Shown piece by piece: positions 1 to 64,000 of a DNA stretch of 64,000 bases. This DNA comes from Acidobacteriota bacterium (GTDB lineage Bacteria > Acidobacteriota > Terriglobia > Terriglobales > Acidobacteriaceae): NCBI GenBank assembly GCA_016196065.1, contig JACPYL010000001.1, positions 1 to 64,000 of the forward strand, written 5' to 3'. The notes beneath the pieces were generated by a model. The model saw only the letters and a list, made by a program, of their open reading frames with translations, was not told where the DNA came from and made no database searches. The first letter of the stretch is position 1; each line of letters starts with the position of its first letter. The position numbers and the translations under genes are program-made.

Positions 1-935
1 ACCTTCTTGTCCTGCCTCTCCAACTGCTCGTTGAGAGCTGCCACTGCCATTGCTTCCGCCAGTTGTGCGAGCGCCTCGTCGCGCTGTTTGCGAAGCAGCT
101 TGGTGTCGTCGAAACTCTTGCGGACCTGGGCAGGAACATCCCACAGCTGGGTCGAGAATAGCCCCGCGGCTTCGCTGAGGGCCGTGTAGTCCCGACGTGC
201 CGTGCGCGCCACCCGGTCGCCGCAGACAAACTCGACCCGAACTCCCTGGCGCACCTTCTCGGTCTTGCGCAGCAGAATGGATCCGATCTGTCCCGTAGCA
301 CTGACATGGGTTCCACCACATGCCGACAGATCGAAGTCCGCGACCTCGACTATGCGTAGGTCGTCCCGCTCGGCGGGAGGCAGTTTTCGCAGCCCTAGCT
401 TTTCTGCCTCGGCTCGCGAAACAAAACGGATGGTCACAAGGCGATTCTCGAAAATGATCTCGTTGGCGCGCCGCTCAGCTCCCGCGACCTGTTCCGAACT
501 CAAAGACGTCATCTCCAGATCAATCGAACAGTAGTCCTCTCCCATATGGAAAGAAACCGTTTGTGCCTGATAGAGCTCGACGAAAGCCGCAGAGAGGACA
601 TGCTGCCCGGAGTGCTGCTGCATGTGGTCGCGGCGTCGCTCAAGGTCAACGCTGCCGTGCAAAGCGGCGCCCGCCACCAGTCCCGCAGGCGCTTCCAGGT
701 AGTGGACAATCCTGCCGTCCTCTGTCTCTGCGACCTCCGCTACTCGTAACCGATCCTTCGAGCCGGTCGTCAACCAACCCGTGTCGTACATCTGCCCGCC
801 GCTCGTGGGATAAAAAGCAGTCTCCCGCAAAATTACGCCATGACGATTCTCGGCACCCGAGGGAGGCAAGACATCTTCGACCACCGATTCAAATTCATGC
901 AGCTGAGGATTGGTGTAGTAGAGACGATTCGTCAT
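1..935 (-). CDS. Alanyl-tRNA editing protein, AlaX-L type (3' end outside window)
   Basis: This is a partial gene of at least 311 residues, starting with ATG at 935 and still open at position 1. It resembles the editing half of alanyl-tRNA synthetase, which hydrolyses mischarged Ser- or Gly-tRNA(Ala). Seen directly: HMQQHSGQH at about residues 104-112 (the HxxxH zinc ligands) and SACGGTH further on (the CxxxH zinc ligands), plus a start of a C-terminal coiled region as in DHHA1-containing AlaX-L proteins. No aminoacylation domain precedes it, so it is a free-standing editor rather than AlaRS. The SRP RNA gene lies just upstream on the same strand. Confidence 0.85.
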   Translation of the reverse strand, partial: MTNRLYYTNPQLHEFESVVEDVLPPSGAENRHGVILRETAFYPTSGGQMYDTGWLTTGSKDRLRVAEVAETEDGRIVHYLEAPAGLVAGAALHGSVDLERRRDHMQQHSGQHVLSAAFVELYQAQTVSFHMGEDYCSIDLEMTSLSSEQVAGAERRANEIIFENRLVTIRFVSRAEAEKLGLRKLPPAERDDLRIVEVADFDLSACGGTHVSATGQIGSILLRKTEKVRQGVRVEFVCGDRVARTARRDYTALSEAAGLFSTQLWDVPAQVRKSFDDTKLLRKQRDEALAQLAEAMAVAALNEQLERQDKK

Positions 936-954
936 GAGTCCCGCCGGCGAGATA

Positions 955-1065
955 AAAAAAGCCAGGCACCGGCGACCCACTGCACACGAAAGAGCCCGTT
1001 ACCGTTGCTTCCTTCCGGACCTGGCGGGGTTGGCGGGAAAACGTCGCGCGGGACCGATGCCTGAC
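955..1065 (-). ncRNA. ffs: Bacterial signal recognition particle RNA (4.5S type)
   Basis: The minus strand carries the diagnostic SRP domain IV sequence CAGGTCCGGAAGGAAGCA (about 1005-1023). The 5' arm GTCAGGCATCGGT pairs with the 3' arm GCCGGTGCCTGGC, closing a single long hairpin of about 105 nt as in small bacterial SRP RNAs. The 3' arm is followed at once by a run of seven T (954-960 on the plus strand as A), an intrinsic terminator. The exact 5' end is inferred from the outer pairing. The product binds Ffh for co-translational membrane targeting. Confidence 0.93.
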
Positions 1066-1087
1066 CATTCATTCTAGCAAGGATTTC

Positions 1088-1127
1088 CTCCGCGACCTCC
1101 GTGTCCTCCGTGGTAAACGCTTTTTTT
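1088..1127. repeat. Dispersed repeat, CCTCCGTGG family
   Basis: CT-rich tract with repeated cctccgtg units ending in tggtaaacgctttttt. Related copies occur at 22112-22151 (inside argS), 28238-28310 and 30421-30470. It lies between the SRP RNA gene and the methyltransferase gene. Confidence 0.7.
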
Positions 1128-1205
1128 TGCGCGGCAGGTGGCCAATGTTCAGCCGGGCACTCATCCCCGGCAATCGCGAAAATGTGTCATCATTTCAGTC
1201 CGGTT

Positions 1206-1868
1206 ATGGAGCGCCAACCCAGTCTCGAACTCTTGGACACCGATGCGGGAACTCCACGCGAAATCGCCGGATCGCTTCGCGATCTCCAGATGTTCAACCA
1301 GTGGTTCGGAGGCGTTAGTGCCACTGAGACGATGGTCCGTCGCGCACTTGCCAGAGATCCCCGGCCTACCGCTTCCCTGCTTGAAGTCGCTGGGGGCGCG
1401 GGGTTCCTACCCGCGCAAGTGAAGCAGCGGCTTTCACCGCAGACCGACTTAACGATCACGGTTCTCGACCGCGCCCGCACGCACTTGAACGGCAGCGCAC
1501 GCTCCGTGGCCGGTGACGCCTGCGCGTTGCCGTTCGCCGACAACGCGTTTGATCTCGTCAGCTGTAATCTCTTTGTCCATCACCTTGCGCCCGAGGACGT
1601 GCGGCAATTCGCGCGCGAGGCGCTGCGCGTTTGTCGTGTAGCCTTCCTGATTAACGACCTTATCCGCGACCCTCTGCATCTGGCGCTAACCTACGCGGGA
1701 TTTCCCATCTATCGAAGTCGCATCACGCGGAATGACGCGCCGGCTTCGGTGCGGCAGTCCTACACTCCGCAGGAAATGCGCGATCTGCTGCAACCTTTGA
1801 GTCCGCAACCAATTCAAATCTCCAGGCACTATCTCTACCGCATGGGGATTATTACTTGGAAAGCATGA
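1206..1868 (+). CDS. Class I SAM-dependent methyltransferase
   Basis: Product of about 220 residues with a Rossmann-type methyltransferase fold: motif I around LLEVAGGAGFLPAQV, an acidic motif II (ITVLDRA), GDACALPFADNAFDLVSC for the motif III/IV region, and a C-terminal RHYLYRMGII strand. The ATG at 1206 is chosen; ATG 1182 is possible, and a GTG at 1101 would start inside a dispersed repeat. The stop overlaps the next start as ATGA, so the two genes are translationally coupled. The substrate cannot be read from the sequence. The partner suggests tailoring of a lipid or polyketide-like product (inference). Confidence 0.8.
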   Translation: MERQPSLELLDTDAGTPREIAGSLRDLQMFNQWFGGVSATETMVRRALARDPRPTASLLEVAGGAGFLPAQVKQRLSPQTDLTITVLDRARTHLNGSARSVAGDACALPFADNAFDLVSCNLFVHHLAPEDVRQFAREALRVCRVAFLINDLIRDPLHLALTYAGFPIYRSRITRNDAPASVRQSYTPQEMRDLLQPLSPQPIQISRHYLYRMGIITWKA

Positions 1869-2989
1869 GCCGCGATTATGACTTGATCGTGATCGGTGGC
1901 GGCCCGGGTGGAACCTCGGCGGCCATCACCGCTGCGCGATCGGGCAATCGCGTTCTGCTGCTGGAACGCGGGCGCTTCCCCCGCCACAAGGTTTGCGGAG
2001 AATTTGTTTCCACCGAGTCGCTTTCCCTGTTGAAGTGGCTGCTGAGTGACTCGCATCAGGATTTATTCCATCGCTCCGTGCCATTGCAGGAGTCCCGGCT
2101 TTTCCTGGACGGGCGCACAGTCCGCGTACCCGTCAGCCCGCATGCAGCCAGCATTGCCCGTTACGACCTCGATCTTGCCTTGTGGCATGCAGCGGAACAG
2201 GCGGGCGTCACTGCTCTGCAGGAAACCACGGTTCAGCAGTTTGAAGGGGAAGGACCTTTTCGCGTCGCAACTTCTGACGGAGAATTTCGTGGCCGGGCGC
2301 TCATCAACGCAACCGGACGATGGTCAAACCTGAAGCCAGCCCCCGATACGCACGGCACTCGCTGGCTCGGGATCAAGGCGCATTTTCACGGCGAGATCGA
2401 ACCCAGCGTCGACCTCTACTTCTTCGAGGGCGGATACTGTGGCGTCCAGCCCGTCCAAGCGACCGACGGTACCGTGCTCCTCAACGCCTGCGCTCTCGTT
2501 CGCCCCGACATCACATCCACGCTCGAAGAAGTGCTTGCCAGTCACCCGTTGCTGGAACAACGCAGCCGATACTGGACCGCCGCCTTCGCCCCGGTCTCAA
2601 CATTCCCTGCAATTCTGCGACAACCGATTCCAGTCTCCGGCAATGTTTTTCTGGTTGGAGACGCGGCGGGCTTTGTCGATCCATTTGTCGGAGACGGTAT
2701 TTCCCTCGCCCTGCGTGGCGGAAACATCGCAGCAACCAACCTGAGCATTTTCTTCCACAAAAGGTGTACTCTTCAACATTCACTTGAACTTTACGGACGG
2801 GCTTATCGACGCGATTTAGCCCCGGTGTATCGCAACTCCTCCCTGTTGCGGAGGTTTCTGAAGTGGCCGCGGGGCCTGAGGATTGCCGCGCTCTCGGCGT
2901 GCGAAAACAGTCCGAGGCTGGCTCGATATCTGGTAGATTGCACGCGTTCAAAGGCCCCGAACTTCAAGCCTCTCCCACAAGAAAGTTAG
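1865..2989 (+). CDS. FAD-dependent oxidoreductase, geranylgeranyl-reductase-like
   Basis: Product of 374 residues. The N-terminus has the dinucleotide fold GGGPGG (residues 11-16) followed by LLLERGRFPRHKVCGEFVS, typical of the geranylgeranyl reductase/halogenase flavoprotein group. The second FAD motif GDAAGFVDPFVGDGISLA starts near residue 265. The ATG at 1865 overlaps the methyltransferase stop by 4 nt. Family members reduce polyprenyl chains or hydroxylate aromatic lipids. Methyltransferase plus flavoprotein pairs often accompany type III polyketide synthases, but none is visible here. The substrate is unknown. Confidence 0.82.
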   Translation: MSRDYDLIVIGGGPGGTSAAITAARSGNRVLLLERGRFPRHKVCGEFVSTESLSLLKWLLSDSHQDLFHRSVPLQESRLFLDGRTVRVPVSPHAASIARYDLDLALWHAAEQAGVTALQETTVQQFEGEGPFRVATSDGEFRGRALINATGRWSNLKPAPDTHGTRWLGIKAHFHGEIEPSVDLYFFEGGYCGVQPVQATDGTVLLNACALVRPDITSTLEEVLASHPLLEQRSRYWTAAFAPVSTFPAILRQPIPVSGNVFLVGDAAGFVDPFVGDGISLALRGGNIAATNLSIFFHKRCTLQHSLELYGRAYRRDLAPVYRNSSLLRRFLKWPRGLRIAALSACENSPRLARYLVDCTRSKAPNFKPLPQES

Positions 2990-3011
2990 GACCGGATTTC
3001 CAGCGAAAGCT

Positions 3012-3692
3012 TCAGCGAACCAGCAGCACTTCACGGATGGCGTCGCGCGCAAGGAAGAATTTAATCGAAGCGAAGTCGCGGAACAGGTTTTCAATATTGC
3101 GGTTGTTGAATACCCGCTGCAGTCGCGGATTCTGCTTCCCGCCCTTGGCCGACAACTGCACTTCCTGCATCTCCAGCATATCGGTGCCCGTGATGTGGAA
3201 GCGGTAGCAGGGCGCATCGGGTCCAGCATCCCGGGTATGAAAGAACACCAGCAGCAGTCCACCCGGCTTCATCACCGACCACAGACGATCGATCGTCGGC
3301 TTCACCAGACTCTCTTCCATGTAGTCCGGAAGATTCCAGCACAGCACAACGTCGAACAATCCGTTTTGATAGGTGAGATTCTCTTCGAGAAATTTCTTGT
3401 CGTCCGGAACCGACTCACCCGCCGGATTCTTTACATGGATATCCGGATCGAGCGAAGCCTGCAGCAGATCCTCGCTGTAATTCTTGTGTCCCTTGGCCGT
3501 CAGAAAACGAATGTTATTGGCCGATGTCGATCCCAGATCGAGTACGCACAGAGGATTATCGGAATTCAGCAGCCGCGAGATTTCAGCCATGCCACTCGAT
3601 CGGCGACTCCGCTTCTGCGGAACCGTTGGCTCCGAGGCATGGGACGAAGAGCTTCGAAAGAATCTCATCACGTTGTCAGCAACCGACGCCAT
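3012..3692 (-). CDS. SAM-dependent methyltransferase-like protein
   Basis: Product of 226 residues, starting at ATG 3692 (a TTG lies one codon earlier). Visible features are a motif I strand (LCVLDLGSTSANNIRFL), FDVVLCWNLPDYM at the motif IV position and a post-core GGLLLVFFHTRDA strand. Motif I has GST rather than GxG, so catalysis is not certain. A basic, serine-rich N-terminal segment precedes the domain. It faces the bactofilin gene on the same strand with a 31-nt gap and may be co-transcribed with it. Confidence 0.65.
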   Translation of the reverse strand: MASVADNVMRFFRSSSSHASEPTVPQKRSRRSSGMAEISRLLNSDNPLCVLDLGSTSANNIRFLTAKGHKNYSEDLLQASLDPDIHVKNPAGESVPDDKKFLEENLTYQNGLFDVVLCWNLPDYMEESLVKPTIDRLWSVMKPGGLLLVFFHTRDAGPDAPCYRFHITGTDMLEMQEVQLSAKGGKQNPRLQRVFNNRNIENLFRDFASIKFFLARDAIREVLLVR

Positions 3693-3723
3693 CAATGACT
3701 ACGTCCTGAACAGGAAAGCAACG

Positions 3724-4098
3724 TCAAGAATTCGCTGCCTTGCCGGCTTCCCTCTGAATATCAACTTTTCCCTGGAAGGCCGCGCCTTCCTCAATGGCAA
3801 TCCTCTGGGTGGTCATGTCGCCGTTCACGATCGCCGACTTCTTCAGTTCAATTCGATCGGACGCAGTGACCGCTCCTTCGATCTTGCCCATGATCACCAC
3901 GGTTTTCGCAGTCACCGTCGCCTTGATTTTTCCATTCGGGCCAATCGTCAGGCTGTTGTTGCGCAGCTCAATGCTGCCCTCCACGTTCCCGTCCACGTAC
4001 AAGTCTTCAGAGCCCGACAGCTCTCCTTTGACTACCACCGACTTGCCGATGTGGGCAAAATCGCCCGTCTTCGGAGCGTCCATAGCCTTGGCCTCCAT
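3724..4098 (-). CDS. Bactofilin (polymer-forming cytoskeletal protein)
   Basis: Product of 124 residues with the compact bactofilin beta-helix signature: IGKSVVVKGELSGSEDLYVDGNVEGSI, then regular hydrophobic repeats LTIGPNGKIKATVTAKTVVIMGKIEGAVTA and VNGDMTTQRIAIEEGAAFQG. Bactofilins polymerise without nucleotide and organise the cell envelope or peptidoglycan enzymes. No transmembrane segment is visible; the N-terminal tail is short. ATG 4098 is the start used; ATG 4083 is an alternative five codons in. Upstream of the methyltransferase-like gene on the same strand. Confidence 0.92.
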   Translation of the reverse strand: MEAKAMDAPKTGDFAHIGKSVVVKGELSGSEDLYVDGNVEGSIELRNNSLTIGPNGKIKATVTAKTVVIMGKIEGAVTASDRIELKKSAIVNGDMTTQRIAIEEGAAFQGKVDIQREAGKAANS

Positions 4099-4260
4099 CC
4101 CGTCGCGCTTGAATGTTTCCGCGGAGACAAAGATTGTAAATCATTACACGGTCTGGAAGTCGAACCGGAGCGCCCAAACAGCGCTTTTCTCAAGCAACTT
4201 GACCGGAGGAGGAAACCTGCGGACGCCAGCATGCAACGCGTGGTTTGCTACCATCGTCTA

Positions 4261-5196
4261 ATGATCAGGATGACCGGGGCCTCTCCCAGGATCGCGGAAT
4301 TGATCAGCCGAGCTGCCTTGATTGCGCTACTGGCGCCAGCCTGCCTTGCCCAGTCAGACTCCATTTCATCTCCGCCCACTGCTCCCGCCGAATTGGTACG
4401 AAAGGCCGTTGACAATGAGATTAAGGCGTCGCAGGATCCCAACGCTCGCTTCATGTTCCGCAGCACCCGCACAAAATCCGGAGCAGCCGTCACCAAGATC
4501 TTTGTCCAGGCAAAAGAAGCAACGGCGGGCGTGGTCGTCGCCTACAACGGTACTCCGCTAACCCCAGCACAACGGCAGGATGAGCGTGCCCGCATTGAGC
4601 GCTTCACAAAGAGTCCCGACGAACTGGAAAAGAAGCGCCGTCAGGAACAAGTGGATGCCGACCGCACCATGCGCATCATCCGCGCCCTGCCCGACGCATT
4701 TATTTACGAATATGACGGAGAGAAATTGGGATCGCCCGGCGTGGGCAGATCAGGCGAACCGCTCGTCGCTCTGAAATTTCATCCCAATCCCCGCTATGAT
4801 CCGCCATCCCGCGTGGAGCAGATCCTGACAGGCATGCAAGGCATCCTGTTGCTGGACGCTCATCGCAGCCGCCTCGCCTCCATTGACGGGACTCTCTACA
4901 AGGATGTTGGCTTTGGCTGGGGAATCCTCGGCCACCTGGATCAAGGCGGACATTTTCTAGTCCAGCAACAGGAAATCGGAAATAACTACTGGGTGATCTC
5001 GCGCACGAATGTGGAAGTGACCGGGAAGATTTTGCTTTTCAAAAGTTTCTCATTCAACCTGAATGAAGTATTCAGCGACTTCAAACCCGTTCTCAGGGAC
5101 ATCCCGTTCGCAAACGCAATCGAACTGCTGGAGAAAGAGGAGTCGTTGTTTACGGAATCCTCGGCAGTCGGCACCAAGAATTCCTCCGCCCGCTAG
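4261..5196 (+). CDS. Secreted protein of unknown function
   Basis: Product of 311 residues, beginning at ATG 4261 with a hydrophobic signal segment (ISRAALIALLAPACLAQ) and a probable cleavage after Ala-Gln or a Cys-containing site. The mature part has a charged helical segment (RARIERFTKSPDELEKKRRQEQVDADRTMR) and a later beta-rich part (VEQILTGMQGILLLDAHRSRLASIDGTLY), reminiscent of outer-membrane lipoprotein-sorting-like acidobacterial proteins. The frame stays open upstream to 3484, but that part is antisense to the bactofilin gene and is not coding. The stop shares CTAG with the convergent menC-like stop. Confidence 0.75.
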   Translation: MIRMTGASPRIAELISRAALIALLAPACLAQSDSISSPPTAPAELVRKAVDNEIKASQDPNARFMFRSTRTKSGAAVTKIFVQAKEATAGVVVAYNGTPLTPAQRQDERARIERFTKSPDELEKKRRQEQVDADRTMRIIRALPDAFIYEYDGEKLGSPGVGRSGEPLVALKFHPNPRYDPPSRVEQILTGMQGILLLDAHRSRLASIDGTLYKDVGFGWGILGHLDQGGHFLVQQQEIGNNYWVISRTNVEVTGKILLFKSFSFNLNEVFSDFKPVLRDIPFANAIELLEKEESLFTESSAVGTKNSSAR

Positions 5197-6311
5197 GCCT
5201 TGCCCGCCACCAACTTCTCTTCCCTGACCGCGATCTTCTTGATCCAGTCCTCGCGCACCCGATAACCGGTCCCCACTGCATCACTGATCCCAATCATTCC
5301 TTCCGCGCTCACCGACACTTCGGGCTCGATGATGTCTTCCTTCCAATATCGCTTGGACGCTGACACATCTCCCGGCAGCCGGAAGTTTTCGAGCGTTGAC
5401 AACGCGATATTGTGTGCGCGCCCAATGCCCGATTCCAGCATTCCTCCGCACCACACCGGGGCGTTGTGCCGCTGCGCAACGTCGTGGACTCTCTTCGCTT
5501 CCGAAAAACCGCCAACGCGGCCCACTTTCACATTGATGATCTTGCAGGCCCCGGACTCCAGCGCAAAATCTGCATCCCGGGAATGCCGTATGGATTCGTC
5601 CAGGCAAATCGAGGTACGCAGCGCCTTTTGCAGCCGTGCATGCAGATAGATCTCATCGTTCCACAGCGGCTGCTCGATCATCAACAAGTTGAATGCGTCG
5701 AAGGCGCGTAAGTGCTCCGTCTGGTCGAGTGTGTAGGCCGAGTTCGCATCCACGCTGAGCACAATGTCCGACCAGCGCGAGCGTACTTTTTCAAGGATCT
5801 TAATATCCCATCCCGGCTTGACCTTCAGCTTGATGCGGCGATAGCCCGCGGCCACTTCCGTCGCGATTTTCTCCATCAATTGTTCAGGAGAATCCTGGAT
5901 CCCAATCGACACTCCGCATGCGATCTCCCGCCGGGTCCCGCCCAGCAGTTTCCACAGGGGCAGCTTGCGCAGTTGCGCCTCCGCATCCCACACCGCGTTT
6001 TCGATAACGCCCTTCGCCATCTGGTGTCCGCGCACTTTAGAAAAAATTGCTGCGCAATCACGCCCGGCATCGACGGGATGCTGGAACAGCATCGGCGCAA
6101 GATAGTGCTTGATCGTCGGCCAGGCAGTCTCAATCCATTCGGAACTGTAGAACGGATCTTCGCCGGCAACACATTCGCCCCACCCCACGACACCATCCGC
6201 CTGTACGCTTACCAGGAGAATGCGGCGGCTATAGACACGTCCAAAGCTCGTCTCAAAAAAATGGACGAGCGGCAATTGAATTTCGCGCAGTGTGATCGAT
6301 TCGATCTTCAT
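5193..6311 (-). CDS. menC: Enolase-superfamily o-succinylbenzoate synthase / N-succinylamino acid racemase
   Basis: Product of 372 residues. It has the enolase-superfamily active-site layout: KLKVKPG (catalytic KxK), metal ligands in LSVDANSAY, MIEQPL and CLDES, then KIINVKVGRVGG with the second catalytic Lys. ATG 6311 precedes the conserved MKIESITLREIQLPL. The family contains o-succinylbenzoate synthases of menaquinone synthesis and promiscuous N-succinylamino acid racemases. No other men gene is nearby, and the gene directly upstream encodes a GNAT protein of the kind linked to racemases, so a racemase role is quite possible. Confidence 0.85.
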   Translation of the reverse strand: MKIESITLREIQLPLVHFFETSFGRVYSRRILLVSVQADGVVGWGECVAGEDPFYSSEWIETAWPTIKHYLAPMLFQHPVDAGRDCAAIFSKVRGHQMAKGVIENAVWDAEAQLRKLPLWKLLGGTRREIACGVSIGIQDSPEQLMEKIATEVAAGYRRIKLKVKPGWDIKILEKVRSRWSDIVLSVDANSAYTLDQTEHLRAFDAFNLLMIEQPLWNDEIYLHARLQKALRTSICLDESIRHSRDADFALESGACKIINVKVGRVGGFSEAKRVHDVAQRHNAPVWCGGMLESGIGRAHNIALSTLENFRLPGDVSASKRYWKEDIIEPEVSVSAEGMIGISDAVGTGYRVREDWIKKIAVREEKLVAGKA

Positions 6312-6372
6312 GGGTATAGGGATGGACTGGAATGGGGAAGTATAGAGGGTCGAATCAAGAGGAGCAACCGCT

Positions 6373-7134
6373 TCAATACTGCCAGGATTCTTCCCAGGCA
6401 CCAAGCAGGAACTTGCCGTTCCCCATCCCGTCTCGTTCGTATCCCAGGATCGTTAACCCATCGCCGATCGCCTCCTGCAATTCAGCACGGATTCTCGCCT
6501 GGTTTTCAGCCGCTTTCGCTCGCGTGGCGGTCGAGGCTTTCCACTCATAGATCTCCGCCGGCACCGCAATCCCGATCCGTGCCTCAAATTTTGGTCGTGA
6601 TCCGTTCGCCAGCACCGCTTCGACACGGCGCGACTTCATCCACCACTCCGCCACCAGTCGATCGCTGGGCAATCCGCCCTGCAGTGGGGACGTCGTCAGT
6701 CCGTACTGATTGACGTTGTAACGGCGGGCAATCGCTCCCAGCTTTTCGATATTCAGATAGGCGTTCTTGATTTCGAGCGGATCAAACGTCCATTCCATCA
6801 ACTCGAATCCACGCGCAATCGCATCTTCACGCTGACTCAATTTCAGGCGACGCCCCAGGCCGGCGTTTCGATACTCCTGTCGCACCGCCAGCATCTGGGA
6901 ATGAAGGTAAGCATGGCCATTCCGCATGCCGGGAAGCGCCATGGCGAATCCGACGAGTGTTTCGCCGGAGAACGCGCCCATGACCTGGCCGCCAATCTTG
7001 TTCGCCACCACAAACAATCGAACCGGCACTAACTCTGCGTCCGAAAAACTCCACACTTCCTTGTGCAGAGCGAAGCAGGCCTGCATCTCATCGAGCGCTT
7101 CACATTTGCGGATAATGATTTCCGGGGCCGTCAC
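6373..7134 (-). CDS. GNAT-family acyltransferase (COG3375-like)
   Basis: Product of 253 residues with a GNAT fold: AFSGETLVGFAMALPG as the central strands and VRQEYRNAGLGRRLKLSQRE as the acyl-CoA-binding motif A (variant of RxxGxG/A). The GTG at 7134 is chosen because it overlaps the mazG stop as GTGA, showing translational coupling; the ATG further upstream lies inside mazG. The gene precedes the menC-like gene by 61 nt. In Geobacillus a similar GNAT protein is a succinyl-CoA:D-amino acid N-succinyltransferase paired with N-succinylamino acid racemase; that function is inferred here. Confidence 0.75.
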   Translation of the reverse strand: MTAPEIIIRKCEALDEMQACFALHKEVWSFSDAELVPVRLFVVANKIGGQVMGAFSGETLVGFAMALPGMRNGHAYLHSQMLAVRQEYRNAGLGRRLKLSQREDAIARGFELMEWTFDPLEIKNAYLNIEKLGAIARRYNVNQYGLTTSPLQGGLPSDRLVAEWWMKSRRVEAVLANGSRPKFEARIGIAVPAEIYEWKASTATRAKAAENQARIRAELQEAIGDGLTILGYERDGMGNGKFLLGAWEESWQY

Positions 7135-8036
7135 TTCGTCGTCTGCCGTTCTTCTTCCTTCGCCTGCTGCCATAGTTGTTCGAGTTCGTCCGCGGTTGCC
7201 TGGGCAGGTCCGCGACCGGTCGCACGTAAACGCTCTTCCATTCGCTGAAAACGCTGTTTGAACTTGCGATTCGTCTTGCGCAACGCCGATTCTGGGTCCA
7301 GCGACAAATATCTCGCAATATTTACGAGCACAAAAAACAGGTCGCCAACTTCATCTTCCAGTCGCTCGCGAATTTCCGCAGACACGTTGAGCGTGCCCGA
7401 CCCGGCGACGCCCTGACCAGTGGGCTGATTTGCGCCCGGTATTTGCGCAAGTTCCGCGCGCAATTCCGCCGTTTCTTCGGACAACTTTGCGAACAGTCCT
7501 TCAATCTCCGGCCAATCGAAGCCGACGCGAGCCGCCCGCGAACTAAGCTTATGCGCCTCGATCAACGCGGGCATTTTCGACGACACGCCCGCCAGCACCG
7601 ACTGTGTGCCCTCCGCCTTCTCAGCCTGTGTCGCCGCACCGGCATCGGCCCGCTTCTTCTTTTCTTCTGCCTTCAGCGCGTCCCAGTTTCGCAGGACTTC
7701 CGCAGGAGTATCCGCCTTTACTTCTCCAAATACATGCGGATGCCGGTCCACGAGCTTGTTGGCCAGCCGATCGAGCACATCATCGACCGAGAAGTAGCCT
7801 TCCTCGCGCGCCATCTGGGAATAGAACAGAACTTGCAGGAGCAGGTCGCCAAGTTCCCCGGTCAGTTCAGGCCAGTCGCGATTGTCAATCGCTTCCAGAA
7901 CTTCATACGTTTCTTCGAGAGTGTAGGGCTTGATGGTGTCAAAACTCTGCTCGCGGTCCCACGGACATCCTCCCGGACCCCGCAGCCGTTCCATGATCGC
8001 AACCGCCCGCTCGAATCGTTCGCCTGTGGTGGGCAT
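7131..8036 (-). CDS. mazG: Nucleoside triphosphate pyrophosphohydrolase MazG
   Basis: Product of 301 residues with two MazG-like helical regions. The N-terminal one has LRGPGGCPWDREQSFDTIKPYTLEETYEVLEAI and ELGDLLLQVLFYSQMA, including the EExxE metal-binding pattern and the downstream ExxD. The C-terminal half repeats the theme (ERLEDEVGDLFFVLVNIARYL). A charged linker (KAEEKKKRADAGAATQAEKAE) separates them. The enzyme hydrolyses NTPs to NMP and pyrophosphate and clears non-canonical nucleotides. ATG 8036; its stop overlaps the GNAT start. Confidence 0.95.
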   Translation of the reverse strand: MPTTGERFERAVAIMERLRGPGGCPWDREQSFDTIKPYTLEETYEVLEAIDNRDWPELTGELGDLLLQVLFYSQMAREEGYFSVDDVLDRLANKLVDRHPHVFGEVKADTPAEVLRNWDALKAEEKKKRADAGAATQAEKAEGTQSVLAGVSSKMPALIEAHKLSSRAARVGFDWPEIEGLFAKLSEETAELRAELAQIPGANQPTGQGVAGSGTLNVSAEIRERLEDEVGDLFFVLVNIARYLSLDPESALRKTNRKFKQRFQRMEERLRATGRGPAQATADELEQLWQQAKEEERQTTK

Positions 8037-8080
8037 GACTGTTCAATGTAAATGAGCGCTCTCAGCGCGTGCAAACGGCC

Positions 8081-8117
8081 CGCCAACGACGAAGGACGAA
8101 CGACCAACGACGATTTT
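8081..8117. repeat. Dispersed repeat, AACGACGAAGGACGA family
   Basis: Short tandem-like tract (ccaacgacgaaggacgaac, then gaccaacgacg). Related copies in one or both orientations occur at 16078-16115, 23159-23252 and 56093-56113. It fills the gap between mazG and the VOC-SpoIIE gene. Confidence 0.7.
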
Positions 8118-8121
8118 TACA

Positions 8122-9435
8122 CTAGAAGAACTTCGCCTGTTGCGGTTCGATGCACTTGGCGACAATCAGAGTGATGTCGTCATACTGTTCGCACGCGCTG
8201 AACCGCTGCAACTCGTCAACTACCGCGGAAATCAAATCTCGCGATGCCAACTCGCGATGTCGCCGCAATGCTGTAATCAGGCGGGCTTCCCCAAATTCTT
8301 CTCCTGCCGCATTGAACGACTCGGTAACGCCGTCGGTAAACAACGCGAGCGTATCTCCCGCTCTCAGCTGACAGTCGTCGATCGAGCACGCCCATTCCTT
8401 GAATAGCCCCAGGACCGTACATGTCGATTCCAGCTTCTCCAGCGTGTCATCCGATCGCAACACGAACGCACATAAATGCCCGCAATTCGCATAGCGCAAG
8501 CGCTGCGTCACATCGTCGTACTCCGCAAAAATCAGGGTCGCATAGCTGCTGTCGGACGTGTTGTCGTAGAACAAATCATTCACCGACTGCAGGAGCCGTT
8601 GCGGCTCGTTCCACGCGATCGCGCACTGGCTGCGCAAATTGGCCTGCAGGTTGGCCATCAGCAGCGCTCCCGCAATTCCCTTCCCTGCAATATCCCCCAG
8701 CACCAGCCCAACGCGCTCTCGTCCAAGATTCAGGAAGTCGTAATAGTCGCCTCCAACCTGGCGAGCCTGGATGCACACCCCGGCATAGTCGAGGGTTTTC
8801 AACTCGGGAAGAGTTTGCGGGAAGAGTCTTGCCTGCACCTGCTTGGCGATTGCCAATTCGTGCGCAGACCGTCGCTCGGATTCCAGTTTCTCCGCCGCGG
8901 CGCGACGTTGCTGCTCCATCGCCTGCGTCATTTCGTCGAAGCTGACCAGCGCAAACGAATTGCGGTCGATATCCTCGAAACGGGTGAATACGCCACCCCA
9001 GATCGGCGTCTGCTTGCCTAGAAGCATCGACTCCGTGGTACCGGGATTCAGCGGCTTGACCCGTCGCAGCCGCGGCGCATGGCGAAAGCGAACGCCGCGC
9101 TTGCTCCATTCCGTATAGGTCGCAACTACATCTTCGGTGACAAATACCAGCGGCGTCGGTTGCCCAATACGTTTGTAGGCTTCCGATTCAGGATCGGGTG
9201 CAATCAAGGTCAGTACCGCAGTGCCGTCGGGCGGCGAAACTCCCACCCACCGCTCTCCAGATTGCAGGCACACATCAAACGCGAGGCTGAAACCGAGCTG
9301 ATTGAGATAAAAGCGCAGACTCTTTTCGTGATCACGCACAAAGACGTTGACCGCGTGCACGCGCAAAGAAGCGTTCTTCCGTGCCGGACGGAGTTCCGAT
9401 TCATCCACCAGGTCGAAAGATGGAAAGCCCACCAT
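8122..9435 (-). CDS. VOC (glyoxalase-like) domain fused to PP2C/SpoIIE phosphatase
   Basis: Product of 437 residues. Residues about 20-170 form a VOC-type domain (LRVHAVNVFVRDHEKSLRFYLNQLGFSL ... TPLVFVTEDVVATYTEWSKRGV ... FTRFEDIDRNSFALVSFDE). A coiled-coil linker (EQQRRAAAEKLESERRSAHELAIAKQVQ) leads to a SpoIIE/RsbU-type phosphatase with QVGGDYYDFLNL, LGDIAGKGIAGALLMA, LFTDGVTES and YDDITLIVAK, which are the metal-binding motifs. It likely dephosphorylates an STAS anti-anti-sigma protein in response to a small molecule sensed by the VOC domain (inference). An RsbW/RsbV pair lies at 39.3-40.1 kb. Confidence 0.9.
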   Translation of the reverse strand: MVGFPSFDLVDESELRPARKNASLRVHAVNVFVRDHEKSLRFYLNQLGFSLAFDVCLQSGERWVGVSPPDGTAVLTLIAPDPESEAYKRIGQPTPLVFVTEDVVATYTEWSKRGVRFRHAPRLRRVKPLNPGTTESMLLGKQTPIWGGVFTRFEDIDRNSFALVSFDEMTQAMEQQRRAAAEKLESERRSAHELAIAKQVQARLFPQTLPELKTLDYAGVCIQARQVGGDYYDFLNLGRERVGLVLGDIAGKGIAGALLMANLQANLRSQCAIAWNEPQRLLQSVNDLFYDNTSDSSYATLIFAEYDDVTQRLRYANCGHLCAFVLRSDDTLEKLESTCTVLGLFKEWACSIDDCQLRAGDTLALFTDGVTESFNAAGEEFGEARLITALRRHRELASRDLISAVVDELQRFSACEQYDDITLIVAKCIEPQQAKFF

Positions 9436-9597
9436 GGCCGTAGATTATAAAGCGCCCTGCCCTGCGTTGTAGTCCGGCACGGAGCAGGCCCATGAACAGT
9501 ATCGAAATGCTTCGCAGAGTTTATGGAAGGAGAGACACCGTCTAACAGTGAAGGCTGGGCACCGTGGAACAGTGAATACTGGGACAACCGTGGAAGA

Positions 9598-9655
9598 GCA
9601 GGCCTTCAGGCCTGCGTTAGCAGCCAATTTGAATCGGGCTTTAGCCCCGGTGCTG
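9598..9655. repeat. Dispersed palindromic repeats (GGCTTTAGCCCC type)
   Basis: Two small inverted repeats in the 239-bp gap between the phosphatase and the glycerophosphodiesterase genes: aggccttcaggcct and gggctttagcccc. A larger set of the same type is at 16858-17008. The rest of the gap (9436-9597) shows no gene. Confidence 0.65.
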
Positions 9656-9674
9656 CGAGCCACTCGCCCGCCTA

Positions 9675-10325
9675 TTAGAGACCAATCACAACCCGCGATC
9701 CGATTTCCGTTTCATCCGTGATAATCGCGTCCACGCCCCACCGCACGAGTTCTCGCATCCCGTCAGCGTCATTGACTGTCCACACCATGACCCTCTTTCC
9801 CGCAGCGTGACATTTCTCGATTAACGCCTGGTCCGCCAATGAGAAATGCGGGATGACCCACTCGACTGGCGCCTTCTCCCACCGGCCCAGTTCACTTCGC
9901 TCATCGCAAAGAAATCCGAGCGGCACATCTGGATCGAGTTCATGGACCCTGGTCAACGCCGCCGGCAGAAATGACGAGATCACATATCCCTTTTGGGGAG
10001 GAAACTTGTGCAGCAACGACATCGTCTCCTCTTCAATCCCCGCCACTTTCAATTCGATATCGAGAAATGCCCGCGCCCCGAAGCCCTGCAAGACATCGTT
10101 CAACGTTGGCAATTCCAGATCTGCCGCCATGGTCCCGTCCACCGTGCGCCCACGAACGTGCGGATCATGGCACACCACCGCCACTCCGTCCGCTGACCGG
10201 CGCACGTCGAACTCGAACCCATCGCAGCCCCGCTGCAAACAGAGTTCAAACGACGCCAAAGTATTTTCAGGAATATGCCGAGACGCCCGTGCCCCGCGAT
10301 GCCCGAGCAGTAGAGGCCGTTTCAT
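9675..10325 (-). CDS. Glycerophosphodiester phosphodiesterase
   Basis: Product of 216 residues, near the usual length of cytosolic UgpQ-type enzymes. The catalytic pattern is complete: LLLGHRGARASRHIPENTLASF (HRG and the E of PENT), FEFDVRRSADGVAVVCHDP (the second catalytic His and acidic metal ligands), FLDIELKV, and the C-terminal GKRVMVWTVNDADGM and GVDAIITDE. No signal peptide is present, so it acts in the cytoplasm, converting glycerophosphodiesters to glycerol-3-phosphate and an alcohol. It stands alone between repeat tracts. Confidence 0.93.
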   Translation of the reverse strand: MKRPLLLGHRGARASRHIPENTLASFELCLQRGCDGFEFDVRRSADGVAVVCHDPHVRGRTVDGTMAADLELPTLNDVLQGFGARAFLDIELKVAGIEEETMSLLHKFPPQKGYVISSFLPAALTRVHELDPDVPLGFLCDERSELGRWEKAPVEWVIPHFSLADQALIEKCHAAGKRVMVWTVNDADGMRELVRWGVDAIITDETEIGSRVVIGL

Positions 10326-10378
10326 GAGAGCTCTCAGTTTTCAAAAACAATTCTGCGCAACAGAAACGGCCGGCCCTA

Positions 10379-10427
10379 CTGAGAACTGATATCTGAGAAC
10401 TGAGAACCGGGAACTGAGAACTGGTTT
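10379..10427. repeat. Dispersed repeat, GAGAACTGAGAAC family
   Basis: Tandem-like tract of gagaactga units. It contains the 19-mer CTGAGAACCGGGAACTGAG at 10400-10418, which recurs exactly at 60631-60649 and, inverted, at 60548-60566 in the hopanoid operon. Confidence 0.8.
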
Positions 10428-10429
10428 CG

Positions 10430-10738
10430 TCAGTCCAAATCGAAGTCCCGGATCGGCCGCCCCGTATCCGGTGTCTCTTTCGCTTTCTTCACTGCTTCCT
10501 GGAATTTCTTTTCCATCAACTCGGAAGCGTTCTTCTGTGCGTCCATGGACTGCCGGAAGATCGATTCCCGTCGGTTGTCATGTTCCTTCAGCGCGCGGGC
10601 CGCTTCTTCCATGTCCGCAAACGTCCGGGGCTTGACCGCAGCAGTATGCGAGATCACCGCCTTGGTGGACAGATCCACCTTCATCAGTGCGCCGCAACAG
10701 GGACAGGTCAACTCGAAATTGGATTCGCGTTTCGCCAC
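10430..10738 (-). CDS. Small protein with a CPxCG zinc-ribbon half
   Basis: Product of about 102 residues when started at GTG 10738; a longer ATG start (10816) would overlap the upstream gene by 55 nt and is less likely. Near the N-terminus is FELTCPCCGALMKVDL, one zinc-knuckle pair without an obvious second pair, followed by a charged helix (ALKEHDNRRESIFRQSMDAQKNASELMEKKFQEAVKKAKE). The function is unknown. Same strand as, and 23 nt downstream of, the small membrane protein gene. Confidence 0.65.
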   Translation of the reverse strand: MAKRESNFELTCPCCGALMKVDLSTKAVISHTAAVKPRTFADMEEAARALKEHDNRRESIFRQSMDAQKNASELMEKKFQEAVKKAKETPDTGRPIRDFDLD

Positions 10739-10761
10739 AACCGAATCATACCGCAATCCGT

Positions 10762-11136
10762 TCAGCGCGGCTGAAGATGCAGCGGGAAGACTTTGAAGAG
10801 GTACAGCATTTCCCATCCCAGCAGAACGATCGACACCACTACCACCATGATCGCCAGGATTTCGCCGAACGTGAGGCCTCGCCGGTCAGCTTCGAAGTGG
10901 TGAGCCCCCAGGCTCAGAATATTGATCGTGGCAAACGCAAACACCAGCGCCCACAAGATGTTGTAGATCTCTTCCCGCGTCGTCCGCAGCAGGAACAGCG
11001 CCGGCAAAATCCCCACCGCCAGCGCATGCACGGCGCGTCCACAGCTCTCCGACCAGGCATGCGCCTGATCAACGCTCGACAGCAGAAAACTGAAAGAAAT
11101 TCTCGGGATCGTCTTAAGGGGCCGAAGCACTTTCAT
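10762..11136 (-). CDS. Small integral membrane protein, unknown function
   Basis: Product of 124 residues (ATG 11136; a GTG at 11163 is possible) with three or four hydrophobic segments: AVHALAVGILPALFLLRT, ILWALVFAFATINILSLGA and ILAIMVVVVSIVLLGWEMLYLFKVF. No family was recognised. It is divergent from padR, with about 150 bp between them that hold the PadR promoter. Confidence 0.6.
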   Translation of the reverse strand: MKVLRPLKTIPRISFSFLLSSVDQAHAWSESCGRAVHALAVGILPALFLLRTTREEIYNILWALVFAFATINILSLGAHHFEADRRGLTFGEILAIMVVVVSIVLLGWEMLYLFKVFPLHLQPR

Positions 11137-11243
11137 GGGATTCTGGATATTACCGTGTTTCACACCGCCAAGTCAGCCCTTCCTGCCTCTTCGATTTCCA
11201 GTCTTCAGGAAAACGTTTGTCATCCCGTGCCCGAAAAGTAGGA

Positions 11244-11286
11244 TTGACAAATAGTACGCCGCGTACTATAGTACGTCTCGTACTAT
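11244..11286 (+). promoter_or_regulatory. padR promoter with two overlapping 19-bp palindromic operators
   Basis: A consensus sigma-70 -35 box TTGACA (11244-11249) and a -10 box TATAGT (11267-11272) are separated by exactly 17 bp. Two palindromes with arms ATAGTACG/CGTACTAT lie at 11251-11269 and 11268-11286, sharing two bases; the first fills the spacer, the second covers the start site and the first bases of the padR ATG. A start about 7 nt after the -10 would leave a leader of only about 5 nt. Autorepression by the PadR product is inferred. Confidence 0.85.
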
Positions 11287-11833
11287 GAATGCTTTCTCCG
11301 CTCTCGAATTTGCCCTGCTCGGCCTGCTCCGGCAAAAGCCGCATTCCGGATACGACTTACGCAAGGCCTTTGCCACCACGCCCATGCGTCATTTCAGTGA
11401 CAGCCCCGGTTCCATCTATCCCGCTCTCCGCCGGATGCAGACGCGCCGTTGGGTGAGTGCGATGGTTGAGAAAGATCACGCGCGCAAGCGCCAGGAGTTT
11501 GCCGTCACTTCTGCCGGCACTCGCGCCCTTGTCGCGTGGCTGCGCCAACCCATCACTCGCGAAGACGTCGTCTGGCGTTTCGACCAACTCATGCTGCGTT
11601 TCGCTTTCCTTGACGGCAACGTCGAACGCTCTGACGCGCTGGCCTTCCTTGAAGAATTCGAACGCGAAATGACGGCGTATGTCCGCGAATTACGCGAGTA
11701 CGAAAAGACTTTTGATTCGAAACTGCATGCAACCACAGGTTATTTGGCCTTCAAGAACGGTATGGATTCTTACCATGCCCAACTCGTATGGGTACGCCAC
11801 GTCCGAAAACAATTTACGGAGGTTGTGTCATGA
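11285..11833 (+). CDS. PadR-family transcriptional regulator
   Basis: Product of 182 residues. The N-terminal winged helix is clear (FALLGLLRQKPHSGYDLRKAF, then DSPGSIYPALRRMQTRRWVSAM) and the C-terminal helical part (FLEEFEREMTAYVRELREYEKTF) matches the dimerisation domain of longer PadR proteins. There is no ribosome-binding site; the ATG falls within the second operator palindrome, so the message is probably leaderless or nearly so. The stop overlaps the next gene as ATGA, and the two form an operon probably under autoregulation. Confidence 0.92.
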   Translation: MNAFSALEFALLGLLRQKPHSGYDLRKAFATTPMRHFSDSPGSIYPALRRMQTRRWVSAMVEKDHARKRQEFAVTSAGTRALVAWLRQPITREDVVWRFDQLMLRFAFLDGNVERSDALAFLEEFEREMTAYVRELREYEKTFDSKLHATTGYLAFKNGMDSYHAQLVWVRHVRKQFTEVVS

Positions 11834-12696
11834 AACTCATCGCAAGAGTACTGCTGTGCACTGTGACTCTGATCATCGCGACCGTTGTAAGCGGCGCCCT
11901 GGCCGGCGCCCTCCACCTTAAGCCTCCGGTCGTCGGTTGGTCGACGACGCCCGCGGCGATGCTTGCCTGGATGTCGCTGGGCAGCCTGGTTCTGATCGTT
12001 GGCATGGTGCCGATTGCGTCAGGAATCGGGGGCAGCTTTTCCGCCCGCTGCTTCGCTCTGGTAATGTTGCTTTTCCTTGCTAACGCCGTGAATCAAGTGC
12101 TCGAACTCACCATCTTCAGCACCATCGGCGGATTCGGCTTTCTCATCGCCCAGTACGTCATCGCTTTCCTCTTGACCGCCGCCGCGCTGGCGTGGGCATT
12201 CGGCGCGCACAATCCGGTCCCATCCCTGCCCCGCATGCCCGTCTCATCGTGGATATGGCGCGTGCTGGCCGCCTGGCTGGCGTTCCCGGTCATCTATCTC
12301 GCCTTCGGGATGTGCGTCGGTCCATTTGTTGTCCCCTACTACAAAACCGGCGTGCTTGGACTCATCATCCCTCCCCTCGATGTGATCATGCGCATGCAGC
12401 TCTTGCGTAGCTTCCTGTTCCTGGTCGCTTCGTTGCCTGTCATCTTGCTCTGGACAGGTTCGCGCCGGCGCTTGATCTTCGCCTTAGGTCTGGCTCATTC
12501 CTCCTTGGTCGGACTCTACGGCTTGGCCCAGGCCTACTGGATGCCATCCGTCCTTCGCGAATTGCACAGCGTTGAAATCGTGGCCGACTCCTTCGTCTAT
12601 GCCACGGTTCTCGCCTGGCTGTTCTTCCCGCGCACTCGGACGGTTGCCACCTCCAGCGTGACGCACGCTCCTGTTGGCTCCGCCTCGGCAGCGTAG
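11830..12696 (+). CDS. Polytopic membrane protein co-transcribed with padR
   Basis: Product of 288 residues with about seven hydrophobic segments, starting with an N-terminal one (ARVLLCTVTLIIATVVSGALAG) and including MLAWMSLGSLVLIVGMVPIA, FLIAQYVIAFLLTAAALAWAFG and AWLAFPVIYLAFGMCVGPFVV. The ATG at 11830 has a good site (acggaggt) and overlaps the padR stop by 4 nt. No transporter signature was recognised. PadR-controlled partners are often efflux or stress membrane proteins, so a detoxification role is a guess. Confidence 0.7.
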   Translation: MKLIARVLLCTVTLIIATVVSGALAGALHLKPPVVGWSTTPAAMLAWMSLGSLVLIVGMVPIASGIGGSFSARCFALVMLLFLANAVNQVLELTIFSTIGGFGFLIAQYVIAFLLTAAALAWAFGAHNPVPSLPRMPVSSWIWRVLAAWLAFPVIYLAFGMCVGPFVVPYYKTGVLGLIIPPLDVIMRMQLLRSFLFLVASLPVILLWTGSRRRLIFALGLAHSSLVGLYGLAQAYWMPSVLRELHSVEIVADSFVYATVLAWLFFPRTRTVATSSVTHAPVGSASAA

Positions 12697-12708
12697 ATAC
12701 CTTCTTCG

Positions 12709-12739
12709 ACTCCGGCACCGCTGCAAACGGCGCCGGAGT
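12709..12739 (+). terminator. Stem-loop downstream of the padR operon (possible terminator)
   Basis: ACTCCGGCaCCG pairs with CGGcGCCGGAGT across a 7-nt loop, one mismatch. It follows the membrane protein stop by 12 nt, but no T run follows, so termination is uncertain. Confidence 0.4.
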
Positions 12740-12799
12740 TGGACTTTCGGATTTCTCTTCCAACTCTCTCCGTTCCCCTGCCATTTACAATGGCACCCG

Positions 12800-15286
12800 A
12801 TGAAACGCGTCCTGCTATTCGCTTGCCTGCTACTCCCGATACCAATCCTTGCCCAGGATTCCACCCCGAAGGACCTCGCCGCAGCGGCCCATAAAGCGCT
12901 CGCCGTCATCTCGGGAAAATTGAACGCAAAAGGGTTGGAGAAGCCGGTGGAAGTATTGCGTGACCGCTGGGGCGTCGCTCACATCTATGCCCAAAATCAG
13001 CACGACCTCTTTTTCGCTCAAGGGTTCGTCGCCGCGCAGGATCGCTTGTTCCAGATGGAACTGTGGAAACGTGCCGGCCAGGGACGCCTTGCCGAAGTCC
13101 TGGGCCCAGCCTTTCTCGCGCGTGACGTCAACGCCCGGCTGCTTCGTTATCGCGGTGACATGAAGGCCGAATATGAAAGCTACGCTCCCGACACGCTCGC
13201 GATCTTGACCGCGTTCACCGACGGCATCAATGCCTACATCGCGAGCCTCGCAAACTCCGGCAGTCATGGCCTGCCCGTGGAATTTCAACTCGCCGGATTT
13301 TCTCCCGACCCCTGGCATCCCGAAGACTGCCTCAACCGGATGGCTGCCTTTTCCATGACCGGCAACGCCTTCAGCGAACTCGAACACGCCCAGGCGGTAT
13401 CTTTGATGGGCGCGGACAAAGCTTCTCTACTCTTTCAGTTCGACCCGGAAGTCACACTCGATCCCGCGCCCGGCGCCGACTTTGAGGGACTTGCCTCCAG
13501 CCTTCTGCAGAATCTTGTCGGCAGCGATCACCGCATCGAGTTCCCTGCCCGCGTTCCACAAGGCAGCAATAACTGGACTGTCTCCGGCGCACTCACCTAC
13601 AGCGGCAAGCCGATGCTCGCCAACGACCCCCATCGCGTAATTGGATTGCCGTCCTTGCGCTACATGGTGCATCTCGTTGCGCCCGGATGGAACGTAGCCG
13701 GAGCCGGCGAGCCCGGACTACCCGGCGTCGCGCTTGGCCACAACGAACACATCGCGTGGGGCTTTACAATTTTCGGACTTGACCAGCAGGATCTCTACCT
13801 CGAAGAACTCAATCCCGCCGATCCGCTGCAATACAAAACAGAAACCGGCTGGCAACCAATGGAAGTGCTCCACGAAAAATTCGGCGTCCGGAAAGCAATT
13901 TCACCGGACGAGATGCGAAACGATATCGTTCGCGATCCCAAGGATCCGTCCTCAGTCGACATCGCCCTGAACTTCACGCGCCACGGACCCGTTCTATGGG
14001 ATAACGGCAAACGCGCGATCGCTCTGCGTTGGGTAGGCAGCGAGCCGGGCACCGCGGGATATCTGGCATCCCTCGCCATCGACCGCGCAGAAGACTGGGA
14101 TCAATTCGAATCCGCGGTCGCGCGCTGGAAAGTGCCGTCAGAAAACCTGGTTTATGCCGACACCTCGGGCAATATCGGCGAACATTCCGCCGGACTCGCT
14201 CCCATTCGCAAGTGGACCGGCCTGCTTCCCGTGCCCGGCAACTCCGGATTCGAGTGGACTGGATTCGTTCCCGTCAATGAGTTGCCCCATTTCTTCAACC
14301 CGAAAGAGGGCTTCATCGCCACTGCAAATCACAAGATGATTCCCGACCACTATCCCTACAACGTCGGATTCGAATGGGCTTCCCCGTATCGCATCAACCG
14401 CATCAACTGGATGTTTGAGAACGCGAAGGAACAAAATCACAAAATCACGCTGCCCGATATGGCCTTCCTGCAAAACGACATCACATCTCTGGCCGCGATT
14501 GAATTTCAGAAACTATTGCGCTCCACTCCCCTGATCGACGAACCCTCGTTGCACAAGTTTTTTGCCTGGGACGCTGAGCTCGAACGCAAGTCCACCGAAG
14601 CTGCACTCTATGAAGTCTGGCTCGACCAGATTCGCAATGCTCTCGCCGACCGCTTTAAGAAAGACCGCGGCGCAGCCCAGATCCTGAGCACCCACTACAA
14701 AGACTTGTCTCCCGACGCAATTTTCAAAATCCTCAAGACCCCCGACCCGAACGCCAACCGTAGCGCCGGCGACCCGCCGGCCCCAAAGCCGACGAAGTCG
14801 GCAACCGAAGACGCTCTCGCTCTATTCGGTCCCAACCCCGGCCCGGAGCGCAACCAACTCTTGTACGACACCCTGAAATCCGCCCGTGCAGAACTGGAAA
14901 AACTCCTCGGTCCCGATTCGGCGGAATGGACGTGGGGCGCTCTCCACGTCGTTCACTTCCGCCACGCCCTCGACCAGCAACCCGGCGCTAAGAGTCTGTT
15001 CGACCTCGGCCCACTCGCCCGTCCCGGAGACGAATACACTCCCAATGCAACCGCCACGAGCGATTCATGGGAGCAAGTCTCCGGCGCCAGTTATCGCCAG
15101 ATCATCGACCTCAGCAACTGGGACCGCTCCTGGGTCGTCAACACGCCCGGCCAAAGCGGACAGCCCGGCAGCCCGCACTACTCCGACCTTCTGCCTCTCT
15201 GGGACGCAGGCCGCTACTTTCCGCTACTCTATTCAAAGAAGGCCGTGGATGGTGAAACCACGAATCGCCTGACTCTGGAACCGTAA
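12800..15286 (+). CDS. Penicillin acylase family hydrolase (Ntn hydrolase)
   Basis: Product of 828 residues with a signal peptide (MKRVLLFACLLLPIPILAQ), so periplasmic. The acylase layout is visible: alpha-chain motif VLRDRWGVAHIYAQNQHDLFFAQGFVAAQDRLFQMELWKR, then the nucleophile region PQGSNNWTVSG with Ser256 as the predicted N-terminal catalytic Ser of the beta chain after autocleavage, and later TANHKMIPDHYPYNVGFEWASPYR. ATG 12800 starts the signal peptide. Family members cleave acyl amides such as penicillins, acyl-homoserine lactones or lipopeptides; the substrate is not determined. A dispersed repeat is inserted in frame at about residues 653-668. Confidence 0.92.
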   Translation: MKRVLLFACLLLPIPILAQDSTPKDLAAAAHKALAVISGKLNAKGLEKPVEVLRDRWGVAHIYAQNQHDLFFAQGFVAAQDRLFQMELWKRAGQGRLAEVLGPAFLARDVNARLLRYRGDMKAEYESYAPDTLAILTAFTDGINAYIASLANSGSHGLPVEFQLAGFSPDPWHPEDCLNRMAAFSMTGNAFSELEHAQAVSLMGADKASLLFQFDPEVTLDPAPGADFEGLASSLLQNLVGSDHRIEFPARVPQGSNNWTVSGALTYSGKPMLANDPHRVIGLPSLRYMVHLVAPGWNVAGAGEPGLPGVALGHNEHIAWGFTIFGLDQQDLYLEELNPADPLQYKTETGWQPMEVLHEKFGVRKAISPDEMRNDIVRDPKDPSSVDIALNFTRHGPVLWDNGKRAIALRWVGSEPGTAGYLASLAIDRAEDWDQFESAVARWKVPSENLVYADTSGNIGEHSAGLAPIRKWTGLLPVPGNSGFEWTGFVPVNELPHFFNPKEGFIATANHKMIPDHYPYNVGFEWASPYRINRINWMFENAKEQNHKITLPDMAFLQNDITSLAAIEFQKLLRSTPLIDEPSLHKFFAWDAELERKSTEAALYEVWLDQIRNALADRFKKDRGAAQILSTHYKDLSPDAIFKILKTPDPNANRSAGDPPAPKPTKSATEDALALFGPNPGPERNQLLYDTLKSARAELEKLLGPDSAEWTWGALHVVHFRHALDQQPGAKSLFDLGPLARPGDEYTPNATATSDSWEQVSGASYRQIIDLSNWDRSWVVNTPGQSGQPGSPHYSDLLPLWDAGRYFPLLYSKKAVDGETTNRLTLEP
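14756..14802. repeat. Dispersed repeat inserted within the acylase gene
   Basis: The 15-mer AACCGTAGCGCCGGC here is identical to that at 15306-15320 in the following intergenic region, and is followed by the same inverted GCCGGC partner. Here it is translated as part of a Pro/Ala/Lys-rich loop (NRSAGDPPAPKPTKSAT). Confidence 0.8.
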
Positions 15287-15305
15287 CCTGAAGTGCATAA
15301 ATTTA

Positions 15306-15362
15306 AACCGTAGCGCCGGCAACTTGCCGGCTGTCTCGAGGGCGACCCGCCCTCGCGCCATC
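15306..15362. repeat. Dispersed repeat, GTAGCGCCGGC family
   Basis: Two successive hairpins, gccggcaacttgccggc and gagggcgacccgccctc. Related copies are at 14756-14802, 18731-18783 and 52616-52690. Confidence 0.8.
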
Positions 15363-15397
15363 GACACGGACCGTAATTGCCGGCCATATTTAAAATC

Positions 15398-16069
15398 ATG
15401 AAATCGCCCATCAAATTTATTTTCTTCGACGTCGGCAACACGCTCCTGTTCCCCAATCGTGATCGCATCCACGCGCCGCTAGCCGACCGAGGACTTACTC
15501 CCGACGCTACTGTCCTGCGCAATCTCGAACGCACCACCAAGAATCAATTTGACGCCCGCATGGTCCAAGACGGCAGCACGGATCACAGTTTCTGGTGGAT
15601 GTTCTATACCCAGCTTCTAGCCAAAATCGGCCTGAACGACGACGGCGTCCGCGATCAACTCGTCACCAACATTCGCCAATCCGCCAACTGGGACATCATT
15701 CCTCCCGGCACCCGCGAGCACTTGCAACAAATCGGTGCGCGCTACAAAATTTCCGTGATCTCCAACGCCGACGGCAAGATCGAAGATGTCCTCGCCCGCT
15801 GTAATATCGCCGACTGTTTCCAGACCATCACCGACTCCGGACTGGTCGGCGTTGAAAAGCCCCATCCCGAAATCTTTCGCCAGGCGCTCCAGAAGATGAA
15901 CGCCGCTCCGGAAGAGAGTCTGTACGTCGGCGACATGTACTCCGTCGACTATCTCGGCGCAACCGGAGCGGGCATGCAAGCCATCTTGATGGACGTCCCC
16001 GGCGCCTACCACGAGCGCGGAGTTGCGCGAGTCGAGTCGTTGGAAGAACTACGCGCATCGCTTTCCTGA
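15398..16069 (+). CDS. HAD-superfamily hydrolase (HAD-IA type)
   Basis: Product of 223 residues. Motif I is FFDVGNTLLF, with DxGxT instead of DxDxT, a variant common among HAD-IA proteins; motif II is ISNADGK, and motifs III/IV are GVEKPHPEIF and LYVGDMYSVDYLGATGAGM. A helical cap lies between motifs I and II. Start at ATG 15398. The loss of the second motif I aspartate weakens the case for phosphatase activity as opposed to another HAD activity. The substrate is unknown. Confidence 0.85.
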   Translation: MKSPIKFIFFDVGNTLLFPNRDRIHAPLADRGLTPDATVLRNLERTTKNQFDARMVQDGSTDHSFWWMFYTQLLAKIGLNDDGVRDQLVTNIRQSANWDIIPPGTREHLQQIGARYKISVISNADGKIEDVLARCNIADCFQTITDSGLVGVEKPHPEIFRQALQKMNAAPEESLYVGDMYSVDYLGATGAGMQAILMDVPGAYHERGVARVESLEELRASLS

Positions 16070-16077
16070 TTTGGTTT

Positions 16078-16115
16078 CTCGTCGTTGGTCGTTCGTCGTT
16101 CGGAACTCGCCGAAG
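16078..16115. repeat. Dispersed repeat, GTCGTTGGTCGTTCGTCG family
   Basis: Tract tcgtcgttggtcgttcgtcg, the reverse orientation of the copy at 8081-8117. It lies in the gap between the HAD and LysE genes; the rest of the gap has no other clear feature. Confidence 0.7.
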
Positions 16116-16202
16116 CAAGCCGCCTCTGGCCGTTTCGCTACCGACCAGCGATTCGTCGTCATCACTGGCATCGTTGTCCCGGCATCGCTACAATCACGAA
16201 TC

Positions 16203-16832
16203 ATGCTGGATCCAACCCGCTTTCTCGTCTTCCTGACCGCCGCCATCGTGCTCGCCATCGCTCCCGGACCCGGCATGCTCTACGTGCTCGCGCGAACCCT
16301 GGCCGGCGGCCGCCGCGAAGGGCTGCTCTCCTCCCTCGGCACATTCTTCGGAGGCATGGTGCACGTATTCGCCGCCGCCGCTGGAGTCTCGATCATTCTC
16401 GCGAAGTCCGCGCTGGCATTTTCGGCTGTCAAATATCTAGGCGCAGCCTACCTCTGCTTCCTCGGCGTTCGCATGATCCTCGATGCCCGGCGTGATGAGG
16501 CCATCGAACTCGTCACCGCACCTCGCACGAAGAATCCCTTCTGGCAGGGAGTCATGACAGAAGTGTTGAATCCGAAGACAGCGCTCTTCTTTCTCTCGTT
16601 CATTCCGCAATTTGTGAATCACTCCAACGGCCATGTTTTCGCACAATTCGTCCTGCTCGGAGCAATTTCCGTCACGCTAAACACAACCGCCGACGTGATC
16701 GTGACGCTGCTCGCCGGGCCACTCGGCAAACGCATCCGAGAATCCGCCCGCTTCCGCCGTCGTCAACGCACCGTGACCGGAGCCATCATGATTGGCTTGG
16801 GAACCTATCTCGCATTGGGCGAATCGAAGTAG
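16203..16832 (+). CDS. LysE/RhtB-family amino acid exporter
   Basis: Product of 209 residues with six predicted membrane helices and the family signature FLTAAIVLAIAPGPGMLYVLARTLAGGRREGLLSSLG near the N-terminus, then AVKYLGAAYLCFLGVRMI and MTEVLNPKTALFFLSFIPQFV. ATG 16203 is used; the frame continues upstream into non-coding repeat sequence. Family members export amino acids or homoserine lactones across the inner membrane. It stands alone, convergent with bshC. Confidence 0.93.
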   Translation: MLDPTRFLVFLTAAIVLAIAPGPGMLYVLARTLAGGRREGLLSSLGTFFGGMVHVFAAAAGVSIILAKSALAFSAVKYLGAAYLCFLGVRMILDARRDEAIELVTAPRTKNPFWQGVMTEVLNPKTALFFLSFIPQFVNHSNGHVFAQFVLLGAISVTLNTTADVIVTLLAGPLGKRIRESARFRRRQRTVTGAIMIGLGTYLALGESK

Positions 16833-16857
16833 CGCTCCGACCTCGACTCCAATTGCG

Positions 16858-17008
16858 GGAGGGCACGGCTTCAGCCGTGCCACAAGACCACTGCACACGA
16901 GGGCTTCAGCCCCTGAGGGAAACTCGCATTTGTTTTTGGGTGGCGCAGCGGTTTACCGCTGCGATATGAGCCTTTTTTGGAGAGACGGCTTTAGCCGCTG
17001 AGGGGAAG
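16858..17008. repeat. Cluster of four dispersed palindromic repeats
   Basis: The gap between lysE-like and bshC genes is filled with small hairpins: gcacggcttcagccgtgc, gggcttcagcccc, gcagcggtttaccgctgc and cggctttagccg, joined by gtggcgcagcgg-type spacers. The pattern resembles the copies at 9598-9655 and the gtggcgcagc tracts near 32095 and 41405. Confidence 0.75.
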
Positions 17009-17009
17009 C

Positions 17010-18617
17010 CTAACTGACCTCAATCATCTGGTGATCATGACAATCCGTGTGGATCGCCTCATACAGACTCTGCAACAATCCCGCCCCATAGCGCGCCACG
17101 AAACTGACGCCCGCAACCTCGCGCTCCTGTAGCGCTTTGTTGGGATATAGGGCCCCACTCATGAAATTGGCCTTGCGCGTGACCACTTCGTTGCGCAGCA
17201 CTTCCGCTCGTGCCGCTCGCGCCTGCAGTTGCGAGAGCTGGTATTGCATCTTCTCTTCCGCATTCGACGCCGCATCCACCAAGGTCGAATCCAACCGCGC
17301 GAGCGACTCACGGATCGCAGCCAGGGACGTTTCCAACGTCGCCTTCGCATCCGCAAATTGTCCCTGCAATTCTGACGGCAGAGCGCGTGTCGCCAGCATC
17401 TCTCGCAACTTTTCCGGTCCTTGGAACATGTCGCTGAGGGTCAACTGGAAATGCTCGAGCACACGTTGTGCCTTCGCTTCCACCAGCGTCGCCGAAAAGC
17501 GTGGCAGCACTGGAGTCACTCGCCCCATCAACTGTTCATACACCACCGCCGCCTGTGCGAAGTAAGCAACCTCCGCCGGACCTCCGGTATAGACCAGTGT
17601 CGGCAGTAAATAGTCCTGAACGACTGGACGCAACAGCGCATTCGGACTGAAGTTCACAGGGTTCGCTTCAATTCGATCCAGCAGTTCTTGCGCAGAACTG
17701 CGTTGCTCCCCGACTACAAACTCGCCCTCACCTTTTCGCCGGACGGCCGTTCGCGCGCCATTCTGAATTTCGAAGAGCAGCGTGCTTGCCGACGTGACTT
17801 TTACTTGCTGGTGATATCCCGCCGCCTCGATCGCCTTGCCCCGCGCCAGCAGAGCCTCATCCAACTCCGCAGATCGCTCGATGGCTTGTCGCAGAATCGG
17901 CTTCGCCAGTTCATGAAACGCCGGATCGTACTGATCAAGCAGGATCACTCCCCAATCCGCGAACAACTTCGCCATCAAGCGGCCAAATGCGCTGCCCAGG
18001 GTTTCTCCCGGACGATATGCCTCGCGCAGCCACGTCCCGACCTCACTATCTCCCAGCAGCGCCACCGCGCGCTCGACTACCGGTTCGACCTCCGGCCCCA
18101 ATCGAATCCCACCCACCGGCGCATCTTCAATTCCGTGACTCGTGACCGTCAGAGACTCCAGTCCACCCTCGGCCGCCAGCGCGACATGATTGATCTCGGC
18201 CAGGTCGTGATCTTCCGTTGCCAGCCAGAACACCGGAACACACTCCACTCCAGCCATCGAGGCCTGTTCTGCCAGTTTCACGGCGGTCAGTGCTTTGAAG
18301 ATCGAGAACAGTGGTCCGCCAAACAATCCAACCTGCTGCCCGGTCACTGCTGCGACTGCGCCGCGTCGAAGTCTCTCGATGTTTGCAAGAGTCTTCGGCC
18401 CTGCTCCGAAGTTGCGATTCTGTCTTTCAAGAATGTCGCTGACTTTCTGCCGGCGAGCGTCGTCATAGCGCACCCGTCCTGCTTCTTCTTTTACCCACTC
18501 GGGAAATAACGGCGACCGCGGATAGAACTCATGAACGCTTGGCTTGTAGGAGAGATAGTCCAGAAAGAGGCGGGTAGTATGCGGAATCTGCGCGAACGGG
18601 AGACACTGGGTCTTCAC
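17010..18617 (-). CDS. bshC: Bacillithiol biosynthesis cysteine-adding enzyme
   Basis: Product of 535 residues, close to the 539 of Bacillus subtilis BshC, if started at GTG 18617 just before the conserved QCLPFAQIPHTTRLFLDYLSY; a longer GTG/ATG start at or beyond 18695 is possible. Recognisable family segments include AAVTGQQVGLFGGPLFSIFKALTAVKLA, VPVFWLATEDHDLAEINH, VILLDQYDPAFHELA and PTLVYTGGPAEVAYFAQ. BshC adds cysteine to GlcN-malate in the last step of bacillithiol synthesis. bshA and bshB are not in the window. Confidence 0.93.
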   Translation of the reverse strand: MKTQCLPFAQIPHTTRLFLDYLSYKPSVHEFYPRSPLFPEWVKEEAGRVRYDDARRQKVSDILERQNRNFGAGPKTLANIERLRRGAVAAVTGQQVGLFGGPLFSIFKALTAVKLAEQASMAGVECVPVFWLATEDHDLAEINHVALAAEGGLESLTVTSHGIEDAPVGGIRLGPEVEPVVERAVALLGDSEVGTWLREAYRPGETLGSAFGRLMAKLFADWGVILLDQYDPAFHELAKPILRQAIERSAELDEALLARGKAIEAAGYHQQVKVTSASTLLFEIQNGARTAVRRKGEGEFVVGEQRSSAQELLDRIEANPVNFSPNALLRPVVQDYLLPTLVYTGGPAEVAYFAQAAVVYEQLMGRVTPVLPRFSATLVEAKAQRVLEHFQLTLSDMFQGPEKLREMLATRALPSELQGQFADAKATLETSLAAIRESLARLDSTLVDAASNAEEKMQYQLSQLQARAARAEVLRNEVVTRKANFMSGALYPNKALQEREVAGVSFVARYGAGLLQSLYEAIHTDCHDHQMIEVS

Positions 18618-18730
18618 CGGCAACACTCCCAACACCGTTGTGTGATCACAATCCGCATATTTGTTCCGCTGCAGCCCGGACAGATACCTTACCATCTGAT
18701 GTCGCCCAGCCGCTTAAGTTGCAGAGTCTT

Positions 18731-18783
18731 ACTGTAGCGCCGGCGCCCCGCCGGCAGTCACGGGGGCGACTCGCCCGCGCAGG
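18731..18783. repeat. Dispersed repeat, GTAGCGCCGGC family
   Basis: tgtagcgccggcgccccgccggcagtc followed by gggggcgactcgcccgcgc, the same two-hairpin layout as at 15306-15362. Confidence 0.8.
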
Positions 18784-18822
18784 CATTTCCGTCGCGTCCT
18801 CAGAGGCTAATTTCGGAATTCC

Positions 18823-19353
18823 CTACTTGGCGCTGGCCGTCGACTTCCCCAGCCGCTCCAGCCCAGCATGCGCCTCTTTGGCAAACTCGCCTTCAGGGAG
18901 GATCTTCAGATACTGCTCGTAGTATTTCTTGGCTTCAACCTTGTCGCCCAGCTTTTCCTGGCATTCCGCCAAACGTAGACTAGCCATCGCGTCATTGTCT
19001 TTGTAGAAGAGGGCCTCTTTGTAACGTTCCAGCGCCGCCTTGTAGTTCTTGCGCTTGAAGTAGAAATCTCCCACCTCGACGTCCTTCAGCGCCTTCATCG
19101 GATTCCAAGGATGGAATTCCTGCACATCCGAACCTTCCGTCTTGTCTTCCTCTTCAAGATCGGCCACAGCTGCCTTGCTGTAGGGATGCGCCTTCTCATC
19201 GTCCTTGGGAGGACTGATATCGATCCGGGTATCGCGGCTGGAACTCTCGTCGGCCTCGCGACTGCGCTCGGTGGGCTTGTCGGAAGTCTGCCCAGCCAGG
19301 TAAGTTGCCGCAAAGACTACGGCGAGAACGAGTGGAAGGATTCGCACAACCAT
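18823..19353 (-). CDS. Secreted TPR-repeat protein
   Basis: Product of 176 residues with an N-terminal signal segment (MVVRILPLVLAVVFAATYLAGQ), a long acidic low-complexity region, then two TPR units (VGDFYFKRKNYKAALERYKEALFYKDNDAMASLRLAECQEKLGDKVEAKKYYEQYLKILP). It may act as a periplasmic scaffold, similar in length and context to outer-membrane assembly lipoproteins, but no lipobox is seen. It is downstream of the ompA-like gene, from which a terminator separates it. Confidence 0.75.
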   Translation of the reverse strand: MVVRILPLVLAVVFAATYLAGQTSDKPTERSREADESSSRDTRIDISPPKDDEKAHPYSKAAVADLEEEDKTEGSDVQEFHPWNPMKALKDVEVGDFYFKRKNYKAALERYKEALFYKDNDAMASLRLAECQEKLGDKVEAKKYYEQYLKILPEGEFAKEAHAGLERLGKSTASAK

Positions 19354-19387
19354 ATTTTAACTCTGATGCGCGCCGCCTGCTGCCAGC

Positions 19388-19423
19388 AAAAAAATCAGGC
19401 CGCCCACAACTCGGGGCGGCCTG
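19388..19423 (-). terminator. Intrinsic terminator of the ompA-like gene
   Basis: A perfect 10-bp stem (CAGGCCGCCC at 19396-19405 with GGGCGGCCTG at 19414-19423) followed on the minus strand by ATTTTTTTG. It lies between the stop of the ompA-like gene and the start of the TPR gene. Confidence 0.88.
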
Positions 19424-19471
19424 CTTTTGGCGAAATCCTCCGGGGAGGAGGGAAAAACCTAAGTCGACAAC

Positions 19472-20218
19472 TTACAGCGACGACGGCGGATTGTTGTTCG
19501 CTGTCGGTGCTGGCGCTGCTGCCGGAGCCGGCGCGCCGCCCGTGGTGTTGGTCATCAGGTGCACATCCACGCGGCGATTCTTTTTGCGGCCTTCCGCAGT
19601 CTTGTTGGTCTCAACCGGCTTGTCTTTGCCCAATCCGATCAGGTAGATCTTGTGAGCCGGAATGCTCTTCTCCGACGCCAGGTATTGGATCACGGAGTTA
19701 GCGCGGCGCTGGCTCAGATCGTAGTTGTATTCCGAGCTGCCTACCGAGTCCGTCGCACCTTCCACGGTGATGATGTATCCCTTGGTCGTGGCAACGCTAG
19801 TAGCCAACTGATCCAGCTCTTCTTTGGCTTGCTTGGTCAGGTTGTCTTTGTTGAATCCGAACAATACCGACGAATCCGCCACCGAACGGTAGTTGTCGAG
19901 GTTGACGACGGTATTGGTCAGGCTATCGACACGCTGCGTCGCATTGTTTGCGAGCAACTGCGCGTCATCAGCCTGTTTGCCGGCCGCCAGGGCTTTCTGG
20001 TCGACTTCAGCGGCTTTCGCCTGCACGCCTTGGATTCCAGCCTGGGCGCGTTGATCGACATCCTTGATGTCTTTCGAATTTTTCGCAGTCAAGTCGTCCA
20101 GTTCGTTGGTCTTGTTGATCAGCGGCGTGGTCTGCTGGCGAACATAGTTCTTGCTCGAGCAGCCAATCGTGGCCGCGAGCGCACCAGACAACATTAGGGT
20201 CATTGCAATACGATTCAT
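19472..20218 (-). CDS. OmpA/Pal-type peptidoglycan-binding lipoprotein
   Basis: Product of 248 residues. A lipoprotein signal ends at about Cys20 (ALAATIGCSS). It is followed by a coiled-coil region (NKTNELDDLTAKNSKDIKDVDQRAQAGIQGVQAKAAEVDQ) and a C-terminal OmpA domain (SVLFGFNKDNLTKQAKEELDQLA ... VEGATDSVGSSEYNYDLSQRRANSVIQYL ... IGLGKDKPVETNKTAEGRKKNRRVDVHL) with the conserved peptidoglycan-binding Asp and Arg. The tail is Ala/Pro-rich. A Shine-Dalgarno-like GGGAAGGAGC precedes ATG 20218. It tethers the outer membrane to the wall and has its own terminator. Confidence 0.93.
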   Translation of the reverse strand: MNRIAMTLMLSGALAATIGCSSKNYVRQQTTPLINKTNELDDLTAKNSKDIKDVDQRAQAGIQGVQAKAAEVDQKALAAGKQADDAQLLANNATQRVDSLTNTVVNLDNYRSVADSSVLFGFNKDNLTKQAKEELDQLATSVATTKGYIITVEGATDSVGSSEYNYDLSQRRANSVIQYLASEKSIPAHKIYLIGLGKDKPVETNKTAEGRKKNRRVDVHLMTNTTGGAPAPAAAPAPTANNNPPSSL

Positions 20219-20497
20219 TGGATTAAGGGCTCCTTCCCCATCAGTCCTTCTTTGTGATCAGATCCTGTACCTATCTTTTACGAAGACTGCACTCACACCA
20301 CTACTAAAGCACGGGTCATGCCATTCATCGCGCCAAACATGCCACTGTAAAACTATATTTATGTGCGACTTAGCGTTGCAGACCCAAGATTCCCACAACT
20401 TGCCCGCGCAATCGCGTCCCAAACAGTAGAAATTTTATATGGTTGGTTTCTTCGGGGACAGTATAAGTGCGGGCGCCGGGAAGCGCCACTGGCACGC
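20219..20497. other. Non-coding upstream region of the ompA-like gene
   Basis: About 280 bp without a convincing gene; it must hold the promoter of the ompA-like gene on the minus strand. AT-rich patches occur near 20346-20363 (a TATAGT-like hexamer on the minus strand) and near 20430-20440, but no confident -35 box accompanies them. Confidence 0.5.
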
Positions 20498-20533
20498 AAA
20501 AATAGATAAGGCGGACCGAATACTCGGCCCGCC
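20498..20533 (-). terminator. Intrinsic terminator of the gene at 20558-20980
   Basis: Stem GGCGGaCCGA (20510-20519) with TCGGcCCGCC (20524-20533), one mismatch and a 4-nt loop, followed on the minus strand by TTATCTATTTTT. Confidence 0.8.
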
Positions 20534-20557
20534 GTTTAAGAAACTCTCACCGGTTCC

Positions 20558-20980
20558 TTACTTCTTCGCGATCTTCTCGAACGCCTCTTGAAACTGCGTG
20601 AGCAGCGGAGTCTCACCCTTCTGCAATCCGCCGCGTCCCATCACCCGCCACAAATAGGTGTCGGATGAAGAGTGAGCATCGTATACAGCGAGCACATCCT
20701 CGGACCCGCGCGACTGCACAGCCATGATGATGTCCGCATCTGCCGGACGATAGACCAAGGTCAACTTGCCCCACTTCTGGAGTTCGTCCTGCACTCGTCC
20801 AATCGCCTCGCGATCCTCGGGCAAGATATTCGGGTTGTACTGATTGCCGTCATACGACGTCACATACACAAAGCGCGCGTTCGCCAGAACACCTGGCATC
20901 GCCGGCGGTTCGTTCTTAGCCATCGCGATCCCAGCCAGCGCAATGCACAACACTGCTACAGCAAACATCTGCTTTTTCAT
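20558..20980 (-). CDS. Small secreted protein, unknown function
   Basis: Product of 140 residues. ATG 20980 is preferred over ATG 20998 because AGAGGAA is spaced properly before it. Signal peptide KKQMFAVAVLCIALAGIAMA is followed by a small alpha/beta domain (ANARFVYVTSYDGNQYNPNILPEDREAIGRVQDELQKWGKLTLVYRPADADIIMAVQSRG) that looks like a periplasmic domain of a type common in Acidobacteria. No catalytic motif was recognised. It ends in a clear terminator. Confidence 0.75.
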   Translation of the reverse strand: MKKQMFAVAVLCIALAGIAMAKNEPPAMPGVLANARFVYVTSYDGNQYNPNILPEDREAIGRVQDELQKWGKLTLVYRPADADIIMAVQSRGSEDVLAVYDAHSSSDTYLWRVMGRGGLQKGETPLLTQFQEAFEKIAKK

Positions 20981-21052
20981 GGTTTGGTTCCTCTGCATTC
21001 TGATCGTTTAGATGCAGCAGGCAACTAGTTAGTTGTGAGGGCGACGAAAGGC

Positions 21053-23062
21053 TTACATCACGCTGGGAACGCTGATTCCCAAGGCAGATAGCACGCGCGT
21101 CAGTTCCCGCCGCGCCACGGCCGCGGTTGTCAACAGAAACGCCTTCCGCCCTTCATCGGCCTCAACGAGGATCGGATGCCGGTGATAGAACGTGTTGAAC
21201 AACTGCGCCATCTGAAACGCGTGCTTCGCAAGATAAGCAGGCTCCGTCGTAGCGATGCACTGCCGCACTATAAAAGAAGTCTTCGCCGCCGTCAGCCACA
21301 GCTCCCAGATCGCATCCCCTTCGGGCCCGTCAAGATATTTAGCAAAATCCGCCGTAGAGACGGGGCTCGCCCCGTCTCCGTGTGCCTCTGCAACAAATTT
21401 TGCTGGATCGAATCCACCCTTGCGAAAGATATTCATGGCTCGCACCACCGCGTACTGCGCGTACGGCCCGGTCTCACCCTCGAAACTGAGCGCGTCCTTG
21501 AAATCAAACGCAATCACTGACGGCTTGGTGTACTTCAGCATGAAGAATCGCAACGCCCCAATCGCAATCTGCGTCGCAATCTCCGCCCGCTCGGTGTCAC
21601 TAATCTCCGGATGCCGCGAATCCACTTCTTTCCGCGCCGACGCAATCAGCTTATCGATCAGATCGTCTGCCTTGACCCCAAACCCCTTGCGCCCCGAAAC
21701 TTCGATCCACGGCCGCGCCTTGTCCTCATCGCTCAGTTCGTAGCCGAGTTCCGCCGCGCATCGCGGCGTGAGGGCGACCATCTCATAAGAAAAATGCGTA
21801 TAGCGGTCCGCCGCCTCGTTATGACCCAACCCGCGCAACGCCTCAATCACCGTGTTCTGCGCCTCCGCCTGCCGCGCATCGATCACGTTATAAATTTCCG
21901 CCACATCGCCAAAGTGAGGATGATCCTTCTCTCCGTGCTCGGTCGAGATCCAACAGTCATGTTGGTTGGGATACCGGAAAAACTTGCGATATCCAAAATC
22001 GCGCCCCAGCAGCCCGAACTTCCACATGTGATAGGCGATATCCTTCCCCACATACCCCACGGTCCCGTTCGACCGCACAATCACTTTCTGATCTTCCTCG
22101 GAGATATTGCCTTCCTCTGTGCCCTCCGTGACCTCCGTGGTTAAGGCTTTTGCAGTCCCCGCCCGCCGCATCACCCAGCAGCCTTTGTTCTTTCCCGCTT
22201 CCTCGAACGTCAGAACTCCAGCTTCCTTGAGTTTTTCAAACGCCGCCGACCAGAAATCCAGATGAAGGATCTCACTCTCCCGCGGCAGGAAGTCATACTC
22301 AATGTCGAGTCGATCCATCGTCTCCAGATGCCGCCGTAGCACCGCCACCGAAATCAACTCCGCGATCGCCGCCGTTTCGTTATTCCCTTGTTCGATCGCA
22401 TGCAGAGTCGCGAGCCGCGCCTGCAGGTTCTGCTTATCCTGCGCGTACCACTGCGAAGCCCGTGCATAGAGATCCCAGCAATAGAAATCAAATTTCGGAG
22501 CCGTTGCCAGCGCCTCAATCTCCGCCCGTGTCTTTTGTTCGATGTGCAGAAATCCCACCACGACATCGGCGACCTGCACCCCGGTATTGTCGATGTAATT
22601 CTGAACGTCGACTTCCCTGTCCGCACACCGCAGCAACCGGACAAAAGTGTCGCCAAGGATCGCGTTCCGCAGATGTCCGATGTGCGCCGCTTTATTGGGA
22701 TTAATACTGGAATGCTCGACCAGCACCTTGCCCGGAGGAACTTCGTCAGCCGGTTCATGGTCAGCAACCAGCGCCGCCGCTACTTCCGCACGGTTAACCC
22801 GCACGTTGATATATCCCGCCCCGGCAATCTCAAATTTCTCAAACCCCGGCACCGTTCCAATTCCCGCGACAATCTCCTCCGCAATCTTGCGTGGAGCCTT
22901 GCGCAGCTTCTTCGCAAGCTCGAAAGCCAGCGGCAGCGCGTATTCTCCAAACTCAATTTTCGGAGGCTGTTCAATGACGATATTGACCACATCAAGGTCA
23001 TAGGTGCGCTTCAAAAATCCGCGCACAGTTTCGCTTAGCCGGCGTTCCAGGTGTCGGTACAA
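21053..23062 (-). CDS. argS: Arginyl-tRNA synthetase
   Basis: Product of 669 residues, a class I synthetase. The N-terminal Add-1 domain leads to VEHSSINPNKAAHIGHLRNAILGD, which holds the HIGH motif; the C-terminal DALR region follows FDFKDALSFEGETGPYAQYAVVRAMNI. It starts with TTG at 23062, preceded by an in-frame stop and by GAGGGA at proper distance; no ATG is available. It is longer than typical ArgRS, and two dispersed repeats are translated within it, at about residues 304-318 (KALTTEVTEGTEEGN) and 561-570 (HGDGASPVST), both in probable surface loops. Confidence 0.95.
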   Translation of the reverse strand: MYRHLERRLSETVRGFLKRTYDLDVVNIVIEQPPKIEFGEYALPLAFELAKKLRKAPRKIAEEIVAGIGTVPGFEKFEIAGAGYINVRVNRAEVAAALVADHEPADEVPPGKVLVEHSSINPNKAAHIGHLRNAILGDTFVRLLRCADREVDVQNYIDNTGVQVADVVVGFLHIEQKTRAEIEALATAPKFDFYCWDLYARASQWYAQDKQNLQARLATLHAIEQGNNETAAIAELISVAVLRRHLETMDRLDIEYDFLPRESEILHLDFWSAAFEKLKEAGVLTFEEAGKNKGCWVMRRAGTAKALTTEVTEGTEEGNISEEDQKVIVRSNGTVGYVGKDIAYHMWKFGLLGRDFGYRKFFRYPNQHDCWISTEHGEKDHPHFGDVAEIYNVIDARQAEAQNTVIEALRGLGHNEAADRYTHFSYEMVALTPRCAAELGYELSDEDKARPWIEVSGRKGFGVKADDLIDKLIASARKEVDSRHPEISDTERAEIATQIAIGALRFFMLKYTKPSVIAFDFKDALSFEGETGPYAQYAVVRAMNIFRKGGFDPAKFVAEAHGDGASPVSTADFAKYLDGPEGDAIWELWLTAAKTSFIVRQCIATTEPAYLAKHAFQMAQLFNTFYHRHPILVEADEGRKAFLLTTAAVARRELTRVLSALGISVPSVM
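21353..21381. repeat. Dispersed repeat inserted in argS (GTAGAGACG hairpin family)
   Basis: cgtagagacggggctcgccc followed by cgtctccgtg: an inverted repeat of the family seen intergenically at 35752-35781 (cgtagagacgcggcttgccg...) and reversed at 52717-52742. Confidence 0.8.
22112..22151. repeat. Dispersed repeat inserted in argS (CCTCCGTGG family)
   Basis: cctctgtgccctccgtgacc and tccgtggttaaggctttt match the intergenic copies at 1088-1127 and 30421-30470. On the coding strand it gives a TTEVTEGTEEG-type peptide. Confidence 0.85.
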
Positions 23063-23158
23063 GAATCCCTCTAAATGATTGAAGAAACAGTGATTCTAAC
23101 AGAGCAAGCACGACGCCCAGGTTTGACGGAAAAGAGCAGCGTTCCCTATGATGAAAAT

Positions 23159-23252
23159 TGGTCGTTAGTCGTTCGTCGTTCGTCCTTCGCCACCTCTGTG
23201 AGGGGCGCGCCAGCACTTAGCGAACGACGAAGGACGACCGACCAACGACGGT
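23159..23252. repeat. Paired inverted copies of the AACGACGAAGGACGA repeat
   Basis: gtcgttcgtcgttcgtccttcg near 23167 and cgaacgacgaaggacgacc near 23221 face each other across about 30 bp, in the divergent argS-larC gap; the element ends eight bases before the larC ATG. Confidence 0.75.
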
Positions 23253-23259
23253 TTTCTCC

Positions 23260-24567
23260 ATGCGCATTGCCTACTTAGACTGTTTTTCCGGCATCAGCGG
23301 CGACATGTTCCTCGGCGCCCTAGTCGATGCCGGAGTGTCTCCCAAAATATTGGAAGACACCGTCGCGGCATTGGATATCGGTGCGCACCTGGAAATTTCT
23401 CGTGTCGTCCGCAGCGGAATCGCCGCCACCAAAGTGGATATGCACGCGCACGGAGAAAAAGATTCGCCGCGTGAAGTGGAATCAAGCCCGCGCGATCACA
23501 CTCATTCCCACGACAAGCATGATCATGCCCATGATCATTCCCACGATGGCTCGCACCAGCACGCCCATTCTCATGATCACGAAAGCCATTCGCATTCCCA
23601 CGGCCGTGGCCTGAATGAAATCCGCGTCATCATCCAGAAGGCATCGATCAGCGCCACTGCCAAAGTCACCGCGGTCCGCATCTTTGAGGCTCTGGGCGCG
23701 GCCGAAGCCGAGATACACAACACGTCCATCGACAAAGTTCACTTCCACGAAGTCGGCGCCGTCGATGCGATGGTCGACATCGTCTGCGCCGCGGTTGGAG
23801 CCGAATCCCTGGCCATCGATGAATGGATCTGCTCGCCTCTCAACGTCGGCAGCGGAACTGTAAAATGCGCCCACGGCACTCTCCCCGTGCCCGCGCCCGC
23901 GACCCTGAAATTACTCAAGGACGCGCCTGTATATTCGTCGGGTCCCACTGTTGAACTGGTGACGCCGACCGGAGCAGCCATCTTGAGGACGCTCGTCACG
24001 CGCTTCGCTTCCTTTCCGTCGATGACGGTCGCGCAAGCCGGATACGGCGCGGGCACTCGCGATTTCCCGCAGCATCCGAATGTCCTGCGCTTGACCATCG
24101 GAACCTCGACGCAAGATGTCCACCTGACCAGCGAGACCATCTCTGTCCTCGAAGCCAACCTCGACGACCTCAGTCCGCAAGTGCTGGCCTATGCGTCCGA
24201 GAAACTACTATCCGATGGCGCCCTCGACGTTTTCAGCATTCCCGTGCAGATGAAGAAGGGCCGCGCCGGATCGTTGCTGACCGTGCTCTGCAAGCCCGGT
24301 GACACGGATCGCCTGACCAAGTTAATTTTTGCGGAGACCTCGACACTCGGCGTCCGGAGCCGCGAAGAACATCGTCAGACACTCGCCCGCCGCTGGGAAA
24401 CCGTGAAAACATCCTGGGGCGACGTACGGATTAAGATCGCCAGCATGAATGGCAGCATCTCTAACTATGCGCCCGAATACGAAGACTGCCGCGCCCTGGC
24501 CGAAGCCAATCAGGTGCCGCTGAAAGCAGTTATCGAAGAAGCAATGCGACAATACAAGAGCCGCTAG
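23260..24567 (+). CDS. larC: Nickel-pincer cofactor biosynthesis protein LarC
   Basis: Product of 435 residues starting MRIAYLDCFSGISGDMFLGALVDAG, the hallmark of LarC (DUF111). A histidine-rich stretch at about residues 82-118 (HTHSHDKHDHAHDHSHDG...) probably binds nickel. Other family segments: VHFHEVGAVDAMVDIV, PVPAPATLKLLKDAPVYSSG, ELVTPTGAAIL and ANLDDLSPQVLAYASEKLL. LarC inserts nickel into the pyridinium dithiocarboxylate cofactor using CTP. In some bacteria larC is split by a programmed frameshift; here it is one frame. larB, larE and larA are not in the window. Confidence 0.95.
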   Translation: MRIAYLDCFSGISGDMFLGALVDAGVSPKILEDTVAALDIGAHLEISRVVRSGIAATKVDMHAHGEKDSPREVESSPRDHTHSHDKHDHAHDHSHDGSHQHAHSHDHESHSHSHGRGLNEIRVIIQKASISATAKVTAVRIFEALGAAEAEIHNTSIDKVHFHEVGAVDAMVDIVCAAVGAESLAIDEWICSPLNVGSGTVKCAHGTLPVPAPATLKLLKDAPVYSSGPTVELVTPTGAAILRTLVTRFASFPSMTVAQAGYGAGTRDFPQHPNVLRLTIGTSTQDVHLTSETISVLEANLDDLSPQVLAYASEKLLSDGALDVFSIPVQMKKGRAGSLLTVLCKPGDTDRLTKLIFAETSTLGVRSREEHRQTLARRWETVKTSWGDVRIKIASMNGSISNYAPEYEDCRALAEANQVPLKAVIEEAMRQYKSR

Positions 24568-24660
24568 CTACTAGCTGCTGGCTCCTGGCAAACCCATAGG
24601 AAAACGGGTTCGCTAGAAGCTAGCAGCCAGAAGCTAGAAGCGATTCGGCTCGCTAGAAGC
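24568..24660. repeat. Dispersed repeat, GCTAGCAGCTAG-type
   Basis: A tract of ctagctgctggct and agctagcagccagaagctag units, partly inverted, fills the larC-metG gap. Related sequence with agctcgcagc units is at 27617-27697 and 33936-33972. Confidence 0.65.
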
Positions 24661-24669
24661 GATTTCCTC

Positions 24670-26685
24670 ATGAGCAATAAGTTCTACATCACGACCCCGA
24701 TCTACTATGTCAATGCGCGTCCGCATATCGGACACGCCTACACGACCATTGCCTGCGACACCATCGCGCGCCGCCACCGCATGCTTGGCGACGACACCTG
24801 GTTCCTCACCGGCACCGATGAGCATGGACAAAAAATCGAGCGCGCTGCGCAAGCCGCCGGCAAAACTCCACAACAGTTCGCCGACGAAGTCTCCGATTCC
24901 TTCCGCACCAGTTGGGAGCGTCTCGGCCTTTCTTACGACGATTTCATTCGCACGACATCCGATCGCCACAAGCAGGGTGTCCAGGCCCTGTGGCGCAAAA
25001 TTCGCGACAACGGATACATCTACAAAGGCACATACACCGGCCAATACTGCGTCTATGACGAACTTTACGTCGACGCCGTCGGCCCCGGCGCTCCCTGCCC
25101 CGATTGCGGACGCCCCACCGAAACCGTCCACGAAGAGAATTACTACTTCAAGCTTTCCGCCTTCACGGACAAATTGATCCAGCTCTACACCGAGCATCCT
25201 GACTTCATCCGCCCCGAAACGCGCCGCAACGAAGTCATGTCGTTTGTGAAGGGCGGACTGCGCGATCTCTCGATCAGCCGCAGCACGTTCTCGTGGGGTA
25301 TCCCGGTACCCGACGATCCCAAGCACGTGGTCTATGTCTGGCTCGACGCGCTCGCCAACTACATCACCGCGCTCGGGTACGGGCAGGCCGATACTTCCAA
25401 GTACGAGAAATTCTGGCCCGGCGTGCACATGATCGGCAAAGAGATCGTGCGCTTTCACTGTGTGTACTGGCCGGCATTCCTGATGGCCGCGGGCCTTCCC
25501 TTGCCGAAAGGGATCGTCGCCCACGGCTGGTTGCTGTTTGAAGAAAACAAGATGTCGAAGTCGCGCGGCAATATCGTGCGCACCGAAACCATTGTCGACG
25601 TTCTCGGTATCGATGCGCTGCGTTATTTCCTGCTGCGCGAAATTGTCTTCGGACAGGACGGCTCCTTCAGCTTCGACGCGCTCGTTCAGCGGTACAACGC
25701 CGATCTCGCCAACGGTCTCGGCAACCTGGCCAGCCGCACGCTGACCATGATCAGCCGTTACTTCAAGGGCGAAGTTCCCTACCCGTCGCAGACTGGACGC
25801 AAGCCTGCCGACGACGCCGTCGCTGAAGCCGCTCGCAAGACGATCGCGGAATTCGGCAGCCTCTTCGATCAGTATCAATTTTCGCGCGCACTCGAAGTGG
25901 CCTGGGGATTGGTCGCAGCCGTCGACAAGTACATCGTCGAAAACGAGCCCTGGTCTCTCGGCGAGAAACAGGACGAAGAAAGCCGCGCCCGTCTGGCGAC
26001 CGTCCTTTATACGAGTGCCGAAGCCTTGCGCATCGTCACTGCACTCGCTTATCCCGTGATTCCGACCGCGGCCGCAAAGATCTGGACTCAGCTCGGCCTC
26101 GGAGACATTGCGAAGTTCGACCTATCCACCCTGCAATGGGGACAACTTCACCTGGGCACCAAGCTCGGCGAAATACAGGCCGTGTTCCCGCGCGCCGACA
26201 AATCCGCGGTAGAGAGGATGCACAAAATGGAAGAACAGAAAGACAGTGTGGGGACAGGTCTTGCACCTGCCCAGCCGAGCGAAGCTCGGCAAGCGTCGGC
26301 GGCCACAGCAACTCCGCCCCCGGCCGTACCTGCGAAACCCGCTCCCGCAATTCCCGAGGGCAAAATCAGCATCGACGATTTTGCCAAGGTCGAGTTGCGC
26401 GTCGCCCTGGTGAAAACCGCCGAGCGCGTCAAAGGCGCCGACAAGCTCCTGCGCATCGAAGTCGACCTCGGCACCGAAGTCCGCCAACTCGTAGCCGGAA
26501 TCGCCGAAGCCTACGAACCCGAAGCTCTCATCGGCAGAAAAGTCGTCATCGTTGCCAACCTCGCTCCACGCAAACTCCGCGGACTCGAATCCAACGGCAT
26601 GATCGTCGCCGCGTCTCCCGAAGGCGGTAAGCCAGTGCTGGCCAGCTTTCTGGAGGACGTCCCGATTGGCACGAGGCTGAAGTAG
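24670..26685 (+). CDS. metG: Methionyl-tRNA synthetase with C-terminal tRNA-binding domain
   Basis: Product of 671 residues. The N-terminus has YYVNARPHIGHAYTTIACD (HIGH motif), the connective peptide a CPDC zinc knuckle (APCPDCGRPTE), and the KMSKS loop is NKMSKSRGNIV. An anticodon-binding helical domain follows. The last 110 residues are a Trbp111/EMAP-like OB domain (SIDDFAKVELRVALVKTAERVKGADKLLRIEVDLG ... RGLESNGMIVAA). Between these a dispersed repeat is translated at about residues 526-544 inside an Ala/Pro-rich linker. ATG 24670. Confidence 0.96.
   Translation: MSNKFYITTPIYYVNARPHIGHAYTTIACDTIARRHRMLGDDTWFLTGTDEHGQKIERAAQAAGKTPQQFADEVSDSFRTSWERLGLSYDDFIRTTSDRHKQGVQALWRKIRDNGYIYKGTYTGQYCVYDELYVDAVGPGAPCPDCGRPTETVHEENYYFKLSAFTDKLIQLYTEHPDFIRPETRRNEVMSFVKGGLRDLSISRSTFSWGIPVPDDPKHVVYVWLDALANYITALGYGQADTSKYEKFWPGVHMIGKEIVRFHCVYWPAFLMAAGLPLPKGIVAHGWLLFEENKMSKSRGNIVRTETIVDVLGIDALRYFLLREIVFGQDGSFSFDALVQRYNADLANGLGNLASRTLTMISRYFKGEVPYPSQTGRKPADDAVAEAARKTIAEFGSLFDQYQFSRALEVAWGLVAAVDKYIVENEPWSLGEKQDEESRARLATVLYTSAEALRIVTALAYPVIPTAAAKIWTQLGLGDIAKFDLSTLQWGQLHLGTKLGEIQAVFPRADKSAVERMHKMEEQKDSVGTGLAPAQPSEARQASAATATPPPAVPAKPAPAIPEGKISIDDFAKVELRVALVKTAERVKGADKLLRIEVDLGTEVRQLVAGIAEAYEPEALIGRKVVIVANLAPRKLRGLESNGMIVAASPEGGKPVLASFLEDVPIGTRLK
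26246..26300. repeat. Dispersed repeat inserted in metG
   Basis: gtgtggggacaggtcttgc, then cacctgcccagccgagcgaa and gctcggcaagcgtcgg: two inverted pairs (caggtc...cacctgcc, ccgagcgaagctcgg). It encodes part of the linker before the C-terminal OB domain. Confidence 0.7.
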
Positions 26686-26715
26686 GGTTTACTAATCACT
26701 ATCCACTGATTGCTG

Positions 26716-27558
26716 ATGTTCATCGATTCGCACGCCCATCTCGAAGGCAAACGCTACGATTCTGATCGCGACGAAGTGCTTGCCCGTGCGAAAGCGAACG
26801 GCATCGAAACCTACCTCGCGATCGGCAACGGCGAAGGCCCTGACACCGCCGACTGCGGAATCCGTCTCGCCGAGCAATATTCCGGCAAGCCGGAATACCC
26901 GGAAATATGGGCGAGCATCGGCATTCATCCACATGAAGCGCATCTTGCCAACGATGCCGCCTACGCCCGTTTGAATGAATGGGCGCGCCATCCCAAGGTA
27001 ATCGCGTGGGGCGAAATCGGACTCGATTACTTTTACGACCACTCGCCGCGTGACATTCAAAAAGCCGTCTTCCTGCAGCAGATAGAACTGGCCCGCGCGG
27101 CGAAGCTCCCGATCATCATCCATTGCCGCCCCTCCGACAACAGCGAAAATGCCTGGGACGACTGCCTTTCCCTGATCTCCGAACACTGGGCTCCCACCGG
27201 CCTCGGCGGGATTCTCCACTGCTTCACGGGAACGGTCGAGCACGCGCGCCGCGGACTCGACCTCGGCTTCCTGATTTCCTTTGCCGGGAACATTACCTTC
27301 CCCAAAGCGCAAAACATCCGCAACGCCGCTCAGATTGTCCCGCTGGACCGCATCCTGATCGAAACCGATTCGCCCTACCTCGCCCCCATCCCGCACCGTG
27401 GAAAGCGCAACGAACCGGCATTCGTGAAAGAAGTCGCCCGCCAGATTGGCGAACTCCGAACCCTCTCCCCCGAAGAAGTCGGCTCGCAAACCACCGAGAA
27501 TTTCTACAAATTTTTCAAACTCCGCGAAAAATTTGAAAAACACACACCCCGAGCTTGA
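26716..27558 (+). CDS. TatD-family metal-dependent hydrolase
   Basis: Product of 280 residues starting MFIDSHAHLEGKRYDSDRDEVLARA, with the first metal ligands in DSHAHL. Further TatD signatures are ASIGIHPHEAH, AWGEIGLDYFYDHSPRDIQKAVFLQQIELA, PIIIHCR, ILHCFTGTVEHA and ILIETDSPYLAPIPHRGKRNEPAFV. The ATG at 26716 is preferred over an upstream TTG. Family members are DNases or D-aminoacyl-tRNA-related hydrolases. Adjacent to metG, a frequent pairing in bacteria. Confidence 0.93.
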   Translation: MFIDSHAHLEGKRYDSDRDEVLARAKANGIETYLAIGNGEGPDTADCGIRLAEQYSGKPEYPEIWASIGIHPHEAHLANDAAYARLNEWARHPKVIAWGEIGLDYFYDHSPRDIQKAVFLQQIELARAAKLPIIIHCRPSDNSENAWDDCLSLISEHWAPTGLGGILHCFTGTVEHARRGLDLGFLISFAGNITFPKAQNIRNAAQIVPLDRILIETDSPYLAPIPHRGKRNEPAFVKEVARQIGELRTLSPEEVGSQTTENFYKFFKLREKFEKHTPRA

Positions 27559-27616
27559 TCTGCCCAGACCCTGAATCTTCTGATACCCTCAAGAGTCAAA
27601 TAGTGGGGCGCCAAAA

Positions 27617-27697
27617 AACAGCTACGAGCGTCGAGCCACGAGCTGCGATCGACTTGATTTTGACGTTTGCTCGCAGCCCGTAGCTCGCAGCAATTTC
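27617..27697. repeat. Dispersed repeat, GCTCGCAGC-type
   Basis: Inverted units tacgagcgtcgagccacgag and gctcgcagcccgtagctcgc separated by a short spacer, in the gap before the yajQ gene. Confidence 0.6.
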
Positions 27698-27731
27698 GTC
27701 CCGCTCGACAATTTATATACAGTAGAGAGCC

Positions 27732-28229
27732 ATGCCCGATAACACTTTCGATATCGCAAGCAAAATCGACATGCAGGAAGTTTCCAACGCCATCCAGCAG
27801 GCGATGAAGGAAATCACTACCCGCTTCGATCTCAAGGACTCAAAGTCCAGCATCGAACTCGAAGGCAAGGACGCCATCATCCTGCACTCTGCCGACGAGT
27901 ACAAACTGAAGCACGTCAACGATGTCTTCCAGCAGAAGCTCGTCAAACGCAATGTCTCGCTCAAGGGTCTGACCTACGGCCCCGTCGAGCCCGCCGCCGG
28001 CAGTACCGCGAAACAGAAGATCACCATGCAGCAAGGCATCCCGATCGAAAAAGCGCGCGAGATCGTCAAGCTGATCAAGGAATCGAAGAAAAAAGTGCAA
28101 GCATCCATCCAGGGAGACGTAGTGCGCGTCAGCGGCAAAGACCGCGATTCCCTGCAAGAAATCATTGCCATGATGCGGCAGCACGATTTCGGAATTGATA
28201 TGCAGTTTACGAATCACCGTACGAATTAG
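27732..28229 (+). CDS. yajQ: YajQ-family nucleotide-binding protein
   Basis: Product of 165 residues, the usual YajQ length. Family segments are TFDIASKIDMQEVSNAIQQAMKEITTRFDLKDSKSSIELEGKDAIIL, VFQQKLVKRNVSLKGLTYGPVEPA and KARAIVKLIKESKKKVQASIQGD-like VRVSGKDRDSLQEIIAMMR. Homologues bind cyclic di-GMP and act with a transcription factor, or bind tRNA/nucleotides. Upstream of the polyprenyl synthase gene with a repeat-filled 91-nt gap. Confidence 0.93.
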   Translation: MPDNTFDIASKIDMQEVSNAIQQAMKEITTRFDLKDSKSSIELEGKDAIILHSADEYKLKHVNDVFQQKLVKRNVSLKGLTYGPVEPAAGSTAKQKITMQQGIPIEKAREIVKLIKESKKKVQASIQGDVVRVSGKDRDSLQEIIAMMRQHDFGIDMQFTNHRTN

Positions 28230-28237
28230 GGCAATTC

Positions 28238-28310
28238 ACCGCCGAGACACAGAGAAAACCGAATTCTAATTTTGCATTCCTCTGTGACTCTGTGCCTCTG
28301 TGGTGCAAAA
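28238..28310. repeat. Dispersed repeat, CCTCTGTGG family
   Basis: Inverted units ccgccgagacacagagaaaa and cctctgtgactctgtgcctc followed by tgtggtgcaaaag, in the yajQ-prenyltransferase gap. Same family as 1088-1127. Confidence 0.7.
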
Positions 28311-28320
28311 GAAGTTACAA

Positions 28321-29310
28321 GTGAGCGCAACCACCGTCATTAACGGAAAAGAAATCTTCGACCTGCTCCGGGACGACCTCGTCGCCATTGAAGACGAATT
28401 TGGCCGCGACACCGTTTCCAACGTCGCCGCCATCACCGAGATCGGCGAATACCTTCGCGCCGGCGGCGGCAAACGCATCCGTCCCGCACTCCTGCTACTT
28501 TCCGCCAAGCTCCTGAACTACAAAGGCAACGGCGCAGTGAAGATGGCCTCGGTGGTTGAGATCATTCACACCGCCACGCTCGTCCACGACGACATCATCG
28601 ACGAAGCCCAGATCCGCCGCGGACGTCCCGCCGCCAATACGCAGTGGGGCAATTCGAAGTGCGTACTCGCCGGCGATTGGCTCTACATGCAGGCTTTTAA
28701 AATCGCCGTGCAGGAGCGCAACTTCCGCATCCTCGACGTCCTCATCGAACTCACGCAGCAGATGGTCGAAGGCGAACTGCTGCAGATGGAAAAGCTCGGC
28801 AAGATGATCTCGCTGCAAGAGCATCTCGACCTGATCTATCGCAAGACAGCGTGCCTGTTTTCCGTTTGCATGCGCGCTGGTGGAATCCTCGGCGGCGCGA
28901 CTGCCGAACAGGAAGAGCGCCTCGGACAATATGGACGCGACCTCGGCCTAGCTTTCCAGATCGTCGACGACGTGCTCGATCTCACTGCCTCCGAGAGTGT
29001 CCTCGGCAAGCCAGTCGCCAGTGACCTGCGCGAAGGCAAGGCGACCATGGCCATCATCCACGCGCTCGAACGCTGCACGCCCGCCGAACGCCGTCAGATC
29101 GAGACCGTCATGCTCGACCGCGCCTTCAACGGAGTCACGCACGCCGACATATTGGCCATTCTGCACCGCTATGGATCATTGGACTTCGCTTCGAAAGAAG
29201 CGGCCCGTTATGCCGAGTCCGCGCGCAACGCCATCTGCGCCTTCCCGGACTCTGAAATCAAACGCGCGTTGCTCTGGGCACCGGAATTCGTAGTCGCCAG
29301 AGAGAAATAG
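28321..29310 (+). CDS. Polyprenyl diphosphate synthase (long-chain, octaprenyl type)
   Basis: Product of 329 residues. The first aspartate-rich motif is LVHDDIIDEAQIRRGRPAAN and the second LAFQIVDDVLDLTAS; GGGKRIRPALLLLSAKLL and EGELLQMEKLGK are also typical. The GTG at 28321 is preferred; an upstream GTG at 28300 lies inside a dispersed repeat. The residues five positions before the first motif, which set chain length, cannot be used here with confidence, but the overall form matches trans-long-chain synthases used for quinone side chains. Confidence 0.92.
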   Translation: MSATTVINGKEIFDLLRDDLVAIEDEFGRDTVSNVAAITEIGEYLRAGGGKRIRPALLLLSAKLLNYKGNGAVKMASVVEIIHTATLVHDDIIDEAQIRRGRPAANTQWGNSKCVLAGDWLYMQAFKIAVQERNFRILDVLIELTQQMVEGELLQMEKLGKMISLQEHLDLIYRKTACLFSVCMRAGGILGGATAEQEERLGQYGRDLGLAFQIVDDVLDLTASESVLGKPVASDLREGKATMAIIHALERCTPAERRQIETVMLDRAFNGVTHADILAILHRYGSLDFASKEAARYAESARNAICAFPDSEIKRALLWAPEFVVAREK

Positions 29311-29421
29311 CAGCCTTTTGGGCCAATCGACAATCCAATGGCTTGCCACGAATCAAACGGCTTGGAGTTGTGAGCGACACCTGACAGCCAATAGCTAAGT
29401 GCATTTCCAAGAGCACACTGA

Positions 29422-30393
29422 ATGGACGATCTCCTCCCACTTCTCTCTCGTCACGGCTACCTGATCCTGGGAGCGTTCTGCTTTGCGGAAGCGATCGGAC
29501 TGCCATTGCCCGCCGCGCTCGCCATCCTGACTGCCGGCGCCGTCTCGGCCTATGGCAAATTAAACATCTATTCTGTGATCGGCCTCGGGTGCGTCTCGAT
29601 GCTGGTTGGTGATTTGATTCTCTACTTCACTGGACGCTTCAGCGGATGGGCTTTGCTCGGCCTGCTCTGCCGCCTGTCGGCCAATCCTGAAACTTGCATC
29701 CTCCGTTCCGCTGAATATTTTTATAAGCGCGGCAAGCAGACTCTGCTCTTCGCCAAGTTCATTCCCGGCATCAACACCATGTCGCCCCCACTTGCCGGCA
29801 GCATGAAAATGCGGCTGGGCCAGTTCCTGCAATTCGACGCACTCGGAGCGCTCTTCTACGTCGGAGCGTATTCCCTGGCCGGTTACATTTTCAGCGATTT
29901 CCTGCGCGCCATCACCCGTGGAGTCCGCTCCGCCGGGTCAGCCGCGGAAGTTGTTCTCGGCGTCGGTCTCGCCGCCTACGTCGTCTACCGCATTTGGATG
30001 TACCGAAAATACCGCATGCTCGACATGGTTCCGCGCGTGCCCGTGGAAGAACTCGCCCGCCGCCTGGCATCCGCCGAAGCGCCCAATGTCATCGTCGCCG
30101 ACGTCCGCAGCCATGGATACTACGACGCCGCTTCCGAACGTATCGCCGGATCGGTTCGCCTCGAACCCAACAATCTGGAGGAAGAGATCAAGAATCTCCC
30201 GCTCGACCGGGAAATTTATCTCTACTGTACTTGACAGCGCGAAGCCACGAGCGCCCGGGTGGCGCACCTACTCCAAGGACACGGCTTCAAAGCGTTTGTC
30301 ATCACCGGTGGACTCCGCGCCTGGCGCAACGCTGGTCAACCCGTTGAACCCGTCCCTCATGACGACCTCATCAAACTCCCAATGTTTGAGTGA
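29422..30393 (+). CDS. DedA-rhodanese fusion interrupted by one in-frame UGA (candidate selenoprotein)
   Basis: Reading through a single TGA at 30232-30234 gives a 323-residue protein. Residues 1-200 are a DedA-type membrane protein (CFAEAIGLPLPAALAILTAG, LFAKFIPGINTMSPPLAGSMKM). A rhodanese domain follows (VIVADVRSHGYYDAASERIAGSVRLEPNNLEE ... EIYLYCT-UGA-QREATSARVAHLLQ ... GFKAFVITGGLRAWRNAG), ending at TGA 30391-30393. The downstream part is clearly the rest of the domain and in the same frame. The UGA is two codons after the likely catalytic Cys, where related fusion proteins (from memory) have Cys. Alternatives: a nonsense mutation or sequencing error. The ORF truncated at the UGA ends at residue 270. 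Confidence 0.8.
30251..30265 (+). promoter_or_regulatory. Possible bacterial SECIS-like stem-loop after the UGA
   Basis: GCGCC (30251-30255) pairs with GGCGC (30261-30265) across the loop CGGGT, which has a G in its second position. The loop begins about 22 nt after the UGA codon, within the range reported for bacterial SECIS hairpins. Such short GC stems are common in a GC-rich genome, so this is weak on its own. Confidence 0.4.
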
Positions 30394-30420
30394 CAAGAAA
30401 TCACAATCCATTTGACATTC

Positions 30421-30470
30421 CCTTCGTGCACCTTCGTGGAACCTTCGCGTCCTTCGTGGTAAAGCCCTTT
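30421..30470. repeat. Dispersed repeat, CCTTCGTGG family
   Basis: ccttcgtgcaccttcgtgga and ccttcgcgtccttcgtggt with the usual taaagcccttt end, between the DedA-rhodanese and MobA-like genes. A minus-strand ORF over it gives HEGREGSTKVHEG and is an artefact. Confidence 0.8.
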
Positions 30471-30544
30471 GCAGCCCGCTCCAGAATCGACACGCTGTGA
30501 TCGCCTTCCTTGGCACACCGTGCCCAGGATGCTATCTTCAAACC

Positions 30545-31174
30545 ATGGGCCGATCACCAAGCTTTTGCGGCGTGATACTGGCGGCGGGAGAATCTTCCCG
30601 CATGGGTCGCGATAAGGCTCTACTACCCTGGCCTGCCGACTCCTCCAATCCCCATGAGACATTTTTGTCCTCCTCGATCCGGCTCTTCGCTCCCCACGTT
30701 GACCTCGTTTTAGTCGTCGCCGGAAAGAACGAGCCTGAATTGGCGCCCATCGTCTACGCGCGTGGCGCATCTGTCGTCGTCAACCCCGATCCTTCGCGGG
30801 GGCAATTCAGTTCCCTGCAGGCTGGCCTCCATGAAGTTCTGAATCGCGGACGCGACGCCGCCATGATTACGCTCGTGGACCGTCCCCCTGTGCAACCTGC
30901 AACCCTTCAGTTCCTGATCGATGAATTCGAACGCATCCTCGCCCACTCGATCTGGGCCGTCGTCCCCGAATTCCAGGGCAAGCATGGACATCCAATTCTT
31001 GTTGGACGCGAAATGATCGAAGCCTTTCTGCGCGCTCCCGCCACGGCCAGCGCCCGCGAAATCATGCACGCGCATCAAGACCGCATCGCATACGTTCCGG
31101 TCGACGATCCTTTCGCTGCCGCAAATATCGATACGCCTGAGCAGTACGCAGCCTTGCCCGCCCCCACCACCTAG
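30545..31174 (+). CDS. MobA-like nucleotidyltransferase
   Basis: Product of 209 residues starting MGRSPSFCGVILAAGESSRMGRDKALLPW, with the LAAGxSxRMGxxK nucleotide-binding signature, followed by ARGASVVVNPDPSRGQFSSLQAGLHEVL and ALVDRP-like AMITLVDRPPVQPATLQFLIDEF (the metal-binding Asp). ATG 30545; a GTG at 30497 is possible. The family adds CTP or GTP to molybdopterin (MocA/MobA) or acts on other NTP-sugar chemistry; no Mo-cofactor genes are adjacent, so the substrate is open. Confidence 0.85.
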   Translation: MGRSPSFCGVILAAGESSRMGRDKALLPWPADSSNPHETFLSSSIRLFAPHVDLVLVVAGKNEPELAPIVYARGASVVVNPDPSRGQFSSLQAGLHEVLNRGRDAAMITLVDRPPVQPATLQFLIDEFERILAHSIWAVVPEFQGKHGHPILVGREMIEAFLRAPATASAREIMHAHQDRIAYVPVDDPFAAANIDTPEQYAALPAPTT

Positions 31175-31269
31175 CACCCCTGCGCGCGTGTTTTTTGTTC
31201 AGAACTCAGTTAAGTAACGCTCTCGTAACCAAGTTTCTCTAAAATAGATCAGTGCTTCTTATAGAACTG

Positions 31270-31320
31270 TTATCCCGACACCGAGCTTGCCGAGGGGGAG
31301 GGATCTGCAGTTGGTAGCGG
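31270..31320. repeat. Dispersed repeat, GAGGGATCTGCAGT family
   Basis: ttatcccgacaccgagcttg, then ccgagggggagggatctgcagt; a better-paired copy is at 35850-35933. It lies in the gap upstream of the HAD phosphatase gene (31175-31374), where no gene is seen. Confidence 0.7.
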
Positions 31321-31374
31321 AATTGCGCCGCAAAGCGTCACAACCTGGAAAGGATTTTCAGCAGCCTCATCTTC

Positions 31375-32076
31375 ATGACAAATCTCAAACCCGCACAGTC
31401 CACATTCATCGCGAGCGTTCTCCAACTCAAGCCCAAAGTCGCGGCCTTCGATTGCGATGGTACCCTCTGGTCCGGCGATGCCGGCGAAAGCTTCTTCCGC
31501 TGGTCGATGGAGCGAGGCATGGTGTCGGAAGACATCGCCAGCTGGGCACGTGCGCGTCACGCCGACTACAAGGAAGGTCTGGTGGACGAGGACATCATGT
31601 GCGGCGAGATGTGCACGATGTACCGCGGGCTGCGCGAAGAAGCACTCCAGAACGCGACCGACGAATTTTTCGAGATTGGAATTGCCCCAGGCATTTTTCC
31701 CGAAATGCGCGAACTCGTTCTGCGCCTGCGCGCCGCCGGGACCGATGTGTGGGCCGTGTCTTCCTCCAACCACTGGATCATCCGTTCCGCCATGCGCGGA
31801 TTCGGGATTCCTTCAGACCGGATTCTCGCCGCCGAAGCCATCGTCAAGGATGGAGTGATCAAAGACGACCTCGTCCGCGTTCCCAGCGGCCCTGGCAAGC
31901 CGGACGCCCTTCGCGAAGTTCTGCCATCGCCGCCGGATTGCGCCTTCGGCAATTCCGTCTGGGATCGCGAAATGCTGGAAATGGTGGAGCACCCCTTCGC
32001 GATCAACCCGAACGCCAGACTGCAGGAGATCGCCGAAGGGAAATCCTGGCCGATCTACCAGCCAAATCACAAGTAG
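31375..32076 (+). CDS. HAD-IB family phosphatase, phosphoserine-phosphatase-like
   Basis: Product of 233 residues. Motif I FDCDGTLWSGDAGESFFRWSM is complete (DxDxT), motif II is AVSSSNHWII, and motif III/IV lies near LRVPSGPGKPDALREVL and GNSVWDREMLEMV. A four-helix cap (DYKEGLVDEDIMCGEMCTMYRGLREE) sits between motifs I and II. The arrangement fits a phosphoserine-phosphatase-like enzyme acting on a small phosphate ester. It stands alone. Confidence 0.85.
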   Translation: MTNLKPAQSTFIASVLQLKPKVAAFDCDGTLWSGDAGESFFRWSMERGMVSEDIASWARARHADYKEGLVDEDIMCGEMCTMYRGLREEALQNATDEFFEIGIAPGIFPEMRELVLRLRAAGTDVWAVSSSNHWIIRSAMRGFGIPSDRILAAEAIVKDGVIKDDLVRVPSGPGKPDALREVLPSPPDCAFGNSVWDREMLEMVEHPFAINPNARLQEIAEGKSWPIYQPNHK

Positions 32077-32109
32077 GCCCTTACGATTGCTTTTGGGTGG
32101 CGCAGCGGA

Positions 32110-32484
32110 TCACTCCCTCTCGGAGGGATCTACAATTTTTCCCAGCAGCACCCGCAACGTATCGATTGCCAGATGACTCGCATGCTCCGACGCCTGCGGC
32201 AGACCGCCCACCGCATTCACCAACTCGTCTCGCCGAAGCTCACGCCCTTCCTCGATCGTTCGTCCGCGCACTAACTCCGTGACCGCCGAGCCGCACGCCA
32301 TCGCCGCGACACATCCCTTGGCGCGAAAGCGAATATCTAAAATCCGTCCGTCCAGCACCTTGATCGTAAGTCTGAGGACGTCTCCGCATGCCGGATTGCC
32401 CAGCTCCGCCGCAGCATCGGGCGATTCGACATCGCCGGCGTTTCGCGGATTCTGAAAATGGTCCAGCAGCTCTGGCGAGTACAC
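32110..32484 (-). CDS. NifU/IscU-like iron-sulfur scaffold protein
   Basis: Product of 124 residues when started at GTG 32484 (MYSPELLDHFQNPRNAGDVESPD, the classic NifU N-terminus); the frame continues upstream without coding evidence. Scaffold cysteines: NPACGD and KGCVAAMACGSAV. The third IscU cysteine near the C-terminus is absent: the aligned segment is ASEHASHLAIDTL where IscU has HCSxLA. It therefore may not assemble clusters in the standard way. No iscS, iscA or hesB is adjacent. It is convergent with the HAD gene. Confidence 0.8.
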   Translation of the reverse strand: MYSPELLDHFQNPRNAGDVESPDAAAELGNPACGDVLRLTIKVLDGRILDIRFRAKGCVAAMACGSAVTELVRGRTIEEGRELRRDELVNAVGGLPQASEHASHLAIDTLRVLLGKIVDPSERE

Positions 32485-32535
32485 TGTCGCGATTGTAATG
32501 CCGACTAGGCAATTTTCTTCCCCTACAATGGTTCC

Positions 32536-33384
32536 ATGCCCGCCTCGCCCGGACCGCAGCGCATCGCCTGTCTGCAACCAAGCGCGACCGTTATCCTCGC
32601 CCTCCTCGGAGAGCTCGACCGCGTCGTCGCCTGCACCAAATACTGCGCCGACGTCGTCTTCGAAGTGCGTCACAGCGAACGGCGAATCATCGCCGACTCC
32701 TGGACTTCCAAGGCCGACGAGATTCTCGCCGCCGCACCCGACCTCGTCATCGCAGCGGTCCCCTACCAGCAGGCTGCTGTCGCCGAAATCCTCAAAGCTG
32801 GCGGTCGATTTCTGGGATTAGCTCCAACTACCCTCGCTGATATCTACATGGACATCGCCGTGATCGCAGGCGTTGTGAATGCTGGCGAGCGCGGCGCTCA
32901 ACTCATCGCGGAAATGCAGATGGCCATCGAAGGGGTTCGCAGTCGCGCAGCCAGCTTGCCGCGGAAGCGCGTCTACTGCGAGGAATGGGGCAAGCCTTTG
33001 ATCACTTCGCAACCATGGGTCGCGGAACTGATCGCAGCCGCCGGCGGCGAATTCGTGGGCGAACCGGGCAAGCAATTACTCCCTGAATCCGTGCTGGAAG
33101 AAGATCCGGAGGTAGTTATCGCCGCCTGGTGTGGCGCTGGCGCGCGGGTCCCGCTCGAGAAGATCATCCGCGATCGAGGCTGGGCAATCACCCGTGCCGC
33201 GCGCACTGCGCAGGTCTATTGCATTTCCGACGAACTCCTGAACACGCCCGCTCCGACCTTGATTCAGGGTCTGCATGCAATGGCTGCAGCAATTCACCCG
33301 GAAACTTTCGCCACCGCGCCGGGGTTACGGTCGATTCTGGAAGCGGCACCTGCAATTTCTTCCGCCGATCAACCGGTGGCGTAG
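32536..33384 (+). CDS. BtuF-like periplasmic-binding-fold protein without signal peptide
   Basis: Product of 282 residues beginning MPASPGPQRIACLQPSATVILALLGELDRVVACTKYC, matching the start of the mature BtuF/FecB-type fold (RIVSLxPSxTExLxxLG), then SWTSKADEILAAAPDLVIAAVP and GKPLITSQPWVAELIAAAGGEF. No signal peptide or lipobox is visible, unlike transport-associated binding proteins, and no BtuCD genes are nearby. It could be a cytoplasmic corrinoid- or chelate-binding protein, or the start is mis-set. Divergent from the NifU-like gene with about 50 bp. Confidence 0.78.
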   Translation: MPASPGPQRIACLQPSATVILALLGELDRVVACTKYCADVVFEVRHSERRIIADSWTSKADEILAAAPDLVIAAVPYQQAAVAEILKAGGRFLGLAPTTLADIYMDIAVIAGVVNAGERGAQLIAEMQMAIEGVRSRAASLPRKRVYCEEWGKPLITSQPWVAELIAAAGGEFVGEPGKQLLPESVLEEDPEVVIAAWCGAGARVPLEKIIRDRGWAITRAARTAQVYCISDELLNTPAPTLIQGLHAMAAAIHPETFATAPGLRSILEAAPAISSADQPVA

Positions 33385-33393
33385 GATAGAAGG

Positions 33394-33882
33394 ATGTCCT
33401 CGACCTCCCACGCGCCCAAAATCGCGGAAGTGCGCCAGGATATCGATCGCCTGAAGTCTAGCGCGCCCACCGCCGACCAATTGATGGAAGGGATCACGCG
33501 TCTTCTCCACGAAAAAATGTTGAAGTACAACTGGGTGGGCTTCTATCTGCTGGAGCACGCGGATGATTCGCCGATGCTAGTGTTGGGACATTTTCAAGGC
33601 GCCATGACCCCGCACACCCGGATTCCGCTGAACCAGGGAATTTGCGGAGCAGCCGCCTCGTCCGGAAAAACCGTAGTGATCGATGACGTCAGCAGCGATT
33701 CCCGCTATCTCGCCTGTTCACTCGAAACCAAATCCGAGATTGTCGTCCCAGTTTTCGTGCACGGAAAAGTGGCGGGAGAACTGGATATTGACAGTCATTT
33801 TCCCGCAGCCTTCGGCAAAGAAGATCGTGAGCTAGTCGAATACTGCGCCGAGTTGGTCGGCCAGCGCCTCGAACAAAAGTAA
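33394..33882 (+). CDS. GAF-domain protein, free methionine-R-sulfoxide reductase-like
   Basis: Product of 162 residues made of one GAF domain. NWVGFYLL, VLGHFQG, RIPLNQGICGAAASSGKTVVIDDVSSDSRYLACSLETKSEIVVPVFVHGKVAGELDIDS match fRMsr (YeaZ-unrelated, yebR-type) proteins, with two of the three catalytic cysteines (GICGA, LACS) identifiable. It probably reduces free methionine-R-sulfoxide with thioredoxin. It is 9 nt downstream of the BtuF-like gene and likely co-transcribed. Confidence 0.85.
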   Translation: MSSTSHAPKIAEVRQDIDRLKSSAPTADQLMEGITRLLHEKMLKYNWVGFYLLEHADDSPMLVLGHFQGAMTPHTRIPLNQGICGAAASSGKTVVIDDVSSDSRYLACSLETKSEIVVPVFVHGKVAGELDIDSHFPAAFGKEDRELVEYCAELVGQRLEQK

Positions 33883-33935
33883 GTCAGACACGGAACGTAA
33901 AGTCGGCGGATGAAAATCCGTCACAACATCCCTCT

Positions 33936-33972
33936 TGCCCTGCGTTGGCTCGCAGCTCGAAGCCCGTAGCCC
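33936..33972. repeat. Dispersed repeat, GCTCGCAGCTCG-type
   Basis: cctgcgttggctcgcagctc and gaagcccgtagccc, before the Nudix gene; a partial copy of the 27617-27697 type. Confidence 0.55.
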
Positions 33973-33983
33973 AGTTGATTCCT

Positions 33984-34376
33984 ATGAAACGCGTAGTTGC
34001 CGCCCTCATCCTGAAAGACGACAAGATCCTGGCCTGCCAGCGGACTCGTCACCAGGTCATGCCCCTGAAGTGGGAATTCCCTGGAGGCAAGATCGAAGAG
34101 GGAGAACAACCGCGCGATGCCATGCGCCGCGAACTGGAAGAAGAACTGGGAATTGAGGCTACTGTCGGCGACGAAGTTGCCCGCCTTGTTCACGAATATC
34201 CGGGTGGTGGATCGGTCGAGCTTCGTTTCTATGTCGTACGCAGCTACAAAGGCGAACTCGAAAACCGTATCTTCCGCGAGATCCGCTGGGTCGATCGCAG
34301 CGAACTCACCGCCCTCGATTTTCTGGAAGCCGACCTGAGCCTGGTAAGAGATCTAGCCGCTGGCAAACTCGTATAG
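33984..34376 (+). CDS. Nudix hydrolase, MutT-like
   Basis: Product of 130 residues, typical of MutT. The Nudix box GGKIEEGEQPRDAMRRELEEELGI is complete (GX5EX7REUXEEXGU). MKRVVAALILKDDKILACQRTRHQVMPLKWEFPGG precedes it. ATG 33984 is chosen because the protein then starts with the first beta-strand. It probably hydrolyses oxidised (d)NTPs such as 8-oxo-dGTP. Convergent with the Nramp-like gene, 10 nt apart. Confidence 0.9.
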   Translation: MKRVVAALILKDDKILACQRTRHQVMPLKWEFPGGKIEEGEQPRDAMRRELEEELGIEATVGDEVARLVHEYPGGGSVELRFYVVRSYKGELENRIFREIRWVDRSELTALDFLEADLSLVRDLAAGKLV

Positions 34377-34386
34377 ACGATTGTTC

Positions 34387-35646
34387 TTATCCCGCCCCGC
34401 CCCGCAGCGTATTCCAAACCAACACCATCGTCATCGCGATCATGATGACCGTCGTCCCCCATGCGATAACGTTAAACGTCCGCGTATTGACCTGCTCTTC
34501 CATGATTTCTTTATTGTTGATGAGCAGCAGCATGAAGATGAGCACAAAGGGCAGTACGCCGCCATTCACCACTTGCGACAGCACCGAGATTTTCACCAGC
34601 GGCAATCCTGGGATCAGAATCACCGCGCCGCCCGCGACGATGAGGCCTGTATACAACCAGTAGAAAGCCGGCGCCTCGGAAAATTTCATGCCGACCCCCG
34701 ACTCAAATCCCAATCCCTCGCAAACCGTGTACGCCGTCGAAAGTGGAAGGATGGACGCCGCAAAGAGCGACGCGTTGAAAAGTCCCAGGGCAAACAGGAT
34801 GGAAGCATATTGTCCCGCCAGCGGACGCAGAGCCGCTGCCGCATCGGCTGCGTCTCGAATATTGCGAATGCCGTGCACGTAAAGCGTAGCCGCGCAGGCC
34901 ACAACGATGAACCATGCCACCACGTCCGTAAAAATACAGCCCACGATGACATCCAGTTGTGACGCCTTGTATTGCCGCTTCGTGATGCCCTTCTCCACCA
35001 CCGATGCTTGCAGATAGAACTGCATCCAGGGAGCGATCGTCGTCCCTACCAATCCGATCACGAGGTAGAGATACGATTCCTGCTTGAACGCCGCCAGGTG
35101 CGGAGGCGTCACCGTAGCCGTAATCGCTTCCAGCCATGCCGGTTTCGCCAACACGCCGGCAAAAATGTAGGTGAGATAAAAGAAACTCGCGGCTAGAAAA
35201 ACTTTTTCAACCGATTTGTACTGCCCCTTGACCACGATCAGCCATACGATCACCGCGCAGATCGGAACTGAAATATAGCGGGAGACGCCGAACAGTTCCA
35301 TGCTGGCCGCGATGCCCGCGAATTCCGTGACTACGTTTCCAAAATTGCAGATCAGAATTCCGATCATCATCAGAAACGTAATCCGCAACCCATATTCCTC
35401 GCGGATCAGGTCGCTCAGTCCCTTGCCGGTAACGGCTCCCATGCGCGCGCACATTTCCTGCACCACGATCAGGGCGATCGTGATGGGAATCATCGTCCAG
35501 AGCAACGTGTGGCCGTACTGCGCACCGGCCTGCGAATACGTCAGGATGCCGCCGGCATCGTTGTCGACATTCGCGGTAATAAACCCCGGTCCTACCACCG
35601 AAAAAAACAGCAGGATCTGGATCTTCCAACGTTTCAGAAATCGCAT
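34387..35646 (-). CDS. Atypical Nramp-family metal transporter
   Basis: Product of 419 residues with about 11 membrane helices. The overall pattern is Nramp (GPGFITANVDNDAGGILTYSQAGAQYGHTLLW, ARMGAVTGKGLSDLIREEYG), but the canonical TM1 DPGN is replaced by a DNDAG motif and the TM6 MPH by APW (TTIAPWMQFYLQ). These residues bind Mn/Fe in standard Nramps. A related clade of Nramp-like proteins transports Mg2+ instead. The PRC/MgtE_N/CBS gene lies upstream on the same strand, 330 bp away. Substrate: probably Mg2+ or another hard ion (inference). Confidence 0.8.
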   Translation of the reverse strand: MRFLKRWKIQILLFFSVVGPGFITANVDNDAGGILTYSQAGAQYGHTLLWTMIPITIALIVVQEMCARMGAVTGKGLSDLIREEYGLRITFLMMIGILICNFGNVVTEFAGIAASMELFGVSRYISVPICAVIVWLIVVKGQYKSVEKVFLAASFFYLTYIFAGVLAKPAWLEAITATVTPPHLAAFKQESYLYLVIGLVGTTIAPWMQFYLQASVVEKGITKRQYKASQLDVIVGCIFTDVVAWFIVVACAATLYVHGIRNIRDAADAAAALRPLAGQYASILFALGLFNASLFAASILPLSTAYTVCEGLGFESGVGMKFSEAPAFYWLYTGLIVAGGAVILIPGLPLVKISVLSQVVNGGVLPFVLIFMLLLINNKEIMEEQVNTRTFNVIAWGTTVIMIAMTMVLVWNTLRGGAG

Positions 35647-35978
35647 GCGCGCAGTTCACAGGGATCAAGTTCACGTTACCGACCGTTCAGCATAAACGCA
35701 GCAAGCCTTTTCTGAATAGATGAAATCCATAATTATGAGAAAAACTGTCACGTAGAGACGCGGCTTGCCGCGTCTCCGTGGCCCGCGCCTGAAAGATGAG
35801 GTACAAGACGGCCCATGTCAGCCAATGTACACCGGATAGAACCCTACGATCTGTCATCCCGCGCGAAGCGAGGGATCTGCAGTCAGCTGCCAAATGCATA
35901 TCCCTCGCTTCGCTCGGGATGACAGTTGAGATGTGCAGCATGAATAGCGGCGAGGACCGCCTGCCGCGCAGGCATCGG
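35647..35978. other. Repeat-rich non-coding region between CBS and Nramp-like genes
   Basis: No gene is seen. It contains the GTAGAGACG hairpin at 35752-35781 and a large inverted repeat at 35850-35933 in which gtcatcccgcgcgaagcgag is mirrored by ctcgcttcgctcgggatgac, each flanking a ggatctgcagt-type centre. An AT-rich patch near 35720-35745 (ccataattatgagaaaaac) could hold the promoter of the Nramp-like gene. Confidence 0.7.
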
Positions 35979-37220
35979 TTACAGCTTGGCGCGCAGCATG
36001 TTAATGACGTCGTCGGGCGTGATCACGCCGACCAGGCGGCTATGACTATCTACAACCGGCAGCGTCAGCAGGTTGTACTTGTCAAACAATTCCGCGAATT
36101 CCTTTTCCTTGGCGTCGGCCTTCGAATAGATCAGCGGCTCTTGATGCAGCGCCAGCAGCGGAGTCTCCAGCTTTGCCAGCGCAATTTTTGCGAGCGGCAC
36201 GGTTCCGATCAAGGTTCCGTGCGAGTCGATGAGAAACACGGTGCTCATGCTCTCCATGCGGCCGTCGAAGCTGCGCATGGCCTCGATCGCTTCATGAGCA
36301 GTAGCTCCGGCCGCCAATGCAATGTATTCCGTAGTCATACGGCCAGCCGCCGTATGTTCTCCAAATTCGAGGAGGTCGGTAACTTCCTGGCGCTCCTCGG
36401 GCTGCATCTGCACCAGGATTTCTTCTGTGCGATCGTCCGACAGATCGGCCAGCAAGTCGGCGGCCGCGTCCGGCTCCATTTCCTCGACGATGTCAGCCGC
36501 GCGATCTGAATCGAGAGACTCCACCACCGACTTCTGGAATTTTGGCTCCAGTTCTTCCAGCGCGCCCGCCGCTACTTCTTCGTCCAGCGTCTCGAACACG
36601 GCCTCCCGCTCGTTCGGAGCCAGTTCTTCGACAATGTCCGCGATGTCCGCCGGATGCAGCTTGGCCAGGCGGTCATGAGAGATTTTCAGTTTCACCCGGC
36701 GGGCCGGATCCGTTTCGATCAGGTCCACGAATTCCCAGGGGATCTCCCGCGGCGGGATACGCAGCAACAACACGCGCAGGGCCGCGTACGGAATGACGCC
36801 TTTCAGCAGGCGCCGAATTGCCCCGCGCGCGCCCACATCGACCCCTTCAATCTTCAGGACGAGCTTGTTCTGCGCCGTCTCCTGGTAGAAATCGACGTCA
36901 TTCACGCGCACCACTTTGCGCCCGTGAACATCGATTACTTGCTGATCGAGCAGATCGCGGCTCAGCAGGAATTGTCCCTCCGCACCCGTCCAGGGATGCC
37001 AGTCCGCCAGTAGCGTGGACGAGCGAACGACTCCGTTGATCATGGAAATCGAACCGCACGGCAGCGTGTGGCTTCCCGAACGGGTTTTCACGATCAGCGC
37101 GGAAACGCGAGAGCGATCTTCCTGCGGCAGCAATGCGGCTTCGCGCACCCGTCCCACGGTGTTGCCGCTGCAGTCATGCACCGTCAAGCCCAACAATTCG
37201 CTCAGGGACAAAGTGCTCAT
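35979..37220 (-). CDS. PRC-barrel, MgtE N-domain and CBS-pair protein
   Basis: Product of 413 residues (ATG 37220; ATG 37232 also possible). Domains: PRC-barrel-like (MSTLSLSELLGLTVHDCSGNTVGRVREAALLPQE), a second beta segment (VIDVHGRKVVRVNDVDFYQETAQNKLVLKIEGVDVG), the MgtE intracellular N-domain with its helical repeats (LAKLHPADIADIVEELAPNEREAVFETLDEEVAAGALEELEPKFQKSVVESLDSDRAADIVEEM), and a CBS pair (ALAAGATAHEAIEAMRS ... LPVVDSHSRLVGVITPDDVINML). The MgtE membrane domain is missing. It probably regulates a partner transporter in response to Mg2+ and nucleotides; the adjacent Nramp-like protein is the obvious partner (inference). Confidence 0.88.
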   Translation of the reverse strand: MSTLSLSELLGLTVHDCSGNTVGRVREAALLPQEDRSRVSALIVKTRSGSHTLPCGSISMINGVVRSSTLLADWHPWTGAEGQFLLSRDLLDQQVIDVHGRKVVRVNDVDFYQETAQNKLVLKIEGVDVGARGAIRRLLKGVIPYAALRVLLLRIPPREIPWEFVDLIETDPARRVKLKISHDRLAKLHPADIADIVEELAPNEREAVFETLDEEVAAGALEELEPKFQKSVVESLDSDRAADIVEEMEPDAAADLLADLSDDRTEEILVQMQPEERQEVTDLLEFGEHTAAGRMTTEYIALAAGATAHEAIEAMRSFDGRMESMSTVFLIDSHGTLIGTVPLAKIALAKLETPLLALHQEPLIYSKADAKEKEFAELFDKYNLLTLPVVDSHSRLVGVITPDDVINMLRAKL

Positions 37221-37281
37221 CCCCTTGAGCATACTCAAGTGCGCGGGTGGAATCCAGAAGCCAACTGGGTGATCGATATAT

Positions 37282-38724
37282 TTATTTCGATAACAGTCCC
37301 GGGCGATCGAGACGTTCGTCGGGAGGTCGCGGTTCCAGAACGACGCCCGCATCCCGGCAAACGAACCGGTTCACGACACGATAATTTTTGTCGATTGCGT
37401 CCACCAGGGAACCTGCCCACGCATCCGGACCCTTCATTGCCGATGGGTCGCTCGCCAGCAAGATCATCCCAAATTCTTTTCCCTGTACTCGCCGTTCGAT
37501 ATCCCCATTCGGCCAAAGCCCGCGTTGCTCAAACTGCCCGTAGACAAAGGGATCCGACACCAGCACCGGTTTCCCTGCCGCAAGCACAGGCCCCAGGCTC
37601 TGAGAAAGGATCGAATTCGAAGGAGAGTTTTTCACGGCCTGATAGAGCTGCCCGCACTCCGCCAGTTGACGCGAAGGCTGCACGTCGCCACGATTCTGCG
37701 CGGCTACCCCTGCAGCTACCGACACCCCCAGCAAGACCGCAACCGGCAACGCACGCTCCGGAAACTTCTCCTGCAGCCACGTGTAACCCAGACCGGCACA
37801 CAGACACATCGCCGCCATCCACTCGACAAAGTGGTTGGTAGTCGACCCGAGCTTCCCCGCCGTGAGCGCAGTGATCGCACTCACGACAAAGTAGATCGCC
37901 GGAAAACTTCTTACTCGCCCGCGCAAGTCCTGCACCACGTACCATACCGCCAGCGCCGTTGCGACCGGAGCACCCGCCCATACCAGCGTCATCAACGCGA
38001 AGAATTGCTTCAGAGAATATCGGTCCGGATGCGTGGAGAACATGTGGAATGCAAACCAGTTTCCAGTTCTCTCCTGCAGGACCACCATCGCCACCGCACA
38101 TGCCAAGCCCAGTGCGCCCGCGAAAGACGCCGCTTTTTTGAATTTTCGATGGGCAATCAGATGGATGAAAACCGCCACCGGAGCCGCGAGCAGGCTGTAT
38201 TTACAGAAAATCGCCAGCCCAAAAAAGAGCACGCTCCAGTACCAGGCCTTTTCTTTCCAGACATAGATCGCGATCCCGGCCGCGGAGAGCGCCATCCCAA
38301 TCACATCCGCGCGGAGAAGATAGATCCAGAACCGAAACGCCGGCAACGTCCATAGAAGGAATCCACAGCCCAGCCCGATCCACCATGACCCCGTCAAGCG
38401 TCGCAACGAAACTCCCAGCAGCAACGCAATCACGACGTTGCATCCGAGGAACAGCATCCTGCCCGCCGGGAAGGAAGGATTCCCATTCGGCAATACCGCC
38501 GCTGTAGCCGCATACGCGACCGGCCCATAAACATGCAGCACAATGGGATATCCAAATGGATCCGGATACAACGCCTGGGCGTGCCGAACCCGCAAGGCGC
38601 CCTCGAGCACCAGGCCTTCGCCGTAATCGATCTGGTACGGAGTCGCGAGCAGCGGAATGCAGCGCACCAGCACCAACAGCGCACCCGCCAGCACGGAGAG
38701 TAGTAGTAATCGTTCCGCTCGCAT
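37282..38724 (-). CDS. Polytopic GT-C-like glycosyltransferase
   Basis: Product of 480 residues with about ten membrane segments and a C-terminal soluble part. The first extracytoplasmic loop has an Asp-containing motif (LATPYQIDYGEGLVLEGALRV), as in GT39/DUF2029-type polyprenyl-phosphate-sugar-dependent transferases. The C-terminal part (QSLGPVLAAGKPVLVSDPFVYGQFEQRGLWPN) is soluble. The donor and acceptor are not known. It is upstream, on the same strand, of the MgtE_N gene; the 61-bp gap carries no clear promoter. Confidence 0.72.
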   Translation of the reverse strand: MRAERLLLLSVLAGALLVLVRCIPLLATPYQIDYGEGLVLEGALRVRHAQALYPDPFGYPIVLHVYGPVAYAATAAVLPNGNPSFPAGRMLFLGCNVVIALLLGVSLRRLTGSWWIGLGCGFLLWTLPAFRFWIYLLRADVIGMALSAAGIAIYVWKEKAWYWSVLFFGLAIFCKYSLLAAPVAVFIHLIAHRKFKKAASFAGALGLACAVAMVVLQERTGNWFAFHMFSTHPDRYSLKQFFALMTLVWAGAPVATALAVWYVVQDLRGRVRSFPAIYFVVSAITALTAGKLGSTTNHFVEWMAAMCLCAGLGYTWLQEKFPERALPVAVLLGVSVAAGVAAQNRGDVQPSRQLAECGQLYQAVKNSPSNSILSQSLGPVLAAGKPVLVSDPFVYGQFEQRGLWPNGDIERRVQGKEFGMILLASDPSAMKGPDAWAGSLVDAIDKNYRVVNRFVCRDAGVVLEPRPPDERLDRPGLLSK

Positions 38725-38809
38725 CAGTTCAAAGCAACCTCTCGCCCGACCTGGGAGAACATCAGGACTATAGTACGTCCCGTCAACTCTCCGCCAAACT
38801 GATGGTCAA

Positions 38810-38825
38810 TGTTCCACGTGGAACA
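38810..38825. promoter_or_regulatory. parS-like palindrome TGTTCCACGTGGAACA
   Basis: A perfect 16-bp palindrome differing from the ParB consensus TGTTTCACGTGAAACA by one symmetrical base pair. It is the only copy in the window and is followed by AT-rich sequence. The central CACGTG could also be a binding site for other factors. No parAB genes are in the window. Confidence 0.6.
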
Positions 38826-38938
38826 CTTTACGGGCGTATATGTATGTACAGTTTTATATGGTTATTCTCCGTAACGACACCTAGCCACAGGCGCGGTTTG
38901 CCGGAGAGTACATCCCAAGCTGCACACTTTCGTGGAAT

Positions 38939-38977
38939 CCCACCCTTGCGCACAGAACGCGCAAGGATGGGGCACCC
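38939..38977. repeat. Dispersed hairpin, CCCACCCTTGCGC
   Basis: cccacccttgcgc pairs with gcgcaaggatgggg across a 7-nt loop, followed by a T run (cacccttttttcg). Same general appearance as other acidobacterial dispersed hairpins; no upstream plus-strand gene needs a terminator here. Confidence 0.6.
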
Positions 38978-39302
38978 TTTTTTCGTGCCACAGCCGGAGT
39001 GTTCAGGCTGAGCCGCCTACAACTTTAGAAAGCACGATCGTAAGGACTCTTCTTGGACTCCTAACTCTGGCGCTTGCCACCGGTTTTAACGGTCTCTTTG
39101 TTGTGCCACTCCGAACGTTTCGTGACCGAACTTAGGGACCGAGGCCGAGGTTCCCGACGACCCGTCGTTCCCCTGAAAATTGACTTTTTTCCGTCCGACA
39201 GGCAAACTGCTCCATCGTGCGCTAACCGCTTTCTGCCCAGCAGGATGGGGAGGCGGTTCTCGGTGCCAGCGCGGCGAGAGCGACTCAGGAACTGTGCGCC
39301 CT

Positions 39303-39749
39303 ATGTCTGGAAATCACGTCTCCTATACGCTGGACTCTACGCTGGAGACAGTGAATAGTGCGGAAGAAACTGCCGGACGGATGGCCGCCGAAGCGGGTTT
39401 CGGCGACGAAGACGTCATGAAGATTTCCATGGCCGTGCGCGAGGCCGCCGTCAATGCGGTCATGCATGGCAACGCTTACAATCCCAGCAAGAAAGTGACT
39501 TTGGCATTTGAACTCACGCCGCGCGACCTGGTTATTGTGATTCGCGATCAGGGGCCGGGACTCGATGCCAGCAAGATTCCGGATCCGTTAGCGCCGGAAA
39601 ATTTGATGAAAACATCAGGACGCGGCATTTTCCTGATACGCTCTTTTATGGATGTGGTGGAGATCCACCCGTCCCAATCGGGCACAGAACTTAAAATGAT
39701 CAAGCATGTCCACGGTTCCCCCGCGGACTCCAAGGAGGCTTCCCAGTGA
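39303..39749 (+). CDS. RsbW-like anti-sigma ATPase (HATPase_c)
   Basis: Product of 148 residues. The GHKL fold is recognised by [28 protein letters not shown] (N-box), [19 protein letters not shown] (G1) and [21 protein letters not shown] (G2). ATG 39303 is chosen; the frame upstream is not coding. Such kinases bind a sigma factor or another target and phosphorylate the partner STAS protein. Translationally coupled to the next gene by a GTGA overlap. The SpoIIE phosphatase at 8122-9435 could be the matching phosphatase, though distant. Confidence 0.9.
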
Positions 39750-40093
39750 CCATGAAGTCCAGTACTCGTCAGGTGGATGGTGTGACCATCGTCGACCTTA
39801 GCGGCCGCATTACTCTCGGCGAAGGCAGTGTGGTGCTTCGCGATACGGTTCGCGATTTGCTCTCAAAGGGCCACAAGAAGATTCTGCTGAACCTCGGCGA
39901 CGTCAACTACATCGACAGCTCCGGCATCGGCGAATTGGTCAGCGCGTTCACGACCTCCAAGAACCAGGGCGGCGAACTCAAACTGCTGAACCTGACCAAG
40001 AAAGTTCACGACCTGCTGCAGATCACCAAGCTGTACACCGTCTTCGACGTGAAAGACGACGAAGCATCAGCTGTGAAAGCGTTCGGCAAGTAG
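39746..40093 (+). CDS. STAS-domain anti-sigma factor antagonist (RsbV/SpoIIAA-like)
   Basis: Product of 115 residues from GTG 39746, which overlaps the upstream TGA and has AGGAGG 8 nt before it; the ATG two codons later is too far from that site. One STAS domain: [57 protein letters not shown], where the Ser of DSSGIGEL is the phosphorylation site. It switches with the upstream kinase. A hairpin follows the stop. Confidence 0.93.
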
Positions 40094-40128
40094 CTACGGT
40101 CCTCATCAATATCAGGTAACAAAACAGT

Positions 40129-40162
40129 GGCGGCCCGGTCAATCATCCCGGACCGCCCAGTT
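40129..40162 (+). terminator. Hairpin terminator after the RsbW/RsbV pair
   Basis: GGCGGcCCGG pairs with CCGGaCCGCC across a 9-nt loop, followed by a weak tail cagttcccatttt; termination is likely but not strong. Confidence 0.55.
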
Positions 40163-40280
40163 CCCATTTTGGCGAAGAACATTCCGATTTCTGCGAATTC
40201 CCTTCTTTTGTTGCGCTGATGCGAGCGTCTCCCAACCTACAATTGCTGCGACTGGGAAACTCTTTGTTGCCAGTTCGCCC

Positions 40281-40799
40281 ATGATGTACCGTCCTCTGCG
40301 ATCTTCGGTTCACCCTTGCTTGCTCTTCGCATTTTTTTGGATTTCGATTTCCGCGAACGCGGATTGTGTTCCCTTCTCGGACGCACACCGGCACATTGGA
40401 AAGACGCAATGCGTCAGCGGGAAGATCTACAACATTAAAGAAGGCAGCAAGGGCGTAACGTTTCTGGATTTCTGCGAGAATTTTGAGACCTGTCCATTCA
40501 CGGTCGTCATATTCGCGGACGATCTCAAACATGTCGGTGATGTGCGCCAACTCAAAGGCCGCACAATCGAAATCAACGGCACGGTCCAGGACTATGACGG
40601 ACGAGCGGAGATCATCCTGCGCCATCCTCGCCAACTCGGCAAAGATGCTGCGCTGGTTCCGCCGCTGCCTAAAGATTACGATGTGGAACGCAGGGGTAAG
40701 TACAGTCCAGGAAAATTCCGGGCACCGAAACAGAAACCCGCGAACCCTCGCGCCAAGCGTGGAACGGCTGTGGACATAGAAGACACCAGCAATCAATAG
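40281..40799 (+). CDS. Secreted OB-fold-like protein, unknown function
   Basis: Product of 172 residues with a signal peptide (FAFFWISISANA) and a beta-barrel-like core (FSDAHRHIGKTQCVSGKIYNIKEGSKGVTFLDFCENFETCPFTVVIFADDLKHVGDVRQLKGRTIEINGTVQDYDGRAEIIL), reminiscent of single OB-fold periplasmic proteins; the tail is basic. The ligand is unknown. It begins a run of four small secreted-protein genes. Confidence 0.7.
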   Translation: MMYRPLRSSVHPCLLFAFFWISISANADCVPFSDAHRHIGKTQCVSGKIYNIKEGSKGVTFLDFCENFETCPFTVVIFADDLKHVGDVRQLKGRTIEINGTVQDYDGRAEIILRHPRQLGKDAALVPPLPKDYDVERRGKYSPGKFRAPKQKPANPRAKRGTAVDIEDTSNQ

Positions 40800-40844
40800 A
40801 AAGTTAGTGCGGCGCACGATTATCATGGGCGCGAAGGAGCGCCT

Positions 40845-41348
40845 ATGAAACGAACCGCGATTCTGATCCTCATCATCGCTAACGCAATGCTGATGAACGT
40901 CTCCGCATTCGCTGCTTCGGAGAACACTTGTGCGAATCCCACCATCGACCGAGAAATCCGGCAAGGCGCCGTGTCCTGGAAGAACGGTTACAACGATGGC
41001 GAAGCCGCAAAAGTAGCGGATCTGTATACGGAAGACGCAACCTATCTGACGCAACACTTCGTGACGGGAATTGTGCAAGGACGTCCAAAGATTCAAGCCT
41101 ACGTGCAACGCGGCGTCGATGCCAAATACCACATCGACTCGATCGAAGTGCTTTCCACTGGCTGTTCCGGAAAGATGGCCTATGCGATCACGCGATATGA
41201 GTCGACCAACGGTGGCCAGAAGGCATTCGGCGTAAATATCCTCGTGCTCAAGAAGACTGGGAAGAAATGGCTGATTGTGGCGCATGAATCGGCTGTTCCA
41301 GATCCGGCGACTGCGATCCAGAGTTTGGAGAGTCCGACACACAAGTAA
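40845..41348 (+). CDS. SnoaL/DUF4440-like secreted protein
   Basis: Product of 167 residues with a signal peptide (LILIIANAMLMNVSAFAA) and an NTF2-like fold (NGYNDGEAAKVADLYTEDATYLTQHFVTGIVQGRPKIQAYVQRGVDAKYHIDSIEVLSTG ... ILVLKKTGKKWLIVAHESAVP). Members include ketosteroid-isomerase-like and DUF4440 proteins; no function can be assigned. It follows the OB-fold gene by 45 nt. Confidence 0.8.
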   Translation: MKRTAILILIIANAMLMNVSAFAASENTCANPTIDREIRQGAVSWKNGYNDGEAAKVADLYTEDATYLTQHFVTGIVQGRPKIQAYVQRGVDAKYHIDSIEVLSTGCSGKMAYAITRYESTNGGQKAFGVNILVLKKTGKKWLIVAHESAVPDPATAIQSLESPTHK

Positions 41349-41440
41349 ACGTCTGAAGTTTGGAGACAACTGGGTTCTTAACCTGAGTTCTTAGGCTTGA
41401 TATGGGGTGGCGCAGCCTCCCACGGACCATGAGGGAAACC

Positions 41441-41794
41441 ATGAAGAGGAAAATAGTTTTGGCCGCTCTGCTGCTCTCAGCGCTTGCCATGGCCGGGACA
41501 AATCGCAATCCCACCGAGTATCCCGTAAATGTTCATGTCATCGCATCGCGCATGGTTGTTTACCACACCTACTTCCAACGGTTGAACGTTCTCATTGATG
41601 GGAAGAAGTACGAGTTGGAGTCCCTAACTCCTGCCTATGGGGTGTTGATGCTTGGCGATTACAAGGCGAGGGTGCGAGACGATGGGCACAGAGCCTACGG
41701 GCACAAGTCAGCATACGATTCTTGGCAGGTCTATGAAGTTCTGCTCCCCGACAACAAGACGAGGCAGTTCGTGGTGATGGAAATAGTGCCGTAA
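41441..41794 (+). CDS. Small secreted protein, unknown function
   Basis: Product of 117 residues. ATG 41441 is preferred because GAGGGA is placed before it and it starts a signal peptide (MKRKIVLAALLLSALAMA). The mature part (YPVNVHVIASRMVVYHTYFQRLNVLIDGKKYELESLTPAYGVLMLGDYKARVRDD) is beta-rich and of a type common in Acidobacteria. Not recognised further. Confidence 0.7.
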   Translation: MKRKIVLAALLLSALAMAGTNRNPTEYPVNVHVIASRMVVYHTYFQRLNVLIDGKKYELESLTPAYGVLMLGDYKARVRDDGHRAYGHKSAYDSWQVYEVLLPDNKTRQFVVMEIVP

Positions 41795-41876
41795 ACAATC
41801 GCCATAGATGGCGATCACGCTCAGAACCCGGTTGTTGGTGATATGGCGATTTATCACCAACTACAGACGGCCCGTT

Positions 41877-42476
41877 TCAACAGTGCCCAAGGCCGCATTT
41901 CAGATTCGTGGTCAGTTGCGTTCGAGCTATGCCTTCTCGCAATGACACGTCTATAACCAGATTGTCGGTAAGCGGGACATCTTTGGAGGGAACGGTCAGA
42001 AAGTAGTACCAGCGCAAGCCGGGGCTGGGGTGCCGCTCTTTGGCCGAAAGCAGCGTCGCTGGCCGTATCTCGTCTCCCCTTTTCCAAGAAAGGTCGAATG
42101 ATGCTTTCTCCATCAACCCAGCGGCGTAGTCGGGTGGAGTGATTTGGTCTGCCCTCTCTGTGCATTTCCATGCGAAAGCTTCTACATCTACTACTAGTTG
42201 GTCTGGGAAATTGCGATAGGTTACCTTTCGCTTTTTGAACTCTGCTCCCTGCGGCGTTTTCTCAACCTGCAACCCATCAAAGAAGTCGCCAGAGATAAAA
42301 AAAGCTTGAACGTGAATGCACGTGTTGTGGTATTGGATTACACCAAAACCAGCTCTCACACCCGTTCCGAACTCTGTTTGCTTCTCCCCGTGTCGAACTT
42401 TCGCCAGAGCCGCTGGATTACCTAGAAGAGCAACGACGCCACACGCGATGCCAAGCCACCAAAATCGCGGTAGCAT
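41877..42476 (-). CDS. Secreted protein of unknown function
   Basis: Product of 199 residues from ATG 42476, with GGAGG at a good distance. Signal peptide FWWLGIACGVVALLGNPAALA. The mature part (GTGVRAGFGVIQYHNTCIHVQAFFISGDFFDGLQVEKTPQGAEFKKRKVTYRNFPDQLVVDVEAFAWKC) is beta-rich with a C-terminal pair of Cys (KCGLGHC). No family was recognised. It opposes the three previous small genes. Confidence 0.65.
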   Translation of the reverse strand: MLPRFWWLGIACGVVALLGNPAALAKVRHGEKQTEFGTGVRAGFGVIQYHNTCIHVQAFFISGDFFDGLQVEKTPQGAEFKKRKVTYRNFPDQLVVDVEAFAWKCTERADQITPPDYAAGLMEKASFDLSWKRGDEIRPATLLSAKERHPSPGLRWYYFLTVPSKDVPLTDNLVIDVSLREGIARTQLTTNLKCGLGHC

Positions 42477-42641
42477 TGGGTGCCTCCATTCGATGTGCGG
42501 AGTGCGTTTCGGTTGCAATGCTCAATCCTAAGCAATTAACCCCAACTTATCCAATGAGTTTGCTGCCTTCCGCGATGTCAACTGTTGAAATCAGGCGTTT
42601 ACACCAACTACAAATGCTCGGCCCTTCCCGGCGCATGGCTT

Positions 42642-43808
42642 CTACACCATTCCCTTCCGCAATTCGTCCAGCGGATACCTGGTGCCACGCCACACGATGC
42701 CGTCATTCCACAATGTATGGAACATGGAAAGCATCAAGATGTACATGAACAAAGCCGTGGAAACCGGATGCAGAAAAAAGTAGTAAGGCCGGACGGCAGA
42801 ACGGGTGGACATCCCGAAGTAGATCGCGAGAATGCACAGCAGGGCGAGGCCGTAGGGGAGACGCATCCATCCATGGGCGAGCCAGACGCCTAGAAACGGT
42901 CCGAGGTTCAGAAATCCGACGCCGATCACGGAGCCGATGGTTCTCCACCATTGAAATGAGAGCAGGGCAAAAAAATTCTTGGTGAGATTGTTGACGATGC
43001 CAAAAGCACCTTCAGCCCAGCGCAGCGAGATCAGATCTTCGCCAAACACAACTCTCGGCCGGAAACCGGCTTTCTTGATCACCTTGCCGAGTTTCATGTC
43101 GTCGAGGACTTCCATGCGCAGGGCCTTGTAGGTGCCGATCGCGTCATAGGTCGAACGCCGCACCAGATTGAAGGCGCCAACTCCCATGTGGTCGTCGGCT
43201 TTCGGGTCGGCAACTTTCCAGAGACGATGTCCGAAGACGAAGAGCGTTTGAAAAAAGGCCATCATCATTTTTTCGCCGGGAAGCTTCATGATCATGCGCG
43301 GTAAGAGGACGAGGTGATCGGCCTGCTCTGATTCGGCGTAGGTAAGGGCGCGGCGCAAGGTGTCGGGTTTGAAGAATACGTCCGCGTCGGTAAACAAGAG
43401 CCAGTCCCCGGAGGCCTGTTCCGTGGCAGTCCACATGGCGTGAGTCTTGCCCATCCATGCGGGCGGCAATTCCGTGACGTGAATGACTTTCAGTTTGCCG
43501 CGGGCTTCAGGGCGAGCGGCGACTTCGTCCATGCGCTGACCGGTGGCGTCGGTAGAGCGGTCATTGACGGCGATCACTTTGAAATTCGCGTAGTCGAGTG
43601 CGAGTAACTCGGTGAGGGTCTCGGCGATATGGGCTGCTTCGTTGCGTGCCGGGACGATGATGCTGACGCGAGGATTGCTTGCAGGCTTGCGATCCCATTC
43701 GGAGCGGGCAATGTCGGCGACGCTGGGCATGCCAATCGCGGCATCCACGATGCGGGAGAGCCAGGCCAGAGCCAGGACAATTCCAGTAATCCAAAGAGTG
43801 ATCGACAT
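42642..43808 (-). CDS. Family 2 glycosyltransferase (HpnB/CrtQ-like)
   Basis: Product of 388 residues. An N-terminal membrane segment precedes VSIIVPARNEAAHIAETLTELLALDYANFKVIAVNDRSTDAT, the GT-A core (DLLFTDADVFFKPDTLRRAL contains the DxD), EVLDDMKLGKVIKKAG, and C-terminal hydrophobic segments. Length and layout resemble hopene-associated HpnB and carotenoid transferases, but I cannot separate these. The hopanoid cluster starts 6 kb to the right. The downstream boundary (42519-42641) is non-coding. The gene is next to an MFS transporter gene. Confidence 0.78.
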   Translation of the reverse strand: MSITLWITGIVLALAWLSRIVDAAIGMPSVADIARSEWDRKPASNPRVSIIVPARNEAAHIAETLTELLALDYANFKVIAVNDRSTDATGQRMDEVAARPEARGKLKVIHVTELPPAWMGKTHAMWTATEQASGDWLLFTDADVFFKPDTLRRALTYAESEQADHLVLLPRMIMKLPGEKMMMAFFQTLFVFGHRLWKVADPKADDHMGVGAFNLVRRSTYDAIGTYKALRMEVLDDMKLGKVIKKAGFRPRVVFGEDLISLRWAEGAFGIVNNLTKNFFALLSFQWWRTIGSVIGVGFLNLGPFLGVWLAHGWMRLPYGLALLCILAIYFGMSTRSAVRPYYFFLHPVSTALFMYILMLSMFHTLWNDGIVWRGTRYPLDELRKGMV

Positions 43809-43813
43809 CCGTG

Positions 43814-45070
43814 TTAGCTGGTACCTGCCTCACCGGGAGCGGCGCCGACGCGAACGGCGGGCGCGTGCTTCATCCCCAGGAACAGTATGGCAGAGGACAC
43901 ACCCATCGCGATGACCGGAAGGACGAATGCGATTTGCAGAGAACGGTGGTCGGCCACCCATCCCATCATGGTGGGCGAGGGGACGTCTCCGAGGATGTGG
44001 ATGATGAAGATGTTGGCGGCGATGGCGGTGGCGCGGATGTGCGCGCCAACAGAATTGATAACTGCTGCATTGAGGGGAGAAGTATTCAGTAGAAGAAAAA
44101 ATGCAGCGACACCGATCGCGGGCACCATCAGGCGTCCAGAGGTAAACAGCGCCACGATCATGAAGGGAATGCCCAGCGCCATACTGACGGCCGAGATCAA
44201 GTAGTACGAACTCTTCGTGCGGCGCAAAAGGTAGTCGCCCAGCCATCCGCCGGCGAGTGAGGCGAGAATTCCATCGACCACGATGATGATGCCAAACATC
44301 AGGTTGGCCTTTTCCAGCGAGTAATGGCGTTCGCTGACAAGGAATTGCGGCATCCAGACTTGAATGCCTCCCAGCGAGAACGTCATGAACGCCATGCCCA
44401 ATGTAGCGGCGAGAAAAGCCTTGTTGCGGATCAGCCCGAAGATGGTGCCTCGCTCCGGCGTTTCTTTCAGAGTATCGAATTGTCCGCGCTCGGGTTCCTT
44501 GAGAAACAAGACTGCGAGCGCCAGCAGGAAGCCGGGAATAGCAGCGATGTAAAACGGAAACCGCCATCCGTAGATTGGAGCGAGATAACCCCCGACCACG
44601 TATCCCGCCGCCGACCCGACCGGAATCGCCAGGTAAAACACGCCGAGGATGCGTCCGCGCTTATCTTCCGAGAACAGGTCGGCAACAAAGGTCGGCGCGA
44701 TGGTGACGAACGTGGCCTCGCCGACTCCCACCAATGTGTGGCGAACAAGCAATTCGCCGTAGGTGTGAGTCACTGCCGTGAGCAGGGTCAGGCCGCTCCA
44801 GAAAACTGCTCCGAATACGATGATCAGTTTGCGCGAATATCTGTCCGCAAGGGGACCCACAAACGGCGCTGCGATCATGTAGAACCCGAGGAAGGCGCTG
44901 GTCAGGTATCCGATCTGCGTCTTGCTCAGATGGAATTCGTCCTGCACCAGTGGCTGAACAGCGTAAAGCACGTTGCGATCCGCATAGTTCAGCAGATTCA
45001 GCGCGGTCAGGACAATGAGGGCGGTCCGGGGATGGAGGTTCTTCGCGGGCACAGAGGGGGAATATAGCAC
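43814..45070 (-). CDS. MFS transporter (spinster/ACS-like)
   Basis: Product of 418 residues, starting at GTG 45070 or GTG 45052, with 12 hydrophobic segments. MFS motifs are visible: IGYLTSAFLGFYMIAAPFVGPLADRYSRKLIIVFGAVFWSG (motif A region) and VGVGEATFVTIAPTFVADLFSEDKRGRILGVFYLAIPVGSAAGYVVGGYL. The nearest recognisable relatives are spinster-like or glucarate/hexuronate carriers, but the substrate is unknown. Upstream of, and probably in one unit with, the glycosyltransferase gene; 5 nt separate them. Confidence 0.88.
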   Translation of the reverse strand: MLYSPSVPAKNLHPRTALIVLTALNLLNYADRNVLYAVQPLVQDEFHLSKTQIGYLTSAFLGFYMIAAPFVGPLADRYSRKLIIVFGAVFWSGLTLLTAVTHTYGELLVRHTLVGVGEATFVTIAPTFVADLFSEDKRGRILGVFYLAIPVGSAAGYVVGGYLAPIYGWRFPFYIAAIPGFLLALAVLFLKEPERGQFDTLKETPERGTIFGLIRNKAFLAATLGMAFMTFSLGGIQVWMPQFLVSERHYSLEKANLMFGIIIVVDGILASLAGGWLGDYLLRRTKSSYYLISAVSMALGIPFMIVALFTSGRLMVPAIGVAAFFLLLNTSPLNAAVINSVGAHIRATAIAANIFIIHILGDVPSPTMMGWVADHRSLQIAFVLPVIAMGVSSAILFLGMKHAPAVRVGAAPGEAGTS

Positions 45071-45081
45071 GGCAGGGCAAT

Positions 45082-45209
45082 TGCAGAGGTCAGAGGTTAG
45101 ATTGTAGAGGTGACAACTCGCGAGGCCGGAGACTTCGTTTAGAACATGCCTTCACTTTTACAATCGAAGTTCTGACTTCTGCAATCTGACCTTTCACCTC
45201 TGACCTTTC
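45082..45209. repeat. Paired AGAGGTCAGAGG-type repeats overlapping the queF stop
   Basis: gcagaggtcagaggttagat near 45082 and its inverse tctgcaatctgacctttcac near 45177, with cctctgacctttc after it. The second copy contains the queF stop codon (45194-45196) and its last codons (KKGQR). Confidence 0.7.
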
Positions 45210-45598
45210 TTGCGCGGCCACCTTGCCACCACGACTGTTGAAATCCCGCCGCGCGGACGAAAGTCTCCGGTCACTTCTGCCCAGACTGGTTTGGCCCACT
45301 TCACGACGTCGTTCAGGATCTGGTTGACGACGTTCTCCTGGAAAATTCCGAGATTTCGGTAGGACTGCAGATATTCCTTGAGCGACTTCAGTTCCAGGCA
45401 AACGCGGTTGGGCACGTAGCGGATTTCAATTTTCCCGAAGTCGGGCAGACTGGTTTTTGGACATACGGAGGTGAACTCGGGGTCGTCGATGACGATTTCG
45501 TATCCGGGAAACTGGTTGGGCCAGGTTTCGATTTCGGGGAACGCATGATCCAGCCCGGCGCTGGCATGCTCTGGGGTATAGCGGTTACGTTTCGGCAT
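45194..45598 (-). CDS. queF: PreQ1 synthase (7-cyano-7-deazaguanine reductase)
   Basis: Product of 134 residues, the short unimodular QueF. Active-site Cys in FTSVCPKTSLPDFG, the QueF motif ELKSLKEYLQSYRNLGIFQENVVNQIL, and PRGGISTVVVARWP are all visible. The enzyme reduces preQ0 to preQ1 with NADPH in queuosine synthesis. ATG 45598. It is divergent from the HlyD gene; the 183-bp gap shows no preQ1 riboswitch that I can recognise. The final residues are encoded by a dispersed repeat. Confidence 0.95.
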   Translation of the reverse strand: MPKRNRYTPEHASAGLDHAFPEIETWPNQFPGYEIVIDDPEFTSVCPKTSLPDFGKIEIRYVPNRVCLELKSLKEYLQSYRNLGIFQENVVNQILNDVVKWAKPVWAEVTGDFRPRGGISTVVVARWPRKKGQR

Positions 45599-45781
45599 GC
45601 GGATATTGTACCGAGTCCGCGAGGCGATTCGTGGAGTGCATCACTTGGAATGCCCAACTTGGGGTGCAATTTTGGAGTGCGGATTGCGGACTGGCTGCAT
45701 CTAAACAAGTAATTCCCAGGCGTGCTTTTAACGGTTTTTGGTCCTCGTGAGTGATACATTGGGACTTACAATTTTCTCTGT

Positions 45782-47026
45782 ATGCCATTGAATGGAAACA
45801 GTTCCGCACGCCCGCCGCGCCGATGGTGGGTGACCGGCCTAGCGATTCTGGCAGCAGTCGTCCTGCTGGCTGCCTTTGTGACTCACAAGGATGACTCGAT
45901 TCCCGTCCGCACGGCCCATGTGGAGCGTGGACAGATTCGCAGTTTGATTTCGACCAACGGAAAGATCGAGCCGGTTCTGAATTTCGAGGCGCACTCTCCG
46001 CTGACCACCACCGTGAAACGCGTCCTGGTTAAAGAAGGCGACTCGGTGAAGAAGGGGCAGTTGCTGGTCACGCTCGATGACGCGGATGCACGCACGCAGG
46101 CGGCGCGAGCGCAGACACAGCTCAAAGCTGCGCTGGCAGAAATCAACAGCACGCAACGCGGTGGCAACCAGGAAGAAGTTCTCAATCTCAATGCGCAGTT
46201 GGCAAAAGCGCGGGCGGACCGCGATGCTGCGCAGCGCAACCTGGACGCTTTGCAGAGACTGCAGCAGCAAGGATCGGCGTCGGCCGGAGAAGTACGCGCC
46301 GCTCAAAATGGTCTGGCGCAGGCGGATGCACAGGTGAATCTGCTGCAACAAAAGCAGACGGGCCGCTATTCTTCGCCGGAAATCGCCCGGGTGGAAGCGC
46401 AACGCAGTGAGGCGCTGGCGGCATACGAAGCTGCGCAGGATATTTTGGCGAAGTCGAATGTGCGCGCTCCGTTCGATGGGGCCGTGTACTCGTTGCCGGT
46501 CCGGCAAGGCGTATTCGTCAACAGCGGCGATCTGCTTCTGCAATTGTCCGATCTCAGCAAGGTACAGGTTCGCGCATTTGTGGACGAGCCTGACGTGGGG
46601 AAACTGGCTCCGGGCAATCCGATTGAAATCACATGGGACGCCATCCCGGGACGAATCTGGCAAGCCACGGTCAATTCGGTACCGTCCACGGTAAAGCTGC
46701 GCGGATCCCGCAACGTGGGGGAGACGATCAGCATCGTAGATAACAAGGACATGAAACTGCTGCCCAACATCAACGTCGGGGTCACGATTGTGAACGCGCA
46801 ACGTGAGAACGTGCTGGTGGTGCCGCGTGAAGCGGTCCGCATGGATGACAGCAAGCCGTACGTCCTGCAGGTGGTCGGGCGGCAACTGAAGCGGCAGGAT
46901 GTGGAAACGTCGATCTCCAATCTCACGCAAGTCGAAATTGTCCGCGGGATCGCGCTGAACGATGTGGTCGCGATCAGTTCGTCGAACGGCAAGACGATCG
47001 GCGACGGGACACAGGTCAAGTACTGA
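45782..47026 (+). CDS. HlyD/MacA-type periplasmic adaptor protein
   Basis: Product of 414 residues with an N-terminal membrane anchor (WWVTGLAILAAVVLLAAFVTHK), a lipoyl-like hairpin (LISTNGKIEPVLNFEAHSPLTTTVKRVLVKEGDSVKKGQLLVTLDDADARTQAARAQTQLKAAL), a coiled coil (LNAQLAKARADRDAAQRNLDALQRLQQQG), and a beta-barrel part (VRAPFDGAVYSLPVRQGVFVNSGDLLLQLSDLSKVQVRAFVDEPDVGKLAPGNPIEITWDA). It links an inner-membrane transporter with TolC. Followed immediately by the TPR and TolC-like genes; no ABC or RND pump gene is near. Confidence 0.92.
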   Translation: MPLNGNSSARPPRRWWVTGLAILAAVVLLAAFVTHKDDSIPVRTAHVERGQIRSLISTNGKIEPVLNFEAHSPLTTTVKRVLVKEGDSVKKGQLLVTLDDADARTQAARAQTQLKAALAEINSTQRGGNQEEVLNLNAQLAKARADRDAAQRNLDALQRLQQQGSASAGEVRAAQNGLAQADAQVNLLQQKQTGRYSSPEIARVEAQRSEALAAYEAAQDILAKSNVRAPFDGAVYSLPVRQGVFVNSGDLLLQLSDLSKVQVRAFVDEPDVGKLAPGNPIEITWDAIPGRIWQATVNSVPSTVKLRGSRNVGETISIVDNKDMKLLPNINVGVTIVNAQRENVLVVPREAVRMDDSKPYVLQVVGRQLKRQDVETSISNLTQVEIVRGIALNDVVAISSSNGKTIGDGTQVKY

Positions 47027-47986
47027 ATGATCAAGCGGACTTTCCTGGCAGTGCTCCTTTCATTTTCTCTTTCCCTGCCCTTGGCGGCCACGGATGCACC
47101 CAACTCCCTTCTGACGGCGGGACGGGTTGACGAAGCCATTGATTCGTTAAATACGCGGATCGCTTCTAACCCGCGTGACGCGGAAGCCATCAATCAACTC
47201 TGCCGCGCGTACTTCCAGTACGGAGATTGGGATCGCGCTGAATCCCGCTGTAAGAAAGCGGTCGAAATGCAGCCTGATAATTCCAGTTTCCATCGCTGGC
47301 TGGGACGCGTGTATGGAGAGAAAGCTTCTCGAGCCACGTTGCCGATCGGCCTGGCGTTGAAGACGCGCGACGAATTTCAGCGGGCGGCGCAACTCGACCC
47401 GGGCGACGCAAATGCGGGAGTCGATGTTGCGGAGTATTACCTGGAAGCTCCCGGCATGATGGGTGGCGGCAAAGACAAAGCGCGTGAACAGGCCAAGATC
47501 ATCGGGAAAGTAAGTCCGGCACAAGAGCACTGGGTTTATGCGCGACTGGCGGAAAAGGAAAAAGACTTCGCCGCTGCTGAAAGTGAATATCGCAAGATGG
47601 TGGAAGTAGGCGGGGGCGGGGGCGGCGCCGAGGCCTGGTTGAATTTGGCGTTTTTTTATCGTAATCAGAAACGCTATCCGGACATGGAGCAGGCATTCGT
47701 CAAGATGAACCAGGCTCCGATGCCGGCCCGGGAAGTGTTGTTTGAAGCAGCCAATTCTCTGTTCCGCACGGGCCGCGCATTTACGTTCGCGATTGAATTG
47801 CTGAAGCGGTATTTTGCGGATGGTCCGGTCGAAGAGGCGCCCGCGTTCAAGGCCCACTATCTGCTCGGGCAGTTATTGGAGAAGCAGGGCGACAAGGCGG
47901 GAGCGGCGAGTGAATATCGTGCTGCTCTGGCGATGGCGCGCAACTACGAACCGGCGCGAGAGTCGCTGAAACGAGTCGCTCCGTGA
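47027..47986 (+). CDS. Periplasmic TPR protein
   Basis: Product of 319 residues with a signal peptide (RTFLAVLLSFSLSLPLAA) and about six TPR-type repeats (DEAIDSLNTRIASNPRDAEAINQLCRAYFQYGDWDRAESRCKKAVEMQPDN, then several others, and the C-terminal KAHYLLGQLLEKQGDKAGAASEYRAALAMARNYEPARESL). Its ATG directly follows the HlyD stop (TGAATG). It may help assemble the envelope complex. Function unknown. Confidence 0.85.
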   Translation: MIKRTFLAVLLSFSLSLPLAATDAPNSLLTAGRVDEAIDSLNTRIASNPRDAEAINQLCRAYFQYGDWDRAESRCKKAVEMQPDNSSFHRWLGRVYGEKASRATLPIGLALKTRDEFQRAAQLDPGDANAGVDVAEYYLEAPGMMGGGKDKAREQAKIIGKVSPAQEHWVYARLAEKEKDFAAAESEYRKMVEVGGGGGGAEAWLNLAFFYRNQKRYPDMEQAFVKMNQAPMPAREVLFEAANSLFRTGRAFTFAIELLKRYFADGPVEEAPAFKAHYLLGQLLEKQGDKAGAASEYRAALAMARNYEPARESLKRVAP

Positions 47987-48080
47987 TGGAACCGCGACTT
48001 CTCAGTGCGAACCGCAATTCCCAATCCCCTGCCCGACTTTGCTGCGGAGCACTACAATTTGGGGGTTGGGTGGTGCCGAG

Positions 48081-49394
48081 ATGAGACTTCGACTCAACCA
48101 GTTCGTCCTGCCGCTGATGCTGCCGGTAGTCCTATCGGCGATGAGTGCCGTGGGGCACGCTGAGACAATCCCTCTGGAGCGCGCGATTCAACTTGCGTTG
48201 GCTCACAGCACGACTTCGGCAGTAGCGAAGGCCGATGTTCAGCGGGCCTTCGCCGCATTCCGCGAAGTTCGCAACTCCTATGTCCCGCAGGCAACGCTCG
48301 GTTCGGGGCTGGGATACTCGTATGGATTTCCGTTGACGCTGGAAGGCTCCGCGCCTGCCCTCATCAATGTGGTGGCGCAAAGTACGGTATTCAATCCCTC
48401 GCAATGGCAATTCCAGAAAGCCGCGAAAACGGAATGGATGGCTTCCCAGCTTCTGGACAAAGACCAACGCAACGCCGTGATTCAGGACGTCACGCTCAGT
48501 TACGCGGAGCTGGCGAAGTGGGAATCGCGGATCGCACGATTGCACGACGATCAGGCGGAAGCAGCGAAATTGGAGAAAGCGGTAAGCCAGCGTTTGCAGG
48601 AAGGCGTCGACAGCGCGGTCGATCTAAACCGGGCGAAACTGATGGCGGCGCGGGCCCGCCTGCGCATTGCGGAAGCACGCGGGTCAGCAGATGTACTGCG
48701 ACAACATTTGTCGGGACTGACAGGTTTGCCGGCGGCTTCGATCGAGGTCGCGCAGGATACGATTCCGGCGCTGCCTGCGATCAGTTCTGAAGACGATCTT
48801 GCTGCGAAGGCGGTCGCATCCAGTCCGTCCATTCAGTCTGCCGATCAACATGCGATCGCGGAGGCGTTCCGGGCATCTGGCGAGCACCGCGCGCTGTTGC
48901 CTTCGGTTGATTTCGCGGCGCAGTATGCGCGCCTGTCGCGTTACAACAACTATGACGATTACTACAAGAAGTTCCAGCCAGACAACGTAACCTTCGGCCT
49001 CTCGCTACGATTCCCGTTGTTCAACGCATCACAGCGGGCACGCGCACAAGGGGCCGATGCCGAGGCTTTGAAAGCTAAGAAGCAGGCGGAGGCGACGCGC
49101 AACCAGGTTTCCGAAGAGACTTTGAAGCTGCAGCGGACAGTCGAGCAACTTGCGGCTGCGCGAGAAGTGGCGGAACTGGAGTACCAACTGGCGCAATCCG
49201 GGCTGGATGCTGCGCAGACGCGACTCGACGCGGGCACTGGCGCGCTTCGGGATGTCGTGGACGCTCGCGGACAGGCGAGCGAGCGGTATCTGCTTTTCCA
49301 GGACTCCGATTTTGAATATCAGCGGGCGCGCGTGAGCCTGCTCCGTGTGACCGGAGAGCTCGAAAAATGGGCGCTCCAGAATCCGTCGAAGTGA
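48081..49394 (+). CDS. TolC-family outer-membrane channel protein
   Basis: Product of 437 residues with a signal peptide (VLPLMLPVVLSAMSAVGHA) followed by the TolC pattern IPLERAIQLALAHSTTSAVAKADVQRAFAAFREVRNSYVPQATLGSGLGYSYGFP and its second repeat (LAAKAVASSPSIQSADQHAIAEAFRASGEHRALLPSVDFAAQYARLSRYNNY). Long coiled-coil helices surround the repeats. ATG 48081 is preferred over the upstream TTG. It would form the outer part of the pump with the HlyD protein. Confidence 0.93.
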   Translation: MRLRLNQFVLPLMLPVVLSAMSAVGHAETIPLERAIQLALAHSTTSAVAKADVQRAFAAFREVRNSYVPQATLGSGLGYSYGFPLTLEGSAPALINVVAQSTVFNPSQWQFQKAAKTEWMASQLLDKDQRNAVIQDVTLSYAELAKWESRIARLHDDQAEAAKLEKAVSQRLQEGVDSAVDLNRAKLMAARARLRIAEARGSADVLRQHLSGLTGLPAASIEVAQDTIPALPAISSEDDLAAKAVASSPSIQSADQHAIAEAFRASGEHRALLPSVDFAAQYARLSRYNNYDDYYKKFQPDNVTFGLSLRFPLFNASQRARAQGADAEALKAKKQAEATRNQVSEETLKLQRTVEQLAAAREVAELEYQLAQSGLDAAQTRLDAGTGALRDVVDARGQASERYLLFQDSDFEYQRARVSLLRVTGELEKWALQNPSK

Positions 49395-49605
49395 GTACTC
49401 CCAGCCGACCCTGATTCTCGCGGCTTAATGCGGCGCGAGGGACGTTTAACGAGTGCCAATTGGAGATTGCAAGCCGCTAAGGCATGATTATGGAAAGGGT
49501 TGCCGGGACTTCTCGTTCCCAGCCACCGGCCCGACGCGTACCTGATTGGTAGCCATAGGCGGGCGGAATCCACCTTTTGGAATGTTAGAATCAAGATTAG
49601 CCCAT

Positions 49606-51078
49606 ATGCCCCTAAAGACACTGTTTCTGAATCCGCCGTCGTTTGAAAACTTTGATGGAGGCGCAGGATCGCGCTGGCCGGCCACACGAGAAATCGAGTC
49701 CTACTGGTATCCGGTATGGCTCGCCTATCCCACCGGCATGCTCGAAGGGGCGCGCCTGCTGGACGCTCCGCCACACCACGTGACTGCGGAAGAGACGATT
49801 CGCATCTGCCGTGACTATGAGTTGCTGGTGCTGTTCACGAGCACTCCGGGATTCCCCGGCGATATCCGGCTATCGGAAGCGATCAAAGACGCGAACCCGC
49901 ACATCAAGGTAGCGTTCGTGGGACCGCACGTCAGCGTCCTGCCCGAAAAGGTGTTGCAGGAGCACAAGGTCGTCGATGTCGTTTGCCGCAAGGAATTCGA
50001 TCACACGATCGTCGAATACGCGAATGGCAAGCCGATGGAAGAGATTCTTGGCTTGTCATACCGCAAGAACGGCAGCGTCGTGCACAATCCCGACCGTCCG
50101 CAGATCGAAAATCTGGACGCACTCCCGCACGTCACCGACGTTTACAAGCGCGATCTGGATGTGCGCCGCTACAACGTGCCGTTCCTGCTGAATCCGTTTG
50201 TCGCACTGTATACGACGCGTGGATGCCCGGCGCAATGCACGTTCTGCTTGTGGCCGCAGACGCTTATGGGACATCCGTGGCGCAAGCGTTCGACCGATGA
50301 CGTGGCGCGCGAAATGGCCAAGGCGAAGGAATACTGGCCTTACGTAAAAGAATTCTTCTTCGACGACGATACTTTCAACATTCAGAAGGCACGCACGATT
50401 GAACTGTGCGCGAAGCTGAAACCGCTGGGCTTGACGTGGTCCTGCACATCGCGGGTGACCACGGACTACGAAACTCTGAAGGCAATGAAGGACGCGGGAT
50501 GCCGCCTGCTGATCGTTGGATTCGAGTCAGGTGATCCGCAGATCCTGAAGAACATCAAGAAGGGCGCAACTGTCGAGCGCGCCCGCCAGTTCACCAAGGA
50601 CTGCCACAAACTCGGCCTGGTCATCCACGGCGATTTCATTCTTGGATTGCCCGGCGAAACGCGCGAGACGATCCGCACGACCATCAATTTCGCAAAAGAA
50701 CTGGACGTGGAGACGATTCAGGTTTCGGTGGCGCATGCTTATCCCGGAACCGAACTGCACGAATACGCGATGAAGAATGGCTTCCTTACGCAGGAAAGCA
50801 AGATGGTCGACGATGCCGGACACCAGATGGTGCAGGTGGAATATCCGGGACTGCCGGGCGCCGAAGTGATGGAAATGGTCCACAAGTTTTACGACGAATA
50901 CTATTTCCGTCCGAAGGCGGCGTACCGCATTCTGCGCAAAGCGATCTTCAGTAATTCGGAGCGCAAGCGCCTGTACAAAGAAGCGAAGTCGTTCATGAAG
51001 TTGCGTTCACAGCGCAACAAATGGGCGAAAGAGAATCACAAGGAAGAGTCTCCGGCGGTTGAACCGGCGAAGGCTTAG
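49606..51078 (+). CDS. hpnJ: Hopanoid-associated B12-binding radical SAM protein HpnJ-like
   Basis: Product of 490 residues. MPLKTLFLNPPSFENFDGGAGSRWPATREIESYWYPVWLAYPTGMLEGARLLDAPPH is the B12-binding-like N-domain characteristic of HpnJ. The radical SAM domain has YTTRGCPAQCTFCLWPQ with the CxxxCxxC cluster, and EFFFDDDTFNI. HpnJ makes the cyclitol ether of some bacteriohopanepolyols in Burkholderia. Start ATG 49606 preferred; ATG 49582 is upstream. HpnI and HpnK homologues are not in the window, so the substrate here is open. The SMR-like pair follows in the same direction. Confidence 0.88.
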   Translation: MPLKTLFLNPPSFENFDGGAGSRWPATREIESYWYPVWLAYPTGMLEGARLLDAPPHHVTAEETIRICRDYELLVLFTSTPGFPGDIRLSEAIKDANPHIKVAFVGPHVSVLPEKVLQEHKVVDVVCRKEFDHTIVEYANGKPMEEILGLSYRKNGSVVHNPDRPQIENLDALPHVTDVYKRDLDVRRYNVPFLLNPFVALYTTRGCPAQCTFCLWPQTLMGHPWRKRSTDDVAREMAKAKEYWPYVKEFFFDDDTFNIQKARTIELCAKLKPLGLTWSCTSRVTTDYETLKAMKDAGCRLLIVGFESGDPQILKNIKKGATVERARQFTKDCHKLGLVIHGDFILGLPGETRETIRTTINFAKELDVETIQVSVAHAYPGTELHEYAMKNGFLTQESKMVDDAGHQMVQVEYPGLPGAEVMEMVHKFYDEYYFRPKAAYRILRKAIFSNSERKRLYKEAKSFMKLRSQRNKWAKENHKEESPAVEPAKA

Positions 51079-51098
51079 GTCCGGAGTCGCGACCGGCA

Positions 51099-51527
51099 GT
51101 GACTTTTCGAAAATACCTCGTCCTCGCAGGAGTCGCAGCTTTCAGTTCGGCTGGCGATTCCCTCTTGGCACGCGGGATGAAAGACATCGGCGGCATTTCG
51201 CTGCATCATCCTTCGAGCCTCATCCTGGCCATTCTGAATCCGTGGGTGGCTTGCGGGATCCTGCTGCTGCTGGCATTTTTCGCTTCCTACACGTCGGCTC
51301 TCTCCTGGGCGGATCTCACCTACGTACTCCCTGCAACATCGCTCGGGTATGTTCTCGTAGCGCTGGTGGGCAAATTTGCATTCCATGAAACGATCTCGCC
51401 GGCGCGCTGGCTGGGCATTGCGCTGATTACGGCGGGCGTCGGCTTTGTGGCGGCTGGGCCGTCCGTTACAACTCATAAGCATGAGAAAGTTGCCGCCGAC
51501 ATTGCCTCGCAGGAGGCGCAATCGTGA
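51099..51527 (+). CDS. EamA/SMR-like four-helix membrane protein (first of a pair)
   Basis: Product of 142 residues starting at GTG 51099 with four membrane helices (LVLAGVAAFSSAGDSLLARGMKDIG, ILNPWVACGILLLLAFFASYTSALS, LTYVLPATSLGYVLVALVGKFAF, GIALITAGVGFVAAGP). The pattern LSWADLTYVLPATS resembles half of a DMT/EamA transporter, as in ArnE/ArnF. It overlaps the next gene by 4 nt (GTGA) and follows hpnJ by 20 nt, suggesting one operon and a heterodimer. Confidence 0.8.
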   Translation: MTFRKYLVLAGVAAFSSAGDSLLARGMKDIGGISLHHPSSLILAILNPWVACGILLLLAFFASYTSALSWADLTYVLPATSLGYVLVALVGKFAFHETISPARWLGIALITAGVGFVAAGPSVTTHKHEKVAADIASQEAQS

Positions 51528-51904
51528 ACGCATCCTACACGTGGGCAGCCATCGCCATGATTGTGATCGCGGCGACCGCCGGGGACGTGCTGGTCGCCCG
51601 CGCCATGAAGCAAGTTGGCGATGTCGGGGAACTATGGAAGCGCCACGGAGTGTTGAAAGTGATCGGCCGGGTGTTGTCCACTCCGACATTCTTTCTGGGA
51701 TTGATCGCGATGGCAGGAGCGTTTTACAGCTTGCTGTTTGCGCTGTCCTGGGGAGATCTCAGCCTGGTCGTGCCCGCATCCGCGTCGCTCACGTTCGTAG
51801 CGAATGCATTTGCGGCGAAAATCTTCCTGCATGAGCATGTGGGAGGCCGGCGCTTGCTGGCGGCTGTGCTGGTGGCATGCGGTGTTGCGCTACTGGCGAT
51901 CTAA
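51524..51904 (+). CDS. EamA/SMR-like four-helix membrane protein (second of a pair)
   Basis: Product of 126 residues from GTG 51524, with AGGAGG seven nt upstream, overlapping the first gene's stop. Four helices with the same LSWGDLSLVVPASASLTFV signature as its neighbour. The pair would form a dimeric flippase-like unit; lipid-linked substrate transfer is inferred from the hopanoid and ArnEF comparisons. Its stop shares bases with the convergent PilZ gene stop. Confidence 0.8.
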   Translation: MNASYTWAAIAMIVIAATAGDVLVARAMKQVGDVGELWKRHGVLKVIGRVLSTPTFFLGLIAMAGAFYSLLFALSWGDLSLVVPASASLTFVANAFAAKIFLHEHVGGRRLLAAVLVACGVALLAI

Positions 51905-52491
51905 ATAAACAGGTCGAGTTCTTCCACGCGCAGGATTCGGGAATCCTGGGTTGCCCCGGTTTCAACCGCGTCGATCGTCCGATGCTGATTCGCCGGTTGC
52001 TCGATCAACGGAAGCTTCGTTCCCGCCTCCACCAACGTCACCAGGCCTCCTGCCGTGAAGTGACTTTCCGCGAGGAGTAGCGGCCGAGTTCGAATGGCTT
52101 TGAGTTCAGGCTGATGGCGAGCGGTGTGCGCAATCGCAGCGACAGCTTGTTGTCGTGCCAGCTCGCGAATTAGATCCGCCAGCATATCTTTTCCGTACGA
52201 ACTGAGTAAGAGAAACTCGACACCGACCCCGCGCGGACCGCGAGGGGCTTGCACTTCCCCGATCACGCGAAGTGAAGCGGCATTCACACGCAAGAGAATT
52301 TCGGCACGCGTCCCGCTCGGTACCGGAAATACAGTTTCGATGCCGCAGCCACCCAGGCTCAGATCCAGCACCCTTCCCGGAACCGCCATTCCCTCGGACG
52401 GCAAGCTGACAATCTTCGCCGAGCCTCCGCAGCGGACGCGGGGGTTCTGGCGCCGATCGGCCATCTGCGACATTGGATTTGATGACGGCAT
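51901..52491 (-). CDS. PilZ-domain c-di-GMP-binding protein
   Basis: Product of 196 residues. The PilZ domain follows ADRRQNPRVRCGGSAKIV (RRxxxR motif) and includes VLDLSLGGCGIETVFPVPSGTRAEILLRV with the (D/N)xSxxG motif, so c-di-GMP binding is intact by sequence. The C-terminal half (AVAAIAHTARHQPELKAIRTRPLL) is of unknown function. ATG 52491 (MPSSNPMSQM) is used; the frame upstream runs through dispersed repeats. It lies at the 3' end of the hopanoid operon, separated by a repeat-filled gap. Confidence 0.82.
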   Translation of the reverse strand: MPSSNPMSQMADRRQNPRVRCGGSAKIVSLPSEGMAVPGRVLDLSLGGCGIETVFPVPSGTRAEILLRVNAASLRVIGEVQAPRGPRGVGVEFLLLSSYGKDMLADLIRELARQQAVAAIAHTARHQPELKAIRTRPLLLAESHFTAGGLVTLVEAGTKLPLIEQPANQHRTIDAVETGATQDSRILRVEELDLFI

Positions 52492-52615
52492 TGTGGTGAA
52501 GAAGATCGTATGCTGGAACGCGTTTTTTTCAAATGGCCTAGCAGTGACCGGTGTGAGCTCACTGAAGTAACTGAAGAAAAGTATGGAATGTGCCGATCTT
52601 CCCCAGGTGGATTGT

Positions 52616-52745
52616 GTAGCGCCCGGCTCTCGTATGTGCGGGCGGGGCGCCCCCACGACAGCCGGCGGGGCGCCGGCGCTACGGTCGGGGTTCGCCTCGG
52701 ACGGATGGGCTTGGAGCAGACGCGGCAAGCCGCGTCTCTACCACA
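52616..52745. repeat. Double dispersed repeat cluster (GTAGCGCC and GAGACGCGG families)
   Basis: tgtagcgcccggctctcg, then inverted ggcggggcgccggcgctacg, enclosing gggcggggcgccccc; then cagacgcggcaagccgcgtc tctacc at 52717-52742, the mirror of the 35752-35781 family. They fill the gap between the PilZ and hpnE genes. Confidence 0.8.
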
Positions 52746-52773
52746 AGGTTTGCTATGAAAGGCCCTCGCGGGC

Positions 52774-54183
52774 TTATTTGGCGGAGCGCATAAAGCCGGT
52801 TCCAGCAAGGTTCGGAACAAGAAACTTCGCGTCCTGGGAGCCGGAAACGCGGGCTACGGATTCGGCGGCCAGGTACCCGCTGCGAACGGCTCCTTCCATG
52901 GTGGCAGGCCATCCGGTCGCGACAAAATCGCCAGCCAGAAATACTCTCGGCCATGCGGTTTGCGGAGCCGGCCGATATTGGTCGACACCGGGGCGAGGCG
53001 AATAGGTTGCGTGCACTTCCTTGATCACTGTGGACTTCAGCAACTTGGCGTCACGAGCTGCAGGAAAGAATTCTCCCAATTCACGGACCGCCAGATCGAC
53101 AATCTCTCCGCGCGACTTCTCGATCAGGCTTCGGGAATTGCTGACCACGAGTTCGACATAGCTGCCATTGGCGTTCTGACTTTCCCGGGCTTCAATCAGG
53201 CGAGACTTGTGAAACATCCACTGGATCGTTCGATCGAGCAACACCGCGTGATCAAGGTCGCTGATCTGGCGGTCGAACCAGAGATGAATTCCGGTTATGG
53301 GCGAGGTCGTGAAGTGGCTCAGTAGCTCAGCCAGCGGAGCGGCAACCGGAGAGTCCGGCAACATCTTGGCCAACACATCGAACGAAACGGCCAGCACCAG
53401 ATAATCAAATTTCTGTTCTTGTCCGTTGACGACGACGGTCACGTCGGAAGGTTGCGCCCGGAACGATTCCACTCCGGCCCGGAACTGCACGTCTCCGCCA
53501 CGGGATCGGATCACGTCGCCCGCAGCGCTATACAACTCGGTGAGCGGCACAACCGGGACACCCATGCGTCCGGCGGCAGCGGACTTCAGGAACGATTCGC
53601 GAATGACTTGTGCGGCATACGGAACGGAAACCTGATCGAGGTCTTCATTGAGGGCGCTGATCAGGATTGTCTTCCAGAAACGCTCGATCGCCTGTTCGGT
53701 TTGCCCATGGCGCTTGAGCCAGGAGAGAAATGTTTCGCCGCGGTCGGCGGGCGTAGCAGGAGCAAGCGCGGCCATGGCGCGTCCGATAGCGAACTTGTCG
53801 GCCAGGTTCAGACAATCGGCGCGCAGAAAAGACAGTCCAGCATGAAGCGGCGCGGGCAGAGCGGAAGGCCGAATCACAGAGGCGCGACCGCCCGGCTCGA
53901 GGAAAGTCAGGTTGTCATACCAGCGAATTTTGTCTTCGACTCCGGTGCGGCGATAGAGGTCGATCAGATTGGTGCAGCATCCAAGCAGAACGTGCTGGCA
54001 GTTGTCGACTACTTCGCTTGTCCCGGGGTGCTGATAGGAAGAAGCGCGGCCGCCCAAGTAGGGACGGCGCTCGAACAACGTCACGCGAAAGCCGGCAGCC
54101 GAAAGAGCGCATCCAGCGGCCAGTCCAGCCAGACCTCCGCCTGCAATGGCAACGGTCGAACCCTGATTCGGAGAGGAAGTCAT
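52774..54183 (-). CDS. hpnE: Hydroxysqualene dehydroxylase HpnE
   Basis: Product of 469 residues, an FAD-dependent amine-oxidase/phytoene-desaturase-like enzyme. The dinucleotide fold is VAIAGGGLAGLAAGCALSAAGFRVTLFERRPYLGGRASSY; VVDNCQHVLLGCCTNLIDLYRRTG is a signature of HpnE. The C-terminal FAD motif is VFLAGDFVATGWPATMEGAVRSGYLAAESV. ATG 54183 shares its A with the HpnD stop (TGATG). It reduces hydroxysqualene to squalene, the last step of the HpnC-D-E pathway. Confidence 0.95.
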   Translation of the reverse strand: MTSSPNQGSTVAIAGGGLAGLAAGCALSAAGFRVTLFERRPYLGGRASSYQHPGTSEVVDNCQHVLLGCCTNLIDLYRRTGVEDKIRWYDNLTFLEPGGRASVIRPSALPAPLHAGLSFLRADCLNLADKFAIGRAMAALAPATPADRGETFLSWLKRHGQTEQAIERFWKTILISALNEDLDQVSVPYAAQVIRESFLKSAAAGRMGVPVVPLTELYSAAGDVIRSRGGDVQFRAGVESFRAQPSDVTVVVNGQEQKFDYLVLAVSFDVLAKMLPDSPVAAPLAELLSHFTTSPITGIHLWFDRQISDLDHAVLLDRTIQWMFHKSRLIEARESQNANGSYVELVVSNSRSLIEKSRGEIVDLAVRELGEFFPAARDAKLLKSTVIKEVHATYSPRPGVDQYRPAPQTAWPRVFLAGDFVATGWPATMEGAVRSGYLAAESVARVSGSQDAKFLVPNLAGTGFMRSAK

Positions 54184-55118
54184 CACAGCAGGCGCTTCAC
54201 GTATCCTTTGCCGAGGATGGTGAGCTTTTCACGCGTTTTCAAGGCAATGCGTTCGGAGAAGACGTCGTATTGGCGCAGCGCAATCTTTTCGAGCAGCCGC
54301 CGGTAGATCGTGATGAGCACCCAGAGCGCGGGCTGGCTGTCCTCGTTCACCATGGGGATCAACTCTTCACCGGCCCGATAGCCTTCACGCGCGCGATCAG
54401 CTTCCTTCGCGAGCAAAGGGCGAATGCGGGCAGTGTCGGGAGTTGTGAAGTCGGCGGCAGACAGGCCAAATTCCGCGAGGTCTTCCTCTGGAAAGTACAG
54501 GCGGCCCATGCCGGCATCTTCTTTCACGTCGCGAATAATGTTGGTGAGCTGAAAAGCGAGGCCGCATTGCTCGGCGAGTTTCTCCGCGGCCGGATCGCGA
54601 TAGCCGAAGATCCGGATGCAGACTAATCCCACGACGGACGCAACGCCATAGCAGTACTGACGCAATTCTTCGAAGGTTCGGTAGCGGGGAGCGAGGACGG
54701 CGCCCTGCCCATCGGGTAGTGGTTCCTGTTCGACGTCTACGGCCGTGCCGTAGGCGAGTTGATCGAGCAGGCCGATCGGAATCTGGTAGCGGCGCTGGGT
54801 GTCGGCTAGTGCAAGGAGCAAAGCATCGTCGGTCGGATAGCCCGCGAGAGCGCGATGGACTGAATCCAGCCACTCTGCGAGTTTGTTTCGACGCTCGTTG
54901 AAGCTGAGCGTGTTGTCGTCTGTGATGTCATCGCAGCGCCGCATGAAGACATAGACTGCGCTCAGCGAATTGCGCTTGGGGCGAGGCAGGACGGCAAAAC
55001 CGTAGTAGAAATTCTTGGCCGCCGAGCGGGCAATATGCCGACATACCGAATAAGCAACGTCGAGCTGCGACGCAGTTGGCGCGAATTGCACGGGCGCATT
55101 CCCCACGGCGGTGCTCAT
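54183..55118 (-). CDS. hpnD: Presqualene diphosphate synthase HpnD
   Basis: Product of 311 residues of the squalene/phytoene synthase family. Aspartate-rich motifs are visible: VFMRRCDDITDD and NIIRDVKEDAGMGRLYFPEEDL. SAAKNFYYGFAVLPRPKRNSLSAVYVFMR is the substrate-binding N-part. It couples two farnesyl diphosphates to presqualene diphosphate. The start overlaps hpnC by 4 nt (ATGA), so the three genes are coupled. Confidence 0.95.
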   Translation of the reverse strand: MSTAVGNAPVQFAPTASQLDVAYSVCRHIARSAAKNFYYGFAVLPRPKRNSLSAVYVFMRRCDDITDDNTLSFNERRNKLAEWLDSVHRALAGYPTDDALLLALADTQRRYQIPIGLLDQLAYGTAVDVEQEPLPDGQGAVLAPRYRTFEELRQYCYGVASVVGLVCIRIFGYRDPAAEKLAEQCGLAFQLTNIIRDVKEDAGMGRLYFPEEDLAEFGLSAADFTTPDTARIRPLLAKEADRAREGYRAGEELIPMVNEDSQPALWVLITIYRRLLEKIALRQYDVFSERIALKTREKLTILGKGYVKRLL

Positions 55119-56050
55119 AATACCTTCCCCAGCGCGGCGCGCAAAACGAGGGCCACCTTGCGAGTCTTGGAGATGGCAGGACGGCGGCCTAACACTGCGT
55201 AGTCCTGCCTTTCAATGGCGTTCAGGATTTCCAATCCACCGCGACTGAAGAGTTCGATGTCGAGCGCGAGGTCACGACTGATCTTCGACGGCAGCGGCAG
55301 GCCCTGGGCAAACCACTCCCGCGCGCGCCCAACTTCGAAGCGCATCATCTCGCGGAAGGTGGAGCTGTTGTGGCCATCGCGGATCTCTTCCTCGCGCACG
55401 CCAAAGCGTCGCAGATCCTCGAGCGGAAGGTAGATCCGATTCTTCAGGTAGTCGACGCTAACATCCTGCCAGAAGTTCGCGAGCTGCAGTGCCGTGCAGG
55501 TGTAATCGGATAACTGCTGGCGCTCGGGATCGCGATATCCACCGAGGTAGAGAACCAGATGTCCGACCGGATTCGCGGAGTTGCGGCAATAGCCGAGCAA
55601 GTCCTGAAACGTTGCGTAGCGGGTTACGGTCTGGTCCTGGCGAAAGGCAGTCAGGAGGTCGGCAAACTCGTGCTTCGGAATCTCGAACTTCCGGACCGTT
55701 TCAGAGAGCGCGACGAATACCGGATGGTGCGGATGGCCCTCGTAGCAGGCGTTCAGTTCGGCTTCCCATTCGTCCAGAAGTTGGAGGGAGGCGGCGGTGT
55801 CGCCTGTCTCATCGCCGAGGTCATCCGAGATCCGGCAATAGGCATACACATTGAAGAAATCCTGACGCAGGCGTGCTGGCAGGAACCAACTGGCGACCGA
55901 AAAATTTTCGTAGTGCGACCTCGCGAGGCGGCGGCAATACTCGCGCGATTCCGTGAGCGACGGGGCAACTCCCGGGATCGCGTATTCGGGCGGAAGCGTG
56001 CTCCAGGCTGTAGAAGCGGGACCGGTCGCGAGATGGGCGGTGCTGGTCAT
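55115..56050 (-). CDS. hpnC: Hydroxysqualene synthase HpnC
   Basis: Product of 311 residues from ATG 56050 (MTSTAHLATGP); ATG 56083, 11 codons upstream, is an alternative. Squalene-synthase family motifs are YCRISDDLGDETGD and LANFWQDVSVDYLKNRIYLPLEDLRRFG. EYCRRLARSHYENFSVASWFLPARLRQDFFNVYAYCRISDDL is typical of HpnC rather than HpnD. It converts presqualene diphosphate to hydroxysqualene. It follows the dehydrogenase genes by 107 nt, with a short dispersed repeat in the gap. Confidence 0.93.
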   Translation of the reverse strand: MTSTAHLATGPASTAWSTLPPEYAIPGVAPSLTESREYCRRLARSHYENFSVASWFLPARLRQDFFNVYAYCRISDDLGDETGDTAASLQLLDEWEAELNACYEGHPHHPVFVALSETVRKFEIPKHEFADLLTAFRQDQTVTRYATFQDLLGYCRNSANPVGHLVLYLGGYRDPERQQLSDYTCTALQLANFWQDVSVDYLKNRIYLPLEDLRRFGVREEEIRDGHNSSTFREMMRFEVGRAREWFAQGLPLPSKISRDLALDIELFSRGGLEILNAIERQDYAVLGRRPAISKTRKVALVLRAALGKVL

Positions 56051-56092
56051 TGGCAAACACTTCGAGTGTAGTGCAGCGATCATTTACTGCGA

Positions 56093-56113
56093 CTCGTCCT
56101 TCGTCGTTCGTAG
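56093..56113. repeat. Short dispersed repeat, CGTCCTTCGTCGTTCG family
   Basis: ctcgtccttcgtcgttcgta in the gap between the hpnC and dehydrogenase genes; a partial copy of the 23159-23252 element. Confidence 0.6.
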
Positions 56114-56156
56114 CGAATTGCGATCTAGCGAACAGCGATGGACGATGGACGGCTTC

Positions 56157-57206
56157 CTAGTGTCCGGGAATGATCGCGGTCTTGATATCGCCGTTGCGAT
56201 TCAGCATGTGACGAAGCACGTCATGCAGACGGGAAAGCGGGGCTTCACCCGTGATGTAGTCGGTGCCGCGGACTTTCCTCTCGACGATCAATCCAAATGC
56301 CCGGCGAACGGTTTCCGGAGTGTGATGGAACGTGGCTTTCAGAGTGATCTCGGAATAGTGCAAGCGGTTGGTGTCGAGTTGTACTTTGGTTCCCGCAGCG
56401 CAGCCTCCGAAGAAGTTGACGGTACCGCCCTTGCGCACCATCTGCACGGCCCATTCCCAGGCTTCGGGACGCCCGACTGCTTCGATCACGACATCGGAAC
56501 CTCGCTTCTCTGCAGTCAGGTTTCGGACTGCTTCGATGGGATCCACGTTCGTTCCAAGCTGAACCACTTCCTGTGCGCCTTTGCGGCGAGCGAGAGACAC
56601 CTGCGAATCGCGTTTGACTACGGAGATCACGTTGCAGCCAATCGCCTTGGCGACTTGCACAAACATGAGCCCGATCGGGCCGCCGCCAATGACGGTGACA
56701 GTGTCGCCAATTTCTACGCCCGTCTCATGCAGGCCGCGCAACACGCAGGCCAGCGGTTCGGTCATGGCCGCATCTTCGAAGCTGACCTTGGCGGGAACGA
56801 CGAGCATGTTGGTTTCAACGATCCGGCGAGGAATGCGGATGTACTCAGCGTATGCGCCGTTATTGAAGAGCAGGTCTTCGCAGAGATTGCCCTGATGCTT
56901 GGAGCAATAGAAACAGAGACCGCAGGGAGCGGAGTTGAGGGCGACGACGCGCATGCCCTTCTTGAAGCCGCGCACTCCCGGGCCGAGATCTTCGATGGTT
57001 CCGGCGAGTTCGTGTCCAAACAGAGCTGGAGGCACGATCATGCGCGCGTGATAGCCGCGCTGATAGACCTTAAGATCGGTGCCGCAGGTGAGTGCGACCT
57101 GAACTTTCACAAGTACTTCGCCGTCGCCCACGCGCGGGATGGGTACTCGTTCGATCTTGATGTCTTCTTTGCCGTAGAGGACGGCCGCCGTCATTTTGCC
57201 AGTCAC
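56157..57206 (-). CDS. Zinc-dependent alcohol dehydrogenase (hopanoid operon, second of pair)
   Basis: Product of 349 residues, medium-chain dehydrogenase. Catalytic zinc region LTCGTDLKVYQRG and GHELAGT; structural zinc cysteines CGLCFYCSKHQGNLC; nucleotide fold VIGGGPIGLMFVQVAKAIGCNVISV. The GTG at 57206 overlaps the upstream stop (GTGA) and follows AAAGGA; an ATG at 57194 gives MTAAVLYGKED. Its place between shc/hpnG and hpnC suggests a redox step on a hopanoid side chain (inference). Sequence similarity to its neighbour suggests tandem duplication. Confidence 0.88.
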   Translation of the reverse strand: MTGKMTAAVLYGKEDIKIERVPIPRVGDGEVLVKVQVALTCGTDLKVYQRGYHARMIVPPALFGHELAGTIEDLGPGVRGFKKGMRVVALNSAPCGLCFYCSKHQGNLCEDLLFNNGAYAEYIRIPRRIVETNMLVVPAKVSFEDAAMTEPLACVLRGLHETGVEIGDTVTVIGGGPIGLMFVQVAKAIGCNVISVVKRDSQVSLARRKGAQEVVQLGTNVDPIEAVRNLTAEKRGSDVVIEAVGRPEAWEWAVQMVRKGGTVNFFGGCAAGTKVQLDTNRLHYSEITLKATFHHTPETVRRAFGLIVERKVRGTDYITGEAPLSRLHDVLRHMLNRNGDIKTAIIPGH

Positions 57207-58330
57207 AATGAACGTCCTTTCCACGCGCTGCCCGGTTGGATCACGATTTTCATCGAATCCGGTTGCGGGTGGGCAGCCCGATGGAGCGCTTCCACACTTT
57301 CATCCAGCGGGAAGCGGTGGCTAATCAGTTGTTCCAGGTCCATTTCTCGATTCATCACAAATTGTATTGACTGCTCCTGTAACTCCACGGACGCGCTGTA
57401 GGAACCCAGCAACGTCTTTTCATCCACACAAACTGCCGCGGGATCGATGGTCGCCTCGCCGCGCACAGTCTGCGCAAACAACAAAACACGACCGCCTGGA
57501 CGGGTTGCGTCCATGGCAGGCCTTATCAGGGCACTTCCCGCGACCGCCAGAATCACGGCGTCCGCGCCCCGGCCCTCGGTCAGCTCGCGGATCGTACGAA
57601 CGACATCCGCTTGCGACGCGTCAATTGTCTGGTCCAACCCGAGTCTTGTAGATATTGTAAGCCTCGCCGGATACAAATCGGAAGTTATCACCCGAGCGCC
57701 TGCCCGTTTGGCCAGGACCGCCAGGATGAGCCCGATCGGGCCTTGTCCGATGACCAAGACGGTCTCGCCAGCCTCCAGCCGGAGGGTCTCGATTCCCTTC
57801 ATGCAGGTGTTAACGGGCTCCACAAACGACGCCTGCTCGAAACTGACACCGTCCGGTATAGCCACAGTACCCTGTTCGACAATCCAGTCCATCACTCGCA
57901 CATATTCGGCGAAACCGCCCCCCGAGGGTTCGAATCCAGCCGTGCAGCCCACGTTTTTGTACATCTCGCACTGGGCAAAAGTTTTCGCACGGCAATAGAA
58001 GCATGTACGACAGGGAATGTGATGGAACACCATCACGCGGTCACCGACGCGGAACTTCCGAACACCCTCGCCGATGCGCGCAACTACTCCTGAGGTTTCA
58101 TGTCCGAAAATGCGGGGAGAGGAGTGCGAGCCGGTGGCAATCTTCTTCAGGTCGGTGCCGCAGATACCGCACGTGTGCACGCGGACGAGGATTTCGCCGT
58201 GTCCAATCTCAGGCACGGGAATTTCTTCGAGCCGTACGTCATTGACGCCGCGATAGACCGCGGCTTTCATGGTTGACGGTATCGTGTGCGTCTCGGCAAC
58301 TTCCGGCGATTTGGTGAGAGTTTCGGACAT
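57203..58330 (-). CDS. Zinc-dependent alcohol dehydrogenase (hopanoid operon, first of pair)
   Basis: Product of 375 residues. CGICGTDLKK and GHETSG provide the catalytic zinc site, CRTCFYCRAKTFAQC the structural cysteines, and VIGQGPIGLILAVLAKRAGARVITSD the nucleotide fold. The N-terminal 20 residues (MSETLTKSPEVAETHTIPST) precede the usual MKAAVYRG start; ATG 58270 is possible. It overlaps the downstream dehydrogenase and is 6 nt after the gene at 58337-58849. Substrate unknown; sorbitol/threonine-dehydrogenase-like. Confidence 0.9.
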   Translation of the reverse strand: MSETLTKSPEVAETHTIPSTMKAAVYRGVNDVRLEEIPVPEIGHGEILVRVHTCGICGTDLKKIATGSHSSPRIFGHETSGVVARIGEGVRKFRVGDRVMVFHHIPCRTCFYCRAKTFAQCEMYKNVGCTAGFEPSGGGFAEYVRVMDWIVEQGTVAIPDGVSFEQASFVEPVNTCMKGIETLRLEAGETVLVIGQGPIGLILAVLAKRAGARVITSDLYPARLTISTRLGLDQTIDASQADVVRTIRELTEGRGADAVILAVAGSALIRPAMDATRPGGRVLLFAQTVRGEATIDPAAVCVDEKTLLGSYSASVELQEQSIQFVMNREMDLEQLISHRFPLDESVEALHRAAHPQPDSMKIVIQPGSAWKGRSL

Positions 58331-58336
58331 TCTGAT

Positions 58337-58849
58337 TTATGGCTTCGTGTTGGTGAAGTTCACGGCTATATCCATTTGATTCACATAAGGCCGGTCGGGG
58401 ATCAACCGTTTGACATCTTTCACCTGGACAACGCAATAGAACTGTTCGACCTTGAACACGCGTCGGGACTGCAGAACAGTCTTCGCATAAGGCTTGGCAT
58501 CAATCCACCAGAGCTGTTGCGAGTCGCGGGAAACGTCGGGAGATGCCGGCAGGACACTGTCATATATCCTATGATGCGCATCCGCCAGCCGAACGAACCA
58601 TCCCAGAATCTTGGTGTCGCCAACCGGGATGTCGGGAATAAAACGCAGGATGTAACGAGGCCGGCCAAACGAGTCCAGAATTTTGAACTCCTGCTTAGGC
58701 TTTTCAGCAGTGAGGGTGACATCTAACGTCAGTTCTGTAATCTTGGTGGGGCCTTTTTTGAACGCTTCAGAGTAAACGGTCTTCACCGAGTCTTCAGCGG
58801 CGGCCACGGATGAGGCAGTCAAGAGGACAACGAGTATCCAACGAAGCAC
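58337..58849 (-). CDS. Small secreted protein encoded in the hopanoid operon
   Basis: Product of 170 residues from GTG 58849, with an excellent AAAGGAGGA site before it. The first residues are a signal peptide (LRWILVVLLTASSVAAA). The mature part (VYSEAFKKGPTKITELTLDVTLTAEKPKQEFKILDSFGRPRYILRFIPDIPVGDTKILGWFVRLADAH) is beta-rich. No family recognised. Placed between hpnG and the dehydrogenases, it may act on or carry a periplasmic/outer-membrane hopanoid (guess). Confidence 0.75.
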   Translation of the reverse strand: MLRWILVVLLTASSVAAAEDSVKTVYSEAFKKGPTKITELTLDVTLTAEKPKQEFKILDSFGRPRYILRFIPDIPVGDTKILGWFVRLADAHHRIYDSVLPASPDVSRDSQQLWWIDAKPYAKTVLQSRRVFKVEQFYCVVQVKDVKRLIPDRPYVNQMDIAVNFTNTKP

Positions 58850-58878
58850 ATTCCTCCTTTTAAAGCATTTCCTTCATT

Positions 58879-59553
58879 TCAAACCCGACTCAGATACTGA
58901 TCGAGTGCTACGCACAATGATCGACTTGCTCGGGCGCTGTTTCTACCGAGAGCGATCACTGGCCACCATAGTGAAGGCCGCACTGCTACGTACATCACGA
59001 ACGGCCTCACGGAAAAGGTGCCGTCCAATTTCATAAACTTTTCCAGGGGCGGCATGTTGAAACCCGCCTCGTCGGATACGACTTTCAGCGCGCCAAATCG
59101 AACGCCGCGACGTTCCGCGCCCTGCGCTACCGCTGCCGCTTCCATGTCTACTGCCGCCGCGGAGTACGCTGTGCGCAACTTTTCTTTTTGCTCGCGTCCA
59201 GCGACCGCACTGTAACTCACCAATATGCCTTGGCCCGATCCGGTATCCGTTCGGACGCCGTCGGATGCGTTCACCACCGTGCGCGGCTCGAAAATGTCAC
59301 TCACCGTTAGCGCCGGATCCAGTCCGCCGACAAAGCCCGTCGACACAATCTGCGTGGGACGAAACTCTTGAATGATGGCCTCGGTAGCGCGGCGAGCTGC
59401 ATCCGCGCCGATTCCACCGCAGATCAAAGCTGCATTTCCATTTTCAAAGAGCCGGTACTGCCTGCCACCATGTTCGATCGTCCGGACCTGCCACTTTCGG
59501 ATCAGCGGCGCTACTTCCCGTTCAAGCGCAGCGACGATCGCGATTCTAGGCAT
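58879..59553 (-). CDS. hpnG: Hopanoid phosphorylase/nucleosidase HpnG
   Basis: Product of 224 residues from ATG 59553 of the nucleoside phosphorylase fold: PRIAIVAALEREVAPLI, ALICGGIGADAARRATEAIIQEFRPTQIVSTGFVGGLDPAL and AYSAAAVDMEAAAVAQGAERRGVRFGALKVVSDEA, where VDMEAAA is the substrate-binding segment. In hopanoid operons HpnG removes adenine from adenosylhopane. The ATG overlaps the hpnA stop by 8 nt. The gene alone could be confused with a methylthioadenosine nucleosidase; context decides. Confidence 0.85.
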   Translation of the reverse strand: MPRIAIVAALEREVAPLIRKWQVRTIEHGGRQYRLFENGNAALICGGIGADAARRATEAIIQEFRPTQIVSTGFVGGLDPALTVSDIFEPRTVVNASDGVRTDTGSGQGILVSYSAVAGREQKEKLRTAYSAAAVDMEAAAVAQGAERRGVRFGALKVVSDEAGFNMPPLEKFMKLDGTFSVRPFVMYVAVRPSLWWPVIALGRNSARASRSLCVALDQYLSRV

Positions 59554-60532
59554 ATCCGTTGTTACGAAACCATTCCACTGAGCGTTGTAACGCTCCATCC
59601 ACTGGCGACGAACGCCAGCCTAATTCGCGCTCGGCCTTCGCCGAGGTGATGAACATCTTCTTGCGCCCCATGCGAACCGCGTCGATGGTCGCCCGCGGCT
59701 CCTTGCCGAGTATGCGTCCAGTCACGGTCTCGTCGACGACTCCCGCAGCGAGCGCAAAAAAATACGGTAACTTCACCTTGGGCGATGGTAGTCCTGTGAT
59801 CGCGGCGAGTCGATCAAGAATCTGTTTCAAGGTTAGGTTCTCGCCACCCAGGATGTAGCGCTCTCCCGCTCTTCCCTTTTCCAACGCCTGGATGTGACCG
59901 CGAGCGCACTCGGTGGCATCGACCATATTCAAGCCGGTATCCACGTAAGCCGGAAACTTTTTCTTAAGGAAGTCGACAACAATTCGTCCGGTCGGAGTCG
60001 GCTTAAGGTCGCGTTCACCAATCGGCGTCGTGGGATTGACGACCACGACATCGACTCCAGCCCGCGCCGCTTCGAACGCCACTTGTTCCGCCATAAACTT
60101 GGAACGCTTATAAGGTCCAATCATTTCAGCCAGAGATACTGGACTGTCTTCACTCGCCACCGTGCCGTTGGAACTGAATCCCATGGTTGCGACGCTCGAC
60201 GTGTAAACGATACGCCGCACGCTTTGCTTCCGGGCGGCTTCGATCAGGCCACGCGTTCCTTCTACATTCGAGCGGTACATCTGCTCTGGATCCTTCACCC
60301 AGAGCCGGTAGTCCGCAGCAACATGAAAGAGCGCGTCGCAGCCGGCGAGAGCTTTTTCAAAGGTCGCGATGTCCCTGAGATCACCGACCACTCGCTCGGC
60401 GTTCAAGTCCGCGACGTTGCGCAGATCGCTCGAAGGCCGAACCAGCAGTCGCAAACTCGCTCCCTGCTTTTGCAGGACGCGAGCGACGTGACTGCCTAGA
60501 AAGCCTGTAGCGCCAGTGACGAAAGCAAGCAA
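59546..60532 (-). CDS. hpnA: Hopanoid-associated sugar epimerase HpnA
   Basis: Product of 328 residues, an SDR-extended NAD(P)-dependent enzyme. MLAFVTGATGFLGSHVARVLQKQGASLRLLVRPSSDLRNV holds the GxxGxxG fold; VYTSSVATMGFSSNG and GPYKRSKFMAEQVAFEAARAGVDVVVVNPTTPIGERDLKPTPTG give the catalytic Ser and YxxxK. It starts with TTG at 60532, with an in-frame stop just upstream and a repeat tract next to it. HpnA homologues accompany hopanoid genes; the exact reaction is not settled. Confidence 0.92.
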   Translation of the reverse strand: MLAFVTGATGFLGSHVARVLQKQGASLRLLVRPSSDLRNVADLNAERVVGDLRDIATFEKALAGCDALFHVAADYRLWVKDPEQMYRSNVEGTRGLIEAARKQSVRRIVYTSSVATMGFSSNGTVASEDSPVSLAEMIGPYKRSKFMAEQVAFEAARAGVDVVVVNPTTPIGERDLKPTPTGRIVVDFLKKKFPAYVDTGLNMVDATECARGHIQALEKGRAGERYILGGENLTLKQILDRLAAITGLPSPKVKLPYFFALAAGVVDETVTGRILGKEPRATIDAVRMGRKKMFITSAKAERELGWRSSPVDGALQRSVEWFRNNGYA

Positions 60533-60534
60533 AA

Positions 60535-60627
60535 TCAGTTCTCAGTTCTCAGTTCCCGGTTCTCAGTCTCAAACCTCTCGTAGTCACCTTTGCGGATCTC
60601 TTCACCGGTCATGTACGTAAGCGTCAT
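60535..60627 (-). pseudogene. Truncated small gene enclosed by inverted repeats
   Basis: A 30-codon frame from ATG 60627 starts MTLTYMTGEEIRKGD and then turns into repeat-encoded sequence (ENRELRTEN) before a stop. The first 15 residues resemble small acidobacterial proteins of the MTGEEIRKGDRVLY type (from memory), which are about twice this length. The repeat at 60548-60566 seems to have replaced the rest. It may still be transcribed within the operon. Confidence 0.5.
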
Positions 60628-60649
60628 GCACTGAGAACCGGGAACTGAG
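60548..60649. repeat. 19-bp perfect inverted repeats flanking a 64-bp segment
   Basis: CTCAGTTCCCGGTTCTCAG (60548-60566) is the exact reverse complement of CTGAGAACCGGGAACTGAG (60631-60649). The same 19-mer is at 10400-10418. It lies between the shc and hpnA genes. Confidence 0.85.
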
Positions 60650-60657
60650 AGGTACTC

Positions 60658-62619
60658 CTAGCTGCTGCTCTTCATCACCTTGGCATAGGTGGTCAAGGCG
60701 ATCAGCGGGAAGTACTGGCGATACAGGTGATACGCCAGATAGAACACCCGAGGGAATCCCGTTCCGGTGTAAAGAGGTTCATCCCACGAACCGTCCACCT
60801 TTTGGGTACGCAGCAGATACGCAACACCGCGCGCGACCGAATCGCTGCGCGTATCGCCTGCGGACAGAAGACCCATGATCGCCCATGCTGTTTGGGAAGC
60901 AGTGCTCTCTCCCGTACCTCGCAGGCTTGGATCGTCATACGATCCCACGGATTCGCCCCAGCCGCCGTCGGAATTCTGCACCATGCGCAACCACTCGGCG
61001 GCCTGCTGGACCATCGGTTCGTGATTGTCGATGGCCATCGCTTCGAGTCCGCGCAAGACCAGCGCGGTACCGTAGATGTAGTTGACGCCCCAGCGTCCGA
61101 ACCAACTGCCATCGGGTTCCTGCTCGGCACGAATAAACTTCAGCGCCTTCATCACCGCAGGATGATTCTTGTCGTACCCGTAAGTTGCGAGACACTCGAG
61201 CATGCGTCCGGTGATGTCGACGGTCGCCGGATCCAGCATGGCGTTATGATCCGCGAACGGCACGTATTGGAACACCATGCGGTCGTTGTCTTTGTCGAAC
61301 GACGCCCATCCGCCATTCTTGCATTGCATGGAGAGCATCCAGTCAATGGCGCGCTGCACGGACTCGAGCTGATAGCGTCCATTGGGATGCTCGACGCGGC
61401 TCAGGCCGAGGCACACCATCGCGGTGTCATCCACATCGGGATAGAACTCGTTGTTAAATTCGAAATACCATCCGCCGGGCTGACCCTGCGGATTCTTGAT
61501 CTTCCAGTCGCCGACGGTGCGCACCTGTTTCTGCAGGATCCAGTCGGCGCATTTCACCATTCGTGGATCGGTCGTCGGCACGCCCGCTTCGCCGAGCGCG
61601 AACAGGGCATACGCCGTGTCCCACACCGGGGACATGCAGGGCTGCATGCGGAACGTGTCTTCTTCTTCAATGCCAAGTTTTTCAAATTCGTCGGATGCGC
61701 GAATGACTTGGGGGTCGTCGACCGAATAACCGAGACAACGCAGCGCGATGATCGAATTCATGATCGAGGGATAAATCGCGCCCAGACCGTCGCTCTTCTC
61801 GAAATGTTCGACCATCCACTTTTCCGCCTTGCGGAGGGCAATCGTTCGCAGCGGACGAATGTGCACTCGTTCGGCCCAATGGGTAAGACGATCGAGCACG
61901 AGAAAGAAGTTCCGCCAGGAGAAGCGTTTCTTGTCCCACCGGAGATGCATCCGAGACTTGTCGCGACCGCCGACAAATAATTCTTCGACGCCCATGTCAT
62001 CGGGGATCTTCTTGAACGGCTTCTTCGCATAGCAGATCGAAAGCGGCACCAGGATGGCGCGCGACCACGAAGAAATTTCGTAAATATTGAACCAGAACCA
62101 GTTCGGAAAGAGCACGATCTCGGGCGGGATCGCGGGAACCGCATCGTAGTCGTACTGCCCGAAGAAGCAGAGGTAGATTTTGGTGAAGGTGTTGACCTCG
62201 GTCACTCCACCCATTTCCAGGATTCTCTTGCGCGCGCTTGCGAGAGCGGGATGATCCGCCTTGAAGCCGGCGAGTTTCAGTCCGAAGTAGGCCTTGACGG
62301 AGGCAGAGATGTTCGACGGGCCTCCCGCATAAATACCCCAGCCGCCGTCGGCATTCTGATGATTGAGGATGTGGCGAGCGGCCTTATCGAAGCGCTGCTG
62401 ATTTCCCGTACCGAAGAGGGTGTGAAGCAGGATGTAGTCGGATTCAAGGGTGGTGTCAGCTTCCAACTCGCCGCACCAGTAGCCTTCTTCGTGCTGTTGA
62501 GAAAAAAGGAATTTGCGCGCGCCGTCGATTCCAACTGCGACCCGGCTCATCAGGTCGTCGATCTTGCCGAATCGCATCTGCGGCGCAGAGGCCGGACTCG
62601 AGGGGGAGTAATCGTCCAT
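60658..62619 (-). CDS. shc: Squalene-hopene cyclase
   Basis: Product of 653 residues, slightly longer than Alicyclobacillus Shc (631). The catalytic DVDDTA is at residues 395-400 (PDVDDTAMVCLGL). QW-type repeats are visible: QNADGGWGIYAGG, CKNGGWASFDKDN, QEPDGSWFGRWGV, QNSDGGWGESVG and QKVDGSWDEPLYTGTGFP. SPVWDTAYALFALGEAG also matches. It is a membrane-monotopic enzyme cyclising squalene to hopene. The ATG shares a base with the ispH stop (TAATG). Its downstream gap contains the inverted-repeat element. Confidence 0.97.
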   Translation of the reverse strand: MDDYSPSSPASAPQMRFGKIDDLMSRVAVGIDGARKFLFSQQHEEGYWCGELEADTTLESDYILLHTLFGTGNQQRFDKAARHILNHQNADGGWGIYAGGPSNISASVKAYFGLKLAGFKADHPALASARKRILEMGGVTEVNTFTKIYLCFFGQYDYDAVPAIPPEIVLFPNWFWFNIYEISSWSRAILVPLSICYAKKPFKKIPDDMGVEELFVGGRDKSRMHLRWDKKRFSWRNFFLVLDRLTHWAERVHIRPLRTIALRKAEKWMVEHFEKSDGLGAIYPSIMNSIIALRCLGYSVDDPQVIRASDEFEKLGIEEEDTFRMQPCMSPVWDTAYALFALGEAGVPTTDPRMVKCADWILQKQVRTVGDWKIKNPQGQPGGWYFEFNNEFYPDVDDTAMVCLGLSRVEHPNGRYQLESVQRAIDWMLSMQCKNGGWASFDKDNDRMVFQYVPFADHNAMLDPATVDITGRMLECLATYGYDKNHPAVMKALKFIRAEQEPDGSWFGRWGVNYIYGTALVLRGLEAMAIDNHEPMVQQAAEWLRMVQNSDGGWGESVGSYDDPSLRGTGESTASQTAWAIMGLLSAGDTRSDSVARGVAYLLRTQKVDGSWDEPLYTGTGFPRVFYLAYHLYRQYFPLIALTTYAKVMKSSS

Positions 62620-63593
62620 TAGGACTCCACAGCGACGCTCGCGGGCGCCGCAGCAATGGCTTCCACGATTTCCGGCGGCAGTCCAAAGCGGACATTCTCC
62701 GGCATGATCTCCAACTCCTGAATATTGTTAAAACCCTGGGTTCCCAGGAAAGTTACGACTTGCTCCACCAAATGTTCCGGAGCCGAAGCTCCGGCTGTCA
62801 ACGCAACTGTCTTCACGCCAGTCAACCACTCCGGACGGATATCGCGGTCATTGTCGATTAGATGCGCGTCCGTGCGCAAAGCGCGCGCCACTTCCACCAG
62901 GCGCTTGGAATTCGAACTGTTGTCGGAGCCAACGACGAGCAACAAGTCGGCGTCAGAGGCAACATGCTTTACTGCGACCTGGCGATTTTCGGTGGCGTAG
63001 CAGATGTCCTGCGCTGCCGGCCCTTTGATGTTGGGGAATTTCTTGCGGAGGGCAGCGATGATGTCGCGAGTCTCGTCGAGGCTGAGCGTGGTCTGAGTGA
63101 GATAGGCGACGCGGTTGGGATCCGGCACAGTGACGGAGTCCACTTCGCTGGGCGACCCGACGACTTGTGTCACCGTAGGCGCCTCGCCGAGTGTTCCGAT
63201 CACTTCGTCGTGATCGCGATGGCCGATGAGGATAAGCGAATATCCCTCGCGCGCGAACTTGACCGCTTCCACGTGCACCTTTGTGACCAAGGGACAAGTT
63301 GCATCAATCACGCGCAGCTTGCGGAGCTTGCTCTTCTGCCGCACTTCCGGGGAAACTCCGTGCGCGCTGTAGATGACGCGCTCGCCTTCAGGGACCTGGC
63401 TGACACTGTCCACAAAAATGGCGCCCTTCTGCTGGAGTTCTTCCACGACAAACCGGTTGTGGACGATCTCCTTGCGGACATAGATGGGCGGACCAAAAGC
63501 TTCCAGAGCGATCCGGACGATGTCGATTGCGCGGACGACTCCTGCGCAAAATCCACGCGGCTTCAACAGCAATAAAGTCTTACTTTCGGCCAA
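62619..63593 (-). CDS. ispH: 4-hydroxy-3-methylbut-2-enyl diphosphate reductase
   Basis: Product of 324 residues starting at TTG 63593 (LAESKTLLLLKPRGFCAGVVRAIDIV), with GGGGG upstream and no ATG available. Three cluster cysteines: GFCAGV, DATCPLV and QDICYATENRQ. The catalytic glutamate lies in GHRDHDEVIGTLGEAP, and SDNSSNSKRLVEVA contacts the substrate. It makes IPP and DMAPP, the precursors for hopanoid synthesis, and heads the cluster. Confidence 0.96.
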   Translation of the reverse strand: MAESKTLLLLKPRGFCAGVVRAIDIVRIALEAFGPPIYVRKEIVHNRFVVEELQQKGAIFVDSVSQVPEGERVIYSAHGVSPEVRQKSKLRKLRVIDATCPLVTKVHVEAVKFAREGYSLILIGHRDHDEVIGTLGEAPTVTQVVGSPSEVDSVTVPDPNRVAYLTQTTLSLDETRDIIAALRKKFPNIKGPAAQDICYATENRQVAVKHVASDADLLLVVGSDNSSNSKRLVEVARALRTDAHLIDNDRDIRPEWLTGVKTVALTAGASAPEHLVEQVVTFLGTQGFNNIQELEIMPENVRFGLPPEIVEAIAAAPASVAVES

Positions 63594-63886
63594 TGCAATT
63601 CCCCCACTGATATCAGGTTACACGTTTCCTTGTGACGATTGTTTCTAGGGTATCGAAAACGGCACTCCCAGTCAATGTAAGCCTTTGATAGGGCGGGGAT
63701 TAGCAGCGAATGGGGACTGGGAGTAGCGAACGGTACTGGCCTACCAGAGGCGGCGGACTCCATAGTGATCGAAGACTACTTCGTTGCTGACAAGAACCAG
63801 GTCTTCGGTCTAGCAAATGTGGGCTAGCTAAGGCAAGAGTTGGGTCCGTGGGATCTGATTTTGAGGCGGGATGAGCCCCGAAAGTC

Positions 63887-64000
63887 TCACCCGTTGGCCT
63901 TGATCATTTGCTCGGCATGTTTCCGTGACGTTTCCGTGAGCTTGGCGCCGGAGAGCATCCGCGCCACTTCTTCGGTGCGCTGTTCGCCCGTGATCAGGCG
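63887..64000 (-). CDS. recN: RecN C-terminus (5' part outside window)
   Basis: Only the last 37 codons are visible. RLITGEQRTEEVARMLSGAKLTETSRKHAEQMIKANG matches the C-terminal end of RecN-type SMC-like DNA repair proteins (ExRxxEIARMLSG). The stop is at 63887-63889. The 290 bp between ispH and this stop (63594-63886) show no gene. Identification from such a short end is moderate. Confidence 0.65.
   Translation of the reverse strand, partial: RLITGEQRTEEVARMLSGAKLTETSRKHAEQMIKANG

Follow-up and report, generated by a model that had tools for sequence, protein, structure and literature searches.

A DedA-rhodanese membrane protein of Acidobacteriota with a predicted Cys-x-Sec loop

The window analysed here is a stretch of 64,000 nucleotides from the genome of an Acidobacteriota bacterium, and the gene under study lies in it together with an upstream neighbour. 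The features referred to below, all in window coordinates, are:

28300 to 29310, forward strand: polyprenyl synthetase gene (Pfam PF00348), the upstream neighbour, outside the proposed mechanism
29422 to 30393, forward strand: predicted full-length DedA-rhodanese selenoprotein gene, 323 residues, selenocysteine (Sec) at 271, terminator TGA at 30391-30393
29518 to 29886, forward strand: VTT/DedA membrane domain, residues 33-155, Pfam PF09335
30073 to 30330, forward strand: rhodanese domain, residues 218-303, with a match to Pfam PF00581, a sub-cut-off match to NF041203 and Foldseek matches to solved rhodaneses
30226 to 30234, forward strand: predicted active-site loop Cys269-Thr270-Sec271, with the UGA codon at 30232-30234
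30251 to 30265, forward strand: bacterial SECIS-like hairpin, GCGCC-CGGGT-GGCGC, with its loop at +22 and a G at loop position 2

The frame begins with the ATG at 29422, holds a single in-frame TGA at 30232-30234 and is otherwise open to its terminator, so that a plain table-11 translation stops at 30234. Two domains are joined in the encoded protein. The Pfam VTT_dom model covers residues 33-155 at 37.6 bits against a cut-off of 33.9, which places the membrane half in the DedA/VTT family, with a conserved Glu23 just before the domain; the Pfam Rhodanese model covers residues 218-303 at 38.8 bits against a cut-off of 22.2. An AlphaFold2 model of the protein has a mean pLDDT of 76.9, and among the best 50 of 314 Foldseek rows, judged by their titles, the rhodanese half alone was matched. 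The loop that contains the UGA reads Y-C269-T-U271-Q-R-E-A-T-S-A-R-V-A. A sequence-only reading of this DNA had proposed exactly such an arrangement, a DedA-type gene with a rhodanese domain and one in-frame UGA in the rhodanese loop, and both the frame and the two Pfam domains agree with it. The same reading had named a nonsense mutation as the main alternative, and the table-11 end at 30234 is what a recent mutation of this kind, leaving a pseudogene or a truncated 270-residue protein alone, would produce.

Comparison with relatives speaks against that alternative. The UGA column was read in 136 homologous rows, from two readings of 94 and 42, which correspond to 124 distinct proteins (some genes were entered twice) and include rhodaneses that have no DedA match (L156-L161; five UGA-type, one Cys-type). 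As the sequence-only reading had suggested, we asked whether the column is Cys or UGA in homologues, and it is both: TGA in 91 rows and TGC or TGT in 44, with one Ser (TCC). The sole Ser row is L142, which also holds a TAG in frame and is probably a damaged copy. All 150 genomes sampled from the same order gave some match to the query. The best 19 rows (52-100% identity, own genome included) contain exactly one TGA each. The rows that follow, at 41-49% identity, are free of TGA, and at least 16 further rows with one TGA belong to a second group, whose identity is about 30-38%. On named genome contigs, titled gp1 Acidobacteria, Terriglobia, Candidatus Sulfotelmatobacter or Acidobacteriaceae, the UGA is present at 25 of 25 loci, the nearest being 82% and 78% identical by best segment. 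Finally, a sample of 396 genomes of the phylum has UGA-type DedA-rhodanese genes in 12 or more family codes, among them that of the window; this predicted selenoprotein is widespread in the phylum.

Other nonsense changes in close relatives, which would have pointed to decay, were not the pattern found: relatives at 52-83% identity keep the UGA and have no further in-frame stop, and the frame of L074, which was read by a single piece, is the sole broken one among them. A recent nonsense mutation is therefore highly improbable, since the UGA is retained down to about 31% identity with the frame open past it, no row among the 91 with UGA shows a further in-frame stop in the part read, the column is otherwise occupied by Cys codons, and both the downstream protein sequence and the hairpin are conserved. 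A sequencing error at 30232 was also considered and is very unlikely, the same codon being present in many separately sequenced genomes.

The hairpin is formed by GCGCC (30251-30255), the loop CGGGT (30256-30260) and GGCGC (30261-30265), which together span +17 to +31 after the UGA. The earlier proposal of a GCGCC/GGCGC hairpin with a loop G about 22 nt past the UGA holds: the loop starts at +22 and has G at position 2, and the hairpin is conserved above chance. Counted over distinct 45-nt sequences, all five pairs of the stem, with G-U accepted as a pair, can form in 66 of 76 UGA-type sequences versus 1 of 40 Cys-type sequences, the remaining ten UGA-type sequences having four pairs (8) or three (2); G stands at loop position 2 in 76/76 and 28/40, respectively. 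Restricting the count to DedA fusions gives full stems in 61/71 UGA-type and 1/39 Cys-type sequences. When the codons of the same UGA-type peptides were resampled synonymously, full stems numbered on average 4.8 of 76, with a maximum of 14 over 2000 draws. Individual sequences also vary in informative ways: both L075 and L137, which belong to different clades of the two described below, have a two-sided stem change, GTGCC/GGCAC, and in L091 two hairpin-encoded residues are changed (R to S, V to L) with the stem intact. By these measures the predicted hairpin is conserved beyond amino-acid constraint. ViennaRNA prefers other pairing for the window's isolated 45-nt stretch and gives the hairpin a probability of about 5%; once the first 12 nt, which a paused ribosome at the UGA may mask, are left out, the hairpin has the lowest energy in all five stretches tried (-7.8 kcal/mol for the shortest, otherwise -9.1).

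The genome that carries the window (an assembly of 5.5 Mb in 29 contigs, completeness 100) has the machinery for selenocysteine. SelA (549 bits), SelB (380) and SelD (364) each score over their cut-offs, models that pass in 1, 2 and 2 of 14 control genomes, respectively. The best tRNA-Sec match reaches 67 bits and ARAGORN calls a tRNA-Sec with anticodon TCA (UCA). The family model alone is unspecific, being over cut-off in 5/14 controls and just passed by a second tRNA of the same genome, and it is therefore the ARAGORN call that carries this point. The absence of selA, selB or tRNA-Sec had been put forward as a finding that would count against a selenoprotein; all three are in the genome, together with selD.

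Across the order, SelA is over cut-off in 60 of the 150 genomes. It passes in 34 of the 35 genomes with a UGA copy among the matches listed versus 26 of the 115 others, among which weaker UGA copies may exist beyond those matches (Fisher p 3e-16, a value that overstates independence because the genomes are related). The exception, G144, has SelA below and SelB over the cut-off, and an assembly gap may explain why selA is missing. As a side observation, some 24-37 codons within a single open frame interrupt the selA match near residues 136-145 in ten genomes (G014, G069, G071, G086, G091, G102, G108, G116, G117 and G123); they probably represent an insertion specific to a lineage. A second client for the machinery was sought in the window's genome with the formate dehydrogenase model TIGR01553, and no match was over cut-off; the one TGA match was rejected, its TGA lying upstream of the CPHDCPDACG motif and of the probable start.

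A reading of the UGA as some other amino acid, through a changed genetic code or leaky suppression, would also leave the frame open past the codon, although nothing in this is specific to it. The UGA form tracks SelA across the 150 genomes, TGA still terminates the window gene and 36 of the 91 UGA rows, and the column swaps with Cys codons only, one damaged copy apart; we consider such a recoding, like a nonsense mutation, highly improbable. Taken together, a UGA that is conserved and exchanges with Cys, a conserved hairpin that follows it and Sec machinery in the genome argue for a selenoprotein and not a broken gene. The candidate of the sequence-only reading is thus supported by the column, the machinery and the hairpin, and the DedA-rhodanese gene almost certainly encodes a full-length membrane selenoprotein, as predicted from these comparisons.

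It is conceivable, though unlikely, that both products of the gene matter, with a stop at the UGA giving a DedA-like short form, Sec giving the long form, and the ratio set by selenium supply. In its favour, the UGA falls after the entire DedA domain, and bacterial Sec insertion competes with termination; against it, the Cys-type relatives that were read have no stop at this place and would yield the long form only there.

The full-length selenoprotein and its Cys counterparts can be placed on a tree. A tree of 76 Sec and 38 Cys proteins (114 in all), built by a quick method with the loop residue masked, with no outgroup and with some long branches, separates two clades well. Each clade contains UGA forms and one group of Cys forms, which gives two changes of state, one per clade; having no outgroup, the tree allows either direction, Sec to Cys or the reverse. 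Cys-type copies were read in 36 genomes of the order, 31 without SelA over cut-off and 5 with it. SelA over cut-off stands beside a Cys-type copy in 1/24 genomes of the window's clade (G122) and in 4/14 of the other clade. The presence of the machinery does not force the Sec form. The 31 of 36 genomes that lack SelA over cut-off fit a replacement of Sec by Cys when the machinery was lost, as we infer. Among individual loci, G122 has two adjoining Cys-type copies (L112) despite the presence of SelA and SelB, and L098, L103, L108 and L110 are second-clade Cys-type copies in the SelA-keeping genomes G072, G095, G129 and G076.

Rhodanese selenoproteins with a Cys-x-Sec loop are not without precedent. 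A table in PMC13188914 includes a 'rhodanese-like domain-containing protein form 3' with motif CxU, assigned to NF041203, and a CxU rhodanese selenoprotein is also in the list of PMC9312934. The NF041203 model (rhodanese_LYCAU) describes a rhodanese domain whose loop, as in the window protein (C269-T270-U271), is of the Cys-x-Sec kind, but it has 126 residues and no DedA part. Among 34 scanned members, 34 match it at E 1e-5 or better. The window protein scores 83.6 bits as a whole and 85.2 with the domain alone, below the cut-off of 115, in a match that spans profile positions 10-125 of 126; six DedA fusions score 76.8-88.4 bits, the rhodanese part of L157 scores 83 and the DedA-free L156 scores 122.7. 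In a search of the window's own genome with NF041203 no match was over cut-off, the DedA-rhodanese gene reaching 79.3 bits. Other rhodanese selenoproteins, namely forms 1, 2 and 4 and a TsoB rhodanese/DsbD fusion-like protein, also combine Sec with rhodanese according to PMC13188914, but there with the motifs UxxS, UxxG and UxxxxU and, in TsoB, with another partner domain.

Cys-type DedA-rhodanese fusions (COG0586 + PF00581, for example PA1209) have the same domain order and a CxC loop, with Cys where the window has Sec. PA1209, named in PMC12893004, is likened here by name and not by sequence; in betaproteobacterial plasmid fusions the loops read YCACPHE (L162), YCVCPSE (L164) and YCDCPAE (L163). 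A selenoprotein with a DedA/VTT-rhodanese fusion was not found in the open-licence literature searched, which is not proof of absence. In the available parts of the main texts of PMC13188914, PMC2398784, PMC1088965, PMC12013277 and PMC9312934 the term 'DedA' has 0 occurrences, and in the available part of PMC1794560 rhodanese appears only inside a reference. Because CxU rhodanese selenoproteins have already been catalogued, the selenoprotein idea is less novel than the sequence-only reading had supposed: the CxU rhodanese kind is already known, and it is the Sec form of the DedA membrane fusion that appears to be new.

Several related proteins also stand out. L157 and L158 carry a rhodanese with the same Cys-x-UGA loop and hairpin at the C-terminal end of an open frame whose N-terminal part is long, very hydrophobic and, by our reading of the sequence, antiporter-like; they are likely another membrane fusion with Sec. 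L156 (over the NF041203 cut-off), L159 and L160 are rhodaneses with no DedA match that have the same UGA and a similar hairpin. L170, a rhodanese-like protein of the window's own genome, has a multi-Cys loop, YCGCCPWNHC, and no UGA.

We then consider which residue of the loop would carry sulfur. Rhodanese sulfurtransferases are defined by a catalytic Cys in a six-residue loop, and the strand-helix loop of the window protein is two residues longer than that of ordinary rhodaneses. A gap-free local HMMER alignment to 6mxv sets position 271 on the canonical catalytic Cys. A MAFFT alignment with five rhodanese-like proteins of the own genome, on the other hand, includes four that have a CxxGxRS loop, and it places their catalytic-type Cys on Cys269. 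In the AlphaFold2 model the strand ends at 269, and the model does not settle the catalytic residue. The UGA had been described as lying two codons after the catalytic Cys; it does lie two codons past Cys269, but either Cys269 or residue 271 may match the canonical residue. Across the 34 rhodanese domains aligned, 24 of them from UGA-type and 4 from Cys-type DedA fusions, neither position varies when Sec is counted as Cys. Since the alignments and the model disagree on the canonical residue and both positions are invariant, we favour Cys269 and Sec271 as a pair that would work together.

Mechanistically, SelB would bind the hairpin and bring Sec-tRNA to the UGA, giving a VTT/DedA domain joined to a Cys-x-Sec rhodanese. 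In turn, Sec271 and Cys269 would act as a redox pair: one residue would accept sulfane sulfur, or selenium, to form a per(seleno)sulfide, and its partner would resolve this via a selenenylsulfide, leading to sulfur transfer or persulfide reduction at the membrane. We regard this redox-pair mechanism as having about an even chance of being correct. A serious though somewhat less probable alternative accepts the selenoprotein and makes Cys269 the sulfur carrier, Sec271 merely resolving or tuning. The MAFFT placement supports it, as does the strand end at 269 in the AlphaFold2 model, which is the position of the canonical catalytic Cys; the HMMER alignment to 6mxv, with 271 on that Cys, and the location of Sec at 271 and not at 269 weigh against it.

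The membrane half was compared in one alignment of 28 sequences. According to PMC10127716, the second reentrant helix carries two arginines that are essential in the COG0586 proteins tested, and their likely ligand is the phosphate group of undecaprenyl phosphate; in the same source the link of Cys-type DedA-rhodanese fusions to undecaprenyl phosphate, and the reason why some DedA proteins bear rhodanese, are called unclear. Where two stand-alone DedAs of the own genome have Arg and Arg, the window protein has Lys112 and Asn118, and thus does not show the two second-reentrant arginines of UptA. The stand-alone proteins also have a glutamate after the PxP motif, a place at which the fusions have no acidic residue. 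This combination (first Arg to Lys, second to a non-basic residue, no acid after PxP) is found in 23/23 Acidobacteriota and 3/3 betaproteobacterial fusions. The window protein shares the VTT domain with UptA, the DedA-family undecaprenyl-phosphate flippases, and matches two UptA models weakly (36.5 and 32.3 bits), but it falls far under their cut-offs of 300 and 250, with the second reentrant Arg replaced by Asn and the acid after PxP also replaced. These replacements tentatively suggest that the substrate of the DedA half has changed in the fusion class. Lacking one Arg and one acid of the two stand-alone DedAs, this half may have given up flipping undecaprenyl phosphate and could act instead as an anchor or transport another substrate.

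Upstream of the gene, positions 26710-29310 of the window hold the order TatD-YajQ-polyprenyl synthetase. YajQ and polyprenyl synthetase lie upstream in 22 of the 25 genome-contig loci; the three exceptions include L055, which begins right at the end of its contig. At L051 other ORFs lie between the polyprenyl synthetase and the DedA gene. As a clue to function, the synthetase neighbour carries little weight.

A Sec in the DedA-rhodanese loop suggests that the chemistry involves redox reactions or sulfane sulfur. In its broadest and most speculative form, which we consider less likely than not, the picture would be of a phylum-wide selenoprotein that couples a Cys-x-Sec rhodanese to a DedA half remodelled away from undecaprenyl-phosphate flipping, and so forms a selenium-dependent station at the membrane where sulfane sulfur (or selenium) is transferred; Cys forms occur in both clades, mostly in genomes without SelA over cut-off, as if Sec had given way to Cys twice with loss of the machinery. 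Because table-11 translation truncates the gene and the NCBI model scores it below cut-off, this widespread selenoprotein of soil Acidobacteriota probably carries a wrong label. With natural Sec/Cys pairs in two clades and SelA status known for the sampled order, the family offers a ready comparative system.
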